This document shows, one piece after another, positions 1 to 64,000 of a DNA stretch of 64,000 nucleotides. The translations under genes and the position numbers were made by a program. The notes below the pieces were generated by a model, which was not told the origin of the DNA, made no database searches, and saw only the letters and a list, made by a program, of their open reading frames with translations. Origin of the DNA: a halophilic archaeon SHRA6 (GTDB taxonomy: Archaea; Halobacteriota; Halobacteria; Halobacteriales; Haloferacaceae); contig SOPS01000001.1 in the NCBI GenBank assembly GCA_005239175.1, positions 372,001 through 436,000 of the forward strand, written 5' to 3'. Each line of letters opens with the position of its first letter. The stretch's first letter is position 1.

Positions 1-158
1 CCGGAGACGGCGACTTCTCGCGGCTGTGTTCACATCTCAGACACGAAGGGGTCCGTGTCGAGGTGATGAGCTTTGGCTCCTCGACTGCCGAGGAGTTGAT
101 CGAGGCGACCGACACGTTCATCGATCTCGCCGAGCGCGAAGATACCTTCCTGCTTTGA
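1..158 (+). CDS. NYN-domain (LabA/DUF88-type) protein, C-terminal end
   Basis: Only the last 51 codons are in the window, in the frame beginning at base 3. The fragment opens with GDGDF, the acidic motif of NYN/LabA-like PIN-fold nucleases in which the aspartates bind metal. It continues through a short alpha/beta stretch (VRVEVMSFGSS) to the end of the domain. NYN proteins of this kind are putative RNases of uncertain substrate in archaea. The stop at 156-158 lies two bases before the next ATG, so the two genes are probably co-transcribed. The family call rests on one motif and the fold pattern of a short tail. Confidence 0.7.
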   Translation, partial: GDGDFSRLCSHLRHEGVRVEVMSFGSSTAEELIEATDTFIDLAEREDTFLL

Positions 159-160
159 GG

Positions 161-361
161 ATGTCCGACAGCACCACCTCGGAGTCCGAGCCGTTTCCGG
201 TCGAAATACTGGCTGTGCCGTTCATTGTTGGAATGGCCGTCGGAATCGCCTTCGGCCGTGTCGCATTTCAGAGCACGCTCGTCGGTTTCGCGATCGGGGT
301 GGCCCTGTTTGGGCTGCTCGCGATCGTCCGTGTTCGGCTGCTGCCAGTTCAGTCGAACTAA
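161..361 (+). CDS. small two-helix membrane protein
   Basis: Encodes 66 residues. A short polar, acidic N-terminus is followed by two hydrophobic segments, about residues 15-36 and 42-60, ending in a basic tail; this is a hairpin membrane protein with no recognised family. The ATG at 161 is preferred over an upstream start in the same frame because it sits directly after the stop of the NYN gene, and the extra upstream residues are arginine-rich and unlike a haloarchaeal protein. Function unknown. Coupling to the NYN gene is inferred from spacing only. Confidence 0.6.
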   Translation: MSDSTTSESEPFPVEILAVPFIVGMAVGIAFGRVAFQSTLVGFAIGVALFGLLAIVRVRLLPVQSN

Positions 362-427
362 AACAAGAGGACGATCGCTACGGGTTCGTGACGCAACCGA
401 TTTGTACGACTACGCGGTATCGCGTGC

Positions 428-907
428 ATGAGCAACCTCGCCGATGAGACCGCCCTCGATCCGCTCCGAACGATCGCGGACTACCAGTTCGGCTCGGCCG
501 CGGGCCCGGCGCTGTTTCCGGCCGACGAGCCGATCGAGATCCGTCGATCGAGCGGCGGCCGTCCACGACAGGTGCTCGTTTCCGGTACCCGCGTGGTCTC
601 CTATGGGACCGACGGCCGATTCAGACTGGGCTACGAGGGCGGCAAACGACTCCAGGCCGCGCTGGACCCACCGGCCTACCGGGTTGTCGTCGGCGACGAA
701 TCTGCTCCCTTCGTCCGAGACGGAAAGAACGTCTTTGCGAAGTTCGTCACCGAGGTCGATCCGGCGATCCGCCCCGGCGACGAGGTGCTGGTCGAACATC
801 ACACCGGCTCGCTGTTGGGCGTTGGCCGCGCGGAGCTATCAGCCGAGGGAATCGCCGACTTCGAGTCGGGGATGGCCGTTAAGGTGCGGGACGGAACTCC
901 GGAGTGA
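428..907 (+). CDS. PUA-domain RNA-binding protein
   Basis: Encodes 159 residues. The C-terminal half (about residues 75-155) reads as a PUA domain: a strand with YRVVVGDESAPFVRDGKNVF, then FV, then the typical PGDEVLVEHHTGSLLGVGRA segment. The N-terminal half resembles the pre-PUA region of archaeosine-related proteins but carries no catalytic motif. PUA domains bind structured RNA, so a role in tRNA or rRNA modification or ribosome assembly is likely; the exact role is unknown. The ATG at 428 is the first in frame and the composition is typical of the genome. Confidence 0.8.
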   Translation: MSNLADETALDPLRTIADYQFGSAAGPALFPADEPIEIRRSSGGRPRQVLVSGTRVVSYGTDGRFRLGYEGGKRLQAALDPPAYRVVVGDESAPFVRDGKNVFAKFVTEVDPAIRPGDEVLVEHHTGSLLGVGRAELSAEGIADFESGMAVKVRDGTPE

Positions 908-933
908 ATTATAATCCGATAACAGCTACTGGG

Positions 934-1407
934 TCACCGAACCGCAACGATCTCGACGTCAAGGACGAGCGTTCGCCCGGCGAGTTCGTGGTTGAAATCA
1001 ACCTCGACGACGTCCTCACGGATCGCCGTCACGTCTCCGTGCATTCCGTTTTCGGCGTGGACGTGCAGCCCGATTTCCGGCGGTTCGCCGACCATCCCCT
1101 CGAAGGTTTCGCGATCGTACTCACGGATTTTCTCGGGGTCGAACTCGCCGTAGGCCTCCTCGGGTTCGATTTCGATCGTTGCTTCCTCCCCGGCAGCGAG
1201 CCCGATGATTGCCTCCTCGAGTCCCTCGATCACCGCCCCCTCGCCGACGACGAACGACAGCGGAGTATAATCGTCTGGATCGCGTCCCTGTGCCTCTGCG
1301 AGCCCTGACTCGGCCGCGACCTCCCACTGGGAGGTCCCGAAGACGGTGCCGTCGGGGAAGCGGCCGGTATACTCGACGACCACGTGGTCGCCCGGTTCGA
1401 TGCTCAT
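934..1407 (-). CDS. FKBP-type peptidyl-prolyl isomerase, SlyD-like
   Basis: Encodes 157 residues, the usual length for archaeal FKBP/SlyD proteins. The FKBP fold is visible at both ends: VVVEYTGRFPDGTVFGTS near the start and PLSFVVGEGAVIEGLEEAI with AAGEEATIEIEPEEAYGE in the middle. An insert-in-flap domain follows (about residues 90-140) before the last strand. The product would catalyse proline cis-trans isomerisation and act as a folding chaperone in the cytoplasm. It faces the PUA gene tail to tail, 26 bases apart. Confidence 0.9.
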   Translation of the reverse strand: MSIEPGDHVVVEYTGRFPDGTVFGTSQWEVAAESGLAEAQGRDPDDYTPLSFVVGEGAVIEGLEEAIIGLAAGEEATIEIEPEEAYGEFDPEKIREYDRETFEGMVGEPPEIGLHVHAENGMHGDVTAIREDVVEVDFNHELAGRTLVLDVEIVAVR

Positions 1408-1516
1408 AGAGGCCGTTCTGTGCGATCGGGGTAAGGTTCGTCGATTGTGGCGACTTGCGGAGAGTTACACACTCCGGCAGGGAGACGGGGATCAGTCCAG
1501 TTCCACGCCGCTTTTG

Positions 1517-1807
1517 CTAATCGTCCCCCGGTTTGTAGGCCCCGGGACGTTTTTCAATAGTATAAATCCATACCGTTTGGTCAGTCTGAGTTGCCTTACA
1601 ACCGAGCCGAAACGCACCGATTCGGAGTTTTGAGTGGGGCACACCAGTAAGCGGCTCCAGGTAGTCGATCGGATCGCGTCACTGGTCGGTAACGATCTCA
1701 TCGAGCTTTGAGACAATACGCTCCTGTTCGTGCGACTGGAGCTTCTCGTACGCCCGTTTTGCAGGCTCGGTGAACTTCCAATCCCACTTGTCGTCACTCG
1801 CTGGCAT
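1517..1807 (-). pseudogene. RelE/ParE-type toxin gene with an in-frame stop
   Basis: Read as one frame from the ATG at 1807, this encodes 42 residues (MPASDDKWDWKFTEPAKRAY onward), then TGA at 1681-1679, then 53 more residues ending at TAG 1517. The downstream part carries the RelE-like signature: DPIDYLEPLTG, then KLRIGAFRL, then TVWIYTIEKRPGAY. The full frame of 96 residues with one stop is the normal length of the family. The frame is otherwise intact, so the lesion is probably recent (TGG or CGA to TGA). It overlaps the end of the antitoxin gene by 14 bases, as in functional relBE operons. The product would be an mRNA interferase if readthrough or repair occurred. Confidence 0.85.
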
Positions 1808-2090
1808 CCGTATCTTCGTTCAAACCTGCTCGAATCTCGTCGCTGCTGTAGGTTCGCCCCTCGCCGGTCGCCAGTTGGTGTTCGCTGGCGACGATGTCCT
1901 TCCACCCTTTGCGCGAGAACGATGGATGCTTGATAGCATCCCGGAGCGCCCATCGAATAAACTCGCTTCGGGACGGGAAGTTTTCCGCCCGCCACGTCGC
2001 ATCAAGATCGTCGAGAAACGCCTGCGGAATCTTGAGCGTGATCGTCGTCATGTTGGGGTCATCTTTGGCTCCTGCGTCAGCATCAGACAT
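1794..2090 (-). CDS. ribbon-helix-helix antitoxin (RelB/ParD-like)
   Basis: Encodes 98 residues. The core TTITLKIPQAFLDDLDATW followed by FPSRSEFIRWALRDAI is a ribbon-helix-helix DNA-binding domain. The C-terminal third is a charged tail of the kind that wraps a RelE-type toxin. The start could be the ATG at 2090 or the internal one at 2051. An AT-rich element (TTATGATAATA on this strand) lies 20-30 bases upstream of 2090 and favours the longer form. The gene is intact while the overlapping toxin gene downstream carries a stop, so this antitoxin may now act only as an autorepressor or against related toxins elsewhere. Confidence 0.8.
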   Translation of the reverse strand: MSDADAGAKDDPNMTTITLKIPQAFLDDLDATWRAENFPSRSEFIRWALRDAIKHPSFSRKGWKDIVASEHQLATGEGRTYSSDEIRAGLNEDTDASE

Positions 2091-2148
2091 ACCTGCGTAT
2101 TACGTGTGTATTATCATAAGCGTTGTCGATGCGTGAGGATGAGACAGA

Positions 2149-3150
2149 TCAGAGAATACCCACGAGACCGATCGCTTCCAAAAGTGGCACGCCGGCGATG
2201 ATCGACCCGAGGAGGTAGCCCCCGATCGCCCCGCCGTTGAGAAGTGGCAACCCGGCGTGTGCCCGGCCTTTCATGACCATCCACATGAGCACAAGAAGCC
2301 CGAGGAGGGTGCCGATCGCCGCGGCCAGCGCCGGCGTGTTGAGCTCAACGAGCGGGAGGTTGTAGTTCGGTGCCGAAGAAAAGAACGCGGCGCTGGCGAC
2401 GAGGACTGCAGGGATCACCGCGTCGCCGAGCCCGATGAACAGCGCGTCACGATCGCCGATCGGGTTCGCGTCCGCGTCGGCTTCCTGCGCTGCCGTGTCA
2501 TCGCTTTCCATGTTGTCAGCGGCTGTTGTAGCCTCGTTTCCGTCCCCATTGTCCTCACTAATCGGCGATCGATCCTCGTCGAACATTGAGTACGACAGCG
2601 AGAGGGGAACGACGAGGATGACTGGGATTCGAAGGTCCATGACGCCGTCGGCGAGATCAAGCATGTGCTCGGTGCCGTAGACGCTGATCGCGTCGTACAC
2701 CGCAAGGACCGATAGGAGGATCAACGCCGGAAGGAGCCCAAACGAAATTCCGAACAGTCCCGCCGCGCCTGCGCCCATCAACACGCCGGCGGTGTCGATA
2801 ACGTACCACTCAGGGTAGACAAACAGCGCGATCGCGACGAGCGCCCCGAGTCCAACGCTGACCAGTGGCGAAAACAGCGCTGAAAAGACGTAGAACGCGA
2901 GCATTCCGCTGACGAAGATGATGAGCCCGCGGATGATCCAATCGAGGTCGTATTTGAACGCCGCGAGCATGAGCACGGTTGCAACGAGGATCGCCCCGAT
3001 GTAGACGACGCTGTTCGTCGGATCGTCAGGGTTCTCGACGGCCTGGTATCCCTGCTCGAAGAACGTCTGGACAAGCGCGAGCGACCCAGCCTGCACGAGG
3101 ACGAAAAGCAACACCGCAAAGGCGACGCCGCGGTACGCACGGGAGGTCAT
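2149..3150 (-). CDS. presenilin/signal-peptide-peptidase-like intramembrane aspartyl protease (family A22)
   Basis: Encodes 333 residues with about nine hydrophobic segments. The catalytic aspartates are in VYDAISVYGTEHM (YD motif) and GLGDAVIPAV (GxGD motif). The PAL-like motif near the C-terminus appears as AGLPLLNGG. A long acidic, low-complexity loop (about residues 195-235) separates the two aspartate-bearing segments, as in other archaeal presenilin homologues. The enzyme would cleave transmembrane segments within the cytoplasmic membrane, for example leftover signal peptides. It is followed on the same strand by the Gar1-like and SRP19 genes, but spacing does not prove an operon. Confidence 0.9.
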   Translation of the reverse strand: MTSRAYRGVAFAVLLFVLVQAGSLALVQTFFEQGYQAVENPDDPTNSVVYIGAILVATVLMLAAFKYDLDWIIRGLIIFVSGMLAFYVFSALFSPLVSVGLGALVAIALFVYPEWYVIDTAGVLMGAGAAGLFGISFGLLPALILLSVLAVYDAISVYGTEHMLDLADGVMDLRIPVILVVPLSLSYSMFDEDRSPISEDNGDGNEATTAADNMESDDTAAQEADADANPIGDRDALFIGLGDAVIPAVLVASAAFFSSAPNYNLPLVELNTPALAAAIGTLLGLLVLMWMVMKGRAHAGLPLLNGGAIGGYLLGSIIAGVPLLEAIGLVGIL

Positions 3151-3230
3151 TGGTCGGTATTACGGGAGGGGCCGTTTGCCGGTTGTGGTTTGCTGCGGGA
3201 CGATCGGCCGGGAACTCACCATGTAGTTGT

Positions 3231-3464
3231 TCACCGCGCGTAGAGCTTCTGGCCGACAATCTCCGCGAGCGTCCGCGAGCCCGAAAGCGTGACCCCAACG
3301 TAGGGCCGATCAACAGGGCCGAACACGTCGACGACGCGGCCGACCGTCGTCATGGATTCGTCGATGACCATTGTCCCGATGTCGGGATAGGAGGCGTCTT
3401 CACAGTGGACGATCGCGAGTCCGCCGGCGGTTCGAGAGACAGTTCCGACGCGCGTGAGGCTCAT
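3231..3464 (-). CDS. Gar1-like H/ACA ribonucleoprotein subunit
   Basis: Encodes 77 residues. The pattern GTVSRTAGGLAIVHCEDA, then PDIGTMVIDE, then VGRVVDVFGPVDRPYVGV matches the six-stranded barrel of archaeal Gar1. Gar1 binds Cbf5 and promotes turnover in H/ACA-guided pseudouridylation of rRNA. The ATG at 3464 is chosen because a strong Shine-Dalgarno sequence (AGGAGGTGA) lies just upstream; longer upstream sequence in this frame is serine/arginine-rich shadow of the SRP19 gene. It follows SRP19 after 37 bases, a pairing seen in other haloarchaea. Confidence 0.85.
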   Translation of the reverse strand: MSLTRVGTVSRTAGGLAIVHCEDASYPDIGTMVIDESMTTVGRVVDVFGPVDRPYVGVTLSGSRTLAEIVGQKLYAR

Positions 3465-3501
3465 CAGGTCACCTCCTGAACGGAACGATGGGTTCGCGTC
3501 A

Positions 3502-3780
3502 TTACTCTCTGAGGATACCGATATAGGCGGCGACCGCCTGCACGAGGTCGTTTTTCGAGGAGTCGTCCGATCGGTTGACGAGCACTCGCCCGCGAGCCTC
3601 GTACTCTCTAGAGTACGTCGCATCGCGTTCGATTGTGGCATCGTAGCCGATCTGCTGGACGGCCTTCGCTAGCTCATCGACGGTCGGTTCCTCGACCGCG
3701 AGGTCTTTGGGAACCCGCCGGCCGTCCGAGCGGCTCAACTCGGCGTCGAAGTATGCGGGGTAGATGACGTTTTCGACCAT
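3502..3780 (-). CDS. srp19: signal recognition particle 19 kDa protein
   Basis: Encodes 92 residues, the normal archaeal length. The signature [20 protein letters not shown] at the N-terminus and the [20 protein letters not shown] helix are typical of SRP19. The protein binds the 7S RNA helices 6 and 8 and prepares the particle for Srp54 binding, so it acts in co-translational targeting. It is transcribed together with, and upstream of, the Gar1-like gene. The start at 3780 gives the conserved N-terminus directly. Confidence 0.95.
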
Positions 3781-3867
3781 GCAGGAGGTGGCGCGGCCGA
3801 TCGTAATACGGTTTCGGAGCGCGGCGGCGATCGCAGTGGCCGCGGTGTTCGACGAGTCTGGGACAGA

Positions 3868-5103
3868 TTATCGATCGCGGCGCGCGAGCAGGGCACTCAA
3901 CGCGATCGCGAGTGCGGCGGCGGCGATTCCGAACCCGGGAACGCCGTCGTCGGCGGTGGACTCACTCTCTTCGGAGTCGTCTGTGTTAGCGTCGTCAGCG
4001 TCGTCTGTCGATTCCTCCGTAGTGTCGTCACTGTCTTCGGAATCATCCATCTCCTCATCGTCCATCTCCCCATCGTCTGTGGCCTCATCTTCGTCGTCGG
4101 TGGCGAGTTGATCGCGCGCTTCCTCACGGCTCACGAAGTCAGCCTCGTCGTAGTCGTCAGGGTGGAGCCCCATCGTGATATTTTGCGTCGCGTACACGAC
4201 GCTGCGTGGTGCAGGCTGGTTGAGGTAGTTCACGTCAACGCTGACCGTGGTACCGTTCTGTCCAGCAGCTGTCGAGGCGTACGGCTCCTCGTTGACGATG
4301 TACCCCGTGTTTTCGGTTATCAGAAGGACTTCCGGATCAAGTTCGAGGACGCGTTCGTCGTTCATCTGCTGGTAGCCGTCGAACTCCTCAGCACCGAGGT
4401 TCTCCGCGCCAGAGGTGACGATGATCTCGTCGATAAACGTCTCACCACCGACGACGAAGCCGCCGCCGAGTGGGTACATGAGTCCGGGACGATCGACATC
4501 CGCAGTCGCGTTATTGACTGAGTCAACGTTCGCGTTCATCCAGGCGATCGCCTCGGCGGCTCCCTCGCAGTTGCCCGTTAGCTGGCCGGTGACTTCTGTC
4601 GCCGTCGCGACGTCCTCGAAGTCAGTGTCCCGTGGGAAGTGATAGACGGTGATTCCGGTGTCTCGCAGCGCCGCGATCGTTTCTTCGTCGGTCGAGTTTG
4701 GCGCGAGCACAAGGTCTGGCTCTGTCGCGACGACCCGCTCAACGCTCACACCAATATCTGTTGAGGAGACGTTTGCCACGTCGTCGTTCGGCAGTCCCTC
4801 CAGGTAGTGGGCAAACTGAGAAGTGCCAACGACCTGCTCTCTCCCGCCGATCTCCCACATGATCTGGGCGGCGCTCGGGTTCGTCGTCGTCACCCGTTCG
4901 GGGCGCTCTTCAATTGTCACTGTTTCGCCGGTTGCGTCTGTTACCTCGATCGGAAACTCACAGGAAGCGTCGACCTGTGGCGCGGGTTGTGAATTATCCG
5001 ATACGCTCGCAGGTCCGATCGCTGCGGCGGGTGCGGCGGCGAGCATCGAAACCACAAGCAGCGCCGCGAGGGCGATCGAACCGATCCGTTGTCTGTCTCG
5101 CAT
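3868..5103 (-). CDS. btuF: BtuF-like ABC substrate-binding protein with PGF-CTERM tail
   Basis: Encodes 411 residues. A Sec signal (about residues 8-28) is followed by a periplasmic-binding-protein fold typical of B12/siderophore binding proteins: RPERVTTTNPSAAQIMWEIG, then PDLVLAPNSTDEETIAAL, then VLELDPEVLLITEN. There is no lipobox. An acidic Ser/Thr/Asp stalk (about residues 335-383) leads to VPGFG, a hydrophobic stretch and RRDR, which is a PGF-CTERM sorting tail expected to be cut by the archaeosortase encoded at 20.4-21.5 kb. It is divergent from btuC and btuD. B12 is the usual substrate assigned to this arrangement, but a siderophore cannot be excluded. Confidence 0.85.
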   Translation of the reverse strand: MRDRQRIGSIALAALLVVSMLAAAPAAAIGPASVSDNSQPAPQVDASCEFPIEVTDATGETVTIEERPERVTTTNPSAAQIMWEIGGREQVVGTSQFAHYLEGLPNDDVANVSSTDIGVSVERVVATEPDLVLAPNSTDEETIAALRDTGITVYHFPRDTDFEDVATATEVTGQLTGNCEGAAEAIAWMNANVDSVNNATADVDRPGLMYPLGGGFVVGGETFIDEIIVTSGAENLGAEEFDGYQQMNDERVLELDPEVLLITENTGYIVNEEPYASTAAGQNGTTVSVDVNYLNQPAPRSVVYATQNITMGLHPDDYDEADFVSREEARDQLATDDEDEATDDGEMDDEEMDDSEDSDDTTEESTDDADDANTDDSEESESTADDGVPGFGIAAAALAIALSALLARRDR

Positions 5104-5122
5104 CGTCCAGATCCAGACGCTA

Positions 5123-5160
5123 ACCCAATAAGTATTTATCTAATGCAAGTGCGTTTGCAT
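5123..5160. promoter_or_regulatory. bidirectional promoter of btuF and btuCD with a palindromic operator candidate
   Basis: The stretch ATAAGTATTTATC (about 5129-5141) can serve as a TATA element in both directions. It is centred near 27 bases before the btuF ATG (5103) and near 28 bases before the btuC ATG at 5164, which fits leaderless transcripts both ways. Immediately downstream on the btuC side is a perfect inverted repeat, ATGCAA-N6-TTGCAT (5143-5160), lying over the expected transcription start. This is a plausible regulator site controlling btuCD; no regulator gene is adjacent. Confidence 0.6.
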
Positions 5161-5163
5161 ACA

Positions 5164-6270
5164 ATGGGCGTTCGACAGCGAGCGGTAGCGTACTCGGCGG
5201 CGCTAACGGCGGTGCTCGCGGTCGTGATGACGGTCAGCGCAGCGATCGGACCGGTGTACGTCGAGCCGATCGCGGTAACGAAGGTGATACTGAACGCGGT
5301 TGCAGTCCCAGTAGGGATGACCCTCTCGTCGACACCAGTCGCCGGCAGTCCGCTACAGGTACCGGGGATCGAACTCATCTGGCACGCTCCGTTTTCGTTC
5401 GGGACCGAACGCGTCCACGAGCAGATCGTCCTCGGTGTCCGGCTGCCGCGGATCATTCTCGGAGCGACAGTCGGGTTTGCGCTCGCGACCGCGGGGACGG
5501 TCATGCAGGGATTTTTCAAGAATCCGATGGCGGATCCGTCGATCATCGGGGTCTCCTCGGGGGCCGCGGTCGGCGCGGTCGCGTTCATCGTCGTTCCGTC
5601 TGCAATCCCATTCGGAATCGGATTGCGCGGCGCGGCATTTGTTGGTGCGGTGCTCACCGCCTTCCTCGTGTACCTGATCGCCACACAGGGCGGACGAACG
5701 CCAGTCGCGACGCTTTTGCTCGCAGGGATCGCCGTGCAGGCGTTTCTCGGCGCAGTGATCTCGTTTTTGCAGTTGTACAGCGGTGAGAGCCTCCGGCAGG
5801 TCGTCCACTGGCTGATGGGCCACCTCGGCAACGCCCGCTGGGGAGACGTGGGTGTGACCGTCGTGTTGGTGCCCGCGTTGTTCGTGATTATTCTGGCGTA
5901 TGGACGCGATCTAAACGTCTTGTTGCTGGGCGAGGCAGACGCGAAGAGTCTTGGCGTGGAGGTCGAGCGAACGAAGAAGATTCTGCTCGTGCTCTCGAGC
6001 GTCATCACCGCCGCCGCGGTGGCGGTGTCCGGCGTGATCGGCTTCGTCGGACTCATCGTCCCCCACATGGTCCGACTCATCGTTGGGCCCGACCACCGGG
6101 TATTGTTGCCTACCGCGGCGCTCGCGGGTGCCTCGTTTCTCGTGCTCACCGACACGATCGCCCGGACTGCCCTCGGTGGGTCTGACATTCCCGTCGGCGT
6201 CGTGACTGCGGCGCTTGGGGCGCCGTTCTTTTTGTATCTGCTTCGATCCCGGGAGGTGCATTCGCTGTGA
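5164..6270 (+). CDS. btuC: BtuC-like ABC transporter permease (FecCD family)
   Basis: Encodes 368 residues with about ten transmembrane helices. Family motifs are present: GVRLPRIILGATVGFALATA, FKNPMADPSIIGVSSGAAVG and VAVSGVIGFVGLIVPHMVRL, the last being the loop that contacts the ATPase. The permease forms the membrane channel for a B12- or siderophore-type substrate. In-frame ATGs at 5089 and 5143 exist, but the start at 5164 lies correctly behind the TATA element and beyond the palindrome. The stop overlaps the GTG of btuD by four bases, so the two are translationally coupled. Confidence 0.9.
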   Translation: MGVRQRAVAYSAALTAVLAVVMTVSAAIGPVYVEPIAVTKVILNAVAVPVGMTLSSTPVAGSPLQVPGIELIWHAPFSFGTERVHEQIVLGVRLPRIILGATVGFALATAGTVMQGFFKNPMADPSIIGVSSGAAVGAVAFIVVPSAIPFGIGLRGAAFVGAVLTAFLVYLIATQGGRTPVATLLLAGIAVQAFLGAVISFLQLYSGESLRQVVHWLMGHLGNARWGDVGVTVVLVPALFVIILAYGRDLNVLLLGEADAKSLGVEVERTKKILLVLSSVITAAAVAVSGVIGFVGLIVPHMVRLIVGPDHRVLLPTAALAGASFLVLTDTIARTALGGSDIPVGVVTAALGAPFFLYLLRSREVHSL

Positions 6271-7565
6271 GTGACGCGCACGCTGTAGGATCAACGAGTG
6301 AGAACACAGCCACGAACGAGGACACAACGGAACCGATCGTTTCGGTCGAGAATCTCGGGGTTTCACTCGGCGGAACAGCCGTGCTTCGTGACGTGGCGAT
6401 CGACGTACCCGAGGGACGGCTGGTTGGGCTGATTGGCCCGAACGGCGCGGGGAAGACGACCCTGCTTCGGGCGATCAACGGAACCGTGTCGATCGATTCC
6501 GGCCGGGTGACCGTCGCGGGCGTTGACGCGGCGACCTGTTCGTCGCGGCGGCTCGCACGGCTCGTCGCAACCGTCCCACAGACAACGACGTTGTCGTTTG
6601 GATTTTCGGTGCGTGAGACGATCGAAATGGGCAGACACCCACACGTCTCGCGGTTCGGAGCGATGGACGACACTGACGTGGCGGCCGTCGACTCGGCGAT
6701 GGCGGCAACGGCGGTCGAAGCACTGGCCGATCGGCCGATCACTGACGTCAGCGGCGGCGAGCGCCAGCGGGTGTTGCTCGCGCGGGCGCTCGCTCAGGAG
6801 ACGCCGGTGTTGGTCCTCGACGAACCGACGGCGAACCTCGACATCAATCACGCCGCGCGAACGCTGGAGTTAGTTCGAGACGCCGTGACGAACGGAGCGC
6901 TCTCGGGACAGGCAGCGATCGCGGCGATTCACGACCTCGACCTGGCTGCGCGCTACTGCGACGAGCTGGTGTTGCTTGCAGACGGTGAGATCAAAGCCTA
7001 CGGCCCACCGGAGGCGGTACTGTCCGCAGAATCAATCGGCTCCGCCTTCGACACCGAGGTGTCAATCGGAACCGACCCGGTCACCGCAACCGAGCGGGTC
7101 GTGCCACGGGCGACAGTCCCAGCAGGTGATACAGCCGCCGATCGCTACGTGCACGTCCTCGGTTCTGGGGCACTGGCCCGCGAGGCGATCGCCCGCTTGG
7201 CCGAGGCGGGCTGTTCGGGAAGTGTTGGACCGATCCCAGCGGGCGACATAGCGGCCGAAACAGCGCGGCTCAACGGCTTTAGGGTTGTCGACGCACCGCC
7301 GTTCAGGTCGCTTTCGACGACTGTGAAAGATCGGGTTCGATCGCGCTGTCAGGAGTCCGATGCGGTGGTCATAGCCGGGGAGATCGGTCCCTGGCAGCAA
7401 CAGCTGCTTCGTGAGCTCGACTGTGCGACGATCGGGGTGAGCGGTGGGCCAACACAATCAACCGAGGGTTCCTCGGCGGGCAGCGCGGGCAGCGCGGACA
7501 GCGTTGACCGGCAGTGTTCGATCGAGAGACTGGTCGGTGAGCTGGTCGATCGAGAGAGTGCGTAA
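6267..7565 (+). CDS. btuD: BtuD-like ABC transporter ATP-binding protein with C-terminal extension
   Basis: Encodes 432 residues from a GTG that overlaps the btuC stop. The ATPase core (about residues 25-265) has Walker A GPNGAGKTTLL, the signature VSGGERQRVLLARAL, Walker B VLVLDEPTANLD and a switch His in AIHDLDLAARY. The remaining 165 or so residues form an extra domain, YVHVLGSGALAREAIARLAE onward, resembling the Rossmann-like C-terminal extension seen in haloarchaeal BtuD proteins; its role is unknown. It energises uptake through BtuC with the PGF-CTERM-anchored binding protein encoded divergently. Confidence 0.9.
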   Translation: MSDAHAVGSTSENTATNEDTTEPIVSVENLGVSLGGTAVLRDVAIDVPEGRLVGLIGPNGAGKTTLLRAINGTVSIDSGRVTVAGVDAATCSSRRLARLVATVPQTTTLSFGFSVRETIEMGRHPHVSRFGAMDDTDVAAVDSAMAATAVEALADRPITDVSGGERQRVLLARALAQETPVLVLDEPTANLDINHAARTLELVRDAVTNGALSGQAAIAAIHDLDLAARYCDELVLLADGEIKAYGPPEAVLSAESIGSAFDTEVSIGTDPVTATERVVPRATVPAGDTAADRYVHVLGSGALAREAIARLAEAGCSGSVGPIPAGDIAAETARLNGFRVVDAPPFRSLSTTVKDRVRSRCQESDAVVIAGEIGPWQQQLLRELDCATIGVSGGPTQSTEGSSAGSAGSADSVDRQCSIERLVGELVDRESA

Positions 7566-7592
7566 CCAAACGGTTCGATCAGGATCGACGGG

Positions 7593-8756
7593 CTAGTCAT
7601 CTTGGGGACTGCCATCAGGCTTGGCCGAGACCTCCGGTGGGGCCGTTGTCTCCGGGGCAGCGGCATTCACCCCGAGTGTCGCAGTCCCACCTTCTTCGTG
7701 AACGATCGTCACGTCGCGCTTCGGGAACGGGATCTCGATGTTCGCCTCGGTAAGCGCGTGATAGATCGCCCGATTGAGAACGTGGGTCGCCTTGCTTGCA
7801 CGGACCGGCGATCGGACCCAACAGAGCAGTTCGTACTCCAACGCTGAGTCACCAAATCGGCGAAACCGCATCCGGGGTTTCGGCGAATCCAACACGAGCG
7901 GCTCGTCGATCGCAAGCTCGGTAATGAGCGCCTCGAAGGCGTCGATATCGGTTCCGTAGGCGATCCCAATGGGGACCTTGATTCGCTTTCGGTGGTTTGG
8001 CGCCGAGTGGTTGATGATCTTCGCGGCGTTGAGCTGGCCGTTCGGGACTGTCACGACGACTTCGTCGCGGGTCATGAGCGTCGTCGATCGAACCCCGACT
8101 TTGACAACCGTCCCGACCTCACCAGAGTCAAGCTGAATGTAATCGCCGATCTTGTAGGTGTCGTCGAAGTACAGTGCGATGCCGCCGAAGAAGTTCGCGA
8201 CCGTGTCTCGGGCCGCAAAGCCGATCGCGATGCCGGCGATGCCAGCCGCACCCAAAAGCGGCGAGATGCTGTACTCCCAGATCGACAGCAAGATGGCGAT
8301 CGTTCCAATGATCACAACGAGCGTCCAGACGTTCGAAAAGACCGGTGCGAAATCGAACCGTGAGCCTTTGTCTTTGACCTCCTCAACTAAGCGGTTGACG
8401 GTCCGGTTGGCCGCAAACGCCCACGCGAGGAGGATAACCGACAGTGACGGCCTCCCGAAGAACGTGTCGAGCTGTGCAGGCGTGAGCAGCACGCTCTCGG
8501 TGACCGACGGGAGCTGCGTGAGCAGATAGATACCGGCGAGTCCGGCGGTGACGACGATCGGGAGACGAAGCTCAGCAACGATGATGTAGTCGTATTCGGT
8601 CTCAGTTCGGCTCGTATACTGCAAGAGCGATCGGAGTACGACCCGTTCTAAAAACAGCGCAAGTCCGATCGACAGCCCGACGAGCAAGACGGTCGCTTGC
8701 CAGGCGGGGAGCATCCCGAACAGATCCCCAACGGATCCGGTGAGCGTGACAATCAT
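7593..8756 (-). CDS. MscS-family mechanosensitive ion channel
   Basis: Encodes 387 residues from the ATG at 8756; the longer upstream reading frame is not hydrophobic and unlikely to be translated. Four or five transmembrane segments precede the pore helix and the MscS core, seen as GIAIGFAARDTVANFFGGIA followed by the beta domain VGDYIQLDSGE-like segment (KIGDYIQLDSGEVGTV) and VPNGQLNAAKIINHS. The C-terminal alpha/beta region and a Pro/Ala-rich tail follow. The channel opens on membrane tension and releases osmolytes during hypo-osmotic shock, a relevant task for a halophile. Confidence 0.9.
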   Translation of the reverse strand: MIVTLTGSVGDLFGMLPAWQATVLLVGLSIGLALFLERVVLRSLLQYTSRTETEYDYIIVAELRLPIVVTAGLAGIYLLTQLPSVTESVLLTPAQLDTFFGRPSLSVILLAWAFAANRTVNRLVEEVKDKGSRFDFAPVFSNVWTLVVIIGTIAILLSIWEYSISPLLGAAGIAGIAIGFAARDTVANFFGGIALYFDDTYKIGDYIQLDSGEVGTVVKVGVRSTTLMTRDEVVVTVPNGQLNAAKIINHSAPNHRKRIKVPIGIAYGTDIDAFEALITELAIDEPLVLDSPKPRMRFRRFGDSALEYELLCWVRSPVRASKATHVLNRAIYHALTEANIEIPFPKRDVTIVHEEGGTATLGVNAAAPETTAPPEVSAKPDGSPQDD

Positions 8757-8808
8757 CCGAAAAGGGAGGAGACGGATCGACCTAACCGTTTCTGCTTTGA
8801 TACAGGGG

Positions 8809-9090
8809 TTACGCTCGCCAGCGATCGTGAAGTCGATCGCCGACAATCGTGCCGATCAACACGGAGATGACGACAAACGAACCAGCAGAAATGAGCACGA
8901 ATGTGAACCACTGAGAGATGGGATCGGTCGGGGGCCACAGGAATCGCCTCGACGCAGCGACGGCGTCGCGGAAGACAACGAGCTGGAGGAGAGCAACGAT
9001 GGCACTCACCGCCGCCCGGGTTTTGAGCCGCTCGATCGACGGCCCCGGGGTCGGCTGCGGAAACCGATCGTCGTCGGGGAGCCCGTCCAT
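8809..9090 (-). CDS. small membrane protein, unknown function
   Basis: Encodes 93 residues from the ATG at 9090 (MDGLPDDDRF); an upstream ATG at 9153 in the same frame gives a basic extension and is less likely. A hydrophilic N-terminus is followed by two hydrophobic segments, about residues 28-45 and 60-84, with the WPPTDPISQW loop between them. No family is recognised. It ends 52 bases before the MscS start on the same strand and may be co-transcribed with it. Confidence 0.6.
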   Translation of the reverse strand: MDGLPDDDRFPQPTPGPSIERLKTRAAVSAIVALLQLVVFRDAVAASRRFLWPPTDPISQWFTFVLISAGSFVVISVLIGTIVGDRLHDRWRA

Positions 9091-9217
9091 GCGATCGGTA
9101 GCGGGCGTGATCGAAAAGAGTCGTCGGTCTCCCAGCGAGCCAGAGCGACGCAACGTAACCCAGAGCCGGGCAGAGCGAAACGGTTCGCTTACCCGCGCCC
9201 GCCGCGATCGGCTTCGT

Positions 9218-10240
9218 ATGAACGACGAGGCGGCTGTCCCGTGCGTTCGCGTCCCGCGGACCGACGGCGAGGCGACGCGACAGGCACTCGCGGCCGCGGA
9301 TCTGCTCGATACGGATCACGAGATCACGGTCGACGGCGAGACGCTCTACATCCCTGTCGTCGACCCCGAGGCAGTTTCCGACGACTATGAGATCGTCCAG
9401 CGGTCAGCCGAGCAGCGCAGATCCCCGAAATCGCCGGCTGAGCTGCTCGGGTACGAGCCTTCGATCGAACGCCTCGGGGATCTGGTGATCCTCGACGAGG
9501 ACGACCCCGATCGGGCCGCCGAGATCGCCGACGCGGTTGTCGACTCACACGTTCCCGCGCGGGCGGTGTTGAACCGAGCCTCGCCGATTCAGGGCGAGCT
9601 TCGGGTTCGTGAGTGGGATGTCTGTTACGTCGACCCAGATGCGCCGGGCGATCGATCGCCGACAGAGACGGTCCACCGCGAGTACGGCCACGAGTTCGAA
9701 CTCGACGTCGCGTCGGTGTACTTCTCACCACGGTTGGCAACCGAGCGCCATCGCGTGATCGAGCAGATCAAACCGGGTGAGCAGGTGTTCGACATGTTCG
9801 CCGGTGTTGGCCCGTTCGCGATCCCAGCCGCAAGTCAGGGCGCAACCGTGGTCGCGGTCGATCTCAACGAGACAGCGATCGAGTACCTGCGCCGAAATGC
9901 CGACAGAAATGGGGTGAGCGATCGCGTCCGAGCGATCCACGGCGACGTCCGCGAGGTCGCCGCCGAGTACGAGGGGTGGGCCGATCGAATCGTGATGAAC
10001 CTCCCACACAGCGCCGACGCGTTCGTCGAGACGGCGATCGAACTGGCCGGCGAGACGTGCGTGATCCACTACTATGACATCCAGCCGGACGACGATCCGT
10101 TCGGCGCGGGGATCGAGGCGATCCGATCGGCTGCCGGAGACCAGTACGAGGTTTCGGTGCTTGAGGAGCGGGTCGTGCGATCGTACGCGCCACACGAGGA
10201 GAACGTCTGTCTGGATGTGCGGCTCGATCGCCGAGTGTGA
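9218..10240 (+). CDS. trm5: Trm5-type tRNA (guanine37-N1)-methyltransferase
   Basis: Encodes 340 residues. The class I methyltransferase core contains the SAM motif DMFAGVGPFAIPAA and the acidic strand-2 end AVDLNETAIEYLRRNA. The Trm5 catalytic motif is NLPHSADAF, in place of the NPP of other families. The N-terminal half carries the D1/D2 recognition domains (PCVRVPRTDGEATRQAL and PIQGELRVREWDVCY). The enzyme adds m1G37 to tRNAs, preventing frameshifting. The ATG at 9218 starts the conserved N-terminus; upstream sequence in frame is arginine-rich and non-coding in character. Confidence 0.92.
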   Translation: MNDEAAVPCVRVPRTDGEATRQALAAADLLDTDHEITVDGETLYIPVVDPEAVSDDYEIVQRSAEQRRSPKSPAELLGYEPSIERLGDLVILDEDDPDRAAEIADAVVDSHVPARAVLNRASPIQGELRVREWDVCYVDPDAPGDRSPTETVHREYGHEFELDVASVYFSPRLATERHRVIEQIKPGEQVFDMFAGVGPFAIPAASQGATVVAVDLNETAIEYLRRNADRNGVSDRVRAIHGDVREVAAEYEGWADRIVMNLPHSADAFVETAIELAGETCVIHYYDIQPDDDPFGAGIEAIRSAAGDQYEVSVLEERVVRSYAPHEENVCLDVRLDRRV

Positions 10241-10362
10241 GAGTGAGCTCGATCGGGAGGGGAGAGGATGGAAACGAGAACGGCTCGATCGGGGGTGTGT
10301 TTCGCAACCCTTATTTGATCGATTGGGGTAGTATTGAGTGGACACCGATCGATCGGTGGTGT

Positions 10363-10435
10363 GCCGGAGTAGCTCAGCTGGCAGAGCGAATCCTTCGTAA
10401 GGATTAGGCCGAGGGTTCAAATCCCTCCTCCGGCT
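10363..10435 (+). tRNA. tRNA-Thr (anticodon CGT)
   Basis: A complete cloverleaf of 73 bases: acceptor GCCGGAG/CTCCGGC, a D-arm with GCTCAGCTGGCAGAGC, anticodon stem AATCC/GGATT around the loop TTCGTAA (anticodon CGT, threonine ACG codons), a five-base variable loop AGGCC and T-arm GAGGG-TTCAAAT-CCCTC. The discriminator base is T. CCA is not encoded. A run of six T follows at once (10435-10440) and can end transcription. Confidence 0.97.
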
Positions 10436-10836
10436 TTTTTGCGGAACGAAGTGAGGTTGAGAGCCAACTGCGGGATTTGAGCCAAGGAACGAAGCGACGC
10501 GGGTTGACTGTGGTTCAAACTCACTCCTCCGGGTTGCCTAAAAAGATTCAGATCCGGCTTGTGAGTCGGAATGATAGAGAGAATCGTGATGCCGTCGCGA
10601 CTCATCTCTTGTATTCGAACTAAAAAGGAATACCGTAGTGTTAGCAGGCAGTCAACCAAGCGCACGCTGTTGGCTACGGCGGTTAAGATATTACTATAAT
10701 TATCATTGCCCGAGCTAAGTGCTCGATCGACGAACGGCTGCTGAGGAGGGGTTCAATTAGGCAGTGTCGACAAAATAGACGGTCTGTATTATCCTGATCA
10801 TTACATTGCATTTCCCCATTGGAAAATATTTAATAA
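10436..10836. other. 401-bp gap after the tRNA, no gene seen
   Basis: After the T-run the sequence holds a partial copy of the tRNA 3' end (listed separately) and two related short segments, GGAACGAAGTGAGG near 10443 and GGAACGAAGCGACG near 10486. From about 10680 it becomes AT-rich (GATATTACTATAATTATC). An 82-codon reading frame on the minus strand across the tRNA end is not convincing. The region looks like the scar of integration at the tRNA gene, ending at the promoter of the coiled-coil gene at 10837. Confidence 0.5.
10512..10535 (+). repeat. imperfect copy of the tRNA-Thr 3' end, possible attachment-site remnant
   Basis: GGTTCAAACTCACTCCTCCG at 10512-10531 matches the T-arm and acceptor strand of the tRNA (GGTTCAAATC-CCTCCTCCG) with one gap and few mismatches. 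Elements that integrate into tRNA genes leave such 3'-end duplications as att sites. Only 76 bases separate the two copies and no integrase gene is seen, so this would be an old remnant or an IS-free scar; chance similarity is possible. Confidence 0.35.
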
Positions 10837-11508
10837 ATGGATCGGAGGGAATTGTTGAGCATATCGAGTTACGTTACTTTCGGAACTACGTCGAACACAA
10901 CTCGATCGGTACTGCTCGAAGTGGTCTGTGCAGACGAGATTGAGGCTTTTGAAGCCGAAATTGAGGAACTCCGTGAAGAGCGAGACAACTGCGAGAAAAC
11001 ACTCAACGCAATGGAGAGCAAGCTTGCTGACACACAGTCTGAGGTTGCAGAACTGAAAGCTGCAAACGAACAGCTCAGAACATCCCAAACCATAGACTTT
11101 GAGCCAACGGTTGAGGAACGGAAACGAGTAGACTTAGCTCACGAGCTTCGTGAGCAGTCATGGTTTGACGAGCTCGATTACTGGTGGCCGATGAACAAAA
11201 AATACAAGACTCCAACAGAAGCGGACTTCGAGGAGGCTACCGATCGGCTGACCGTCGATGAAAATACGTACACAGACAACTTTTTTGATTGTGTTGACTT
11301 TGCGACCGCGTTGCGTGCCGAATTTGCGATGGAATTTCAGATCAACGCGATCGGCACAGTCATCACACGCAACGGTCGACCTCATGCGTTCAACGCCGTC
11401 TACACTGCTGATGAAGGGATGCTACTCTGGGAGCCCCAGTTCAACCAGGCGGTTGAGGCCAACGAAGGCGATCGGTATCAGATGAATGATGCAGTTATCC
11501 ATCTTTGA
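10837..11508 (+). CDS. coiled-coil protein with a possible Cys-His-Glu catalytic domain
   Basis: Encodes 223 residues. The N-terminus MDRRELLSI looks like the RR start of a Tat signal but the following stretch is only weakly hydrophobic. Residues about 30-90 form a clear coiled coil (EAFEAEIEELREERDN onward). The C-terminal domain has the ordered residues FFDCVDFATALRAEF, then GRPHAFNAVYT, then LLWEPQ. That C...H...E order with these local contexts resembles papain/transglutaminase-fold enzymes such as the agglutinin-type cysteine protease domain. This assignment is inference from motif order. Base composition is lower in GC than the neighbours. A TATA-like stretch overlaps the start, so a later start is possible. 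Confidence 0.6.
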   Translation: MDRRELLSISSYVTFGTTSNTTRSVLLEVVCADEIEAFEAEIEELREERDNCEKTLNAMESKLADTQSEVAELKAANEQLRTSQTIDFEPTVEERKRVDLAHELREQSWFDELDYWWPMNKKYKTPTEADFEEATDRLTVDENTYTDNFFDCVDFATALRAEFAMEFQINAIGTVITRNGRPHAFNAVYTADEGMLLWEPQFNQAVEANEGDRYQMNDAVIHL

Positions 11509-11682
11509 CAGTGTTTGGCGATATACCTCAAAATTAAATACGAATTCGCACGAATAGAATGTGAGACGCGAGTCTACGAGTATGAATTAGATACACAAGA
11601 TCACATTGTCAACAAGTGTTAACCAACGGAACCCGTCGTGTCGATCGAGTCTTTTTATTTATCCGCCCCCACAGAGACGGAC

Positions 11683-12177
11683 GTGAAGGAGACGTACCGT
11701 CGTGAGGACGACCGCACCGGCTTCGACGAGACCACGAACTACCTCACGGTTACCCTCGGAAAGCTCGTGCCGACAGCACTGGCTCGGCGGGCCGTCGCAA
11801 TCGACGTCGAGACCGATCGCACGACCTACCGGCAGGGCGAACCCGTTGAGATCACGGTGACCCTCCGCAATCGCCTTCCGGTCCCTGTCGAGGTGCCGAC
11901 GCCGACACGGCGACGCTGGAGCTGGACAGTTGATGGCGTGCTCGAAGCGACGGAAGAGCCGCGGTACGTCCGAGACAACGCGTTTTCGTTTGCGTTTCGC
12001 GCACGCGAAGCGAAGACCGCGCGAGTCGTCTGGAACGGCTGTATTCGGCGATCGGGACCAGACGGCCTCGACAGCGACGAGCCGGTCAGCCGCGGTGAAC
12101 ACACGATCGGGGCGTTCGTCGCGATCGGTGAGCCCGGCGATCGACCAGAAGCAGAGACAACCGTTCGTATTGAGTGA
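11683..12177 (+). CDS. uncharacterised haloarchaeal protein with a BsuPI-like beta domain
   Basis: The frame is open from a GTG at 11638, but a TATA-like element (TTTTTATTTATCC, about 11648-11660) lies inside it, 25-28 bases before the GTG at 11683. That fits a leaderless start there, giving 164 residues beginning KETYRREDDRTGFDETTNYL. Residues about 45-160 have the pattern of an immunoglobulin-like BsuPI domain: TTYRQGEPVEITVTLRNRLP near its start and VSRGEHTIGAFV near its end. No signal peptide is seen, so it is probably cytoplasmic. Function unknown. It converges on the dpp operon, 19 bases from the dppF stop. Confidence 0.65.
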   Translation: MKETYRREDDRTGFDETTNYLTVTLGKLVPTALARRAVAIDVETDRTTYRQGEPVEITVTLRNRLPVPVEVPTPTRRRWSWTVDGVLEATEEPRYVRDNAFSFAFRAREAKTARVVWNGCIRRSGPDGLDSDEPVSRGEHTIGAFVAIGEPGDRPEAETTVRIE

Positions 12178-12196
12178 TCCAGCAGGGAGAGACAGG

Positions 12197-13474
12197 TCAG
12201 TCCCCGCGGTGCAGATGGCAGGCGACGACGTGTCGATCGCCAGCGAGTTCGGGGGCGATCTCGTACATCGGTTCTTCTTTCGCACAGATGCTTTGATCCG
12301 CAAACGACTCGGTGAGGAGTGCCTCCGCCTCGTCTAAGCGATCGGCCGCAATATGGTCGATTGCGTCGGTAACGATCCGACCGGCCTCACCGCGGAGGTC
12401 GACATCATCGAGGAATCGCGATCGGACCGCCGAGGGCTCTCGTTCCTCGAAGTTCCGACGTTTGACCGCCCGCTGGAACTCAACGACCCGCCGCCACTCG
12501 TCTTCTGTGAGGTCGTACGCCTCCGGCTGGATGAGTTTCTGACACCGGGTTCGGAACCGACAGCCCGATGGCGGATTAATCGGCGAGGGAACGTCCCCTC
12601 GAAGGACGGTCCGTCGATCGGCCGCCCGTGGGTCCGGTGCAGGAATCGCGTCGAGTAATGCCTGCGTGTATGGGTGCTGGGGATTCTCGAAGAGCTCCTC
12701 TTTGTCCGCAAGTTCGACGACCTGCCCGAGGTACATGACCGCGACGCGATCGGAGATGTGCCGAATCACAGAGAGGTCGTGGGCGATGAAGAGGTAGGTG
12801 AGGTTGAACTCGTCTTGGAGCTCCTGCATCGTGTTGAGCACCTGTGCCTGAATCGAGACGTCAAGTGCGCTCACCGGCTCATCGCAGACGATGAAGTCAG
12901 GGTTGACAGACAGTGCACGAGCGAGGTTGACCCGCTGGCGCTGCCCGCCCGAGAAGGCGTGCGGATAGCGGTTGTAGTGTTGCGGGTCGAGTCCGACCTT
13001 CTCTAGGAGCTCTTTGGCCCTGGCTTCTCTGCCTTCGGGATCAAGCATGCCGTGGGCCTTCATCGGCTCTTCGACGATCGGCCCGACCTTCATCCGCGGA
13101 TCCAGCGAAGACTGAGGATCCTGGAAGATCATCTGCATGTCTTTTCGGGTCTTCCGGAGTTCCTCGCCGTCAAGATCGGTGAGGTCAGTGCCCTTGAAGT
13201 AGATCGATCCATCCGTGGCATCGAGCAATCGGAGGACAGTCCGGGCGAGCGTCGACTTCCCGCAACCGGACTCGCCAACCAATCCGAGCGTCTCACCCCT
13301 GTGGATGTCGAAGTTGACGTTTTCGACGGCTTTGACGTAGGAAGACTCTCGTCGGATAAATGGGAACTCGTTGTCGACGGTAAAGCCGCCGAGGAGCCCC
13401 GACTCGTTGTTGTAGTACTTCCGAAGGTTCTCGACGCGGACGATCGGTTCGCCCTCACCGGCAGTTCGGCTCAT
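12197..13474 (-). CDS. dppF: dipeptide/oligopeptide ABC transporter ATP-binding protein (DppF-like)
   Basis: Encodes 425 residues. Walker A is [13 protein letters not shown], the signature is [15 protein letters not shown] and Walker B is [12 protein letters not shown]. The usual C-terminal cysteine cluster is split: [12 protein letters not shown] lies at about residue 310, and its second half, [11 protein letters not shown] to ACHL, lies at the very end. About 80 inserted residues separate them, a form seen in haloarchaeal DppF. It is the last gene of the operon and overlaps the dppD stop by four bases. It powers peptide import with DppD. Confidence 0.9.
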
Positions 13475-14607
13475 CTGTCACCTCCGTCGGTCTCAGCCTC
13501 CGGCCCCGTCTGGGTTAACCCCGCGCTGAAGCCGCCAGTCGCTTCGGTCTCAAGCGGCGGGCTGGCGTCGTAGCCGACGTCGAAGACATCGTACTTCACA
13601 CAGGCCGCACGGTGTGGTCTGTCACCCTCGGCGAGATCTCGGGGCTCGGGATGGACCCGCTGGCACACCTCACGGGCCTCCGGGCACCGCGAGTGGAACC
13701 GACAGCCAGACGGCGGGTTGATCGCCTCCGGCATCACCCCCTTGATCGGATCGAGCTCCTCGATCGTCTCATCGGGCCGCGGAATCGAGTTCAAAAGCGC
13801 CTGGGTGTAGGGATGTTTAGTGTTGTAAAACAGGTCATCGACGTGGGCCTGTTCGATGATCTCGCCGAGGTACATCACGTTCACCCGATCACAGATCTCC
13901 GCGACAACGCTCATGTCGTGAGTCACCCAGATGAAGGCGGTGTCGTATTTCTCCTGGAGTTCGGCGACGAGTTCGAGAATCTGTCCCTCGACGGTGACGT
14001 CGAGTGCGGTCGTCGGCTCGTCAGCAATGATGAGGTCTGGCCGGCAGGCGATCGCCATTGCGATCAACACCCGCTGGCGCATCCCACCAGAGAACTGGTG
14101 GGGATACTCTTCATAGCGGTTTACGGGATCAGGTATGCCGACTTCCCGGAGCATGTCGATCGCCTCCTGTTTGGCCTCCTCCTTGGGGAGATCGCGGTTG
14201 AGTTCGATGAACTCCCGGAGCTGCCCGCCGACGGTGAACACCGGGTTCAGCGACTCCATCGGGTCCTGGAAGATGATCGCGATTTCGCGACCGCGGACCT
14301 GCTTTCGCATCTCCTCTTCTGTGAGCATCTCCTCGCTTGGTCTGGGCTCGCCGTCAGGGCCTTCTTCGAGCCCGAACAGCGTCTTGTCTTTGAACGTGAT
14401 CGTCCCGTCGACGATCTCGCCAGGGCTGTCGACCAATCGGAGGATGCTGCTCGTCGCGACGGACTTGCCCGCGCCGGACTCGCCGACGAGCCCGACGATC
14501 TCGCCGGGATAGACGTCGAAGGAGATGCCGTCGACGGCTCGTACGGTTCCGTCTTCGGTGAAAAACTGTGTCTTCAAATTGTCAACGGTGAGTAGCGGTG
14601 TAGTCAT
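13471..14607 (-). CDS. dppD: dipeptide/oligopeptide ABC transporter ATP-binding protein (DppD-like)
   Basis: Encodes 378 residues. Walker [15 protein letters not shown], signature [16 protein letters not shown] and Walker [13 protein letters not shown] are intact. The C-terminal oligopeptide-transporter cluster [20 protein letters not shown] is present, then a haloarchaeal tail. It partners DppF as the ATPase heterodimer under the DppB/DppC permeases. It starts 11 bases after dppC ends. Confidence 0.92.
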
Positions 14608-14618
14608 GGATATCGATG

Positions 14619-15614
14619 TTAGTTGTTGATCCGTGGATCGAGCGCGTCCTGGAGCCCGTCACCGAGGATGTTGAATCCGATGACGGTAAAGAGAATCGCG
14701 AGCCCCGGCCAGATGCTGAACGTTGGTGCCGGCAGCATGTACCCCCGTGATTGCGAAAGCATCTGTCCCCACGATGGGGTCGGTGGCTGTGCGCCAAAGC
14801 CGAGGAACGACAGTCCGGCAACGATGAGGATGCTCACACCAACCTGCAGGGTCGCTTGCACCAAAACCGGTGCGAAACTGTTTGGGATGATATGCCGAAA
14901 GATGATGTGTCTGTCTTTCACGCCCGCTGCCCGGGCGGCTTCGATGTAGTCCTCCTCGCGGATCGAGACGACCCGCGATCGAATCAGGCGGTTGAACACC
15001 GGAATGGCCGTGATGCCGACGCCGATCATCGCGAAGGTCAGATCGCGGCCGAAGGCGGTCATGAACGCGATGACCAACACGAGGAAGGGGATCGCGTAGA
15101 TCGTCTCGGTGAACCGCTGGAGCACGTCGTCGATCCAGCCGCCGTAGAATCCCGAAACCGCGCCGACGAGCGTCCCGCCGACGAGCCCGATCGCCGTCGC
15201 CATGAACCCGACCGTCATGGCGACTCGCGTGCCGTAGACGAGTCTGGAGAAGATGTCACGGCCGCGGTGGTCGGTGCCGAGCGGGTGTTCGAGGACACCC
15301 GAGCCGAACTGATTCTCCATGCCGACCGGCGGCAAGAGTCGGTTGACCTCGTCTGGATCTCGTTCGGGATTATACATGATCGCTTCGGCGATCGCATAGT
15401 CGAAGATGTAGTAGTCGATCGCCGCAAAGAGCGCGACGAGCGTAATGAAACCAACAATGTAGATCCCGATGAGCGCGGTCGTGTCGCGTTTGACCTGACT
15501 GAGCGTGTACCGCATCCCGACACGGGATTGGACGTCGCCGGCTCCAGATTCCTCTGTCGCAGTACTCTCCTGGGTGGTCTCGGTGTCAGGATCGCCGCCG
15601 TGTGGCGTGCTCAT
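14619..15614 (-). CDS. dppC: dipeptide/oligopeptide ABC transporter permease (DppC-like)
   Basis: Encodes 331 residues. A hydrophilic N-terminal stretch of about 45 residues precedes six transmembrane helices. The permease motif EAARAAGVKDRHIIFRHIIP (EAA loop) marks the ATPase contact, and LGTDHRGRDIFSRLVYGTR is the family signature of DppC/OppC. It forms the translocation path with DppB. The ATG overlaps the stop of dppB by four bases, showing tight coupling. Confidence 0.93.
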   Translation of the reverse strand: MSTPHGGDPDTETTQESTATEESGAGDVQSRVGMRYTLSQVKRDTTALIGIYIVGFITLVALFAAIDYYIFDYAIAEAIMYNPERDPDEVNRLLPPVGMENQFGSGVLEHPLGTDHRGRDIFSRLVYGTRVAMTVGFMATAIGLVGGTLVGAVSGFYGGWIDDVLQRFTETIYAIPFLVLVIAFMTAFGRDLTFAMIGVGITAIPVFNRLIRSRVVSIREEDYIEAARAAGVKDRHIIFRHIIPNSFAPVLVQATLQVGVSILIVAGLSFLGFGAQPPTPSWGQMLSQSRGYMLPAPTFSIWPGLAILFTVIGFNILGDGLQDALDPRINN

Positions 15615-16609
15615 GTCTCATCACCATAGGTTACCCGTGGATCGATGTATGCGTACGCGATGTCGGTGATGATCACGCCGACAACGTACGCCACCCCAAA
15701 CATGAACGTCGTGCCCATAATCAGCTCGTAGTCCTGGTTGTTTATTGCGGTAATGATCAGCCGACCCATCCCCTGAATCTCGAAGACGGTCTCAGTCAAC
15801 ACTGCCCCGCCGAGCGCGGTCGAGAGTCCGAGGCCGATGATCGTGATCACCGGCAGCTGAGCGACTTGGAATGCGTGTTTGCGGACGATCGTTGACTCGG
15901 GAACGCCATACGCACGGGCGAGTTTAACGTACTCACCCTGCAGGGAGTCGACCATCGCGGACCGCTCGATGCGGGTGATCTGTGCCATCTGGAGCGTGCC
16001 GAGGGCGATCATCGGCAAGAACAGGTGGTGTGCGGCGGTCCGAATTACCTGGAACTGTGTCTCGGCGCCGCGGACATCTGCGGGATCAGCCCACGGGAGA
16101 ACGAGCCCCCGTGCGGGGAACCACCCGAGATAGAACGCGAAGACGATAATCAACACGAGACCGATCCAAAACGACGGCGTCGACACGCCGATGAGAGAGA
16201 CAATCCGCGAGACGTGGTCTGCAGGTTTGTTACGGCGCTTCGCGGAGATAATTCCGAGCGGGATTGCCGTCGCAATCGCGAAGGCGAACGCCGAGAGCAT
16301 GAGCAACAGCGTCACCGGTAGCCGAAGCATTATCATCTCGAGCACGGGACGATCGTAGTAGATGCTCAATCCGAGGTTGCCGGCCGCAACGCCTGAGAGG
16401 TACGAAAGGTACCGCTCGTGGATCGGACGATCGAGCCCGTACCTCGCCTGAATCGCCTCAACCTGCTCTTGACCGGGGTTTGGCCCCAACATGGTCTGAA
16501 CGGGATCACCAGGGATCTGGTTCGCGAGGAAGAACGTGATCGTGATGATCCCGATGAGGACGGGGACCGCCTGGACGACCCGCCAGAGTGTGTATCGCGC
16601 TAGTCCCAT
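15611..16609 (-). CDS. dppB: dipeptide/oligopeptide ABC transporter permease (DppB-like)
   Basis: Encodes 332 residues with six transmembrane helices. The N-terminal RYTLWRVVQAVPVLIGIITI and the segment IPGDPVQTMLGPNPGQEQVE are typical of DppB. The EAA-type loop is LQGEYVKLARAYGVPESTIV. It is the second gene of the operon, 134 bases after dppA; that gap has no obvious terminator and may adjust the ratio of binding protein to permease by partial transcript ending or processing. Confidence 0.93.
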   Translation of the reverse strand: MGLARYTLWRVVQAVPVLIGIITITFFLANQIPGDPVQTMLGPNPGQEQVEAIQARYGLDRPIHERYLSYLSGVAAGNLGLSIYYDRPVLEMIMLRLPVTLLLMLSAFAFAIATAIPLGIISAKRRNKPADHVSRIVSLIGVSTPSFWIGLVLIIVFAFYLGWFPARGLVLPWADPADVRGAETQFQVIRTAAHHLFLPMIALGTLQMAQITRIERSAMVDSLQGEYVKLARAYGVPESTIVRKHAFQVAQLPVITIIGLGLSTALGGAVLTETVFEIQGMGRLIITAINNQDYELIMGTTFMFGVAYVVGVIITDIAYAYIDPRVTYGDET

Positions 16610-16743
16610 ACTATCTTGTGGTGCGTTTTTCCGCCATGGGTATAGTATCTTACGTATAGCTTGTGGCAGCTGCTAATGTTGCCGTATCGACAGCTGTCGG
16701 CTGTGTTGCCGGTGCAAACAAAGGTGTGAGGCCTGCAGTGGCG

Positions 16744-18423
16744 TTACTCCACCGAGACGTTGTTGTGATCGGTGAAGATCTGGACTTCTGTCGAGATCGC
16801 GTGTGCGCTGAAGTCGCTCACACGGTCGTGGATGCCGTAGGAGTTGTTCAGATTGTACGCCGGGATGTGTACGCGGTTTTCGAGCAGCGTCGTCGTCGCC
16901 TCGATGTAGAGCTGTCGGCGTTCCTCACGGTCCGCAGACTCACGTGCCTGCGTGAGCTTTTCGGACGCCTCGTCGTAGTCGTGGAACGTGCCATTGGTGA
17001 CACCTTCTGTCTCCTGGCTGAGTAGTTGGTATGCGAATGCGTCCGGATCTGGCGAACCAGACCATCCAAGCGTGTACATATTGAAGTCGTCCTCGCTGCC
17101 GGTGACGTACAGATCAAGGAACGTCCCCCAGTCGAGCCGCTGGACTTGGACGTTCTCGAAGCCGACGTTCTGCAGCCCGTCGCCGATCGAGACACCGATC
17201 TGTTCGCGCATGTCGTCCGGCGGAACGATAATCCGCCAGTCGTAATCGAAGTCCATGCCTGCTTCATTGAACAGCGATTCGGCCTCGTCGAGGTCACGAT
17301 CGTGTTGGATCTCGCCCCACTCGTCGAGCGGGAAGTCCCACTCCTCGGCGAGCGTTCGCGGGTACGGGCTGACCTGTCTGAGTCCCGAGGGCTCGACGAA
17401 GTTCTCGATCGCCTGGTCCATCGAGAAGCAGTAGTCGACTGCCTCCCGCACCATCGGATCCGCAGTTGGTCCTTCGTTGCAGTTGAACGCGAGGTAGAAG
17501 TAGCCGACGCCCGGCTCCTCGTCAATTGAGGCGTTTTCGTTCCCCTCGACAGTCTCGTACAGCTGCGGTGGGATCGTCTCGATAATGTCGACGTTGCCGG
17601 TTTCGAGTTCGGTGACCCGCGTGGTCTGTTCTTCGATCGGGTCGAACTCGATCGTCGCGACATTCGGAAGCCCGTTGTCGTCGTCCCAGTAGTCGTCCCA
17701 GCGTTCGAGCGTCGCAAAGTCTTCGGGTTCCCACTCGACGAGCTGGTACGGTCCGGAGGTGACCGGGTCGGTATTGTACGCTTCGCGGTCTTCCTGACGG
17801 ACCGAGGCGTTGACGACGCTACGGACGAGTGACACTTCGAAGGCACCATACGGGAACTTCAGGTCGACCTGCACCGTGTTCTCGTCGATCGCTTCGGCCG
17901 TGTCAATCATATCGAGCTCGGAGGCGTTTCCAGTCTCTTCTTCGACCGGCGCCACCAGCGTATGGATGACGTCCTCGGCAGTGACCGGATCGCCGTTTTG
18001 GAACATCGCGTTTTCTTCGAGCGGGATGATATACCGGGTTCCGTCGCGCTCGACTGTTGGTGAATCGGAAGCGATCTGTGGGGCAATACCGACGGTATCT
18101 GTGAATTCGTAGAGACCGTCGTAGATCTGTCCAGCAATCTGCGCCGACGGGACGTCGTTGAGGACGATCGGGTCCAAGTCGAGGGGACCTTTGACCTGTG
18201 CAAAGTATAGCTCCTGTTGCGGCAGGTCGTCGCCGTTACCGTTGCCGTCGCCATTGCCGTCACCGTTGCCGTTGCCGCCGTTACCGTTACCGCCATTGCC
18301 GTTGCCGTTATCACCGTTACCGTTGCCGTCGCCGGTACAGCCAGCGAGGAGGATCGAGGATGATGCAGCCGCTCCAGTCGCGAGGAGTCGGCGTCGAGTA
18401 AGTTCGTTGCGCTTGCGTGGCAT
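16744..18423 (-). CDS. dppA: dipeptide/oligopeptide ABC transporter substrate-binding lipoprotein (DppA-like)
   Basis: Encodes 559 residues from the ATG at 18423. The Tat signal TRRRLLATGAAASSSILLAGC ends at a lipobox cysteine, so the protein is a membrane-anchored lipoprotein. A low-complexity Gly/Asn/Asp linker of about 40 residues follows, encoded by GNG-type repeats at about 18222-18335. The body is an SBP family 5 fold (YFAQVKGPLDLDPIV onward). It captures peptides or similar solutes and delivers them to DppBCDF. A GTG three codons upstream is possible, but the TATA position favours 18423. Confidence 0.92.
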   Translation of the reverse strand: MPRKRNELTRRRLLATGAAASSSILLAGCTGDGNGNGDNGNGNGGNGNGGNGNGDGNGDGNGNGDDLPQQELYFAQVKGPLDLDPIVLNDVPSAQIAGQIYDGLYEFTDTVGIAPQIASDSPTVERDGTRYIIPLEENAMFQNGDPVTAEDVIHTLVAPVEEETGNASELDMIDTAEAIDENTVQVDLKFPYGAFEVSLVRSVVNASVRQEDREAYNTDPVTSGPYQLVEWEPEDFATLERWDDYWDDDNGLPNVATIEFDPIEEQTTRVTELETGNVDIIETIPPQLYETVEGNENASIDEEPGVGYFYLAFNCNEGPTADPMVREAVDYCFSMDQAIENFVEPSGLRQVSPYPRTLAEEWDFPLDEWGEIQHDRDLDEAESLFNEAGMDFDYDWRIIVPPDDMREQIGVSIGDGLQNVGFENVQVQRLDWGTFLDLYVTGSEDDFNMYTLGWSGSPDPDAFAYQLLSQETEGVTNGTFHDYDEASEKLTQARESADREERRQLYIEATTTLLENRVHIPAYNLNNSYGIHDRVSDFSAHAISTEVQIFTDHNNVSVE

Positions 18424-18443
18424 ACTTATCACTTCTGACCAAT

Positions 18444-18454
18444 CTTAATAAACG
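18444..18454 (-). promoter_or_regulatory. TATA box of the dpp operon
   Basis: On the minus strand the sequence GTTTATTAAGA lies about 25 bases before the ATG at 18423, the spacing of a haloarchaeal TATA box for a leaderless transcript. It supports the choice of the dppA start. No palindromic operator is evident next to it. Confidence 0.55.
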
Positions 18455-18627
18455 TTGCGAAGGGTGCTGGATCCCGAAACCAAACGCAGGAAGATGTAAA
18501 CAAACAACCTGTTAATTGGATAATAGATGAACATATCTATATTGTTAAGAGTTATTCATGATAGTAAATTCATATTCATACAGAACACATCGACATTCAC
18601 ACATCGCGGGTGATGGTTGTTCAGCCG

Positions 18628-18736
18628 ATCGACCGGCGTATTCTCCGCCCATCGACCGGCGTATCCTCCGCCCATCGACCGGCGTGTCCTCCGTCCATCG
18701 ACCGGCGTATCCTCCGCCCATCGACCGGTGTATCCC
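18628..18736. repeat. 23-bp tandem repeat, four full copies and a partial fifth
   Basis: Units begin ATCGACCGGCGTATCCTCCG and end CCC. Copies lie at 18628-18650, 18651-18673, 18674-18696, 18697-18719 and a 17-base partial at 18720-18736. Differences are single-base changes (T for C in copy 1, G for A and T for C in copy 3, T for C in copy 5). A length of 23 shifts the frame each time, so it is not coding. It sits between the dppA promoter and the 3' end of the hydrolase gene (15 bases away). Purpose unknown. Confidence 0.9.
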
Positions 18737-18751
18737 ACGTGGATCGTCGTC

Positions 18752-19498
18752 TCAAGACCGTTCGAGTACCCGATCGAGAAATCGCTCCCACTCCTCTGTC
18801 AGGCGATCGCGTGCGGTCGCGTCGTCGACCGCCGGGGAACCATCACCGCGTTGGGGGCCGTACGCACCGAACTGTGCGTGTGTCATTCCCTCCATAGTGA
18901 CGATCGTCGCCTCGGCCGGGAGATTCGATCGGGCCGCACGCTCGGCGTCTGCGTTGATCACCTCATCGTTGCTTCCCTGCACCGACAAGGTTGGAAGCGA
19001 TCGATCTGAGATGTCGACATCACAGTACGCGGCGTGCAACACCAACCCGTCGAGATCGTCGGTTTCGGCGGCATAGCGGCAGGCGGCCGCGCCACCGAGA
19101 GAGTGACCCCCGACGACCCACCGATCAATTGCGGGATAGTCTGCCCGGACTGAATCAGCCCGATCGACATCGATGATCGCCAACTCAAGCGGGAACGTCG
19201 GGACGATGATCAGGACATCGCGTTCGGCCGCAAGCGGCGCGAGCGTCGGAATGTAGCTCTCGGGATCGACGAGTGCGCCGGGATAGTAGACGATCCCCGT
19301 GGTGGCTTCGGTCACCGGTCCGGAGGCGATCGTGTACCCTCGATCGGAGCGTTCGACGACCACGTCGTCATCGGCTTCAACGGCCGCCACTTGCTCGGGA
19401 TTGGCATCGTAGCTGTAGGCGTCGGCGGCGAGGAGCCCCCCTGCGGCAGCCGCACAGACGAGCACCACAAGCCAAACTGCAATTCGCTCACCGTTCAT
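18752..19498 (-). CDS. membrane-anchored alpha/beta hydrolase
   Basis: Encodes 248 residues from the ATG at 19498 (MNGERIAVWL). One N-terminal transmembrane segment (about residues 6-25) anchors the protein with the enzyme outside. The hydrolase core has the strand GIVYYPGALVDPESYIP, the nucleophile elbow VGGHSLGGAAACRY (Ser) and a histidine in EGMTHAQFGAYG; the acid is probably in VQGSNDEVI. This is the alpha/beta-hydrolase family often called carboxymethylenebutenolidase-like. Substrate unknown. It is divergent from dphB. Confidence 0.8.
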   Translation of the reverse strand: MNGERIAVWLVVLVCAAAAGGLLAADAYSYDANPEQVAAVEADDDVVVERSDRGYTIASGPVTEATTGIVYYPGALVDPESYIPTLAPLAAERDVLIIVPTFPLELAIIDVDRADSVRADYPAIDRWVVGGHSLGGAAACRYAAETDDLDGLVLHAAYCDVDISDRSLPTLSVQGSNDEVINADAERAARSNLPAEATIVTMEGMTHAQFGAYGPQRGDGSPAVDDATARDRLTEEWERFLDRVLERS

Positions 19499-19630
19499 AC
19501 AGAAGAATCTCAGCGCAAGGGCGTATCCGTGTCGGTCATTGTGAGGCGATCGAAACGGTCGGAACTGGCCGTTGAACGCATTTTCGCCCCGAGACGGACG
19601 GCTTAACCTCATTCGGGACCCAGCGCTCGT

Positions 19631-20434
19631 ATGCTCATGTTTGTCGGATTGGGACTGTACGACGAGCGATCGATCACCGTCGAAGGACAGAAAGCGATCC
19701 AGGCGGCCGATCGCGTCTTCGCGGAGTTTTACACCAGTCGACTGGTTGGTGCGACAGTTGCCGACCTTGAGGCTGCACACGGCGTCGACATCGAGGTTCG
19801 CGATCGCGCCGGCGTCGAACAGGACCCTGAGCCGATCCTCGCTGCCGCGGCGGAATCGGACGTGGTCTTTCTAACCGCCGGCGATACGATGATTTCGACG
19901 ACCCACGTCGATCTCCGCATTCGCGCCGAATCGCGCGGGATCAAGACGCGAGTGATCCACGGTGTGACCGCCGAGACGGCCGCAAGCGGGCTCACCGGAC
20001 TGCAGAACTACCGCTTCGGCAAAGCCGTTACACTTCCGTTTCCGTTCGTCCACGGCGGTGATGACGTGCCACAGAGCGTGGTCGACTCAATAGAGGCCAA
20101 CCGTGAGCGAGGCCTGCACACGATCGTCTACCTCGATATCAAAGTCGACTACGTCCCTCGGCGGGGCGGTCCCGACAATCATGAGGAGTTCATGACCGCC
20201 GACTACGCCGCCGAGTTGCTCGCGACGGGCTGGGCCGACGAACTAGGGGTGGTTGTTGGGCGGGCTGGGAGTCCTGAGCCGGTGGTCGCCGCCGATCGGC
20301 TCTCGGCGCTTGCGAAGCGATCGTTCGGTGACCCACTGCACCTGCTCGTGATTCCCGGTGAGATCCACCACGTTGAGGCCGACGCGCTCGCCGCGCTTGC
20401 GGACGCGCCGCGATCGCTGCTGCCGGCCGAATGA
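19631..20434 (+). CDS. dphB: diphthine synthase
   Basis: Encodes 267 residues, the family length. The start MLMFVGLGLYDERSITVEG and the motifs VFLTAGDTMISTTHVDLRI and GLTGLQNYRFG are characteristic of DphB/Dph5, a TIM-unrelated tetrapyrrole-methylase-fold enzyme using SAM. It methylates the modified histidine of elongation factor aEF-2 on the way to diphthamide. It converges on the archaeosortase gene, 19 bases apart. Confidence 0.95.
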   Translation: MLMFVGLGLYDERSITVEGQKAIQAADRVFAEFYTSRLVGATVADLEAAHGVDIEVRDRAGVEQDPEPILAAAAESDVVFLTAGDTMISTTHVDLRIRAESRGIKTRVIHGVTAETAASGLTGLQNYRFGKAVTLPFPFVHGGDDVPQSVVDSIEANRERGLHTIVYLDIKVDYVPRRGGPDNHEEFMTADYAAELLATGWADELGVVVGRAGSPEPVVAADRLSALAKRSFGDPLHLLVIPGEIHHVEADALAALADAPRSLLPAE

Positions 20435-20453
20435 GAACGCGATTCCTCCCTAC

Positions 20454-21482
20454 TCAGTCCGCCTTTGATTGGGCGATCGCCGGATCGATCCCGACTGGTT
20501 CACGCGGGAGATCGAGTGCGGACTGCAGGTCGTGTTCCTCGCCGGTTAGCAGATAGAGGATGTCTTCGGCGACAACGAGCAGCTCAGGCAGCTGGCGGAC
20601 GACGAGATACGCAATGCCCATGAGTGCGATCACCGCGCCGACCTGGCTGAGAATCCGATCGGAGACAAAAAACGACACCCGATAGGGGTTGCTGTCGCCA
20701 AAGAGGAACAGGACAACGTCGGGATACCAGTGCATGAGCTGTCGGCCCGAAACAGTGATGATGAAGATCGTCCGGAGGATGTTGAGCGCGAAGATGATCG
20801 GAATTGAGACTGCAAGCGCACGGAGCTTGCGACCGATCGGGGCTCGAACCGCAGCGATGAGTCCCGAAAAGATCGCCATGCTCCCAATGCCGGTACACGC
20901 GAGCACGACAGAGATCCGGTATCGATAGCCATCTGGGGTGCCGTCGTCGATCACCCACAGAAAGCCGGCCTGGTAGCCTTCGATGCTCTCGGTGAACTCA
21001 GGCGAGTAGCCGAGTGCAGAAATACCGACAGCGGTGAGCTGGGCGACGAACTCGATGAGGACCTGTCGCGGTTCGGGGATGTACACGCCGGCGATCGTCA
21101 TCGCCGGAATCGTCTCGAATGGGAGGTAGATGAGCCCCATCACGCCGATCGCCCGCGAGAGGATAAACAGCGTATCGCGGCCATCGTATAGTTGTTTCGC
21201 GGCGTACAGACACATTGGCAGGGCGATCAAACTGAGAAAGCCCTCCACGTAGCTTTGGTGTTCGAACGCAAAATACGGGAAGACGTTGAGCCAGAACAGC
21301 CCGAAGACGGTGAAGCCGGCGATCGACGTATAGCGGGCGGTGTCAAGGCTGCCGTTTGATCGATGCGCACGCCACTCGAAAAGCCCGGCCGCAATGAAGA
21401 GGCCGGTCGCCGTCCAGATCATCGCGTTCGCGAGCGTGCCGAAGGCAAACACCTCGCTCGCGAGCCACTCGATCGGCGTCAT
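20454..21482 (-). CDS. artA: archaeosortase A
   Basis: Encodes 342 residues from the ATG at 21482; upstream sequence in this frame is a shadow. About eight to nine transmembrane helices. The active site is recognisable: Cys196 in VLACTGIGS, Arg237 in NILRTIF and Arg276 in VSDRILSQ. The spacings 41 and 39 equal those of the catalytic triad described for Haloferax ArtA. The enzyme cleaves PGF-CTERM tails and is linked to prenyl-lipid anchoring of the substrate. At least five candidate substrates are encoded in this window: the BtuF-like protein, the S-layer protein, the two PASYYG proteins and the PGF-pre-PGF protein. Confidence 0.95.
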   Translation of the reverse strand: MTPIEWLASEVFAFGTLANAMIWTATGLFIAAGLFEWRAHRSNGSLDTARYTSIAGFTVFGLFWLNVFPYFAFEHQSYVEGFLSLIALPMCLYAAKQLYDGRDTLFILSRAIGVMGLIYLPFETIPAMTIAGVYIPEPRQVLIEFVAQLTAVGISALGYSPEFTESIEGYQAGFLWVIDDGTPDGYRYRISVVLACTGIGSMAIFSGLIAAVRAPIGRKLRALAVSIPIIFALNILRTIFIITVSGRQLMHWYPDVVLFLFGDSNPYRVSFFVSDRILSQVGAVIALMGIAYLVVRQLPELLVVAEDILYLLTGEEHDLQSALDLPREPVGIDPAIAQSKAD

Positions 21483-21612
21483 TGATAGTGTGGTGGCGAT
21501 CGAGTGATAAATCCCTTGTCGTTCCGTGTGCGGGGCGCGTCCGATCGGGAAAAAGAGACGAAAGCGTCGTTCGTACCGATGATGCAAATACGATCGCGTA
21601 CGAACGAGTAGT

Positions 21613-21909
21613 ATGGAGCACGTATCGGAGATCAAAACACGGCTTCGACAACTCAAGCCGAGATTAGAAGACTCGTATGGAGTCGACGAACTTGCCGTGT
21701 TTGGATCGTGCGCGCGAAACGAAGCAACCGAGGACAGCGATATCGACATTCTTGTTTCGTTTTCGGAGCCGATCGGGCTGTTTGATCTGATGCGACTCGA
21801 AGACGAGATTGCCACAGCACTTGGGCGTGACGTCGATCTGGTGACAGACGGATCGTTGAAGCCACGTATCGGCGAGCGTATTGCCGACGATCTTGTCTAC
21901 GTATCGTAG
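21613..21909 (+). CDS. MNT-type nucleotidyltransferase antitoxin, without HEPN partner
   Basis: Encodes 98 residues. The minimal nucleotidyltransferase motif is ELAVFGSCARNEATEDSDID, with a further acid in GRDVDLVTD. In HEPN-MNT toxin-antitoxin pairs this protein inactivates the HEPN RNase by adding nucleotides to it. A HEPN gene normally follows directly; here the next 120 bases carry no such gene and then the TnpB element begins, so the toxin is missing. It may be an orphan or act on a toxin elsewhere. It is divergent from artA. Confidence 0.8.
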   Translation: MEHVSEIKTRLRQLKPRLEDSYGVDELAVFGSCARNEATEDSDIDILVSFSEPIGLFDLMRLEDEIATALGRDVDLVTDGSLKPRIGERIADDLVYVS

Positions 21910-22032
21910 ACACGGCGGTCGATCGACACGCTGTTGCAGAGTCGAGAGTAGTGAATTCTCTTTATTTTAACAGCGCAATTGCTCGCAGTCAGCGATCGGT
22001 TACTTTCGATCGGTCAGTGAATCACCTCGGGG

Positions 22033-23379
22033 TCAAGCCCCGAGGCTTCCCGTTTCTACGACGTGACTTGCAGACACACGCTGAAAAGTAGCGGTGTCCG
22101 TAGCGTTGACGAGAGCGAAGCTCTCGTTTGCACACCAGAAACGCGTCGCGTTTCTGGGGACGGTCACAGTCTCCACGGGCGTTGATTTGGGCCATCCCAG
22201 CCCTAATTCAGAAAAGCCGCGTTTCAAGACGTTCATCGCCGTCGCAAACGCGCAGCGTTTGCTGCCCGTCAGACACGGTCTGACGACCGCGTTCGCATCC
22301 CTATCCGTTTCAAACCTGCACGAAGGGCAGGAGTGTTCCCTGACCCAGAGGGGTTTCACCGTTTCTACACCGCACGACGCACACTCTTTGGTCGTTCCTC
22401 GTGCTTCAACTTGGACGACGTGACAGCCGTACAGATCGGCCTTGTATTCGAGAAGTGTGATGAATTGTCGCCACGCCGCATCCTGTTTGTTCCGAGCGTT
22501 GTGCGACTGTTCCAACATTCCCTTCACGTTCAAGTCCTCGACGAACACAGCGTCGTACTCTCTAACCAACCACGTCGTGATTTTGTGCTGGTAGTCCAAC
22601 ACTTTCCGGCGAATCCGACGTTTGGCTTTTGCGACTTCGACTCGTTGTTTCTCGTAGTTGCTAGACCCGTGTTCTTTCCGTGAGAGTTTGCGTTGTTCGC
22701 GGCGGAGTCGCTCATACTCGTCTTCAAGATCGAGCCAATCCACGGTCTTCCCATCGCTGGTGTGAATGTAGTTCCGGATGCCGAGGTCGATCCCAATGCT
22801 GTTGCTCGCGTCGAGCGTGTCGAGTGCGGGCTTCTCGGGAACGTGTTCCTCATCAGTTTCGAGACTGAACGAGACGAACCACTCACCAGTCGTCTCCTTC
22901 TTAATCGTGACCTCGTTAATCGTGGCGTGGTCGGGAATTGGTCGGTGGTACCGGATTTTGACCCAGCCGATTTTGCTGAAGCGGACGTACACAAACCTAT
23001 CACAGCCCCTTTTTTCATCAAGGTCGAAACCGGACTGGTTGTACGTCACGCTCCGATAATCAACAGGTGCTTGCCATGTGAGCCGACCGACTTTGTAGCC
23101 TTTCTCTTTGAGTTCACGCAAGACAGTGAGATTGTGGTGGAATCGTGCGACGGTGGCTTGCGCGGCTTTCGAGTGCAGCTCACCAAATATTGGCCACCGC
23201 TGTTTCCACTTGGGAAGTTTGTTGTTTTGGTCGTACTCACTCGGCTTTTCGCCCTTGGGACTGTTCTCGTAGTCCCAACGGACGTGATTGTAGAGTTGGC
23301 GATGAACGTCAAGATGGTATTCTAGTCTGCCCGCTACCTCTTGTGTCGGGTAAGCGTGGTAGCGGTGACTGTATTCCAT
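22033..23379 (-). CDS. tnpB: TnpB (IS605 OrfB) RNA-guided endonuclease with two palindromic in-frame inserts
   Basis: Encodes 448 residues. The RuvC acids are Asp198 (GIDLGI), Glu281 (VFVEDLNVKG) and Asp361 (DRDANA). The zinc ribbon has Cys333/Cys336 and Cys351/Cys354. The expected run DRDANA...NVLKRGF is interrupted by about 17 residues (366-382, VRPCLTGSKRCAFATAM), and a second insert of about 19 residues (407-425, VPRNATRFWCANESFALVN) lies in the C-terminal tail. Each insert is encoded by two perfect palindromes (listed separately). All catalytic residues are kept. TnpB proteins are nicking/cleaving nucleases guided by an RNA derived from the element's right end, which here would include these hairpins. 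Confidence 0.9.
   Translation of the reverse strand: MEYSHRYHAYPTQEVAGRLEYHLDVHRQLYNHVRWDYENSPKGEKPSEYDQNNKLPKWKQRWPIFGELHSKAAQATVARFHHNLTVLRELKEKGYKVGRLTWQAPVDYRSVTYNQSGFDLDEKRGCDRFVYVRFSKIGWVKIRYHRPIPDHATINEVTIKKETTGEWFVSFSLETDEEHVPEKPALDTLDASNSIGIDLGIRNYIHTSDGKTVDWLDLEDEYERLRREQRKLSRKEHGSSNYEKQRVEVAKAKRRIRRKVLDYQHKITTWLVREYDAVFVEDLNVKGMLEQSHNARNKQDAAWRQFITLLEYKADLYGCHVVQVEARGTTKECASCGVETVKPLWVREHSCPSCRFETDRDANAVVRPCLTGSKRCAFATAMNVLKRGFSELGLGWPKSTPVETVTVPRNATRFWCANESFALVNATDTATFQRVSASHVVETGSLGA
22109..22157. repeat. palindrome pair inside tnpB, distal insert
   Basis: Two perfect palindromes: ACGAGAGC-GAA-GCTCTCGT (22109-22127) and CCAGAAACGCG-T-CGCGTTTCTGG (22135-22157), with seven bases between them. 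They encode most of the extra tail segment of TnpB without breaking the frame. Loops of one and three bases would give very stable hairpins in RNA or single-stranded DNA. Confidence 0.9.
22244..22284. repeat. palindrome pair inside tnpB, next to the third RuvC motif
   Basis: Two perfect palindromes: GCAAACGC-GCA-GCGTTTGC (22244-22262) and GTCAGAC-ACG-GTCTGAC (22268-22284), separated by five bases. They encode the segment inserted between DRDANA and NVLKRGF. The arrangement (two hairpins, three-base loops, short spacer) repeats that of the distal insert, although the arm sequences differ. Confidence 0.9.
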
Positions 23380-23481
23380 CGCTGTTTATCGATTATAGAT
23401 GTATTGACTTAATGATTTGTGTCACGAGTTGTCGGCTTCATCCCCGAGGTCAAGCCTCGGGGTATTCGCCTTGGCCGCTGA

Positions 23482-23522
23482 TAAAATAAAAAACGCCCCG
23501 CCGGCACGAGGCCGACGAGGCG
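23482..23522 (-). terminator. intrinsic terminator of the S-layer gene
   Basis: On the minus strand the stem CGCCTCGTCGGC, loop CTCGT and stem GCCGGCGGGGCG pair over 12 positions (two as G-U) and are followed by TTTTTTATTTTAT. The position, 46 bases after the S-layer stop, and the strength suit a highly expressed gene. The left end of the IS1341-type element lies just beyond the T-run. Confidence 0.8.
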
Positions 23523-23567
23523 TGAAAGGGGATCAGTAGGGTGTCCCGAGAGGGACAGTGTTACTGA

Positions 23568-26456
23568 TTAGTTGTTACGGCGGGCTGCGAGCATCGCGGC
23601 ACCGATGAGCGCGATGAGCGCGACAATGACACCGAAGCCGGGCACGCCGCCCTCGTCGTCGGTCTCATCGTCGTCGGTACTGTCGTCGTCGGTACTGTCG
23701 TCGTCAGTACTGTCATCGTCGGTACTGTCGTCGTCAGTACTGTCGTCGTCAGTACTGTCGTCTTCAGAGTCGTCATCGGACACTTCTTCAACAGTCAGCG
23801 TTGCCGTCTGCTCACTGTCGTCCGTGAAGACGCCGTGCTCGTAGTCACCGGGTTCGAGGTCGCTCGTGTCGATGTCCGAGAATGTGACAGTCGTGTCCTC
23901 GCCACCGTCGAGGGTAACCTCTTCGGAGCCGAGTTCGTTGCCGTCAACCTGGAACGTGACATCCTGCGTCGCTTCCTCGTCGCCAGTGTTCTCGATCGTT
24001 GCGGAGACCTCGATCACGTCACCCTGCTCGACGGAAACGTCGGTTGGGTTGAGATCGGAGACCTCGAAGGCTGCGGGAGCAGCCTGTTCGACAACGACAC
24101 CGTCAGTCTCTGCGCTCGATGCGAGGTCAGCGCCACGGATGTCGGCGGTGAATTCGTCACCAACCTCACGCTCGCTGAAGTCGAAGGTTCCGCTGAACGT
24201 GCCGTCAGGCTGAACAACGAGGTCGCTCTCGGTCGTGCGGAAGCGAGCGTCACCCTGTCCGGCAAGGCGGATGTCGAGTTCGCTGCCAGGTGCGATGTTG
24301 GTCGTACCCGTAACGTTCTGATCTTCCTCAGCGAAGACAGTGACGACATCTTCATCGTCGACTTCCTCCGTGTCGAAGGACGCTTCGCGGTCTGCGACAC
24401 TGAACTCGGAGCCGATGACGAGGTAATCGTCCTCGAACTCGTCCTCATCTGCAGAGGTTAGAATTTCGTCATCGTCAACCTCAAGCAGGCGTTCGTCGCT
24501 CACGACGAGGTCGACAGTGAACTCGTCGCCGTCTTCAGGCGTTCCGTCGTCCCAGACAGCGCTGTCGGTCGGGAACTCGGTGAAGGTAACGTAGAGTTCG
24601 CCACCCTCGTAGATGACCTCGAAGTCATCTGCATCGAGAGCGGTGTCATCAAGAGTCGTTGGATCCTGGTTTGCACCAGCACTCTCGTCGGTTTCGATGA
24701 TTTCGATATCAACGACACCCGCCGTGAGGGCGGCTTCGAGCATTTCATCAAGATCGTCCTCACCAGTCGCGGCGAGGAAGCCACCGATACCGTCCAGTTC
24801 GATCTGGTGGACGAGTGCGTCACCGAATGCGACCGTGTCGGTCTCGGTCAGCGTACCGTCTTCGGCCGCATCAGCAACATCTTCAGCATCTTCGATATCT
24901 TCTGCATTACCCGAAGATGCGGTCCAGAGGTTCATGTCACCGGCGGTCCGCTCGTCAATAAACAGGCCACCGATTTCATCGGCATCGTCAACGAAGTCGT
25001 CGACGTTGCTCTCGTTTGCGTTATCGATCGTCGATCCACCGAGATAGATGTCGTAGTCCCCAGCATCGAGGATCGAGCTCAGTTCTTGCCGATCGTTACC
25101 CGATACCGTGTTGAGTTCGACATCAGCATCGTCTGAGGTGACGATGTCGTAGCCTCCACTGGTGTCGCCAGCGGTGTACGTGTTAAATTCAACCGTGACG
25201 GTGTCTGCGTCATCATCAACGTTGGTGATGTTGACAACAGCCTGGTAGCCATCGTTATCGAAGTTACCGATAACGAGGGTACCCTCTTCTGCACCACCGA
25301 TGATTTCGACTTCGAACTCAGCGGTGTCACCTTGAGTGACTTCAACTGTGTCTTCAACGAATTCAACATCTGCATCTTCACCTTCTTCGACAGTTATCGA
25401 GGCAGTGTCTTCACCAACGGAGTCAGTGACGTCGAATTCGAATTCGTAATCGTCGGCGTCAATGTCTGCGAAGTTTGCATCAACATCTCCATCACTGACA
25501 TCAGTGAGAAGAACACCGTCAGCAGTTTGAGAGACGTCAGCGTCGCTATCTTCGAAGATAGCAAGCAGGTCATCATTGTCGAGACCGTCGGCAGTCACCT
25601 GCACACTGTAGGTGGACCGCGTACGATCGTCGAATTCAACCGTAGTAGTTGTCTCGCCTTGATTTTCGACAGATTCGTCGTCAAACTCAGCCGAGAAGCT
25701 TGGCGCAGTTAGAGAGAAGTTTCCGACTACATCATCTGATTCGTTCACCAGTGTGTAGTCTGCTCCTGTCTCAAGATCGTCAGTCGCGAAGGACACAAAG
25801 CCACTGCTATCAGCAGTTTCTACGCCTTCGAAGACATTGTCATCTCCGTAGTCGCGGAAGAGTTCAATTTCCTCATCCGAACTGTCGCTGTCAGTTGCTT
25901 CGACGAACTGACCAGCGTAGACACGGCGGTCGTCATTAGTAACGTCGACGCCAGTGACGTTAAACGTATCTGAGCTGTTTTGCGAGCTATCGGAGTCGTT
26001 GATGTTGACTGTCACACTGCGTGCAGGACCAACGTCCGAGAGGTCGTGCGTCAACTCAGCTGTAATCGTTGCCGAGGACGTCGAGGAGGCGTTCTCTTCA
26101 AGTTCGATGATAAGATCGGTACCATCAATCTCGAAGTCGCTGACTACCACGGCAGCCTCGTTGTCAGACGAAACATCCGCTGCGTACGGGACTGCACCCG
26201 CAGCGTCTGCTTCGCTAAGATCGACAACAACTTCTTCTGTTGAGTTTGCACTAAGTTGTACATCGAACGATACATTCTGCGTGTCAGCAGATGCACCAGC
26301 GGTAACGTCGTCCGCGCTGGCATTACTGACATCGTCGGTAGCCGCAGCCGCACCGCCTGTAAAGGCGATCGGTACAGCCACCATGGATAAGACCATGATC
26401 GCAGCAAGGAACACTGCGCGTCCCTTGGTACGATAGTCTGTATTATTTCCTGTCAT
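23568..26456 (-). CDS. csg: S-layer glycoprotein with PGF-CTERM tail
   Basis: Encodes 962 residues from the ATG at 26456 (MTGNNTDYRTKGRAVFLAAI), a surface-glycoprotein-type signal ending near AAAA at about residue 37. The body is very acidic, rich in N-x-S/T glycosylation sites and made of beta-rich domains with VEEGEDADVEF-like strands, as in Haloferax and Halobacterium S-layer proteins. The C-terminus has an acidic stalk of TDDDS repeats (15-base DNA repeat, about 23676-23768), then GGVPGFGVIVALIALIGAAM and RRNN, a PGF-CTERM tail for ArtA. The downstream terminator and a leader of about 120 bases fit a major structural gene forming the cell wall lattice. Confidence 0.92.
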   Translation of the reverse strand: MTGNNTDYRTKGRAVFLAAIMVLSMVAVPIAFTGGAAAATDDVSNASADDVTAGASADTQNVSFDVQLSANSTEEVVVDLSEADAAGAVPYAADVSSDNEAAVVVSDFEIDGTDLIIELEENASSTSSATITAELTHDLSDVGPARSVTVNINDSDSSQNSSDTFNVTGVDVTNDDRRVYAGQFVEATDSDSSDEEIELFRDYGDDNVFEGVETADSSGFVSFATDDLETGADYTLVNESDDVVGNFSLTAPSFSAEFDDESVENQGETTTTVEFDDRTRSTYSVQVTADGLDNDDLLAIFEDSDADVSQTADGVLLTDVSDGDVDANFADIDADDYEFEFDVTDSVGEDTASITVEEGEDADVEFVEDTVEVTQGDTAEFEVEIIGGAEEGTLVIGNFDNDGYQAVVNITNVDDDADTVTVEFNTYTAGDTSGGYDIVTSDDADVELNTVSGNDRQELSSILDAGDYDIYLGGSTIDNANESNVDDFVDDADEIGGLFIDERTAGDMNLWTASSGNAEDIEDAEDVADAAEDGTLTETDTVAFGDALVHQIELDGIGGFLAATGEDDLDEMLEAALTAGVVDIEIIETDESAGANQDPTTLDDTALDADDFEVIYEGGELYVTFTEFPTDSAVWDDGTPEDGDEFTVDLVVSDERLLEVDDDEILTSADEDEFEDDYLVIGSEFSVADREASFDTEEVDDEDVVTVFAEEDQNVTGTTNIAPGSELDIRLAGQGDARFRTTESDLVVQPDGTFSGTFDFSEREVGDEFTADIRGADLASSAETDGVVVEQAAPAAFEVSDLNPTDVSVEQGDVIEVSATIENTGDEEATQDVTFQVDGNELGSEEVTLDGGEDTTVTFSDIDTSDLEPGDYEHGVFTDDSEQTATLTVEEVSDDDSEDDSTDDDSTDDDSTDDDSTDDDSTDDDSTDDDETDDEGGVPGFGVIVALIALIGAAMLAARRNN

Positions 26457-27051
26457 AGTTTGTGTTTGTTCTATTGTTGCCTGATGCCTCGCAGCCGCCA
26501 ACGGCACCTGGCCTCGATCGACGATCGATCGAGAACCGATCACCGCAATGCCGGCTACACGGTTTGACATCAAGCGTGCACTTCCAACATACAGTGACGT
26601 TGGTAAATACTTTGTGTAGCTGTTCGGGTATGTGAAAACCTACCAAACAAGAGGAAGAGGCCGTCTACTCCCAGATTACGAGATCTCATAACGCGGCGTT
26701 TGAGAGCCGATTGAGTGGGAAGATTAGCGGTCGATCGAAACCACAAATGTCTGCATCGCCGATCAATAAAACCGCCACATGTCAATCGGATATCCAAGAA
26801 ATCATGACGGTTTTGCCCTGCGGGCGAGTGCGACCGGGATCCACCCAGAAACCGACAAATAGGAGAAATAACCCGCCGTGCGCGGGCAATGATTTGCAGT
26901 GTGCGATCAATGATTTGCAGTCAATCGAACGCTTACAGCGACTCGATCGACAGAACGAGGAATCGACAGGCCTCCGATCGCCGGAAGAAACAATCTACAG
27001 GTATTCGATCGACGAAGATCGATGTGACCGGAATCAACCAGATGCCGACGA
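26457..27051. other. 595-bp gap: S-layer leader and promoter region
   Basis: On the minus strand a TATA-like AAGTATTTACC lies at about 26603-26613, which would start transcription near 26580 and leave a leader of about 120 bases, similar in length to known S-layer leaders. Farther upstream is a spaced direct repeat (listed separately). From 26930 to 27051 the sequence is rich in GATCGA and shows no convincing gene. Reading frames here on the plus strand are shadows. Confidence 0.5.
26887..26921. repeat. direct repeat of 14 bp spaced by two helical turns
   Basis: CAATGATTTGCAGT occurs at 26887-26900 and again, identical, at 26908-26921, so the starts are 21 bases apart. Two equal sites on the same DNA face are typical of a dimeric or tandem-binding regulator. 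The pair lies about 430 bases before the S-layer start and about 130 bases past the end of the upstream gene. A regulatory role is inference. Confidence 0.5.
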
Positions 27052-28020
27052 TCAGGATCGATCGCGACGGACGCTGAGCGCGATCGACGCGAGTACCGCA
27101 GCGATCGCAGCGATCACCCCAAATCCAGGGCTGTCGTCATCTAAAACGTCTTCTTCTGAGGATGCAGCCTCGTCTGCTCCGTCGCCGCTGTTGCCGTCAT
27201 CTGTTTCCGACCCACCTGTGGAACCATCATCCCCAGCATCCGTAGCTCCCCCGTCATCGGCAGCACCTGTATCGCTATCCTCGTCAGTAGCGGCTCCTGT
27301 ACCGCTATCCTCGTCAGCAGCCGTCGTTTCATTCGTGTCCTCCGCATCGGCAGCAGTGGTCTCGTTCCCAATCGCGTCATCATCAACGTCCTCATCATCG
27401 ACCTCGCTATCGGTGGTGTTCTCGTCGATCGCATCATCTTCACCACTCGCGCTGTCAGTTTCGTCTTCAGTTCCATCGTCCCCAGCGCTATCAGCGTCGG
27501 CGATCGTATCACCACCGCCTCCGCCACCACTACCGCCGGCACCGTCGTCAGTGGAGCCGTCGTCTGTACCACCGGAGACCTCGCTCGCATCGATCGGGAC
27601 AGACAAATCAACCTGAGCAACAGCACCGGATTCCCAAATCACCTCGTCGGGGTCAGTATCTGCCTCCGTTCGATCGAACCCGTCACCACTGACAAAGAAC
27701 CGAACCTCCGCACCAGAGTGATCGCCCTCTGCGAGGAGTTTGTCGTCCGCGACCGTCGGTCCGCCGTACTCGCCGGAGTCGTCTGTCGTGATCGAGCCAA
27801 CAACCTCGCCGTTGACTTCCGCTTCGATCGTGATACCCGCAGGCGCAGGCTCGCCGTTGAATTCGATCGCACCGTAGTAGCTGGCCGGCAACGGCGGCGG
27901 ATCATCGTCCTGTGCAACCACGGGCGCGGCGACCGCAGCCGAGAGTAAAACCAATCCAACAATCAAGACAGTGCATGGGATCGTTCGTGTGCGTGTGCGC
28001 GAAGCGCTTGGAGTGAACAT
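27052..28020 (-). CDS. secreted PASYYG-module protein with PGF-CTERM tail (322 aa)
   Basis: Encodes 322 residues: a Sec signal to about residue 36 (VVAQ), then a module of about 95 residues beginning LPASYYGAIEFNGEPAPAG and containing VNGEVVGSITTDDSGEYGGP and VADDKLLAEGD. The same module opens the 1959-residue protein encoded next. A Gly-rich hinge and about 120 residues of acidic Asp/Glu/Thr stalk with NETT sites lead to SPGFGVIAAIAAVLASIALS and RRDRS, a PGF-CTERM tail. The protein is thus expected to be displayed on the cell surface. No function is known for the module. Confidence 0.8.
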   Translation of the reverse strand: MFTPSASRTRTRTIPCTVLIVGLVLLSAAVAAPVVAQDDDPPPLPASYYGAIEFNGEPAPAGITIEAEVNGEVVGSITTDDSGEYGGPTVADDKLLAEGDHSGAEVRFFVSGDGFDRTEADTDPDEVIWESGAVAQVDLSVPIDASEVSGGTDDGSTDDGAGGSGGGGGGDTIADADSAGDDGTEDETDSASGEDDAIDENTTDSEVDDEDVDDDAIGNETTAADAEDTNETTAADEDSGTGAATDEDSDTGAADDGGATDAGDDGSTGGSETDDGNSGDGADEAASSEEDVLDDDSPGFGVIAAIAAVLASIALSVRRDRS

Positions 28021-28155
28021 GAGTGCTAGGGGAATGTATCGTATATCGTGTACCGTGTATCGTTCGTCGTCAGTCGTTCGTTGTGAGTGATTTCCAGCCG
28101 TGAGCCCGATCCATGCGGAGGGATGGCTATCCAGGTCGAGACCGATCGAGGGAGG

Positions 28156-31100
28156 TTAGGTTCGGATCCGCCACGCGATCGTCGTCAACAACAGCGCGAC
28201 AAGCGCGGTGAGGAACCCAAAGCCAGGGACCCCATCGTCGGTAACTCCATCCGCCGCATCATCGGTTGTTTCATCGTCAGCCACCGTGATCGTTCCCGAC
28301 TGCTCGTCGTCCGCTGAAGCAATCGAGAACGACACCTCTCCAGTGAGGTCTGTGGTATCGACGTCTGCGAAGGTGACGGTCGTCTCTTCGCCACCTCCAA
28401 GCGCCACGCTCTGGGTGGCGACAGATTCACCGTCGACAGTGAGCGTAATGTCCTGCGTGTCCGACGCGTCACCGGTGTTAACGATCGTCGCTGCCACGTC
28501 GAACGATTCACCGGCATCAGCAGTCACCGTCGTCGGATCGACCGAGTCGATCGCGAACTGTGCTGGATCCGGCTCATCGCCCTCAACAGTCAGTGTTGTC
28601 GACTGTGACGCATCGCCAGCAGAGATGACCACATCGTACTCACCAGCGGAGAGTCCGTCAGTTGGAAGCTCATCAAACTCGACACGAGCCTCCCCGTCGG
28701 CGTCCACGTCGACACGCTGGGTGGCAACGACCTCACCAGCAATGCTGAGTTCGACCGCAGCGGTCCCAGCCGCAGAACCGAGGTTACTGAGCGGCACGTC
28801 AATGCTCGCGCGGTCACCCACATCGATCGTGAGCGGTTCAATGTCGCCGAACTCGAAGACCGCGCCGTCACCCTCAATAACCAATGTCCCCGAACGGCGA
28901 TCATCATCGGTGACGATCTCATAGGCGACGTTACCGATCGGCAATCCGTCGGTGTCGACATCCTCGAAGGTGACAGTGACCGTCTCACCGGCACCGATCG
29001 AAACGGTTTGGGTAGCGACCGACTCGCCGTCGATGACGAGCGAAACTGTCTGTGAACCAGCGACAGCCTCATCGTTCGTAATCGATGCGCTGATGTCAAC
29101 GGTCTCACCGAGCGTTGCATCAATTGACTCATCGGTGAGTGCGTCGATCGAGTAGATCGCAGTCACATCCGCTTGATCCTCTTCAGCAGGTGAACTCTGC
29201 GATCTGGTCGTCGATGAATCCTCCTCATCTTCGGGTTCAACGACGGTGATCGTTCGTGTCGTCTCATTGTCTGCATCGACTGCCCTCACCGTGAGACTGC
29301 GATCGCCAAGAGAGTCGAGCGCGTCGGTTTCAAGCTCGAACGTCTCCGAACCACCAGCGTCGATCGTCTGTGAGCCATCGTCCTGCACCTGGCCGTCAAC
29401 GAGCAGCTCGACGGTTTCTGTGCCCGCTCGTGGGCCGTCGTTCGAAACCGTCGCGTCGACGCTCACCCGATCGCCCTGTTCGATCTCGGTGTCAGGCGCG
29501 AACGTCGCGTCTGCGTCGTCGAACCGGAAGGCTGCTTGCTGCAGCCCGACGACGTTCTGTGAGAAGCTCTCAAGCGTCGTTCGGTAGACGAACTGCGAGC
29601 CTTCGTCGCGGACCAATTCAGTGTCTTTCTCTTCGAACGGATCGCCATCGTCGTCGCTGTGGAACAACACCACCGCATCCTCAGCGTCGTCCTCATCGTC
29701 AATGTCGACCTCGGCGTCAGAGAGAGTGGACTTGCTCACACGGAAGTCGATCGTCGCATTCTCGAGCGTTGCGCCGTCGATCGAGGTGTTGAACACGTTC
29801 AGTTCATCGACGCCGTCCTCGGCGATCGAGCTGCCGTCGGCTGTCTCGAATCCGAACGTCTCAGGCTGGTCGGCTTCCTCGACATCCGTGAGATTGACGT
29901 CGAAGTCACCACCCTCTTCAGTAGCCACATCGACCTGATCGAAGACGCCGTCATCGTCGCTGCCGTCGTACACGTCAATCCGTGGCTCATCGCCGGCATC
30001 GGCGTTCTGGTAGTTCAAGAAGACGCTCCCGAACTCAACCTCAACGATCGTATCAGTGTTCGAAAGCGAAATCACCCGGGCCGACTCACGCGGATCGTCC
30101 GTCAACACGACGAGCGTCCCAAAGCGTGGCACCGGCTCGGATGGCTGGAACTGCACCTCGATCTCGGCGGAGTCACCCGCATCGAGGGTCTCGCCTTCGA
30201 TATCCGAGACGATCGTGAAGTCATCGTCATCGAGTCCCGTAATCTCGGTCGACTCGATCGTAATGTCTGCGGTCGCGTCGATCGTATTCTCGATCGTCAC
30301 TGTTTCGTTCACTGACTCGCCGAGTGCGACTTCGCCGTAGGAGATCCCCCGGTCGGACGCTTGCAAGTCAGGTGTGATTGCAGTTCCTTCGAGTTCGGTG
30401 GTTTCCTCGCCGGCGGCCTCACTTGAGACAGTCACCGTTGCGGTTTGGTCGATTCCATCGAGTGCGGCGTCGACATCCGCTGGAGCGAACACGATCGGAA
30501 CTGTCGCTGTATCGCCGCTGTCGATCTCCTCGGGCGCGTCTGAACCGAGTTCGAACGCCGAGGCGTTCTCACCGCTGATCGACACGTCAGTCACGTTCAA
30601 CGGCGCGTTACCGTCGTTGGTGATCACGAATTCTTCAACGGCGGCGGAATCTACCCGCGTGTCATCATAGCCGATCGACTCATCAACGTCAATTCCAGGT
30701 GCGGTTCCACGGGCACCGAGGGAGGCACTGAGCGTCGTTCCATCCGTGTCGTCTGTTTCGACGTCTAGCGTCGCCGAAAGTCCGCCGCGGACGGTCGGTG
30801 TCACAGAGACGGTGAACGATTCAGTTTCACCGGGGGCGACTTCGGCACCGTCGTCGAGATCGGTCTCGAACAGACCACTGTTGGAGCCTGAAATATCCAC
30901 ATCAGTCACATTGAACGCAATATCACCGTCGTTTTCGAGTGTGAGCGTTTCAGTCTGGGTTGAATCAAGCGCCACATCGCCAAAGCTGACAGATGATGGG
31001 TCGATCCCTGCGCTGGATTCGACACCCGTCCCACTCACATCGACGGAGAATGTCTCAACATCGGGATCGTTGATGCCATCGAAGGTCACTGTCGTCGTGT

Positions 31101-34035
31101 CGTCTCCAGCGCTATCGGGTCCGAACGCGATCGTGTATCGCTCGCTCGACCCCGGCGCAATCCGCGTCTCGCCAGACGGACCGCTCACGATCGAGAACGC
31201 GTCGCCGCCAGTGAGTGTCGCCTCGTCGAGACGAAGTGGGGCCTCGCCGTCATTCTCGACGACGATCGTCACCGTCCCCGAACTCCCGACCGCAGTATCA
31301 CCGATGTCGATCGTCTCGCCGTTAGTGAGCGCACCCGATCCGGACTGTCGGACCGAGATATCAGGCGCAACGCCCGTCGCACTGATCGAGATCTCATCGT
31401 CTGTCACCGGTGTGCCATCAACCGACAGCCCATCCGTGTCGTCGGTATCGATCGGCAGCGTTGCGTCGATCGGTCCGGTCGCGTCGGGCTCGATGGCAAG
31501 GACGATTGTCTGCGCGCCACCGGGTGCGACGCTGAACGCGTCTGTTGGTGTGACGACAGACACCGCATGGTCATCCACTGCTTCGAGCGAGTCGACATTC
31601 AACGAGACGCCCCCGTCGTTCGATAGGGTGAGTTCAACGAGTTCACGATCACCAAGCGCGACAGTACCCGCGTCAATTGAGTCTGTCGAGGCGACCGCAT
31701 CCGGTGACGCCCCGACACCGCGAAGCGGCGCACGGACCTCGGAGTTGTCTGGATCGTTCGTTTCGACGACGAGGCTCGCTCGCTGGACGCCGTCAGCGTC
31801 GGGCGTGTACGCGACTTCGATCGCTTCCTCCGCACCGCCGGAAAGTGACGTCGGCTGGTCAGTCACAGTAAACGCCGAGGCGTTCGGCCCGTCGATCGAC
31901 ACATCAGTAATATCGAGGGTTGTGTCGGCCTGTCCGTCGTTTTCGAGCACAATCTCGTTTGTCCGGGTCTCTTCGTCTACTCGTCGGAAGCCGAAGTCGG
32001 TGGTCTCATCTTCGATCACCGCAACCGGTCCGACCGAGTTGCCAGCAAGCGCGACGCGCGTGCGATCGTCATCATCACCTTCTGCTGCATCGGCGGTGAC
32101 ATTCAAGCTGGCAGTACGCTCGCCGATCGACTCGGGAGCAAACTGAACCGTAACAGTAGCCGACTCACCAGCCGCAAGCTCGGATGGGGGATCCGCTTGG
32201 AGTTCGAAGCTCTCAGCGTCTTCACCCTCGAACGCTGCTGTGAGGCTGGTGAGATTGGATTCACCATCGTTTTCAATGGCTACGGACGCTTCAGCGTCCG
32301 ATCCATTACCAACATCTTCGAAGTCGATAGTAGACGGTGATGCACTGAGGTCCGACTCGACACCAGTGCCGGAGAGAGTCACGTTGATCGACTCGTTGCC
32401 TGGATCAGTTGTCGTCGCAGTGAGATTCGAATCGAACGTCGAAGCACTAGTTGGTGTGAATCCCAGGCGCGCGGTTTCGGTCTCACCGGGCTCGATCGAG
32501 ACCGTCTCATCGCGGACACTGAAGACAGCAGTATCCGAGATACCGTCAGAGAGGTTCACCGACAGGGTTGCATTACCCGTGTTTTCGAACGCAACGACCG
32601 CCGTGTCTGTTGCATTCACTGGTGTGTCTGTAAACGACACACTGTCAGATGCGTTCACGACAGGTGTCTGCCCCGTCGCCGAAAGCTGAACACTCTTCGG
32701 CTCTGTCAATTCGTTTGTATCGACGGTCAAGGTGCCAGATACGTCACCGAGCGTCGCTTCGGTGATCGAGACGTTCACGTCGATCCGTTCGCGCTCACCG
32801 GGGTCGAGATCGAACCCACTCTCGGACACAGCAAACGGCGCGTCTGTCGTAATGTCGACGTCCGTCAACGGTTCGGTTCCGTTGTTACGGATCGACAGGC
32901 TTCGTTCGCCAGTTTCACCGACGGTTACGTTCCCAAACGCAATCGCATCTCTGGACAGTCTGAAGCTCTCTGTGGAACCGGTTCCAGTCAGTCGAAGCGA
33001 GGCACGTTCTCGCGTTGGGTCATCCGTCGCGATCGTGAGTCGATCGGCGAACGATCCCCCCACATTGGGCTCGAACCTGACAGTTACGGTGGCTGTCTCT
33101 CCGGCTTCAATTGTGCCGGGTTCGTCTGTGACGGTAAACACGTCCCCATCACGGAGCGCCACGTTTTCGATCGTGAGCGGTTCGTTACCGCGGTTTTCGA
33201 TCTCGATCGTCTCATCTGTGGTTTCGTCTGTCGTGGGATCGACACTGCCAAACCGGATTGGGTCGTCAGTCAAAACCTCGAACTGCGGGGCGATTCCAGT
33301 CCCGTTGAGCGAGACCTCGACAAGCGGCGATTCTGGATCGTCACTCGGGATTTCGAGGGTCGCGGGCGCGTTCGATCGGGCATCCGGAACGAACGAGACC
33401 TCGATCGTAGTGTTCTCGTCAGGAGCGACCGTCTCCCCGCTCGGATCGGTTGCGAGCTCATACTGATCAGCACCGTCACCGGCGAGATTCAGACTGCCAA
33501 TGTCAAGCGGTCCGGCCCCATCGTTTGTGACGGTGACGTTCTGTGATTCGGTATCAGAGAGTCGTACTTCACCGAATTCGAGATCACGCGGCTCGACATC
33601 GATTTCTGGATCGTCGACGAACGCACGGAGTCTGACCTGTTGTTCAGTGCCGGGCCCCCATTCGATCGTTTCGGGCTCGGTTCGATCGATCTCCTGTCGT
33701 GGAATGTCCGGGGCGTCGATGTAGAAGACAACCTCGTCACCTTCTGCAATATCATCTTCGTCTGGAATCAGAAGCTTGTCGTCGCCGATTCCTGGCCCAC
33801 CGTACAGGCCGGCCTCTTCGACGGTGATCGATCCTCTGACTGTCCCGTTCACTTCGGCCTCAACGACCGTCCCGACGGGTGCTGGATCGCCATCGATCGT
33901 TACCTCGCCGTAGTAGCTCGCCGGGAGGTCCGGCGGGTCGTCCTGTGCACCGACTGATCCGACACCGATGGCAACGACAGAGCTGAGCATCAACGCCGCC
34001 ATGGCGATCGAGAGTAGTTGTGATTGAGAGATCAT
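28156..34035 (-). CDS. giant surface protein: PASYYG module, tandem ASH-like domains, CARDB-like domains, PGF-CTERM
   Basis: Encodes 1959 residues. A signal peptide (to about residue 30) and the PASYYG module (about 38-135, LPASYYGEVTIDGDPAPVG) are followed by more than ten repeats of about 105 residues. Each has a strand FGxVxxxxxxxxxxxxxxNxGxxPL and a xxxVxFxPxxxG segment, the pattern of choice-of-anchor-D/ASH-like beta domains. After about residue 1350 a region of unlike domains follows, then three CARDB-like repeats (VSIGAGETVTVTFEDVDTDG type). It ends DDGVPGFGFLTALVALLLTT and RIRT. It would extend from the surface as a long rod; adhesion or lattice support is inferred, not shown. Confidence 0.85.
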   Translation of the reverse strand: MISQSQLLSIAMAALMLSSVVAIGVGSVGAQDDPPDLPASYYGEVTIDGDPAPVGTVVEAEVNGTVRGSITVEEAGLYGGPGIGDDKLLIPDEDDIAEGDEVVFYIDAPDIPRQEIDRTEPETIEWGPGTEQQVRLRAFVDDPEIDVEPRDLEFGEVRLSDTESQNVTVTNDGAGPLDIGSLNLAGDGADQYELATDPSGETVAPDENTTIEVSFVPDARSNAPATLEIPSDDPESPLVEVSLNGTGIAPQFEVLTDDPIRFGSVDPTTDETTDETIEIENRGNEPLTIENVALRDGDVFTVTDEPGTIEAGETATVTVRFEPNVGGSFADRLTIATDDPTRERASLRLTGTGSTESFRLSRDAIAFGNVTVGETGERSLSIRNNGTEPLTDVDITTDAPFAVSESGFDLDPGERERIDVNVSITEATLGDVSGTLTVDTNELTEPKSVQLSATGQTPVVNASDSVSFTDTPVNATDTAVVAFENTGNATLSVNLSDGISDTAVFSVRDETVSIEPGETETARLGFTPTSASTFDSNLTATTTDPGNESINVTLSGTGVESDLSASPSTIDFEDVGNGSDAEASVAIENDGESNLTSLTAAFEGEDAESFELQADPPSELAAGESATVTVQFAPESIGERTASLNVTADAAEGDDDDRTRVALAGNSVGPVAVIEDETTDFGFRRVDEETRTNEIVLENDGQADTTLDITDVSIDGPNASAFTVTDQPTSLSGGAEEAIEVAYTPDADGVQRASLVVETNDPDNSEVRAPLRGVGASPDAVASTDSIDAGTVALGDRELVELTLSNDGGVSLNVDSLEAVDDHAVSVVTPTDAFSVAPGGAQTIVLAIEPDATGPIDATLPIDTDDTDGLSVDGTPVTDDEISISATGVAPDISVRQSGSGALTNGETIDIGDTAVGSSGTVTIVVENDGEAPLRLDEATLTGGDAFSIVSGPSGETRIAPGSSERYTIAFGPDSAGDDTTTVTFDGINDPDVETFSVDVSGTGVESSAGIDPSSVSFGDVALDSTQTETLTLENDGDIAFNVTDVDISGSNSGLFETDLDDGAEVAPGETESFTVSVTPTVRGGLSATLDVETDDTDGTTLSASLGARGTAPGIDVDESIGYDDTRVDSAAVEEFVITNDGNAPLNVTDVSISGENASAFELGSDAPEEIDSGDTATVPIVFAPADVDAALDGIDQTATVTVSSEAAGEETTELEGTAITPDLQASDRGISYGEVALGESVNETVTIENTIDATADITIESTEITGLDDDDFTIVSDIEGETLDAGDSAEIEVQFQPSEPVPRFGTLVVLTDDPRESARVISLSNTDTIVEVEFGSVFLNYQNADAGDEPRIDVYDGSDDDGVFDQVDVATEEGGDFDVNLTDVEEADQPETFGFETADGSSIAEDGVDELNVFNTSIDGATLENATIDFRVSKSTLSDAEVDIDDEDDAEDAVVLFHSDDDGDPFEEKDTELVRDEGSQFVYRTTLESFSQNVVGLQQAAFRFDDADATFAPDTEIEQGDRVSVDATVSNDGPRAGTETVELLVDGQVQDDGSQTIDAGGSETFELETDALDSLGDRSLTVRAVDADNETTRTITVVEPEDEEDSSTTRSQSSPAEEDQADVTAIYSIDALTDESIDATLGETVDISASITNDEAVAGSQTVSLVIDGESVATQTVSIGAGETVTVTFEDVDTDGLPIGNVAYEIVTDDDRRSGTLVIEGDGAVFEFGDIEPLTIDVGDRASIDVPLSNLGSAAGTAAVELSIAGEVVATQRVDVDADGEARVEFDELPTDGLSAGEYDVVISAGDASQSTTLTVEGDEPDPAQFAIDSVDPTTVTADAGESFDVAATIVNTGDASDTQDITLTVDGESVATQSVALGGGEETTVTFADVDTTDLTGEVSFSIASADDEQSGTITVADDETTDDAADGVTDDGVPGFGFLTALVALLLTTIAWRIRT

Positions 34036-34072
34036 GTAGGATTTAAGTGTTGTATGAATCTTGGTGAGATGT

Positions 34073-37000
34073 TTAACCGACGATCGCGATTTCGCCGATC
34101 TGTTCAGTCTCTTCGCCGTCTTGATCCTCAGCGGTAACCATCAGCTCATCAAAGGTCGCATACTCGGTGGTATTGCTCTGTGGGAAGGCACCCACCACAT
34201 ACTCGCCTTCGGGTAGGTCACTGGCGTTTACAGTGAACTCAACGGTTGTGTCCTCACCTGGCTCAAGCTCCGCAGTTGTGTTGGTATCAAGGACGATTGC
34301 ATCGTTCTCATTGTACTCGAACGATCCCGAATCAAGATCCACCAAATACGAATCTTGTGGCACAGCCGCGAGTGTGACGTTTTGGGCTTCGGAGGTCACT
34401 CCGACATTCTCAGCGTCGACAGCCACAGTCGTCTCTTCAGTTTCATTGAGTTCGATTGGCTGGGTAAGTCCCGACATGTTGAACCGTTCGATCACACTAT
34501 CATCAAAGAGGGAGATAATGCGGTCTTGGTCTCCGGTGTCGGAGATCGCAAATGTAGCGAACCCGCTCGAAGAAGACACATCTGTGGCGTCAAATGTCGT
34601 AGTAAAGTTTCCATCTGCTTCGACGACATCTTCTGTTGTCACAGCGTCTCGTTCATCAAAGTACGAGACCTCAAAATCGTCGTCCAGCCGATCGTCACGA
34701 TTGATGCTAACCTCAATCGTTCCGTCGCTGCTGTTCTGTTCGAAGCCAGAACCACCATCGTAGCCGATAATCGCGGTGAATGGGTCGCTCGTATCAACGA
34801 TTTTTCCGCCATTGTGGAGCGATACCTGATACGATGCCGAAAAGTTCTGCGTGAACGTATCCATATCGCCGCTCACGTTCACATCGAACTCTTCAAATTC
34901 AGAGTTCTCGGTACGCGTGAGGATCTTCGGGTTGTTTGCAATCTCACCAGTTTGGTTATAAATTCCTCTGAACCGAACATTATCTGCAGTCTGTTCTGTT
35001 TCGACTTCTGGTGTCACTGTAACCTCACTACCGGTGTTGAGATTCTCAATAACGAACGTCGTGTCAGAGTCTCCACCGAAAGTAAAGTCTACAACAGGAG
35101 CATCCGCTGTGATTGACGAAGCGTAGTACACTGTATCCCCAGTAGATACATCTCCACCTCTTGACGTTCCGCTTATTCCCGCAGACAGCTGTGTCTCCTC
35201 ATCAATACTTATTTGTGCATCATCAACAACCGGACGAAGCGAATCGCCGGCTGGCGACAACAGGGCAGTTTTCTGGGCTGGAATCCGATCGCCGTTCGCA
35301 TCTGTTCCAGCCTCGCCGAGGTGTGGCATCGCGAAGTACGTCGCTGACTCGTCGATCGTGCTTTCATTTCGCTCGCTGTCGTCACCCGCCGCACGCGGTT
35401 CCAACACATCAACCTGGATGTCTTCGTGGCGTTCGTTGAACGCCAGATCGCTCACAGAGACGCCGACGAACGAACCAGGTCCGCCGTTATCCGCCTCGTT
35501 GTGAAGGTCGATGTGGAAGGACGCAGACTCTGCCAGTTCACCGTCGTACCGTATCTCGGCGGCAGCGACCGTCACGTTTTCAGTTGGATCCTCATACGCA
35601 TCGTCCTCGAATCTGAGCGCAGTCAGGTTGTAAACCGGAGCCGAGTCGGTAGACTCGACATTGTCTAGCGTTTCCACAGAGACGTTCTGTTGATCGAGTG
35701 AGTCCGCAGAAACGTCATCACCGTTAATGACGTGGACCGCATAATCCTGTCCTCCTTCGATCGAAATATTCTCTGGGTCAAAAGATTCGCTAATAACCAC
35801 AGTCTCGTCGATAACGGGCGAAGGCGCTGTGTCAGCAAACACGATCGGTGCGCCCTCGTAGTCACCATCCGCTGGGCGTTCGGTAACGACAATAGCGTCA
35901 CCCTCGTCTACAGTGACATTTTCGAGGAGGAGCTCTGCAGGCGCATCGCCGCGTGTGTCAATCGCCTGTTCGGGTAGTTCGGCTGATGGGTCCTCAAGTT
36001 CTGCAGGGTCGAACAGTTCGATTGGTGCGATTCCAACGTCATCAAAGGTCTCTGCAGCATCGCTGAACACCAAGACGTCCTTTTCACCGGGATCAAGTGC
36101 GGCATCCGCGAGCGAGACAGTCGTTTCGACCGTCCGGCTCTCGCCGGGTTCGAGTTCGATCGTCTCGATACCAACGGTAATCGCATCGTCGCTTGTTCGA
36201 GCGAGTCCAGATTCGCCGACCTCGATCTGAACCGTCTTCTCAGCCGATTCGGCACCTGCGTTGACGACCTCGTATTCAACCGTGAACTCTCCGTCAGTGC
36301 TAACCGCATCTTCAGAGACGGAGACCGAATCGATGAGGAAGAGCTTGTCTGCATCAAGCCTGACCTCATTGAATTGGTCAGTAGCGAGTTCAGTGTCGGT
36401 CGGGAGATAGTTCGGTGTCCCGAATGGGTTTTCAGCACCAGAGACCGTCGCAGGCTGTGGTGTATCGACTGGGACGTGGTTGAATTTGAAGACTGGATCA
36501 GCAGTTGTCGGTCCGTATGCACCACCAGCGATTTCGACCTCCGTTGGAGCAGGGACCGGTTCGCCAGTGGAATCTCCAACCACTTCACCCACGAGCGTGT
36601 CAGTTTCAAATCCGAACGCATCGTTCGCTTCGGTTCGGGTCACGCCTTCGGTGATCGGACCACCGACGGTCCCATTGTCACCGAAGAAGACGAAGTAGCC
36701 TTCGAACGGCGCGACAGTCTTGTCAATGTCGTCGACCGAACCAGCTCCGTCGAACCCGCTGTTCGGGACCATCGCGGTGTCGGCCTGCTGGGTCGCGTCA
36801 ATGATCAGCGACGGGGTCGCGTTTTGCGTGGTTGCGGCGAACGCCTCACTCGGCGTGCCGTACTGCGGCGGCGTCACGAAGTTGAATCCGGGTTCAACCG
36901 ACGCCTGTGTCACATCAGGGACGGTATCTGCGTCTGCGATCTCCACCGTTGCAGTTGTATTCTCAGCCGGGACAACGACGACCGCCTCAAGCGGATCGGG

Positions 37001-40000
37001 TGACTCGTCTACGTCAACCTGCTCCCACTGTGCAGCGCTCGCGTTGTATCCAAACACCACACCCTGGGTATCTTCACCGACCACATCGAGGATGGTCTGG
37101 TCGGTCGGGCCTGGGAAGCCGATCGCCTGCGGCTCGCCGGCTTCGAGCGTGAACTCGTAGTTCGGCAGCGTGTCGATCTCCGCATCAACCTGTGTATCTT
37201 CGTCGCGATCGGAGACTTCAAAGGACTCCGTTGTCGAGTTATGCGCCGGAGCTTCGACGATCGCCGTGTACGATCCTGCATCGGGTATCAATGCACCGTA
37301 GAATCCTTCGAGGTCGGTTTCTGCTGTGTCGACAGGCTCGTTCGTGTCCTCATCGATGATGGTCACAGATGCGCCGGCAACAGCCGTTCCGGTTTCATCA
37401 GTTACCTGCCCGAAGACAGCTCCTGGGTCCGAAACCGTGACTGTCTGTTCGTCGGTTTCGTCATCGCCCCCGTCTCCGCCGAGGATAGATGGCGTTCCGT
37501 TAACCGCGATCTGATGAGTCACCTCGTCGCCATCGTCCGCAAACGCGCCCCACGGAACAGTGAACGTAACTGTCTCACTGCTATCGGGTGCGACACTGAC
37601 AGGCTCAACGAGCTCAGCCTCCGGATCGAATGAGCCGTTGACAGCACCAAGGGTGACGTTAGTCTCTTCGGTGAAGTCTCCGGTGTTTTCAACTGTGACT
37701 TCGACGGTTGATTCTTCGTCGGTGTACACGACTTCGTCGGCGGGCGCGTCGACATCAGTAATTGTTAGCGGCTCGGAGGTGGCCTGCGCCCCACGAAGTT
37801 CCGTCGGACCAGTTACTGGGGTTTCGCCGTCAACGAGGAACTCTCCATCAGGCCCCACGAAGGTGTGCTGCAGATCGATCGTCGTCCCTGCCTCCGCAGA
37901 ACTGTTTGTCTCGACAGTGACGACGACCTCCCCGTTGAACGTGTCCGCAAAGTCAACGGAGACCCCGTCCTCAGCAAGATCGCTCCCATTGGCCTCGATC
38001 GTCTTGGACTCCGTGGAGTTGTTGTATTCGATTGTTACTGACTCGATGTCCTCAGCGGTTGCCGTCGCACTCTCGTTGAGCGACACCGTGTAGGTGTCCA
38101 TTTCGAACATTGCGAGGTTCAGTTCGATCGGCTCGCCGGAGGCAATCTCGTCTGGCTGTGGGTTGGCAAGATCGGCGGCGGTCGTTGGCGAGACATCGAT
38201 ATCTGCGTCGGAGATATCTTCACCATCGACCGTAGCGCTCGTGCTGCCCTGGAAAATTGGGTCCTCAACGCTGACGTCGTAGCTTCCATTGAGAACGTCA
38301 AAGCTGTAGACGCCCTCTTCATCAGTCCGGGTATTTCTAATTCCGTCCTCATCGATTGAGACAGGAACGCCACTGATTGGTTCGTCCGCCCCCAGCGTCT
38401 GAGTTGTCCCGTTGGCGAACACAAACGAGAGTTCATTCTCAAACGTTACTGTACCCTCGATCGTCGACACGTTCTCGTCGTCGATCGATTGGAAGGCGGC
38501 GTAGGCGTCAATGATCCCGTATCCGTACCGGACGTCGCGAACGGTGTCGTCTTCCAGCGCGTCGGTATCGTCGAGTACAGCCGCATCAGCTTGTACTTCC
38601 GACGAAATATCGATCGGATGTGGCTTCGTCGCACTCGCTTGGATCAGTTTCTTGGTTTCGTTGGGTGTTCGATCGGTCTCGGACATGATCAGTGCCGCGG
38701 TTCCCGTAGTGTGTGGCGCAGCCATGCTCGTGCCGCTGAACTCTGCGTACGGTTCGTCAAAGTCAAATTGCTCGGCAATGTCAGTCGGAATCGAGCTCGT
38801 TACGAACACACCAGGCGCAGAGACGTCAGGCGTTTTGTACTCTTCTGGCCAATCGTCTGGGGCAAGTGGCCCCCAGTCCTCAGTCGTATTCACGCGATCG
38901 CCAGTCGAAAACCAAGCGACCTGCTGGGACTCGTCGGTCGCTCCGACAGCAATTCCGTCATACACATTGCCCGGTGTCCCAGTCGAATCGACGCCAGCGT
39001 TACCTGAAGACGAAACAACGAGCGTGCCTGCGTCCATTGCGTTTCGAACAACGTCGATGTAGATCGCGGCAAATCCTGGCCCACCGAGGCTGAAGTTCGC
39101 AATGTCGACATCCTCGTCAACCGCGTGTTGCAGTCCGGCGACGATCGCTGCTAATGATGTGCCCATCATCGGATCGGGGAAGACGTTGATCGCGTACAGT
39201 TCTGCGTTCGGCGCAACACCGATTGATTCACCGCTTGCATCGCCACCGAGCACCGTACCCGAAACGTGGGTTCCGTGTGCATTAGCGTCGAACGGCTCAG
39301 AGAATTCCTCATCCTGCTCGTGGAGTGGCTCTCCGCTGTACCCGAAGGCTGCCCAGTTGTCTTCGTCGTACGATTCAAAATCGGGATGATCGGGATCAAT
39401 ACCGGTGTCCACGACTGCGACAGTCACGCCCTCGCCGGTCGCGTCGAAGTCTTCCCACACTGAGGGAGCGTTCACCTGATCAAGACCGTAGGTAGTCGAC
39501 TCCGTCGAAGGGATGTGAGCGTCTTCTGGCCCTTCAACTGGCTCTGGGGATTCAACCTCGTAGTTTGGGTGAATTTCGGTGACGCCGTCAATCTCAGCGA
39601 TGTCAGCAATTGTGATCCGTTCAGGATCGATCTCAATGAGCATCGCGTTGTCAAGCCAGAACGACTGTGCAACCTCCACCCCCGCCGTCTCTTGGGCAAA
39701 CTTGGCGAACGGTGCCTGTGTCGTCTCTGCCTCATATCGGAGGTCATCCGGAGAGTTTACCTCAATCGACTCACCGGCTTCTGAGATCTCCGGATCAAAT
39801 CTGACGTACAGTTCAGAAGTGTCGCCGTCTACCTGCTCCACGGCCGCCGACGCTTGCTCATCGATATACACGTCGTCGATCGATTGGGTCTGTACTTCGA
39901 CATCAGCCAACGAATCCTCGTCGAACGGTTCATCTGTGTTCGCTGAGGCGGCGATCGCAGGCCCCGCCGTGGCGAACAGTGAAAATACCATCACTGCTGA

Positions 40001-40039
40001 AAACGCTATGGCGAAAAGTTGCTCCCTGTTTGTTGCCAT
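34073..40039 (-). CDS. giant secreted subtilisin-like serine protease (family S8)
   Basis: Encodes 1988 residues from the ATG at 40039 (MATNREQLFAIAF); a TATA element lies about 26 bases upstream. The signal resembles the S-layer type. A propeptide (about 35-165) precedes the S8 domain with Asp211 (VAVVDTGID), His255 (NAHGTHVSG), oxyanion Asn347 (SSSGNAG) and Ser438 (SGTSMAAPH). C-terminal to it are carboxypeptidase-regulatory-like domains (IEGTVTFEN, FGQVTDETGTAVAGASVTI, VGEVVGDSTGEPVPAPTEV), CARDB-like segments and many N-glycosylation sites. It ends EEIAIVG-like (IGEIAIVG) with no PGF-CTERM and no membrane tail, so its attachment is unclear. It may process surface proteins. Confidence 0.88.
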   Translation of the reverse strand: MATNREQLFAIAFSAVMVFSLFATAGPAIAASANTDEPFDEDSLADVEVQTQSIDDVYIDEQASAAVEQVDGDTSELYVRFDPEISEAGESIEVNSPDDLRYEAETTQAPFAKFAQETAGVEVAQSFWLDNAMLIEIDPERITIADIAEIDGVTEIHPNYEVESPEPVEGPEDAHIPSTESTTYGLDQVNAPSVWEDFDATGEGVTVAVVDTGIDPDHPDFESYDEDNWAAFGYSGEPLHEQDEEFSEPFDANAHGTHVSGTVLGGDASGESIGVAPNAELYAINVFPDPMMGTSLAAIVAGLQHAVDEDVDIANFSLGGPGFAAIYIDVVRNAMDAGTLVVSSSGNAGVDSTGTPGNVYDGIAVGATDESQQVAWFSTGDRVNTTEDWGPLAPDDWPEEYKTPDVSAPGVFVTSSIPTDIAEQFDFDEPYAEFSGTSMAAPHTTGTAALIMSETDRTPNETKKLIQASATKPHPIDISSEVQADAAVLDDTDALEDDTVRDVRYGYGIIDAYAAFQSIDDENVSTIEGTVTFENELSFVFANGTTQTLGADEPISGVPVSIDEDGIRNTRTDEEGVYSFDVLNGSYDVSVEDPIFQGSTSATVDGEDISDADIDVSPTTAADLANPQPDEIASGEPIELNLAMFEMDTYTVSLNESATATAEDIESVTIEYNNSTESKTIEANGSDLAEDGVSVDFADTFNGEVVVTVETNSSAEAGTTIDLQHTFVGPDGEFLVDGETPVTGPTELRGAQATSEPLTITDVDAPADEVVYTDEESTVEVTVENTGDFTEETNVTLGAVNGSFDPEAELVEPVSVAPDSSETVTFTVPWGAFADDGDEVTHQIAVNGTPSILGGDGGDDETDEQTVTVSDPGAVFGQVTDETGTAVAGASVTIIDEDTNEPVDTAETDLEGFYGALIPDAGSYTAIVEAPAHNSTTESFEVSDRDEDTQVDAEIDTLPNYEFTLEAGEPQAIGFPGPTDQTILDVVGEDTQGVVFGYNASAAQWEQVDVDESPDPLEAVVVVPAENTTATVEIADADTVPDVTQASVEPGFNFVTPPQYGTPSEAFAATTQNATPSLIIDATQQADTAMVPNSGFDGAGSVDDIDKTVAPFEGYFVFFGDNGTVGGPITEGVTRTEANDAFGFETDTLVGEVVGDSTGEPVPAPTEVEIAGGAYGPTTADPVFKFNHVPVDTPQPATVSGAENPFGTPNYLPTDTELATDQFNEVRLDADKLFLIDSVSVSEDAVSTDGEFTVEYEVVNAGAESAEKTVQIEVGESGLARTSDDAITVGIETIELEPGESRTVETTVSLADAALDPGEKDVLVFSDAAETFDDVGIAPIELFDPAELEDPSAELPEQAIDTRGDAPAELLLENVTVDEGDAIVVTERPADGDYEGAPIVFADTAPSPVIDETVVISESFDPENISIEGGQDYAVHVINGDDVSADSLDQQNVSVETLDNVESTDSAPVYNLTALRFEDDAYEDPTENVTVAAAEIRYDGELAESASFHIDLHNEADNGGPGSFVGVSVSDLAFNERHEDIQVDVLEPRAAGDDSERNESTIDESATYFAMPHLGEAGTDANGDRIPAQKTALLSPAGDSLRPVVDDAQISIDEETQLSAGISGTSRGGDVSTGDTVYYASSITADAPVVDFTFGGDSDTTFVIENLNTGSEVTVTPEVETEQTADNVRFRGIYNQTGEIANNPKILTRTENSEFEEFDVNVSGDMDTFTQNFSASYQVSLHNGGKIVDTSDPFTAIIGYDGGSGFEQNSSDGTIEVSINRDDRLDDDFEVSYFDERDAVTTEDVVEADGNFTTTFDATDVSSSSGFATFAISDTGDQDRIISLFDDSVIERFNMSGLTQPIELNETEETTVAVDAENVGVTSEAQNVTLAAVPQDSYLVDLDSGSFEYNENDAIVLDTNTTAELEPGEDTTVEFTVNASDLPEGEYVVGAFPQSNTTEYATFDELMVTAEDQDGEETEQIGEIAIVG

Positions 40040-40061
40040 GTAACGCATTAACGAATATCCT

Positions 40062-40072
40062 AACATATAGCT
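40062..40072 (-). promoter_or_regulatory. TATA box of the S8 protease gene
   Basis: On the minus strand AAGCTATATGTTAGG is centred about 27 bases before the ATG at 40039. This spacing supports leaderless translation from that ATG rather than from the two upstream in-frame ATGs. The 220 bases beyond (to 40294) are AT-rich and hold no gene; they separate this promoter from the ABC exporter operon. Confidence 0.5.
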
Positions 40073-40294
40073 TACTATGATAGTCTGGATTCATTATGTA
40101 TCTGTGGCCAGGATACTAAATAGGTCAATATCTCCGGAATAAGATTGGTTAAATCAGTGATTAAAATAAGCACACGTTATCGATTTTAATAATGATTTCA
40201 AGTACTGTCGATTAACTATCGTATATAATACTGACTATTCAAAAATCAATACTATTTTTATATTTCTCCTTTGAAAGAAAGGAAAAAACCAGAT

Positions 40295-41527
40295 CTACAA
40301 CGACTCCATCGCCGAGAGCCGACTCACCCGCCAGGCGGCGACGCTCGCTGACAACGTCCCCATCGCGATCGCGATCGCAACCCCAGCGAGGATCACGTCC
40401 GTCTGGACGACAACAAGCCCCTCGAAGCCGGTGATCTCGGCGGCGACGAAATTGAGCGCACGCGCGGCGGGCGGGGTCAGTGCCGCGCCGATCGCCCCGC
40501 CGAGAATCCCGATCGCAAGCCCGTGGCCGGCGAGCAGCCCAATGATTGTCGCCCGAGAGACGCCGATCGCGTTGATCGCCGCAAGCGCCTCTCGCTGTTG
40601 GTAGACCACCATCGCGAGCAGGTTCGCGGTGAGCGCAAGTCCGGCGATGAACGCCAACACGACAAGCGTGACCGCGCCCGCGAGCACGAGCGACTGGTGT
40701 TGTAACACCGCGTTGAGCTGTTCGGCGTTCGTGCGTACCTCGTACTCCGGATACGCCGCCTGCAACTCGGCTTGGACTGCCTCAGGATCGGCGTCGTCCT
40801 CCAGCGTGATCGTGATGAACGTCGCCGAATCGACCCCCGACGAGCCCGTGATCGTCTGCAGTTCGCTGAGCCGGAGCGTGGCCGTTGGCGTTCCGAGGAA
40901 CTGCGAGAACGTCCCCGAGATCCCGACGACCGTGAACTCGTTTTGCTCGGCCGATCGAGTTGTCCCACCCATGTATACCGTGTCACCAACAGACAGATCG
41001 TAGCGATCGGCCAACTGCGGGTCGATCAACACCTCGTGTGTCATGGGACCGTCGTATTCGCCCCCGGCGTAGTGGGTGTCACCGCCCGAAAAGCCGTCTC
41101 CCTCGCTGATCGAGACTGCGCTGCCAGTTCCGGTCGTTCCGGTTGCGACGATCGTATCGAATTCCTCACCGTCCTCGCTTATGTACACAGTCTGGAACCC
41201 GAGCGGTACCGCGGTCCGGACGCCGTCGATCTCGTTCATCTCGTCAGAGACGACGTGTGCATCGTACAGTGTGTTCTCAAAGCCGCCGGTCGCTGCCGAC
41301 AGCGCCACTGGACCGCTGGTCACCCACAGATCTCGATCGGCAGACTCGAACTGCGACTCGCCAGTCTCAAGCACCCCAAGGCCGGTTCCCGCCAAGAGTG
41401 TCATCGTCAACATCGCTAGGACAATCCCAACAACCGCCAACAGGGTCCGAAAGCGGTGGTATCGAAGCTGTGCGACAGCGAGCCCGGCGATCGCTGGAAT
41501 CCGCCGAAATGGACCGATAATGCTCAT
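40295..41527 (-). CDS. FtsX/MacB-type ABC transporter permease
   Basis: Encodes 410 residues with one N-terminal transmembrane helix (RYHRFRTLLAVVGIVLAMLT), an extracellular MacB-PCD-like domain of about 210 residues and three C-terminal helices of the FtsX domain (LVVLAFIAGLALTANLLAM onward). The layout is that of type VII ABC systems, which move or act on substrates outside the membrane rather than through it. Its start overlaps the end of the second permease gene by four bases. The substrate is unknown; location among surface-protein genes suggests envelope work. Confidence 0.88.
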   Translation of the reverse strand: MSIIGPFRRIPAIAGLAVAQLRYHRFRTLLAVVGIVLAMLTMTLLAGTGLGVLETGESQFESADRDLWVTSGPVALSAATGGFENTLYDAHVVSDEMNEIDGVRTAVPLGFQTVYISEDGEEFDTIVATGTTGTGSAVSISEGDGFSGGDTHYAGGEYDGPMTHEVLIDPQLADRYDLSVGDTVYMGGTTRSAEQNEFTVVGISGTFSQFLGTPTATLRLSELQTITGSSGVDSATFITITLEDDADPEAVQAELQAAYPEYEVRTNAEQLNAVLQHQSLVLAGAVTLVVLAFIAGLALTANLLAMVVYQQREALAAINAIGVSRATIIGLLAGHGLAIGILGGAIGAALTPPAARALNFVAAEITGFEGLVVVQTDVILAGVAIAIAMGTLSASVAAWRVSRLSAMESL

Positions 41528-42804
41528 CGCAGCACCTCCGCGACCGTGCCGACACGGCGAAGCAGAACAACAAGATACGGCAGCGACAACAGCGCGATGA
41601 CGAGTGAGACCCCCAACCCGTACGGAAGCAACAGCGGATCGCTCGCGGCGACGGAGACGACCGTGAGATACGCCGCAGAGATTTCATTGACCGCGAGGAT
41701 TCCCACGAAACCGAGCCCAATCCCGACGATCCCGCCGAGCAGTGTGCTCAACACAGTCTGTACCGACAGGAGCCACAGCCGACTCGATCCAGAGATGCCG
41801 ATCGCTGCGAGCGTCCCCAGCCGAACCCGATCGGCGGTCACCTCCAGACCAGTCATCGTCATCACAAAGAGGGTTCCGACGACGACGGCGATCAAAAACG
41901 CCGTAACCGACAGCGCCAGCGGAAGTTCCTCGTCAAAGACCTGCTGGGAGGTCACGCCGGCTCGGCTTTCGACCGTCGATCGCGGGTAGACATCAGTGAG
42001 CTGGTTTCGAACGCTGGGGTCGTTTGCACCGACGAGAATCTGTTCGGCCTGATCGCCGTCTGCAGCACCCGCGATCGTCTGCAGTTCGCTGAGTTGCATC
42101 ACCACGATCGGGAACTGGCTGCCCTGTTGGTCGCCGGGGTCGACATTCGAGACGTGAAACGACTGATTCTCCGAGACAGTCGGCCGCCGAACGGTGATCT
42201 CGTCACCTGCCTCGACGTCTAAAAGTGAGGCCGCACCCGCAGAGACGACCATTTCACCGGTCCAGTTCCCGTCGTACGTCCCGTTTGCGTAGTAGGGGTC
42301 TCCAGCGGTGAGCCCAGACGTAGTCACGCCTGAGACTTGGGTGAGCGAATCGTCACTGACGATACCGATCGCAAGCACGTACTCGCGTTCACCGCCCGGC
42401 GATTCGATCAGCATGGCCTGGGTCAAAACAGGAGATGCATATCGGATATCATCGTCTTCGCGGAGCCGATCGCTGACGTCATGGACACTCCCAAATCGCG
42501 GCGCGTCGGTCTCAACGAGCACCGACGAGCCGCCTTCGGTTTCGGGCGTGATCCAGTAGTCAATATCGTCGCTGTAGACCGTTGACTGGGTCGCAATCCC
42601 AACCCCGATCGCCGTGACGATCAACATCAGCGCAACTGCGAGCGAGACACCACCGACGCGCGACCAAAAGCGACCGGCATCCGAGCCGGTCGCCTGGACG
42701 ATCGATCGCCGAATTGCGATCGCGGTGTACGCGAGGAGTCGTCTGAGCCGACCGACGAGCCCGATCGCTGCCGGTGCGGGACCGTCCGAATCAGCGTCAG
42801 CCAT
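41524..42804 (-). CDS. second FtsX/MacB-type ABC transporter permease
   Basis: Encodes 426 residues from the ATG at 42804 ([13 protein letters not shown]), eight bases inside the end of the ATPase gene. It has the same layout as the downstream permease: N-terminal helix VGGVSLAVALMLIVTAIGVG, an external domain with ISGVTTSGLTAGDPYYANGT-like strands, and the FtsX helices (LALSVTAFLIAVVVGTLFVM onward). The two permeases probably form a heterodimer, as in bacterial MacB-type systems made of separate chains. Confidence 0.87.
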   Translation of the reverse strand: MADADSDGPAPAAIGLVGRLRRLLAYTAIAIRRSIVQATGSDAGRFWSRVGGVSLAVALMLIVTAIGVGIATQSTVYSDDIDYWITPETEGGSSVLVETDAPRFGSVHDVSDRLREDDDIRYASPVLTQAMLIESPGGEREYVLAIGIVSDDSLTQVSGVTTSGLTAGDPYYANGTYDGNWTGEMVVSAGAASLLDVEAGDEITVRRPTVSENQSFHVSNVDPGDQQGSQFPIVVMQLSELQTIAGAADGDQAEQILVGANDPSVRNQLTDVYPRSTVESRAGVTSQQVFDEELPLALSVTAFLIAVVVGTLFVMTMTGLEVTADRVRLGTLAAIGISGSSRLWLLSVQTVLSTLLGGIVGIGLGFVGILAVNEISAAYLTVVSVAASDPLLLPYGLGVSLVIALLSLPYLVVLLRRVGTVAEVLR

Positions 42805-43591
42805 CAATCTCACCGGGCGTCCCCGAGTGAGCGCCCGCAGGATCGATCGTGTGGCGGTCACGATCAGGGCCTGACTCCGCAACGCGTTGTCCATCTCGAA
42901 GCGAAACGACGCGATCGGCCACCGCCAGCGTATTTGGATCGTGCGACGCGAGGACGATCGCCGTCTCCTCGGCAGCGGCCTGGAAGCGCTCGAGGACCTG
43001 TGCGCCGGTTTCGGTGTCGAGCTCGCCGGTCGGCTCGTCAGCGATCACGAGCCGGGGATTTGTTACGAGCGCACGCGCGATGGCAACCCGCTGTTGCTCG
43101 CCACCGGAGAGTTGATCCGGTGTGTGCGTTAACCGATCGCCGAGACCGACTGCTTCGAGCACTTCGGTCGCACGTTCGCGACGCTCGCGTTTTCGAATTC
43201 CTCTCTCGACAAGGGGTAATGCGACGTTTCCGCGTGCGGACAGCGCATCAAGCAAGTGAAAATGCTGGAAGACGATGCCGACGTTGTTGAGCCGGTGGCG
43301 GGTCCGTCGTCGCCCAGAGAGCGATGCAAGGTCTGTTCCGTCGAAGCTGACGGTCCCCGACGTCGGCGTTTCAAGCCCGGCAATGAGGTGCAACAGCGTG
43401 GATTTGCCGCTGCCGCTTGGGCCTGAAAGGGCGATCGTTTCGCCCGGCTGAACCTCGACAGAGACCGAATCAAGCGCGGTGACCGTGGGCGCGTCCGATC
43501 GACGACTGAGCCGACCGTTCGAGGCGAGTGAATACACCTTTGAGACGTTGATACAGGAAACGAGTGGAGGATCGTCTGTCATAGCAGCCAC
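42797..43591 (-). CDS. MacB/LolD-type ABC transporter ATP-binding protein
   Basis: Encodes 264 residues. Walker [17 protein letters not shown], signature [16 protein letters not shown] and Walker [14 protein letters not shown] (with the TGELD of the LolD/MacB group) are intact. A loop of about 15 residues ([13 protein letters not shown]) is inserted in the first strand region. The gene is first in the three-gene operon and overlaps the next by eight bases. The ATG at 43582 is an alternative start. Confidence 0.9.
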
Positions 43592-43699
43592 AGTTAGTAT
43601 GTGACACGTTGTGCCGGGGAGCGATAAGACGTTTCGGGTTGTGCTATTCGGTAGTGCGGTAGTCGCAAAAAAAGAGCCGATCGTCGGTAGCGGTGTCGC

Positions 43700-46036
43700 C
43701 TACTCGGATCGCCGGGCGGCGAGCAGCGCAGCCGCGAGCAGTGCGACGAGTGCGACGATCACACCGAAGCCGGGGATGAAGCCGTCGTCATCAGGCTCAC
43801 CATCGTCGGCTGGCTCGTCGTCAGCTGGTTCGTCATCGTCGGCTGGCTCGTCATCGTCAGCCGGTTCGGGTTCTTCGACGGTAACTGTGCCCACGTCAAC
43901 GCCGTTGATGGAGATGTCGAAGGTACCAGCCTCGTCGAAGGTCTGGGTGAAGCTGATCGTCTGCGTATCGCCCGATTCGAGTTCGATCGTCTGTTCATCG
44001 ACAGTTTCGCCGTCGACTTCGAGCGCAGCGGTGAATTCACCCGATCCACCCTGGTTTTCGATCATCGCGCCGACGTCAACGCTGTCACCGGTTTCGATTT
44101 CGGTGTCGCTGATCGAGGTTTCGATGACCTGTGCGTCAAGGTCTTGAACAGTGACTGCGTACAGCGAGAGTCCTGGCGAGTCGGCCGAGAAGACGAGTCG
44201 ACCGTCTTTCTCACCGACGAACTCGGTTTCGAGTTCCTGCCAGTCGTCATCATCACTGTCCTCGTCTTCGCGGAGCAAGATCACGTCTTCCTCATCGCGA
44301 TCGAGTTCCTCGAGCCGATCTTCACGCACCGTGAATTTGTACTCAGCGTCACTGACGCTGTTGCCAATCTCCTCGGGGTAATCTAGATCGAGGTAGCTGA
44401 GCCCGCCGGTCGATGTCGGCACGTCCGGTGAGCCCTCCGGTGCGGTTCTGGTCCGGGTTGCGGTAATTTCGCCATCGATGTCCTCGTTTGCCGTGAAGTT
44501 CACGTCAGTGAACGAAACGCCACTGTCGCGATCTTCGTCGGTTTCAGGCAAGCGAACGTTCGCCCGCGTGTTTGCGGGGACCGACGCGACGACCGACGCG
44601 GCGTTGTCCGCAGCCGGCGTTGCATTTAGCACTTGTTGGGCACGTTCGGTCGGAACATCGTCCACGTCATCATCATCGTCATCGTCATCATCTCGTGGCC
44701 GCCGTGGCGTGCGCCGATCGTCGTCATCATCGTCACCATCGTCGTCATCGTCAGCCGCGATCGGGAACTCAAACGTCCCGGCGTCGGTCGAGAACTGTGT
44801 TGAGTCGCTGCCAGACGCGATGTAGACGTACTGGTAGGTGTCGTCCTCCCACGACTCATTGGTCTCGATCGTGAGCTCTGCATCCTGATCGAGATTGCCC
44901 TCAGCGACTGCCGAGGCGTTCAGGACGTCGACACCGCTTGTAACATGGTCAGTGGTCGGTTCGCTCGCTCCCGCTTCGGTGAAGATGAAGCTGACTGCAT
45001 CAGCGAGAAGGAAGTCAGAGGAACTCCGAGCGCTGATGTCTTGACCAAGGACTGAAACATCATCTTCAAGTGTTGCGGTCCCGCTCACGCGCTCAATACT
45101 GTGTTCGATGGTGAAGTCGTCTGCTCTGGTGTCGTTATCAATATTATCAGGAGGAACGATCGAAAATAAGGAATTTTCGAAGTTATCTTTGTGATATACC
45201 ACAAGCGTGTGATTTACTTCACCTGCACTCCCGAAGTCGGAGTTCGAATTTACATCGAACGTAATATTATCACCAGCGCTGGCCTCCTCAGTGTCGACAC
45301 TTGCCGCCGCACTTGTCTCTTGCACTGGGACAGACTCCGCGCCGATGATCCGAATTTCGCCGTCAATACCGGTCAGTTCGTTGTTGCTGATCTGGATCCC
45401 GTCATCGTTGTCATCTAGCGTTACGGATGCAAACGCGAGATACATCCCAGAGTCGTCGAAGTCATGACTGAAGTCGAAGTCCCCCTCAGAGCCGATCTCT
45501 TCAGTGCCAACTTTCTCTATCGAGGCGTTGTCGTTGAACTCATCCTGGCCAAACAGATCGCGAAGTTCACTCAGCGATCCCGGGGTTGAGTCGACATCGT
45601 CGCTGCTGATATCCTCTTCGAGTTTAATGACGTAAATATCGGCATCGTCACCCGCCAACAGCTCAGAGCTTGCTCCCTCAACATCACGGTATTCGAAGTT
45701 AACTGTTCCAGGCTCGTAGACGCCGAACTTTGCGAGATTCGGTTCTACATTGTCGCCATCTTGTCGGAACCTAATATTTGGCGCAGTAACCGTTGTTACT
45801 GCGTCCGATCGATCGGCACGAAGTGGAAGCGCTGACCGCTCCCAGACGCTGACCGAATCAGTTATATTGAACGAGTCGCTGTCTGTGTCGTTAATATCAT
45901 TAAATTCTGGTGACGCAGAAATTGCGTTCTGCGATCCGCTCGATCCCCCCCCTGAAGCCGCCGCTGCCATCGGCGATCCTAACATTAGGACAACCATAAA
46001 CAGCGACAACAACACGTCCTGTCGCGATCTTATCAT
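43700..46036 (-). CDS. secreted PGF-pre-PGF domain protein with PGF-CTERM tail
   Basis: Encodes 778 residues. A signal (to about residue 26, AAAAS) is followed by an N-terminal beta domain with SVWERSALPLRADRSDAVTT and an acidic poly-Asp hinge (about 425-465). Then comes a domain with DLDYPEEIGNSVSDAEYKFT, VREDRLEELDRDEEDVILL and LVFSADSPGLSLYAV, the pattern of the PGF-pre-PGF domain known in archaeal surface proteins. A CARDB-like domain, PADDDE repeats and FIPGFGVIVALVALLAAALL with RRSE complete it. ArtA is the expected processing enzyme. A TATA element about 28 bases before the ATG (AAATATTATA, near 46060-46069) supports this start. Confidence 0.85.
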   Translation of the reverse strand: MIRSRQDVLLSLFMVVLMLGSPMAAAASGGGSSGSQNAISASPEFNDINDTDSDSFNITDSVSVWERSALPLRADRSDAVTTVTAPNIRFRQDGDNVEPNLAKFGVYEPGTVNFEYRDVEGASSELLAGDDADIYVIKLEEDISSDDVDSTPGSLSELRDLFGQDEFNDNASIEKVGTEEIGSEGDFDFSHDFDDSGMYLAFASVTLDDNDDGIQISNNELTGIDGEIRIIGAESVPVQETSAAASVDTEEASAGDNITFDVNSNSDFGSAGEVNHTLVVYHKDNFENSLFSIVPPDNIDNDTRADDFTIEHSIERVSGTATLEDDVSVLGQDISARSSSDFLLADAVSFIFTEAGASEPTTDHVTSGVDVLNASAVAEGNLDQDAELTIETNESWEDDTYQYVYIASGSDSTQFSTDAGTFEFPIAADDDDDGDDDDDDRRTPRRPRDDDDDDDDDVDDVPTERAQQVLNATPAADNAASVVASVPANTRANVRLPETDEDRDSGVSFTDVNFTANEDIDGEITATRTRTAPEGSPDVPTSTGGLSYLDLDYPEEIGNSVSDAEYKFTVREDRLEELDRDEEDVILLREDEDSDDDDWQELETEFVGEKDGRLVFSADSPGLSLYAVTVQDLDAQVIETSISDTEIETGDSVDVGAMIENQGGSGEFTAALEVDGETVDEQTIELESGDTQTISFTQTFDEAGTFDISINGVDVGTVTVEEPEPADDDEPADDDEPADDEPADDGEPDDDGFIPGFGVIVALVALLAAALLAARRSE

Positions 46037-46358
46037 ACGTTTGTAGATTACGACAGCACTGTATAATATTTTCGGCTGGGCGTAAGTTCATATTAGTTGG
46101 CACATACTGCGTCACAGAGCTCCACAGCAGTCGTTAGGCCAATATTACTGTCGAGCTCAGTTAGGAATCAACACAGCAGAGAAAGCAATTGTCGGTCGAA
46201 AAAGTCTACACCTGAATATTACTGACTTTCAGGAACCTGTCACAATTGTGTACCATCCTCTACTTAGCGATGACATCAGTGGAGATATATAATGACGTAT
46301 CATCGCCCAGTTAACACAATAGTAACAATATTGTTCATAGCCACATGATACAACGGAT
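46037..46358. promoter_or_regulatory. 322-bp divergent intergenic region
   Basis: Separates two divergent surface-protein genes. On the minus side AAATATTATA at about 46060-46069 is the TATA element of the PGF-pre-PGF gene. On the plus side a perfect 12-base palindrome, AACAATATTGTT (46324-46335), lies 24 bases before the ATG at 46359, where a TATA box or operator would be. The rest is AT-rich and shows no gene. Confidence 0.45.
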
Positions 46359-47573
46359 ATGGCAAAGGCCCTCCCGCTCGTGATACTGAGTATCGCACTC
46401 TGTCTGTCGCTTTTTGTCGGATTTGCCGTCGGTGCAGATGGATACTCACTAGACGTTCAGGATACGTTTGAGACGCCCGAGGAGACGATCGAGGTCGAAC
46501 AAGATGGCGAGACAGAATCGTATACGATCGACGAACTAGCTGTCGTCAGCGAAGGAGAAGATCTTAGATACACCACGCGCGTTCCAGACGAAGATACCAC
46601 GGTGGAGGTGTTCCTCTACCGGATCGAAGACGGTGAGCGGACTACAGTAGACCGCGAGGTCACCACCGGCGAGGAACAAGTCGAAATCGACACGACAGGG
46701 ATCGAACCCGGAAGCTACGTGCTGGCGATGTACGACGGAAACTACCGACACATCGTGCCAGTCGTTATTGGGGGATACGAGGTTACCACGATCGACTACC
46801 CCTCAGAAGCAAGTCAAGACGAGACGATGGACGTGAGTGTTGAAATAAACGAAGTCGCACCGAGCGATGCTGTGACCGGCGTGGATGTCGTGATCTGGGA
46901 CGACAATAGCCGCGAGGAGATATCGCTTGAGGAAAGCGGAGACGGCGTATACGAGACAACGGTCGATCTGAGTCAGTTCGAAGACGGTGATTACGAGCTC
47001 TACGCGATCGTGCGAGGGGAAGACACCGTGTACGAAAACAGACGAGACATACTCGGGGCCGCAGACTCTGACGGACTGACTGTCACAGACGGCTCTGAGA
47101 ATCAAGATGGCGACGGGAGTGACACGGATGACGATTCCGATGGAGACAACGACTCCGGTGGTGAAACTGACGAGCCCGATGACGATAGCTCTGGAAATGA
47201 GACCGACACAGACGGGAACGAGACTGACACCAGCACTAACGAAACGGATACAGACGGAAACGAGACTGACACCAGCACTAACGAAACGGATACAGACGGA
47301 AACGAGACTGATACCAGTACAGACGACGCTGATGATGAATCAGTCGACGATGATGACAGCAACAGTGTCGATGACGAAGACGGCGAAGATAACGAAGACA
47401 ATGGATCCTCTGTGATCGAACCGAACGAATCAGACGCAGATAGCAACGAGAGTGAGGATTCCGATGGTGACGAATCGGTCGACGATGGCGGGACAGTGCC
47501 GCTGTCAATCTGGATCGCCGTGGTTGCGATCGTCGCCAGTGTGCTCGCGCTTCGATCGACCCTCACGGAGTGA
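46359..47573 (+). CDS. secreted, C-terminally anchored acidic protein
   Basis: Encodes 404 residues. Signal peptide to about residue 25 (AVGA), then a beta-rich region of about 200 residues with YEVTTIDYPSEASQDETMDV and DLSQFEDGDYELYAIVRGED, resembling two Ig-like domains. A stalk of about 130 residues is almost entirely Asp/Glu/Asn/Ser/Thr, including a 14-residue repeat (DTDGNETDTSTNET). The C-terminus is a single transmembrane helix, VPLSIWIAVVAIVASVLALR, with a short tail and no PGF motif, so it is a conventional membrane anchor. Function unknown; surface location is likely. Confidence 0.78.
   Translation: MAKALPLVILSIALCLSLFVGFAVGADGYSLDVQDTFETPEETIEVEQDGETESYTIDELAVVSEGEDLRYTTRVPDEDTTVEVFLYRIEDGERTTVDREVTTGEEQVEIDTTGIEPGSYVLAMYDGNYRHIVPVVIGGYEVTTIDYPSEASQDETMDVSVEINEVAPSDAVTGVDVVIWDDNSREEISLEESGDGVYETTVDLSQFEDGDYELYAIVRGEDTVYENRRDILGAADSDGLTVTDGSENQDGDGSDTDDDSDGDNDSGGETDEPDDDSSGNETDTDGNETDTSTNETDTDGNETDTSTNETDTDGNETDTSTDDADDESVDDDDSNSVDDEDGEDNEDNGSSVIEPNESDADSNESEDSDGDESVDDGGTVPLSIWIAVVAIVASVLALRSTLTE
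47205..47314 (+). repeat. 42-bp in-frame tandem repeat in the stalk
   Basis: About 2.6 copies of a 42-base unit encode DTDGNETDTSTNET. Copies start at about 47205, 47247 and 47289; the last is partial. The near identity of the DNA indicates recent expansion or contraction of the glycosylatable stalk (each unit has N-E-T sites). Confidence 0.75.
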
Positions 47574-47668
47574 TCCGTGACTGCTTGGCTAGCGATCGAA
47601 TAGTCGAGTCGACTGTTTTAGTCAACGCGACAAACGTATGTAGCGTGATCAAAACGTGAGTAGCGCGA

Positions 47669-48160
47669 TCAACAATCAGTACTCGCCCACGTGGTGAGAC
47701 TACCCTCAGCGTCGACGCGCACCATCACATCGGTACAGTCGCTGTCATCGGCGTCAATTGTCGACTCCTCCCACTGATCTGCGTCAGATAGTCGGGTGAC
47801 AATCGTGAGCGATCGTCCAGATTCATCCTCGCTTTCAGTTTGACTCTCACCCTCATCGGGAGCTTCGAGATCCTCAAGAGCGACCTCAGAATCAGCGTCA
47901 AGATCGTAAGTTTGCCAGTGGAACCGTTCCTCACCCATGTAGGCGAGGACGTGCAGTTCGTGGCTCTGGTCGTCGGCATTCAACAGCGTGATCGTCGGCA
48001 TCGATTGTTCAGAGAGGTCTGTACCAGAAGCGGTGGCTGCTGAATCATCTCCATTCCCATCCCCGCCCAGACAGCCAGCGAGGCTGATCGTCCCCCCGAC
48101 AGCTGCGATCGACCCGAGGAGTTGGCGTCGATCGATCGGCAGATCGCGATCGCGTTTCAT
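47669..48160 (-). CDS. Tat-exported lipoprotein, unknown function
   Basis: Encodes 163 residues. The signal has the twin arginine in PIDRRQLLGSIAAVGGTISL and a lipobox LAGC. The mature part has a beta-rich region, ITLLNADDQSHELHVLAYMG, and a C-terminal pair of cysteines (DSDCTD and the last residue). The pattern resembles haloarchaeal small lipoproteins with a BsuPI- or cupredoxin-like fold, but no family is certain. It is divergent from the gene at 48307. Confidence 0.75.
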   Translation of the reverse strand: MKRDRDLPIDRRQLLGSIAAVGGTISLAGCLGGDGNGDDSAATASGTDLSEQSMPTITLLNADDQSHELHVLAYMGEERFHWQTYDLDADSEVALEDLEAPDEGESQTESEDESGRSLTIVTRLSDADQWEESTIDADDSDCTDVMVRVDAEGSLTTWASTDC

Positions 48161-48306
48161 AAAAAGGATGCATAAACGGGCAAATAAGTACGTTTCCCTC
48201 TGTCAGACTTCCGGCTGACGGCTGACCGACGAATGTCAGCCGATTCTCGGTAAGCACAATGCGGACGCTGCAACAAGAGTTATAGCCAGCCTAACAATAG
48301 ACTCAT

Positions 48307-49518
48307 GTGAACATGTCACCCAGCCCAAGTGATTTATTAGAGGGGCTCGCGGCCACGGTCGCGTCGATCGAGGACGCAGATAACGCGATCGACGAACTCG
48401 ACGTGACGCTTACAGGCAGCGCACCGGACGGTCAGGTCCGGGTGACCGTTCCGCTCTTCGGGGACGACATACCCGAAGAAAGCCAGGTCACCCTGACATC
48501 GGCGGGGATCGACGGAAGCGACCTCGTTGTCGACCTCGAGATTGAGGTCGATGATGACCGTGAGCTGCCTGCTGTCGAAGCCGAACAACTAGAGGCAGCC
48601 TCCACAGCGGAGGATCGATCGGCCGATGCAACGACGGCAACGGCAGATGACACCGTCGAGAGGGCAGACTCAGAGTCAGCCGCGGATGCCGATGAGGAAA
48701 TACAGACCGAAGGTTCGGCCACGGATACCGAAGCCGAAATACAAACCGAAGATTCAGCCGCGGATGCCGATGAGAGAACCCAGACCGAAGATTCAGCCGC
48801 GGATGTAGAAGAGGACACAAAAACGGAGGGGTCCAACCCAAGCGAAGAAGTCGAAGGGACGACAGCGGAGTCGACTGCGCGACCCGCGTATCGCGATCCC
48901 GATCGGCTGGCAGCCGTCTACGATCCAGAGGCGACGTTTGCGGAGATGACCGAGGAACTTGGCGTGGACGTCACCGCACAGACGGTCCGAAAGTATATGA
49001 TCGAACACGGGATCCACAACCCCGCGCCGCGGCAGTCTGAGAGTGGAGCTGATGCAGCGGGCAGCGAGAGCGAAGCCGAGTCTTCATCCGAAGCGCAATC
49101 CGATCCGAGCGATGGTGTTGGCGAATCAGAGAAGCCCAACAGAACCGAACCGGAGGAAATCGACGAAGCAGACGTTGATAAGCCAACACAGAGCGACGGG
49201 CCTGATACCGATCAGAACGAAGCGCCCACCGAAACGGATGAATCCCGCACCTCTCGGGAGATCGTCCCACCGACGAGACTGCCGGATGGAGTGACCATTG
49301 AAAGGCTCGTCGAGGTGCTCACCCGATCGCGGACCGTCTACGAGGTCCAACGCGGACTCGATCTCGACGGGAAACAGACGCGATCGCTGTTGCATCGACT
49401 GAACCTGATCGATCTTGTCACTGGCCGGATCAACAAAGGCGATACTCCACCAACCGAAGAGGAGGTCCTCAATCGACTTGCGGACGGCGATCGCGGGCCC
49501 GATCGAGCAGAGGTTTAA
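48307..49518 (+). CDS. two-part HTH-like protein with acidic repeat linker, upstream of glmU-glmS
   Basis: Encodes 403 residues from GTG 48307 (or ATG 48313). An N-terminal domain (to about residue 95) with ELDVTLTGSAPDGQVRVTVP is followed by four repeats of about 13 residues (SAADADERTQTED type). A helix-turn-helix-like segment (about 198-240, YDPEATFAEMTEELGVDVTA) comes next, then another acidic spacer and a second HTH-like segment (about 335-385, VEVLTRSRTVYEVQRGLDLD). The protein may bind DNA with one or both. Genes like this lie next to glmU/glmS in haloarchaea, so control of amino-sugar synthesis is a guess. The annotation conditioned medium-induced protein is used for related proteins, from memory. 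Confidence 0.6.
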   Translation: MNMSPSPSDLLEGLAATVASIEDADNAIDELDVTLTGSAPDGQVRVTVPLFGDDIPEESQVTLTSAGIDGSDLVVDLEIEVDDDRELPAVEAEQLEAASTAEDRSADATTATADDTVERADSESAADADEEIQTEGSATDTEAEIQTEDSAADADERTQTEDSAADVEEDTKTEGSNPSEEVEGTTAESTARPAYRDPDRLAAVYDPEATFAEMTEELGVDVTAQTVRKYMIEHGIHNPAPRQSESGADAAGSESEAESSSEAQSDPSDGVGESEKPNRTEPEEIDEADVDKPTQSDGPDTDQNEAPTETDESRTSREIVPPTRLPDGVTIERLVEVLTRSRTVYEVQRGLDLDGKQTRSLLHRLNLIDLVTGRINKGDTPPTEEEVLNRLADGDRGPDRAEV

Positions 49519-49587
49519 TCGGCCCGAGAATTGTCTTTTATATGAAATATCCAAAGCGTTCAAGAGCCCAGTCACGAATACCATGAT

Positions 49588-50754
49588 ATGCACAGTGATC
49601 CCATTGGGGTAATCCTCGCAGCCGGGGAGGGGCGGCGACTGGAGCCGCTCACCAATCGTCGACCCAAACCGATGCTCCCGGTTGGAGACAAGCCATTATT
49701 GGAACACGTCCTGACCGCCGCCAAGGAAGCGGGTATTTCGGAGTTTGTTTTTGTCGTCGGCTACGAGCGCGACCGCATCCAGACCCACTTTGGCGACGGC
49801 AATCAGTGGAACGTGTCGATTCAGTACGCAATCCAGGACAAACAGCTCGGGACGGCCCACGCACTTGAGGCGGCCTCGGACCTCGTAGACGATCGGTTCG
49901 TCGTGCTCAACGGCGATCGGATCATCGAACCGTCGATCGTCTCGAAGGTGTGTGAGACGGTCACTGCCGGCGCAACCACTGCCGCGGTTGCAGTGACGCG
50001 GCTCCCAGATGCGACCTCCTACGGTGTCGTTGGCCTCGACGGTGATCGCGTTACAGAGATCATCGAAAAACCAACAGAATCGACCTCAGACATCATCAAC
50101 GCCGGCGTGTACGCCTTCGATCGATCGATTTTCGATGCGATCGATCGGATTGACTCTGGTGTCGGCGGCGAGTACAAACTCACCGACGCGATCAACGCGC
50201 TCGCCGACGAGCAGTCGGTCGCCGCCGTCCGCTACGACGGTTGGTGGCTCGACGTCTCGTATCCGTGGGACCTCCTCTCGGTTACGGGCCGCGTCCTCGA
50301 TCGGAGCACCGAGACCACGGCTCCAGAGACGAACGGATACGTTGCTCGGGGTGCCCACATCGCCGACTCCGCGTCGATCGGACAGAACACCGTCGTCGGG
50401 CGGGGGAGTTCGATCGGACAAAACGTTCGAATCGGCCCCAATGCAACTGTCGAGCGATCGGTCGTCTTCCCGGACACCACGATCGGTGCCGGTGCGGTCG
50501 TGAAAGACTGCATTGTCGGCGCGAACGCGTCGATCGGGGCGAACAGCACGGTGCCGAGCGGCGAAGCGACGATGATCATCGACGGTGAACTGCACGAGGG
50601 CGTTCGCTTTGGTGGGGTTGTCGGCGACAACGCAACAGTCGGCGGCGCAGCCGTCCTCGCTGCGGGGACGGTCCTCGGCGACGGGGTCTCTGTTGGTCCG
50701 GGCGCGAGCGTGAGTGGAACTGTCGAAGACGGCGTCGAAATCAGGAGGAGCTAA
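49588..50754 (+). CDS. GlmU-like sugar-1-phosphate nucleotidylyltransferase / acetyltransferase
   Basis: Encodes 388 residues. The N-terminal domain (about 1-225) has the nucleotidyltransferase signature VILAAGEGRRLEPLTNRRPK, GTAHALEAA and the metal site LNGDRII. The C-terminal domain (about 245-388) is a left-handed beta-helix of hexapeptide repeats (ADSASIGQNTVVGRGSSIGQ, VRIGPNATVERSVVFPDTTI). In archaea such enzymes make UDP-GlcNAc from GlcN-1-P by acetylation and uridylation. With glmS three bases downstream, it supplies amino sugars for surface glycans. A TATA element (TTTTATATG, about 49536-49544) lies upstream. Confidence 0.88.
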   Translation: MHSDPIGVILAAGEGRRLEPLTNRRPKPMLPVGDKPLLEHVLTAAKEAGISEFVFVVGYERDRIQTHFGDGNQWNVSIQYAIQDKQLGTAHALEAASDLVDDRFVVLNGDRIIEPSIVSKVCETVTAGATTAAVAVTRLPDATSYGVVGLDGDRVTEIIEKPTESTSDIINAGVYAFDRSIFDAIDRIDSGVGGEYKLTDAINALADEQSVAAVRYDGWWLDVSYPWDLLSVTGRVLDRSTETTAPETNGYVARGAHIADSASIGQNTVVGRGSSIGQNVRIGPNATVERSVVFPDTTIGAGAVVKDCIVGANASIGANSTVPSGEATMIIDGELHEGVRFGGVVGDNATVGGAAVLAAGTVLGDGVSVGPGASVSGTVEDGVEIRRS

Positions 50755-50756
50755 TC

Positions 50757-52562
50757 ATGTGTGGAATTGTCGGCTACCACGGAACTGAGACTGCCTCGCC
50801 GCTGTTGGCGACTGGATTGCAGAATCTCGAATACCGCGGCTACGACTCGGCGGGGATCGCCCTCGTCGATTCGGACTTGACAGTGTACAAACGATCGGGC
50901 GAGGTTGAATCTCTGCTGGAGGTGCTCCCGGAGTCATCGACCCAACAGCGCGGCATCGGGCACACGCGCTGGTCGACACACGGCCCGCCGACCGACGAGA
51001 ACGCCCACCCCCACACAGATGAAGACGGCCGCGTCGCGGTCGTCCACAACGGCATCATCGAGAACTACGAGGCGCTCCGCGCAGAGCTGTCCGATCACAC
51101 GTTTACCAGCGACACGGACACCGAGGTCGTCCCGCACCTGATCGAAGAGGAACTGGAGTCGGGTGCGACCCCGCGGGAAGCCGTCGAAGCAGCGGTTGCT
51201 CGCTTAGAGGGCACCTTCGCGCTCGTCATCGCGATCGCGGGCGTCGAAGAGCTGTTCGCGATCCGCCAGGACAGCCCGCTCGTAATCGGCCACGGCGAAA
51301 CGGGGACGTTCCTCGGCAGCGACGTGACCGCCTTTCTCGAACACACCCGAGAGGTGACCTATCTTGACGATGGCGAACTCGCCGTTATTTCCGGGGCAGG
51401 AGTCGAGCTGTACCGCGACGGCGAGTCGGTCGAGGTGACGACCGAACAGCTCACCTGGGAGGCCGACGCCGCCGAGAAGGGTGGCTACGAGCACTACATG
51501 CGAAAGGAGATCCACGAACAGCCCCGAGCGCTCCGACAGACCCTCTCCGGTCGGTACGATCTCGACAGCGGGACTGTCGATGTGGAAATCGACCTGCCGA
51601 GAGAGTACCTTCGATCGATCGAGGAGATCCAGATCGTCGCCTGCGGGACCTCAAACTACGCAGGACGGTACGCTGCCGAACTGTTCGAGTCGCTCGCAGA
51701 CGTTCGGACAACCGTCGAGATCGCCAGCGAGTACGAGTTCAGCGGGGGCCGCGATCCCTGGCGGACGCTCGTGGTCGCAGTCACCCAAAGCGGTGAAACC
51801 GCCGACACGCTGTCGGCGATCCGCAAGGCGATCCGAGCTGGCGCGCGGACACTGGCAGTGACGAACACACTTGGGAGCACGGTGACTCGAGAGGTCGACG
51901 ACAGCGTGTTCATCCGTGCGGGCCCGGAGATCGGCGTCGCCGCGACGAAGACGTTCGCCTCACAGGTCGCAACGCTCGCGCTGTTGGCAGTGTACGTAGG
52001 CCGAGAACGCGGCGCGCTGTCATCGAACCGAGCGCGATCGGTATTGCAGTCGCTGCGGAGTCTCCCGGGCGCTGTTCAGCAGGTGCTCGATCGGGAGGAT
52101 GCGGTCCACGAAGTCGCGACTGCGTACGCCGACTCCGAGGCGTTCTTCTTTATTGGTCGAAAGTACGGCCGGCCGGTCGCGCTGGAGGGCGCGTTGAAGC
52201 TGAAAGAGATTTCCTACGATCACGCCGAGGGCTTTGCTGCCGGCGAGCTCAAACACGGGCCGCTGGCGCTCGTAACCGCTGAGACGCCCGTGTTGGCCGT
52301 GTTGACCGATGGATCGGCGGCGACGGAGACGCTGAACAACGTCAAAGAGGTTCAGGCCCGATCGGCTCCGGTGATCGGCGCAGTTTCGGGTGACGTTGGC
52401 GAGTCCTATCTTGACGTGACCTGGGAGGTACCCGACATTGGCATGTTCGAACCGCTCGTGACGAACGTCTACTGGCAGCTATTTGCCTACCACGTGGCCG
52501 ACGAGAAGGGCCGATCGATCGACAAGCCGCGCAATCTGGCCAAAAGCGTCACTGTCGAGTAG
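50757..52562 (+). CDS. glmS: glutamine-fructose-6-phosphate transaminase (isomerizing)
   Basis: Encodes 601 residues, the family length. The N-terminal glutaminase has the nucleophile Cys2 (CGIVGY), the motif LEYRGYDSAGIAL and GHTRWSTHG. Two SIS domains follow, with VACGTSNYAGRYAAELFES, VTQSGETADTLSAIRKA, and a C-terminal substrate-closing tail SIDKPRNLAKSVTVE. The enzyme makes glucosamine-6-phosphate, the first step to UDP-GlcNAc. It has a Shine-Dalgarno GGAGG before the ATG and is co-transcribed with the GlmU-like gene. Confidence 0.96.
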   Translation: MCGIVGYHGTETASPLLATGLQNLEYRGYDSAGIALVDSDLTVYKRSGEVESLLEVLPESSTQQRGIGHTRWSTHGPPTDENAHPHTDEDGRVAVVHNGIIENYEALRAELSDHTFTSDTDTEVVPHLIEEELESGATPREAVEAAVARLEGTFALVIAIAGVEELFAIRQDSPLVIGHGETGTFLGSDVTAFLEHTREVTYLDDGELAVISGAGVELYRDGESVEVTTEQLTWEADAAEKGGYEHYMRKEIHEQPRALRQTLSGRYDLDSGTVDVEIDLPREYLRSIEEIQIVACGTSNYAGRYAAELFESLADVRTTVEIASEYEFSGGRDPWRTLVVAVTQSGETADTLSAIRKAIRAGARTLAVTNTLGSTVTREVDDSVFIRAGPEIGVAATKTFASQVATLALLAVYVGRERGALSSNRARSVLQSLRSLPGAVQQVLDREDAVHEVATAYADSEAFFFIGRKYGRPVALEGALKLKEISYDHAEGFAAGELKHGPLALVTAETPVLAVLTDGSAATETLNNVKEVQARSAPVIGAVSGDVGESYLDVTWEVPDIGMFEPLVTNVYWQLFAYHVADEKGRSIDKPRNLAKSVTVE

Positions 52563-52576
52563 GTGTTCGGTTGTCG

Positions 52577-52662
52577 TTCGTGAACCAACAGCGTCGATTC
52601 AGTTGTTCCTTCGTGAACCAACAGCGTCGATTCAGTTGTTCCTTCGTGAACCAACAGCGTCG
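52577..52662. repeat. 33-bp tandem repeat directly after glmS
   Basis: The unit begins TTCCTTCGTGAACCAACAGC and ends GTCGATTCAGTTG. The array has a first copy lacking a few left bases (about 52578-52605), a complete copy (52606-52638) and a partial copy of 24 bases (52639-52662). The copies are identical over their common part. The array starts 15 bases after the glmS stop and is in the transcribed 3' region. It does not form an obvious hairpin. Function unknown. Confidence 0.88.
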
Positions 52663-52785
52663 TGTGTTGAGTCGCAGAATGCAACCGCTATTTTGGACGA
52701 CTCGACATCGCTGTCCGTCTAGCACGTCTGTTGCGATCGGCGCGGAAACCGATCGAACGATGTCCGCAAACGAGGCGCGAAATAT

Positions 52786-52809
52786 TTGTGTTTGTATACA
52801 CAAACACAA
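52786..52809. promoter_or_regulatory. operator-like inverted repeat of the vapBC operon
   Basis: TTGTGTTTGT-ATAC-ACAAACACAA is a perfect inverted repeat with 10-base arms. It lies between a TATA-like AAATATTTG (52780-52788) and the ATG of vapB at 52813, exactly over the expected transcription start. This is where an autorepressing VapB dimer would bind. Confidence 0.7.
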
Positions 52810-52812
52810 GCT

Positions 52813-53091
52813 ATGGGAACAAAAACAATCGGCGTTCGAGAAGAGGTGTACGAACGGCTGAGAGCTCGAAAGCGCCCTGATGAGAGCTTTACCGATCTCG
52901 TCGATCGACTGTTGGATGAGACGACTGTCGAGTGGCGTGATGGGTTCGGAACGCTTCCGAAAGCGGACGCAGATGAACTCGAACAACTCGCAGATCGCTC
53001 ACGGAGCCGAACAAGTACCGCTCTCAGCGATCGCCAACGTGAGGCAGTAACAGATCTAACTGAAGTACAATCGGACGATGAAACTGCTTGA
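52813..53091 (+). CDS. vapB: VapB-type antitoxin
   Basis: Encodes 92 residues. The N-terminus MGTKTIGVREEVYERLRAR with SFTDLVDRLLDET is a ribbon-helix-helix or related antitoxin DNA-binding domain. The C-terminal half is charged and would bind the toxin. The ATG at 52813 is chosen over one at 52786 because of the TATA and palindrome positions. The gene overlaps vapC by 14 bases, as usual for these pairs. It is intact. Confidence 0.85.
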   Translation: MGTKTIGVREEVYERLRARKRPDESFTDLVDRLLDETTVEWRDGFGTLPKADADELEQLADRSRSRTSTALSDRQREAVTDLTEVQSDDETA

Positions 53092-53479
53092 TACGACCTT
53101 CCTCATCCACTATTGGGGTGGTCGAGAGTCAGTAAAGACATATCTTGAAACTCACGAACGCTGTGAGTTCGTCACGACGACGATCAACATCAAAGAAATC
53201 GCCGTTGGACGAGCACTGCAAGACGCGCTTGACCCATTTGAGATTCGATCGACATTCGATTGGCTGACGATATGCCCGTTTACTGCAGAGCACGCGTTCA
53301 TCGCCGGAGAGTTAGAGAGGTCTCTCCACCAAAACGAATCAATTAACCAAGACAAAATTAACGCACTTGCCGGTGATGTTTTGATCGCTGCTGTCGCGAA
53401 AGAGATGGATGCAACCGTGGTAACGCAGAACGTTGATGATTTTGCAACCTTTGACGGCGTTTCTGTTGAAACGTATTGA
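53078..53479 (+). CDS. vapC: VapC-type PIN-domain toxin
   Basis: Encodes 133 residues. PIN-domain acids are visible in MKLLDTTFLIHYW (Asp5), in TINIKEIAVGRAL (Glu), in LAGDVLIAAVA (Asp) and in TQNVDDFATF (Asp pair). The family cleaves RNA, often initiator tRNA. The gene is full length with all acids present, in contrast to the damaged toxin genes elsewhere in the window. It is translationally coupled to vapB. Confidence 0.88.
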   Translation: MKLLDTTFLIHYWGGRESVKTYLETHERCEFVTTTINIKEIAVGRALQDALDPFEIRSTFDWLTICPFTAEHAFIAGELERSLHQNESINQDKINALAGDVLIAAVAKEMDATVVTQNVDDFATFDGVSVETY

Positions 53480-53517
53480 GGACAACGGTCTATTGGTTCG
53501 CACTTGTTCAATAGGAT

Positions 53518-54000
53518 TCAATTGTTACGGGCGATCGCCCAACACCCCGCCGCGATCACCGCAGCAACGGCCGCCGGCCACCGATCGCTCGAGAGATACA
53601 GCCCGTCGATCGCGAACCGCTGCGCCGTGAGCGGCCACCACAGCGGGGCCATGTAGCCCGAGGGCTTGAACAGCAAGGCGTCGAGGACAAGATGTGAGCC
53701 CGCACCGATCGCCAATAGGGCGACGACTCGGCGGCGATACGCAGCGTCGGTAAGGATGACACCGATCGCGATCGAGATCGCTGCGCCGCCGAGGGTGTGG
53801 ATGCCGCTCCACTCGAAGGGGACCGAGAGTGCGGCCGCGACAACCTCACTGGGAACGACGAGCTGGATTTTGGTTATATCGGGGATGAACGCCCCCATCA
53901 TACAGACGGTCACGTACTGTGGTGTCACCCACTCATAGCGAAGCGACAGCAGTGTCCCGAGGCTGTAGCCGACGAGCGCGTGGGTGAGTAGATCAACCAT
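53518..54000 (-). CDS. YdjM/DUF457-type membrane-bound metal-dependent hydrolase
   Basis: Encodes 160 residues with four hydrophobic segments. The conserved polar residues are DLLTHALVGYSLG near the start, GAFIPDITK in the first loop and SHLVLDALLFKPSG later; the His and Asp residues are the presumed metal ligands. The family (LexA-binding inner membrane-associated hydrolase) has poorly known function. The gene follows the OB-fold gene with a one-base overlap (TAATG), so they form an operon. Confidence 0.82.
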   Translation of the reverse strand: MVDLLTHALVGYSLGTLLSLRYEWVTPQYVTVCMMGAFIPDITKIQLVVPSEVVAAALSVPFEWSGIHTLGGAAISIAIGVILTDAAYRRRVVALLAIGAGSHLVLDALLFKPSGYMAPLWWPLTAQRFAIDGLYLSSDRWPAAVAAVIAAGCWAIARNN

Positions 54001-54506
54001 TAGCGATCGCCTCCTGACCGATCACCGCGCTCGTTCGCGCGTGGTCGAAATCCTCCTGTCGATCGATCGAGTTGCCAGCCACGGAGGAACCGACTGAGCA
54101 CCCACAGGCCGGCGATCGCCGAGACAGCGTACATGTAGTACAGTTCCCACGGCTCCCGGGCGTAGTTGCCCGTTGCGCGAATCGTCCGCTCGTCGGTGAG
54201 CGTGCCGTGGACGACGATCTCGTCGCCGATCGACACCGCACTGCCGACGTTCGTGATGGTGAGTTCGATCGGGTCCTCGAACGTCGGGTCAGCCTCGATC
54301 ACGAGCGGGTCGGTACTGACGACCCTCCCGCCGATCGTGACGCGATCGCCGGTAGCGACATCGCCGGCGATGAGATCGTCTTCGTTTGGGAAGTCGTTTC
54401 GCGTGGGATCGGGCGTGAGCGTTGCCCCCGCTGCGACGAGCGTTCCAAAGAGGATGAGACCGCAGATGAGGAGGGCCGTGAGTCGCGCCGATCGAGTGTC
54501 GATCAT
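54000..54506 (-). CDS. membrane-anchored OB-fold protein
   Basis: Encodes 168 residues. An N-terminal signal anchor (about 8-30), an OB-fold-like barrel (about 45-118: AGDVATGDRVTIGGRVVSTD, IELTITNVGSAVSIGDEIVV, GTLTDERTIRA) and a second helix (YMYAVSAIAGLWVLSRF) before a basic tail. The barrel lies outside the membrane. Similar small OB proteins occur in haloarchaea without known function. Operon with the hydrolase gene. Confidence 0.75.
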   Translation of the reverse strand: MIDTRSARLTALLICGLILFGTLVAAGATLTPDPTRNDFPNEDDLIAGDVATGDRVTIGGRVVSTDPLVIEADPTFEDPIELTITNVGSAVSIGDEIVVHGTLTDERTIRATGNYAREPWELYYMYAVSAIAGLWVLSRFLRGWQLDRSTGGFRPRANERGDRSGGDR

Positions 54507-54690
54507 CTGGCTAGAAGGGCGATCGGGGAGTGCATCAAGCGTTTCGCTTCCAGTCTGAGCAGCGGTACTGGCGATCGAGATACCACGCGGGGTGGTGTGA
54601 GGATCGATCGACTCACTTTATCAGATTTCAAGACGAATACGCTGAGGCTTGAGCTCTGTCTCTTACCCGCAAATTGAGTCGGTATCGTGA

Positions 54691-55128
54691 GAGAACGAGA
54701 TCGATGACCAGGACGTGATCGTGTTCGAGGACTTGACCGATATCCGTGAGCGGCTGCCACAGGCGAAGTGGCACCACATCTGGGCATTTCGTCGATTGGT
54801 TGAGTATGTTGAATATAAAGCACCAGAACGGGAGGTGTCGGTCAAACAGGTTGAGCCGAACAACACGTCACAACGCTGTTCACGGACAGACTGTGGGTTC
54901 ACACATGAAAATAACAGAGATGGTGAACAGTTTTGTTGCCTGAAATGTGGGTATGAGGTGAATGCGGATTATAACGCAGCGAAGAACGTCGGGATACGGT
55001 ACGCTCGAAAAGAGCATCACAGACTCCGTTCGTCGCCCACGTCGGCGAGCGGAGACGCACCAGTAGACGTGCGTGTGAATGGTGGGGTGTTGAACGGCGA
55101 CAGGTACCAGCCTATTGCTGGGGACTGA
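54691..55128 (+). pseudogene. tnpB (IS605 OrfB) remnant, C-terminal part
   Basis: A stop at 54688-54690 precedes the frame [20 protein letters not shown], which carries the second RuvC motif (Glu in VFEDL), the zinc ribbon CSRTDCGF...[10 protein letters not shown] and the third RuvC Asp in [11 protein letters not shown]. Only about 145 of the usual 400-450 residues remain. A few bases upstream (from about 54674) LSRYRE, a typical TnpB segment, appears in another frame, so a deletion plus frameshift removed the rest. It is a different lineage from the 22-kb element. Confidence 0.85.
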
Positions 55129-55210
55129 TTGCCGGGAGTCCACACCAAAGCCCTACCCTCAAGGACCGAGGCGCACAGCGCCGAGGGAGTAGGGTGGGGT
55201 AGTTTACTCG
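55129..55210 (+). mobile_element. right end of the truncated IS605-group element
   Basis: After the tnpB stop a composite hairpin lies at 55151-55194: outer arms CCCTAC and GTAGGG enclose CGAGGCGCACAGCGCCGAGG, itself partly self-complementary (GGCGC/GCGCC). It is followed by TGGGGTAGTTTAC, probably the element end near 55207. This hairpin would also be the scaffold of the element's guide RNA. The left end is missing. Confidence 0.65.
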
Positions 55211-55605
55211 TTGCGTGTGATTTCGGCCAGTTGGCCGTCGGTGAACTTCGCTTCGAGACTCACGTAGTCACCATCGATCGTTCGATGGAACTCAAATATC
55301 CCGTGATACTCCATATCTGCCCATCCCAGGTGTATCTTCCTCATACTCCCTGCCATTTCCCTCATTGGACTTTCAAATCCGCCGATTGCTTCGTCGTAGT
55401 GCGGCCGCTCCTCTTCGGGCACGTGCTCATACTCGGCTTCTTCCTTGAATAAGCGTCCAGCTGCCGTTATTTTGTAGTTCTCCATCATCGGATAATCACG
55501 AGTGATCGATTTCGTCTGCCACGTGACCTCTAACGGGTTGGTACCGATGTCAGGGAACTCGATATCAAGACCGTCTTCGAACGTGAGGTGATCGAACAGT
55601 CCCAT
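55204..55605 (-). CDS. uncharacterised protein, second gene of a small pair
   Basis: Encodes 133 residues from the ATG at 55605 (MGLFDHLTFEDGLDIEFPDI). It is acidic and soluble with no membrane segment. The sequence is beta-rich (EVTWQTKSITRDYPMMENYK, GIFEFHRTIDGDYVSLEAKF), suggesting a small fold resembling immunity or phage accessory proteins, but no family is recognised. The end touches the right end of the IS remnant. It is coupled to the upstream zinc-ribbon gene (ATG one base after its stop). Confidence 0.6.
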   Translation of the reverse strand: MGLFDHLTFEDGLDIEFPDIGTNPLEVTWQTKSITRDYPMMENYKITAAGRLFKEEAEYEHVPEEERPHYDEAIGGFESPMREMAGSMRKIHLGWADMEYHGIFEFHRTIDGDYVSLEAKFTDGQLAEITRNE

Positions 55606-55606
55606 A

Positions 55607-55825
55607 TTATTTTGTCTCCTCCGCGTGTGTACAGTGGTCTGTTCCGTCAGGGAATACGGCCTGATCAGGCCGATCGAGTAAGCGCAGGATCGTCTGCAGG
55701 AGTTCCTTCGAATGGGCATGGTCAGTAGCCAACTCGAAGGCGAGAGTCTCATCACCACAAACCGGACACTCGATTTGTTCGTTCACGTCTGCTTCTAACG
55801 CTGTTTTGACGATTTCTCTGTCCAT
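55607..55825 (-). CDS. small zinc-ribbon-like protein, first gene of a small pair
   Basis: Encodes 72 residues. A CPVCGDE knuckle at about residue 19, with DHCTHAEE at the C-terminus, could form a zinc site; the middle HSKELLQTILRLL is helical. Start MDREIVKTALEADVNEQIE is clear, and TGAGTTACCTCC-like sequence upstream includes a Shine-Dalgarno (GGAGGTAA). No family is recognised. Likely an accessory-region gene acting with the following one. Confidence 0.6.
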   Translation of the reverse strand: MDREIVKTALEADVNEQIECPVCGDETLAFELATDHAHSKELLQTILRLLDRPDQAVFPDGTDHCTHAEETK

Positions 55826-56054
55826 GAGTTACCTCCAAACACCCCCACCGGAACATCCCCTCGATCAGGTAGTGGAGAGATCTGGGGAGGAGCCGGTGAT
55901 ACGGGCCATCTTGTGGTCCGCATCTACGGTTGTATCCTATTTGAGAACTACGGCGGCATGCTAATCTGTGTCGCTAGTTGGTTGATCTTCCTCGCGAACA
56001 ATCGAGCCGGATACGACAGTATACGTGACCGCATGCTCGGTCAGAACCGATCGG

Positions 56055-56585
56055 TTAGATCAATCGCATCGAATCGCCGGAATCATCTCCAATGACATCG
56101 GCTAAGCCATAAACAGCGATCGCATTCGCGTACCCCTGTGCTTGGACTGCGTTCTGGATACCTTTTCTGGCTGGCTTATCATCTGTCAGCACGACAACCT
56201 CCACCGTTTCGCGGTCTCTGATGTACTGGATGGCCAACCCAGCGAGAATCGTATCGGTTTTTTCGACCTCGTGTTCGGCCTGATTGGTTTCGTTCGCGAT
56301 GGTTCGTCTGGCTATATCGCTCGCGACGACAGCGTCGCCATCCGTCGGTGATGGAGCATCGATGATTTCGGCCCAGCCTTCGTCGAGTGCCGTCCGGACC
56401 CGGTCTGTCTCTGGGCCACCGAGTTCGCCGATCACGCGTTGAGGAAGTTTGCAGACGACGCCGGCGTTCTGGATTGCGCTCCGAAATTGACTGTATTGTG
56501 GATTCGACGGGTGCCCGATCGCATAAAAGATGTTTGCGTCAACGAGGACGTCCCGGTCGGCCGATAATGGTGTATCACGACCCAT
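56055..56585 (-). CDS. PIN-domain protein
   Basis: Encodes 176 residues. The first PIN acid is in DVLVDANIFYAIG, the second in RVIGELGG, the third in EKTDTILAGLAIQYI, and the last in VVLTDDKPARKGI. This is the order of metal-binding acids in PIN nucleases. It is longer than typical VapC. It follows the HTH gene on the same strand after nine bases, suggesting a two-gene unit in which the HTH protein controls or neutralises the nuclease. Confidence 0.8.
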   Translation of the reverse strand: MGRDTPLSADRDVLVDANIFYAIGHPSNPQYSQFRSAIQNAGVVCKLPQRVIGELGGPETDRVRTALDEGWAEIIDAPSPTDGDAVVASDIARRTIANETNQAEHEVEKTDTILAGLAIQYIRDRETVEVVVLTDDKPARKGIQNAVQAQGYANAIAVYGLADVIGDDSGDSMRLI

Positions 56586-56594
56586 CGAACAAAC

Positions 56595-57296
56595 TCACCG
56601 GTCAGACGAGGGAGTCGGAGCGCGATCATTCTCGTCGAGAGCAGGGACATCCATCTTGTCGTGCACATCTGGGAAGAGGTGCTCAAAGAACGGATCGTGC
56701 TCTCGACCGACGACCAGTGCCGGCGTGAGCGCGTAGATGATCATCATCGCTTCTGTCTCGCGGACGCCGATGTCGCTGGCGACCATTCGCTGGGTTGTCT
56801 GTCCGGAGAAGTGGAGCCCAGCGCCCCGTAATGCAGCGATGAGCTTCCCGATTCCGTAGCGATCGATAAAGTACTCGACGTCCTCGTCGATGTCTTGGAG
56901 AGCGAGGGCGTGAAGCACGGTCGGCGTAATGACGATCGGTGCGTACTGCTCGACAATGATGATCGGATCCGCTGTCAGTTGCTGAGGACGCGTCGAGTCA
57001 TCGCGGTCCACGAGGCCGAGATCCACAAGCTGATCGACATACTCGTAGGTGGTCGATTTTGAAAGCTCAAGCGCCTCCATGATTTCCGGCGGAGCAACTG
57101 GGCCCCAATAACAAACGTAAACGTAGACCCGGGCCAATGCCGGGTGGTTGAGTAATTGGATGACAGTTTCGAGCCTGGGAGCGTTCTGTGCCAGCGTCTC
57201 TGGCTTGAGCGCCTCTTCGTCCATGACATCCAATGGGGGCGGGTCCAGCGCGTCGATCCCGCCATCGGGACGGACATGGTCGTAATCAGCGGTCAT
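56595..57296 (-). CDS. winged-helix transcriptional regulator, partner of a PIN protein
   Basis: Encodes 233 residues. Residues about 45-100 form a winged helix: HPALARVYVYVCYWGPVAPP, then EIMEALELSKSTTYEYVDQL, then VDLGLVDRDDSTRPQQLTAD. The C-terminal part (about 110-215) is an all-helical domain without recognised motif. A role as regulator of itself and the downstream PIN gene is inferred from arrangement. The start at 57296 is the first ATG in frame, with AT-rich sequence before it. Confidence 0.75.
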   Translation of the reverse strand: MTADYDHVRPDGGIDALDPPPLDVMDEEALKPETLAQNAPRLETVIQLLNHPALARVYVYVCYWGPVAPPEIMEALELSKSTTYEYVDQLVDLGLVDRDDSTRPQQLTADPIIIVEQYAPIVITPTVLHALALQDIDEDVEYFIDRYGIGKLIAALRGAGLHFSGQTTQRMVASDIGVRETEAMMIIYALTPALVVGREHDPFFEHLFPDVHDKMDVPALDENDRAPTPSSDR

Positions 57297-57535
57297 ATTC
57301 AGTAGTTCGAAGTCTATGAACTTTAGACTAATGATGGCGATCGATACTCTCGGTGGTGAGGTGTCTGCTTGATTTGATCAGTTGTCTTCGCGCGATCGGC
57401 TCACTTCCCAACGATCGAGTGAATCCGTTTCTCGATAGAGACAACTCGAATCTGGCAACGGCATACGCTCGAGGCTTTCGCCTCAAAATTCAGTAACCGT
57501 CACTTTGACCTCAACACCCCAACAACCGACACTGC

Positions 57536-58243
57536 ATGCAGGCACTCGTCCCAGCGGCTGGTCGCGGGAGCCGGCTCGCACCGCTCACAGACGATCGACC
57601 GAAGGGCCTCGTCGAGGTCGCCGGGCGGCCGTTGCTGACATATGTCTTCGATACAGCAATCGACGCCGGAGCAGAATCGATCGTAGTCGTCATCGGGTAC
57701 AAAGGCGCCCAGATCAGAGACACATTTGGCGAGACGTACCGCGGAGTTCCGCTTACCTATGTGACCCAAGACGATCGGCTCGGGCTTGGCCATGCAGTAC
57801 TGCAGGCACGACGAGTGATTGAGGGCCCGATCCTGCTTTTGAACGGCGACAATGTGTTTGCCGACGGGGTGAAACGGGCGATCGATCGGTTTGCTGTGGC
57901 GGACGTTGATGCGGTTCTTGGGGTTGAAGAGGTGTCTGAATCGGTTGCGCAAACGACGGGCGTGCTCGAAACTGTCGACGGGACCGTGGTCGATATCGTC
58001 GAAAAGCCAGACGACCCGGCGTCGCGGTTGGTGACGACGGGCTGTTACGTGCTGCCGCCGGAGATCGTACACGCCTGTGCGTTGCTCCAACCGACCGCAG
58101 AGGGTGAGTACCAACTAAGTGAGGCGGTTGGGTTGTTGGCGCACGCCGGCTATAGAATCGAGACAGTGTCTCTCGGGTCACGGGTGAACGTCAACCGACC
58201 CCCGGATGTCGATCGGGCTGAAGCGATCCTTCGTGATGCGTGA
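57536..58243 (+). CDS. sugar nucleotidylyltransferase, AglF-like
   Basis: Encodes 235 residues. The signature is MQALVPAAGRGSRLAPLTDD with RPKGLVEVAGRPLL; the metal site is LLNGDNVF; the sugar-binding part includes EKPDDPASRLVTTGCYVLPP and GEYQLSEAVGLLA. It resembles AglF of Haloferax (glucose-1-phosphate uridylyltransferase in N-glycosylation), except for PAAGRGS in place of LAAGKGT and a divergent end (GSRVNVNRPPD). It likely makes a UDP- or dTDP-sugar for surface glycans. Confidence 0.82.
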   Translation: MQALVPAAGRGSRLAPLTDDRPKGLVEVAGRPLLTYVFDTAIDAGAESIVVVIGYKGAQIRDTFGETYRGVPLTYVTQDDRLGLGHAVLQARRVIEGPILLLNGDNVFADGVKRAIDRFAVADVDAVLGVEEVSESVAQTTGVLETVDGTVVDIVEKPDDPASRLVTTGCYVLPPEIVHACALLQPTAEGEYQLSEAVGLLAHAGYRIETVSLGSRVNVNRPPDVDRAEAILRDA

Positions 58244-58455
58244 CGATCGACTGGTAGTCACGACGGATCGGAGTCAACGGAAACAGAAACAGTCACGCCG
58301 ACCGAAGCCGGTGCTGGCGAGTCCGTAACAGACGATTAGCGCCGGGGCGATCGGTTCTGGGTTACGCAAGCGTAGTTTTCCTCGATTTCGTGACTCCCAG
58401 CAGGGGCGATTTGAAGATAGGCCGATCGTACCCAACACACCCACACATCACCATT

Positions 58456-59838
58456 TCAACTGTTCGCTCCTGGACGAAGCAGATCGGACAACTCGAAGAG
58501 TCGAACGTCCTCACGTGTATCAGCGGTGTTTTTGAGGTCATCAGTGTACCCCGAGCGGCTGAACAAGACGTACAACGTCTCTCCGTCTGGTGGTGCTTTC
58601 GACCATCGGACTTCCGACGCTGTCCGTTCGAGGTTGGCGAGGACGCCTTCGCTCACAGGGTGGGATGTGAACTTACACTCGCCGGCGACGAGGCCCTCAG
58701 CAGTGAGGCCAAGGATATCCAGTTCGTGTTGTTTGAACCACCACTGTCCAACATCTCGGAACCGTCGGTCGATACGGTCTGGGAGTGCGTGCTGGCAGAG
58801 TCGTTCGAACAGCGGACTCACATAATCCGCCAGTTCTGGTGCGACAAGTTCGTCGTACGCGTCCTCGCCGAGGATCCGAAGCTGGTCCTGATGGCCGTAC
58901 ACAAATCGGAACCAAAATCGGAACAGGGGCGCAGCGATGCGATACCGACCGCGTTTCGAGGCCGTCGGTGACGCCGTCACGGGGATATGGCGTTCGACAA
59001 GACGGAGTCGGCGGAGCTTCTGGAGGTACGTACTGAGTGAGCCTGACTCTACGCCGGCCATACCTGCGATCTCGTTCGGGGTGCGTCGCCCGTGGGCGAG
59101 CGCGCGGAGAATGCTAAAGTACGTGTTTGGCTGTCGGAGTTCGGTCCGGAGTAGGAATTCTGGTTCGGAGTATAGCAGCCCGCGCTCCGAGAGAATCTCC
59201 TGTTGGACGTTCGTTCCGAGCGACTGGTCGGGAACGATCGTCTGGAGGTAGTAGGGAGTACCACCGTAGATCGACCATGCCGTGATGGCTGTCTCCGGAT
59301 CGTACTCCGGGAAGAACTGGCGTGCGTCGGGTACGTCGAGGGGTTTGAGGTCGATCGTTGCCGTCCGTCGGCCGTACAGCGGTGCGCTTCCAGAGAGGAC
59401 CTTGTCCTCCATGACACTAATCGACGAGCCGACCAGGATGAGCGTCATACCGGTTTCCTGCAGTTCCATGTCCCAGACGCGTTGGATTCGTGACGGAAGC
59501 GATTCATCTTCCTCAATGAGGAACGGAAACTCGTCGATAACGACGACGGCGTCTTGCTCGCCGAGTGTTTCTAAAAGCACCTCCCAGTCGCGGCGGACGT
59601 TCTGCAACGACGGGAACTGTGCGGTGGCGGTGTCGACGAACTGTTCGAGTTGATTCTGTGCGGTCGACTCGACCGCTTGGTAGTAGACGGTGTCATCGCG
59701 ATCGGCGATGGACTGACGAACGAGCTCGCTCTTGCCGAGGCGACGACGACCGTAGATCACGACGAGGTCTGCCGTCTCGGATTCATAGCAGTCTGTGAGT
59801 TGATCGAGTTCGACGTCCCGATCAACAAAGTGCTCCAT
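58456..59838 (-). CDS. archaeal AAA+ ATPase with DUF234 nuclease-like C-terminus
   Basis: Encodes 460 residues from the ATG at 59838 (MEHFVDRDVELDQL). The P-loop is VVIYGRRRLGKSELV and Walker B is AVVVIDEFPFLIE; sensor region LILVGSSISVMEDKVL. A winged helix (about 255-310, NEIAGMAGVESGSLSTYLQK) follows, then the DUF234 region with HELDILG...VAGECKF, the D-ECK pattern of a PD-(D/E)XK nuclease fold. These ATPases are frequent in archaeal mobile regions; DNA mobility or defence roles are suspected but unknown. Two palindromes lie upstream. Confidence 0.88.
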   Translation of the reverse strand: MEHFVDRDVELDQLTDCYESETADLVVIYGRRRLGKSELVRQSIADRDDTVYYQAVESTAQNQLEQFVDTATAQFPSLQNVRRDWEVLLETLGEQDAVVVIDEFPFLIEEDESLPSRIQRVWDMELQETGMTLILVGSSISVMEDKVLSGSAPLYGRRTATIDLKPLDVPDARQFFPEYDPETAITAWSIYGGTPYYLQTIVPDQSLGTNVQQEILSERGLLYSEPEFLLRTELRQPNTYFSILRALAHGRRTPNEIAGMAGVESGSLSTYLQKLRRLRLVERHIPVTASPTASKRGRYRIAAPLFRFWFRFVYGHQDQLRILGEDAYDELVAPELADYVSPLFERLCQHALPDRIDRRFRDVGQWWFKQHELDILGLTAEGLVAGECKFTSHPVSEGVLANLERTASEVRWSKAPPDGETLYVLFSRSGYTDDLKNTADTREDVRLFELSDLLRPGANS

Positions 59839-59880
59839 ACAGCCAATAGTACCCCGATCCAAATAGAACTCTCGATTTTG

Positions 59881-59910
59881 GAAATCGCGATTTCAGAAAT
59901 CGTAATTTCT
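59881..59910. promoter_or_regulatory. two adjacent palindromes upstream of the ATPase gene
   Basis: GAAATCGCGATTTC (59881-59894) is a perfect 14-base palindrome. AGAAAT-CGTA-ATTTCT (59895-59910) follows at once as an inverted repeat with a four-base centre. Both share GAAAT/ATTTC half-sites. They lie 43-72 bases before the ATG at 59838, a place for a repressor of this gene. The region has no recognised regulator. Confidence 0.55.
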
Positions 59911-60281
59911 ACTTTTGAGTCGGACGTTCATAGAGGGGGATACTCGCCACGAAGCTGACGCATCCGCTCAGGAATTGTCTCGTTGCTTTCTGCGCTGCCT
60001 CGATACTTTGTGAAGGGGCAGCGGTTCGAATGTATAAAAAGCGGTACGGGTTCAATTCTGTATCAAGCTTCGATAATTTCTGTTTGAAGATAGATGGGAG
60101 AATAAAACGAAACACCGACACCAGTATTTCGAGTGTAACTCAAATACTACTCGGGTGCAGCTATAGTTGGTTCCAAGAATACGCGGTCAGACACTACTAT
60201 TTCGAATGTATATCTGTCTGTAAGCCCCTCTATGGACTAGAATAAGGCGTTTACACTCGAAACGGAGGTGTGTCTGCACGA
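59911..60281. other. 371-bp AT-rich gap, no convincing gene
   Basis: Reading frames of 60-71 codons exist on both strands (for example 60030-60245 on the plus strand) but use codons unlike those of neighbouring genes and have no recognised pattern. Short related words with TATTTCGAATGTA and TATTTCGAGTGTAA occur near 60125 and 60200. The composition indicates acquired or decayed DNA. Confidence 0.4.
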
Positions 60282-60383
60282 TCAGAGACTTTTCGCATCG
60301 GTGAAGCTGAGATCATGATCCGAGTACGTTTCGACAGCTAATCATGATGTGGATAAAACACCAGTGTCCACAAATGCGCTCAT
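60282..60383 (-). pseudogene. vapC-type PIN toxin remnant with internal deletion
   Basis: The ATG at 60383 overlaps the antitoxin stop by one base. It begins MSAFVDTGVLSTS, the typical first strand of haloarchaeal VapC with the first PIN Asp, then a stop. The same frame continues LAVETYSDHDLSFTDAKSL and stops again. DHDLSFTDA is the C-terminal PIN segment with catalytic acids. About 90 residues between the two pieces are missing. So the toxin was destroyed by a large internal deletion while its start and coupling to the antitoxin remain. Confidence 0.75.
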
Positions 60384-60655
60384 CAATACAGAATCCCGTC
60401 GATATCCTCCTCATCGGTCTCGACTCCTGAAGCGATCATTCCCTCGTTGAACTGTGCGAGTTCTTCGGCGGACAAACTCACTGCAGTATCCCGGAATGAG
60501 TCAATAAATTCCGATCGGGACGCACAGACTGACTCGACGAGACGCGAGAGTACTTCCTGCTGGGTGACTTTCTTTCCAGTCTTCAGTTTGATCTCAGCCT
60601 GTAGTTCTTCAAGTTTCAACTTTGTTTCCTCGTCCATTTTTACCGCTGTCGGCAT
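60383..60655 (-). CDS. antitoxin of a decayed vapBC-type locus
   Basis: Encodes 90 residues from the ATG at 60655 (MPTAVKMDEETKLKLEELQA). The N-terminal half, with KTGKKVTQQEVLSRLVESV, reads as a ribbon-helix-helix-like DNA-binding region of a common haloarchaeal antitoxin. The C-terminal acidic tail EEDIDGILY is typical for toxin binding. The longer GTG-started frame to 60766 runs into the tandem duplication and is less likely. The gene is intact though its toxin is deleted. Confidence 0.7.
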   Translation of the reverse strand: MPTAVKMDEETKLKLEELQAEIKLKTGKKVTQQEVLSRLVESVCASRSEFIDSFRDTAVSLSAEELAQFNEGMIASGVETDEEDIDGILY

Positions 60656-60761
60656 ACGAAAAGTTGCGTCTAGAACTTGGTTAATATTTCTACAGATGTG
60701 CTGAAGGACACCGCGCATTTCAGAATCAACGCGTGTGATCGGCCACAGCCATTCGTGAGAC

Positions 60762-60984
60762 CACACGAAATGTACTCTCTATCCAAGTTCGATTTGCCTC
60801 CCTACTCGTGAGGCGATCGTCCTGGATACGCGTGCAGAGATCGTCGAACTGTCTGAGTGAAAGCACACGAAATGTACTCTCTATCCAAGTTCGATTTGCC
60901 TCCCTACTCGTGAGGCGATCGTCCTGGATACGCGTGCAGAGATCGTCGAACTGTCTGAGTGAAAGCACACGAAATGTACTCTCT
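60762..60984. repeat. 102-bp tandem duplication
   Basis: Copy 1 is 60762-60863 and copy 2 is 60864-60965, apparently identical; a third partial copy of 19 bases (CACACGAAATGTACTCTCT) is at 60966-60984. The length is a multiple of three, and on the minus strand an open frame (60726-60968) reads the same 34 residues twice (LSLRQFDDLCTRIQDDRLTS and onward). That frame may be a fragment of an unknown protein. The lack of differences indicates a recent duplication. Confidence 0.9.
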
Positions 60985-61546
60985 TGCTGTACTCATCTTG
61001 TCTGAACACTCGACACGGTGGGGTGAGTGTCCGATCGCCCTACAGCGAGTCTTCCCCAGTATCGTCGGCAGTTTCGTCACTGGCTGGTCGATCGCCAACA
61101 TCTTCTGCGGGCTCGTGATCCCACCGACAGGTGACGATCGCCTCGAGACGGCCCTCTGGATTGGCGACCACTTCAGTCACAACGGGGGTGTCAGCAGCCT
61201 GGGCGATCGCACACGCAAGGACCGACACAATGGGGGATCGAGTCGATCGATCGTCCTGAATTGGAATCAAGAAGCGCTCGTGTTACCGACGTCAACTCGC
61301 GCCGACGGAACCACGAGGACACGAGCACGGCGGCGCTGACCTATGCGATCGCTCGGCACAAGATGAACGTCGATATCGACACCGACATCCACCGCCACGG
61401 CGTTGTCGGCCTTGCGACGCGGCTCATCTTTACCATCGCCCGTAACAGTCGGTGACAATTCGAGGTTCCGTATGCAGATTGGAACGTGCAAACTTGTGCC
61501 CCACATGTGAGAAACGGTTAACGGGCGGCGTGAGAAAGTCAGGTGC
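60985..61546. other. 562-bp stretch with gene fragments only
   Basis: On the minus strand 61040-61270 is an open frame of 76 codons whose start reads PIQDDRSTRSPIVSVLACAI and then VTEVVANPEGRLEAIVTCRW; it might be a decayed output-type or regulatory domain but has no clear start. On the plus strand 61300-61455 a fragment STAALTYAIARHKMNVDIDT is visible. Neither is supported as a gene. A 5' antitoxin for the Doc gene that follows is not seen here. Confidence 0.35.
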
Positions 61547-61948
61547 GTGGCTGACGATCTCGTATATCCCTCTGTTGAACTTATTCTGAGCCTCCACGAA
61601 CAGATCGTGGCAGAAGGCGACACCACGGAACCAGGTGTTCGGTCAGAAGGTGCGATTGACTCCGCGTTGCAGTATATCTCGGAGGGGTTCTTCGGGACGG
61701 TACCCAAGACGATTCATCACAAAGCAGTCCATCTGATGCGATTGCTCGTTGCGGAGCATCCATTCGTCGACGGAAACAAACGAACAGCGCTCCGAACGGT
61801 GGTCGTTTTCTATGTGATGAACGGGTATACGTTCGACTATGGTGATGAAATCCGGGCCCTCTTGCATCGCTTTGCAACCGACGAAGCCGCGATCGACATA
61901 GATACTGCTGTCATCTACTTTCGGGGCTGCGCTCGTCGTAACTCATAA
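61547..61948 (+). CDS. Fic/Doc-type toxin (death-on-curing family), no partner visible
   Basis: Encodes 133 residues from a GTG. The Doc motif is HPFVDGNKRTALRTVVVFYV, with the catalytic His and phosphate-binding region intact; the N-terminal helices LVYPSVELILSLHEQIV are typical. Doc phosphorylates elongation factor Tu/EF1A in bacteria using ATP. No Phd-like or other antitoxin gene precedes it, so it is an orphan, or its antitoxin is unrecognised in the decayed upstream region. Confidence 0.82.
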   Translation: MADDLVYPSVELILSLHEQIVAEGDTTEPGVRSEGAIDSALQYISEGFFGTVPKTIHHKAVHLMRLLVAEHPFVDGNKRTALRTVVVFYVMNGYTFDYGDEIRALLHRFATDEAAIDIDTAVIYFRGCARRNS

Positions 61949-61978
61949 ACGGGCGCACAGAGTATCCTCAATAGACCA

Positions 61979-62149
61979 ATGGCGTCCAGCACTGACTCCT
62001 CGACGGCGATCGACGACGAGATCCGTCAACTCTACGAGCGCTATCAGGCAGCCGAGAGCGACGCCGAACGTCGCGAGATCGCCCTCGAGATGGGGGCGCT
62101 CGACGGACGCCGCCACGCGGAAATATACGAAGCACTCGAAGACGAGTGA
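61979..62149 (+). CDS. small acidic helical protein (56 aa)
   Basis: Encodes 56 residues, MASSTDSSTAIDDEIRQLYE then RYQAAESDAERREIALEMGA, ending EALEDE. It is predicted to be mostly helical and very acidic. Codon and base use are typical of the genome (CGATCGACGACGAGATC), and the ATG lies 31 bases after the doc stop. No family is recognised; the short length and clean composition make it a likely real gene. Confidence 0.55.
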   Translation: MASSTDSSTAIDDEIRQLYERYQAAESDAERREIALEMGALDGRRHAEIYEALEDE

Positions 62150-62451
62150 GCAGGATTGTGTCGGCCAGTGCGTGAGGGCTCGTTTCGACGGGTGGCGACA
62201 CCGCTGGATCGACCTGTTTTTGCATACTGACTGATAGCCAGGGCGTGATGGATCGCGATCGCTGGCTGTTGTTGGTGCCCGAGCCGGTTCGGCGGCTGCC
62301 TGCCGATCTGGCAGCGACGATCGGGCTGAAGCGATCGTTGGCAATACGTGACAATTCTTGACGGGAGACACTTAATCGCTTCACAGGAGCACGCGCGGCT
62401 GTATCAAATCGTATCAACACACTTAACAAATAGCACCGGTCGATCGTAGGT
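62150..62451. other. 302-bp gap before the epimerase gene
   Basis: Holds a short open frame 62248-62361 (37 residues, MDRDRWLLLVPEPVRRLPAD onward) with genome-typical composition; it may be a truncated gene, and is not supported beyond that. From 62362 on the sequence becomes AT-richer (CACTTAACAAATAGC) and is the presumed promoter of the epimerase gene at 62452. Confidence 0.4.
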
Positions 62452-63438
62452 ATGGACGTTCTCGTCACCGGGGGAGCCGGATTTATTGGTGGCCATCTCG
62501 CCGAGCGCTTTGTACGAGATGGACACGACGTAGTCGCCTTGGATAATTTTGAGCCGTTCTACGATGTTGGAATCAAAGAGCATACTGTCGAGGTGTGCCG
62601 ATCGGTTGCGGCTGAGTCTGACGGCAGCTACACGCTCGTTAAGGGAGATGTGCGAGACGCGGCCCTCGTCGATCGGTTAGTCGGAGCGGCCTCGATCGTC
62701 GTCCACCAGGCCGCACAGGCGGGGGTGCGTGCGAGTGTTGACGAACCGCGGAAGGTCACCGAAATCAATGTCGATGGGACGGTCAACGTGTTGGAGTCCG
62801 CAGTTGAGAGTGACACCGATCGGGTGATCATCGCCTCGTCATCATCGGTGTACGGAAAGCCACAGTATCTGCCCTACGACGAGGACCATCCCACCGAACC
62901 AGTAAGTCCCTACGGCGTGACGAAGTTGACCCAGGAGCATATGGCACGGGTGTACCACGAACTCCACGGACTCTCGACGGTGTGTCTGCGATACTTCACT
63001 GTGTACGGCCCGCGGATGCGGCCGAATATGGCGATCTCGAACTTCGTCTCACGGTGTCTCAACGACGAACCACCAGTCATCTACGGCGACGGGACCCAAA
63101 CGCGAGATTTCACCTACATTGAGGACGTCGTCGACGCGAACGTCGCGCTGGCTGAATCAGATGTCGCCGCTGGTGAGGTGATGAACATCGGGAGCACAGA
63201 CAATATCGAGATCAAGCGGCTCGCAAAGGTCGTCCGCGATCAGCTTGCACCAGAGTTGGAGTTGGTGTACGAAGCCGCCCGGGAGGCCGACGCACAACAC
63301 ACCCACGCAGGAGTCGAGAAGGCTGGGGAACTGATCGGGTACGAGCCCACTCGATCGATCGAGGAGGGCGTAAGCGAGTTTATCGAGTGGTATCAGGAGA
63401 ACCGCGAGTGGTACGAGCCGCTCGTGCGATCGTCATAG
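62452..63438 (+). CDS. NAD-dependent sugar-nucleotide epimerase/dehydratase
   Basis: Encodes 328 residues. The NAD-binding motif is VTGGAGFIGGHLAERF, the catalytic Ser region is ASSSSVYG, and the YxxxK pair is in YGVTKLTQEHM. RYFTVYGPRMRPNMAISNFV and DGTQTRDFTYIEDVV are typical of UDP-glucose/glucuronate epimerases and dTDP-glucose dehydratases. Exact substrate is uncertain; FEPFYDVGIK near the start leans to the UDP-glucuronate/GalE group. With uppP following and the nucleotidylyltransferase 4 kb upstream it fits surface polysaccharide or N-glycan synthesis. Confidence 0.88.
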   Translation: MDVLVTGGAGFIGGHLAERFVRDGHDVVALDNFEPFYDVGIKEHTVEVCRSVAAESDGSYTLVKGDVRDAALVDRLVGAASIVVHQAAQAGVRASVDEPRKVTEINVDGTVNVLESAVESDTDRVIIASSSSVYGKPQYLPYDEDHPTEPVSPYGVTKLTQEHMARVYHELHGLSTVCLRYFTVYGPRMRPNMAISNFVSRCLNDEPPVIYGDGTQTRDFTYIEDVVDANVALAESDVAAGEVMNIGSTDNIEIKRLAKVVRDQLAPELELVYEAAREADAQHTHAGVEKAGELIGYEPTRSIEEGVSEFIEWYQENREWYEPLVRSS

Positions 63439-63526
63439 CAGGGGCTGGAAAGCCAGGAGCATTGCTTAACGATTGGCGTGACAGACCGTGAGAGCTATCA
63501 CACGCTAGAACAGATCACCGGCCACT

Positions 63527-64000
63527 GTGCTCGCACGAGAAGGGTATTGGGAGCTCGTCGTTGCGATTGCCGCCGGTATCGTCCAGGGTGTGGTCGAATG
63601 GCTGCCAGTCTCCTCGCAGGGAAATCTCTCGTTATTTTTGACGCTCATTGGAACCGCACCGGACGATGCGTTGCAGTTGGCGCTGTTTTTACAATTCGGG
63701 ACAACCCTCTCTTCGGCGGTGTATTATCGATCGGACATCGCAGAGAGCCTCCAAACAGTCCCCAACTGGCGACCGCGGGCGGCGTTCGATGGAGACAACG
63801 CTCTCCCGTCGTTCATCGTCGTTGCCTGTCTGGCAACCGGATTCATTGGCCTGCCACTCTACATCGTCGCGGTTGATTTTGCGAGCGAACTCTCCGGCGG
63901 CGTCTTCATCGCCGCGATCGGCGTCCTGTTGGTGGCGACTGGGGTTGCCCAGATTGTCTCCGAATCGGTCTCGTTGGCCGATCGGCACGAGCCAACCCTG
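63527..64000 (+). CDS. uppP: undecaprenyl-diphosphatase-like (UppP/BacA) protein, N-terminal part
   Basis: The first 158 codons are in the window, starting at GTG 63527. The signature GIVQGVVEWLPVSSQGNLSL carries the catalytic Glu of UppP, and the following helices QLALFLQFGTTLSSAVYYRS and PSFIVVACLATGFIGLPLYI are typical. The enzyme removes phosphate from polyprenyl diphosphate at the membrane. In archaea, which use dolichyl carriers, the family probably recycles the lipid carrier of N-glycosylation. The 3' end is beyond the window. Confidence 0.9.
   Translation, partial: MLAREGYWELVVAIAAGIVQGVVEWLPVSSQGNLSLFLTLIGTAPDDALQLALFLQFGTTLSSAVYYRSDIAESLQTVPNWRPRAAFDGDNALPSFIVVACLATGFIGLPLYIVAVDFASELSGGVFIAAIGVLLVATGVAQIVSESVSLADRHEPTL

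What the first reader, a model, noticed from the sequence alone, without database searches (positions are those of the whole stretch)
22109..22284. Two pairs of perfect palindromes inserted in frame in tnpB
Seen: four perfect palindromes with arms of 7-11 bases and loops of 1-3 bases, grouped as two pairs (22109-22157 and 22244-22284), each pair forming an in-frame insert of about 17-19 codons. One insert splits the DRDANA...NVLKRGF region beside a RuvC catalytic Asp; the other lies in the C-terminal tail. The two pairs have unlike arm sequences but the same architecture. Known: Rickettsia palindromic elements do this in bacteria, and TnpB guide RNAs are made from the 3' end of tnpB. Inference: this is a family of archaeal protein-coding palindromic mini-elements, or hairpins selected as part of the guide-RNA scaffold.
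Basis: partly seen in the sequence, partly recalled or inferred. Interest (0 to 1): 0.75.

Follow-up and report, generated by a model that had tools for sequence, protein, structure and literature searches.

The report
Haloarchaeal in-frame double-hairpin mobile mini-elements
Two tiny hairpin-pair DNA inserts found inside a salt-loving archaeon's tnpB gene belong to a large, apparently undescribed family of roughly 57-base mobile elements spread over nearly all haloarchaea, which favour TnpB-type transposons and can lengthen a protein without breaking its reading frame.

Summary
tnpB (22033-23379, minus strand) carries two hairpin-pair inserts of exactly 48 bp (22240-22287, after DRDANA) and 57 bp (22104-22160, C-terminal tail). 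All 18 aligned relatives, including an 85%-identical paralogue in the same genome, lack both at sharp borders. A covariance model built from five copies of the second insert's family hits 358 of 392 haloarchaeal genomes; 17 of 18 stem pairs show double-sided compensatory change. The element (TCC-hairpin-TGTGCRA-hairpin-CAACG, modal 57 bp) follows a CG dinucleotide in 131 of 145 copies, with no longer target duplication. It is mobile: a 59-bp copy interrupts a transposase-like ORF in Halobacterium sp. KA-4, while a 99%-identical uninterrupted copy exists in that genome. Nineteen of 44 insertion sites lie in or within 1 kb of tnpB. Inside TnpB it occurs at several positions, in all three forward frames and in reverse; lengths are multiples of three more often there than elsewhere. 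Insert 1 belongs to a sister subfamily; its site is filled in three TnpBs. The element resembles Rickettsia palindromic elements and Haloquadratum SMR-A repeats but matches neither. Its transposase is unidentified. The guide-RNA-scaffold reading is not supported.

The parts
22033..23379 (-). tnpB (448 aa, IS1341/IS605-type, intact, both inserts in frame)
   Evidence: Pfam OrfB_IS605 and Cas12f1-like_TNB; solved TnpB relatives 8bf8/8ex9; alignment with 18 relatives
22240..22287 (-). Insert 1: 48-bp double-hairpin element, subfamily with linker GGGCAG; gives the 16 extra residues VVRPCLTGSKRCAFAT (as aligned) after DRDANA
   Evidence: absent at sharp borders in paralogue and relatives; R1 hit 21 bits; same site filled by its relatives in L021 and L148
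22104..22160 (-). Insert 2: 57-bp double-hairpin element, main subfamily (linker TGTGCAA); 19 extra residues in the C-terminal tail
   Evidence: absent in paralogue and relatives; R1 hit 71.7 bits (it helped build the model); same site filled in L136 and L158
22267..22285 (-). Insert 1, hairpin 1: CGTCAGAC CGT GTCTGACG
22244..22262 (-). Insert 1, hairpin 2: GCAAACGC TGC GCGTTTGC
22135..22157 (-). Insert 2, hairpin 1: CCAGAAACGCG A CGCGTTTCTGG
22109..22127 (-). Insert 2, hairpin 2: ACGAGAGC TTC GCTCTCGT
22161..22162 (-). CG dinucleotide on the left of insert 2 (repeated as the last two bases of the insert); the empty site has one CG
22071..22100 (-). Covarying stem next to insert 2 in the 3' part of tnpB (probable guide-RNA stem, inferred); left intact by the insertion
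   Evidence: fold of 9 relatives, some pairs with double-sided change
22024..22046 (-). Right-end palindrome of the tnpB element (CCTCGGGG CTTGA CCCCGAGG)

Best explanation
Both inserts are copies of a class-wide haloarchaeal family of very short (modal 57 bp), non-autonomous mobile elements made of two adjacent short hairpins. SHOWN: the family, its conserved ends and covarying stems, its insertion after a CG dinucleotide without a longer target duplication, its mobility (exact empty sites, one recent insertion), its enrichment in IS200/IS605-type tnpB elements, and its in-frame presence in TnpB. INFERRED: (1) movement is in trans by an enzyme that recognises the hairpins in single-stranded DNA, most likely an HUH Y1 transposase of the IS200/IS605 type, as proposed for bacterial REPINs with RAYTs (about 0.35 for that enzyme class). 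(2) Because the canonical length is a multiple of three and five of six frames are usually open, an insertion into a tolerant part of TnpB extends the protein instead of breaking it, so such copies survive selection. (3) The hairpins persist because they are needed for mobility, not for a job in tnpB.
For: Sharp empty sites in paralogue and relatives. R1 hits in 358/392 genomes of the class; exact core CTGGTGTGCRAACGA in 136 genomes, control pattern a single hit. 109 distinct copies: 98.4% of stem cells paired, 17/18 pairs with double-sided change, covariation 0.427 against at most 0.05 when slid. 145 copies at 44 site clusters: left CG 131/145 against 10.6% background; 19/44 clusters within 1 kb of TnpB. 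A 59-bp copy in a transposase-like ORF in KA-4 with an intact 99%-identical copy in the same genome. In-frame copies at several TnpB positions, three forward frames and reverse. Lengths divisible by 3: 27/31 inside TnpB, 73/114 elsewhere, Fisher p=0.0096. Five frames open in 70-93% of copies, shuffled 46-49%. dN/dS 0.13 between window tnpB and L136, which shares insert 2. Insert-1 site filled in three TnpBs, two of them frame-shifted.
Against: No transposase was tied to the family: Y1 TnpA genes of six carrier genomes are not flanked by split copies. The same dinucleotide at both ends also fits a 2-bp duplication or a serine-recombinase core, so the enzyme class is open. Many copies share the same few sites, so part of the copy number is hitch-hiking on IS elements. 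The 145 copies include cluster mates and several copies per genome, so the p-values are approximate; the length test in particular leans on one recurrent TnpB site. The sister placement of window tnpB and L136 is weak (58/89), so a single origin of insert 2 is likely but not proven, and the dN/dS includes time before the insertion. The AlphaFold model of the region was of low confidence and says nothing.
Confidence: 0.85

Rival explanations
1. The hairpin pairs are functional parts of the TnpB guide (omega) RNA scaffold and are selected there.
For: Insert 2 lies directly upstream of a covarying stem and the right-end palindrome of the tnpB 3' region, where haloarchaeal omega RNAs arise (PMC12558985); the stems covary strongly.
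Against: Relatives keep the 3' stem and lack the inserts. The same elements lie upstream of tnpB, in reverse orientation, in an unrelated transposase-like ORF and at sites without tnpB.
Confidence: 0.04
2. The elements are moved by a serine recombinase (IS607-like) or another enzyme that exchanges at a 2-bp CG core, not by a Y1 transposase.
For: CG is found at both ends and once at the empty site in almost all copies; CG is self-complementary and both orientations occur in TnpB genes.
Against: Nothing explains why such an enzyme would need two hairpins whose stems covary; no recombinase gene was linked to the elements.
Confidence: 0.15
3. They are a subtype or descendants of the small mobile repeats (SMR-A) or terminal-only PATEs described in Haloquadratum walsbyi.
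For: Same host class, no long target duplication, strong preference for IS605-type transposons (PMC3119063); 28 R1 matches in H. walsbyi J07HQW1.
Against: SMR-A are about 110 bp with inverted terminal repeats and mostly outside ORFs; ours are 57 bp, two different hairpins, no terminal inverted repeat. Terminal-only PATEs (52 bp) keep a single copy of a 22-bp palindrome. The SMR/PATE sequences could not be read (supplements closed).
Confidence: 0.2
4. Chance GC-symmetric ancestral sequence, no insertion.
For: Haloarchaeal DNA makes hairpins often (45 in the window against 25 in shuffles).
Against: Adjacent pairs are 2 against 0.1 expected, all relatives lack both segments at the same borders, and hundreds of homologous copies exist elsewhere.
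Confidence: 0.01

Closest known systems
Rickettsia palindromic elements (RPE) and bacterial CGTC-tagged REPs
   Same: Short palindromic repeats, many copies, found in frame inside ORFs; no dedicated transposase known for CGTC repeats (PMC3733652).
   Different: Archaeal; two unlike hairpins joined by a fixed linker (TGTGCRA) with conserved TCC/CAACG ends; CG target; mainly in IS200/IS605-type elements. CGTC REPs were reported in bacterial phyla, with single 8-9 bp stems and CCA-like tails.
REPINs / BIMEs with RAYT transposases
   Same: Two neighbouring hairpins as one short mobile unit, probably moved in trans.
   Different: REPINs are inverted copies of one REP hairpin with GTAG tags, and RAYT genes are flanked by them; here the two hairpins differ and no flanked Y1 gene was found.
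SMR-A (HqIRS42, 43, 55) of Haloquadratum walsbyi
   Same: Transposase-free, no target duplication, prefer IS605-type transposons and PATEs; mobilisation enigmatic (PMC3119063).
   Different: About 110 bp with inverted terminal repeats, reported mostly outside ORFs; ours 57 bp, double hairpin, often in frame in TnpB, class-wide.
PATEs (palindrome-associated transposable elements, IS605-derived)
   Same: Haloarchaeal, palindromic, non-autonomous, no target duplication (PMC3119063).
   Different: PATEs have IS605-type ends; terminal-only forms of 52 bp keep one 22-bp palindrome, whereas ours have two unlike palindromes and sit inside such elements.

Membership tests
IS200/IS605-type TnpB (host gene) | OrfB/RuvC and TNB zinc-ribbon domains | tested here: met
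   PF01385 79.8 bits, PF07282 69.7 bits; solved TnpB relatives
Rickettsia palindromic elements / REPs | short palindromic repeat dispersed in many copies | tested here: met
Rickettsia palindromic elements / REPs | in-frame presence in protein genes with several open frames | tested here: met
   so far seen only in transposon genes
REPs (GTAG/CGTC superfamilies) | single stem with GTAG or CGTC tag and conserved tail | tested here: not met
   two unlike stems plus TGTGCRA linker; the CG of the CGTC-like start is the target dinucleotide
REPIN/RAYT | cognate Y1 transposase gene flanked by the repeats | tested here: not met
   no split copies beside Y1 genes in six carrier genomes; other genomes not examined
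SMR-A | preference for IS605-type elements | tested here: met
   19/44 site clusters within 1 kb of TnpB
SMR-A | about 110 bp with inverted terminal repeats | tested here: not met
   modal 57 bp, two different hairpins
SMR-A / PATE | sequence identity to HqIRS elements | not testable with these tools
   sequences are in supplementary tables that could not be opened
Classical MITE | terminal inverted repeats shared with a parent transposon and matching target duplication | tested here: inconclusive
   no terminal inverted repeat in the consensus and no parent found; the CG at both ends could be a 2-bp duplication

The most novel reading that the evidence does not exclude
A class-wide archaeal superfamily of 50-60 bp double-hairpin elements has specialised on IS200/IS605-type TnpB transposons: it inserts at CG dinucleotides in a few hot spots of tnpB and its ends, writes extra peptides into TnpB proteins that remain under selection, and is moved by a hairpin-recognising enzyme acting in trans, so that it is a hyperparasite of RNA-guided-nuclease transposons and a source of new protein segments in Archaea.
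Probability: 0.45. Interest if true: 0.8.

Novelty: new variant of a known kind. Interest (0 to 1): 0.66.

Why it matters
In-frame palindromic mini-elements were known to me only from bacteria (Rickettsia and other REP carriers). Here a comparable element is class-wide in Archaea, small enough (57 bp) to be close to a minimal mobile unit, and tied to TnpB transposons, whose RNA-guided nucleases are of wide interest. It gives a testable route by which non-coding repeats become protein sequence, bears on the unexplained SMR observation in Haloquadratum, and offers cultivable carriers (Haloferax mediterranei and Natronomonas pharaonis plasmids hold copies) in which the unknown mobilising enzyme can be looked for.

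Tried and rejected
Guide-RNA scaffold: rejected because the same elements occur elsewhere and relatives lack them. Rfam: no credible family match. Viral origin: no R1 hits in the 80 viral contigs tested that share the 15-mer and no match in phage records. Orc1/Cdc6 insertion suggested by annotation: inspection shows the element upstream, beside an IS200/IS605 tnpA-tnpB pair, overlapping only the annotated start. Autonomous parent: no split copies beside Y1 genes. Structure prediction: C-terminal region below pLDDT 50, not usable. The 15-mer alone is not specific in large collections (many bacterial hits, none confirmed by the model). SMR-A as a doublet of this element: the listed R1 matches in H. 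walsbyi are isolated, not paired. A Pfam check of the interrupted transposase-like ORF failed on stop codons, so its IS6-type name is my reading only.

Full report
1. The observation. The tnpB gene at 22033-23379 (minus strand, 448 aa) is an ordinary IS1341/IS605-type TnpB (TnpB structures among the nearest solved relatives). They form the only two adjacent hairpin pairs of the 64 kb window, against 0.1 expected from shuffles. Exact borders come from removing the segments and aligning: insert 1 is 48 bp (22240-22287) at a codon boundary behind DRDANA, insert 2 is 57 bp (22104-22160) in the C-terminal tail.

2. Empty sites. An 85%-identical paralogue in the same genome (L031) and 17 further TnpBs all lack exactly these 16 and 19 residues, with unbroken alignment on both sides. 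The segments are therefore insertions in this copy, not ancestral.

3. A family. A relative of insert 2 turned up upstream of a tnpB in another genome (L021), with different but complementary arms. A pattern search added more. A covariance model (R1) from five copies, one of them insert 2, finds hits in 358 of 392 genomes of the class, the best ones full length near 85 bits. The exact core CTGGTGTGCRAACGA occurs in 136 of 392 genomes against a single hit of the control pattern. Among named contigs that share the core, only Halobacteria carry the element. In a draw from the phylum, 10 of 11 members of the own order hit; of the 69 others only three genomes of one genus had weak hits. No phage record and none of the tested viral contigs hit.

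4. Anatomy. Consensus, 5' to 3': (CG) TCC-[CCAGAA...TTCTGG]-TGTGCRA-[ACGA...TCGT]-CAACG, modal 57 bp. The outer parts of the arms are conserved, the inner parts vary with compensation: in 109 distinct copies 98.4% of stem cells pair and 17 of 18 pairs show double-sided change (that alignment was fitted to the model, but the slid controls reach at most 0.05 against 0.427). Sister subfamilies have other linkers, e.g. TGGGCTG/GGGCAG, TTAGCAG, TTGGCWA, CTGCCAA, TGATGA. Insert 1 belongs to the GGGCAG group.

5. Target. Of 145 copies at 44 site clusters, 131 follow a CG dinucleotide (background 10.6%), and the element itself ends in CG; by cluster, 36 of 44. The empty site has one CG. This fits either a CG target with an element ending in CG, or a 2-bp duplication or recombination core.

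6. Mobility. In Halobacterium sp. KA-4 a 59-bp copy (L125) interrupts a transposase-like ORF (IS6-type by my reading of the sequence; the family search failed). The same genome holds an uninterrupted copy, 99% identical on both sides, that lacks exactly the 59 bp. Sites include the upstream end of tnpB, the right-end palindrome, several places inside TnpB and places without tnpB.

7. IS200/IS605 preference. Nineteen of 44 site clusters lie within 1 kb of a TnpB, against an estimated 1-3% of the genome (my estimate from 11-28 tnpB matches per genome; p about 1e-17 at 3%). Part of the copy number is hitch-hiking, since a few sites recur in many genomes.

8. Coding behaviour. Inside TnpB the element is in frame at several positions: SESTS[PEIEDFWCANES..]TPVET, PVETVTV[PRNATRFWCANESFALVN]ATDT (window and L136), LQYLRR[PQKSSISGVRTRRSASRQ]RRQN, and in reverse, e.g. 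L066 DGV[DETRSVSFAHQNAKRSG]DDG. Three forward frames and reverse frames are used. Five of six frames are open in 70-93% of copies against 46-49% in shuffles. Lengths are multiples of three in 27/31 copies inside TnpB and 73/114 elsewhere (Fisher p=0.0096; not corrected for shared sites). The insert-1 site is filled in three of 42 distinct DNA instances: in frame in the window, frame-shifted in L021 and L148. Window tnpB and L136, which share insert 2, have dN/dS 0.13 and are sisters with weak support. This suggests, without proving, that TnpB with insert 2 stayed under selection.

9. Mechanism. Best reading: a non-autonomous element moved in trans by an enzyme that reads hairpins in single-stranded DNA; a Y1 transposase is my first candidate (about 0.35), a serine recombinase with a 2-bp core the second (about 0.15). 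No gene was linked to the family; Y1 genes of six carrier genomes are not flanked by split copies. The guide-RNA role is unlikely: insert 2 sits beside a covarying stem of the tnpB 3' region but does not belong to it.

10. Known kinds. Di Nocera and colleagues describe GTAG and CGTC REPs and note in-frame Rickettsia elements, in bacteria (PMC3733652). Dyall-Smith and colleagues describe SMR-A repeats that attack IS605-type elements in Haloquadratum, about 110 bp with inverted repeats, mobilisation enigmatic (PMC3119063). Our element shares behaviour with both and fails a defining feature of each. I found no paper in the open library that describes it, but subscription papers and the HqIRS sequences were out of reach, so prior description under another name is possible.

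Noticed in passing
window 21613-21909: A 98-aa ORF that reads like a minimal nucleotidyltransferase (MNT, GSCARNEATEDSDIDILV) lies just beyond the tnpB right end; I saw no HEPN partner next to it. From sequence reading only.
   Followed up: no
window 20454-21485 and 23568-26573: The tnpB element seems to sit between an exosortase/archaeosortase-like membrane protein and a large surface glycoprotein with a PGF-CTERM-like tail. From sequence reading only.
   Followed up: no
L033 (480-620) and L046 (about 940-1010): A different double-hairpin insert with linker TGATGA splits the loop of the tnpB right-end palindrome.
   Followed up: partly
L098 (1501-1555), L025 (2694-2752), L202 (6307-6365): A subfamily (CATCACCAGAA...GGTTAGCAGTCAG...GACA) sits in another right-end palindrome with CA instead of CG at both ends.
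   Followed up: partly
L078, L129, L130, L131, L132: In genome G045 elements of several subfamilies stand in tandem or nested, suggesting insertion into each other.
   Followed up: no
L148 (1350-1560): One TnpB carries both a GGGCAG-type insert at the insert-1 site (frame-shifted) and a main-type element at the site before PVETA.
   Followed up: yes
G432, G441, G448 (same phylum, one genus): Weak R1 hits (30-38 bits) in one genus outside the haloarchaeal order; possible distant relatives.
   Followed up: no
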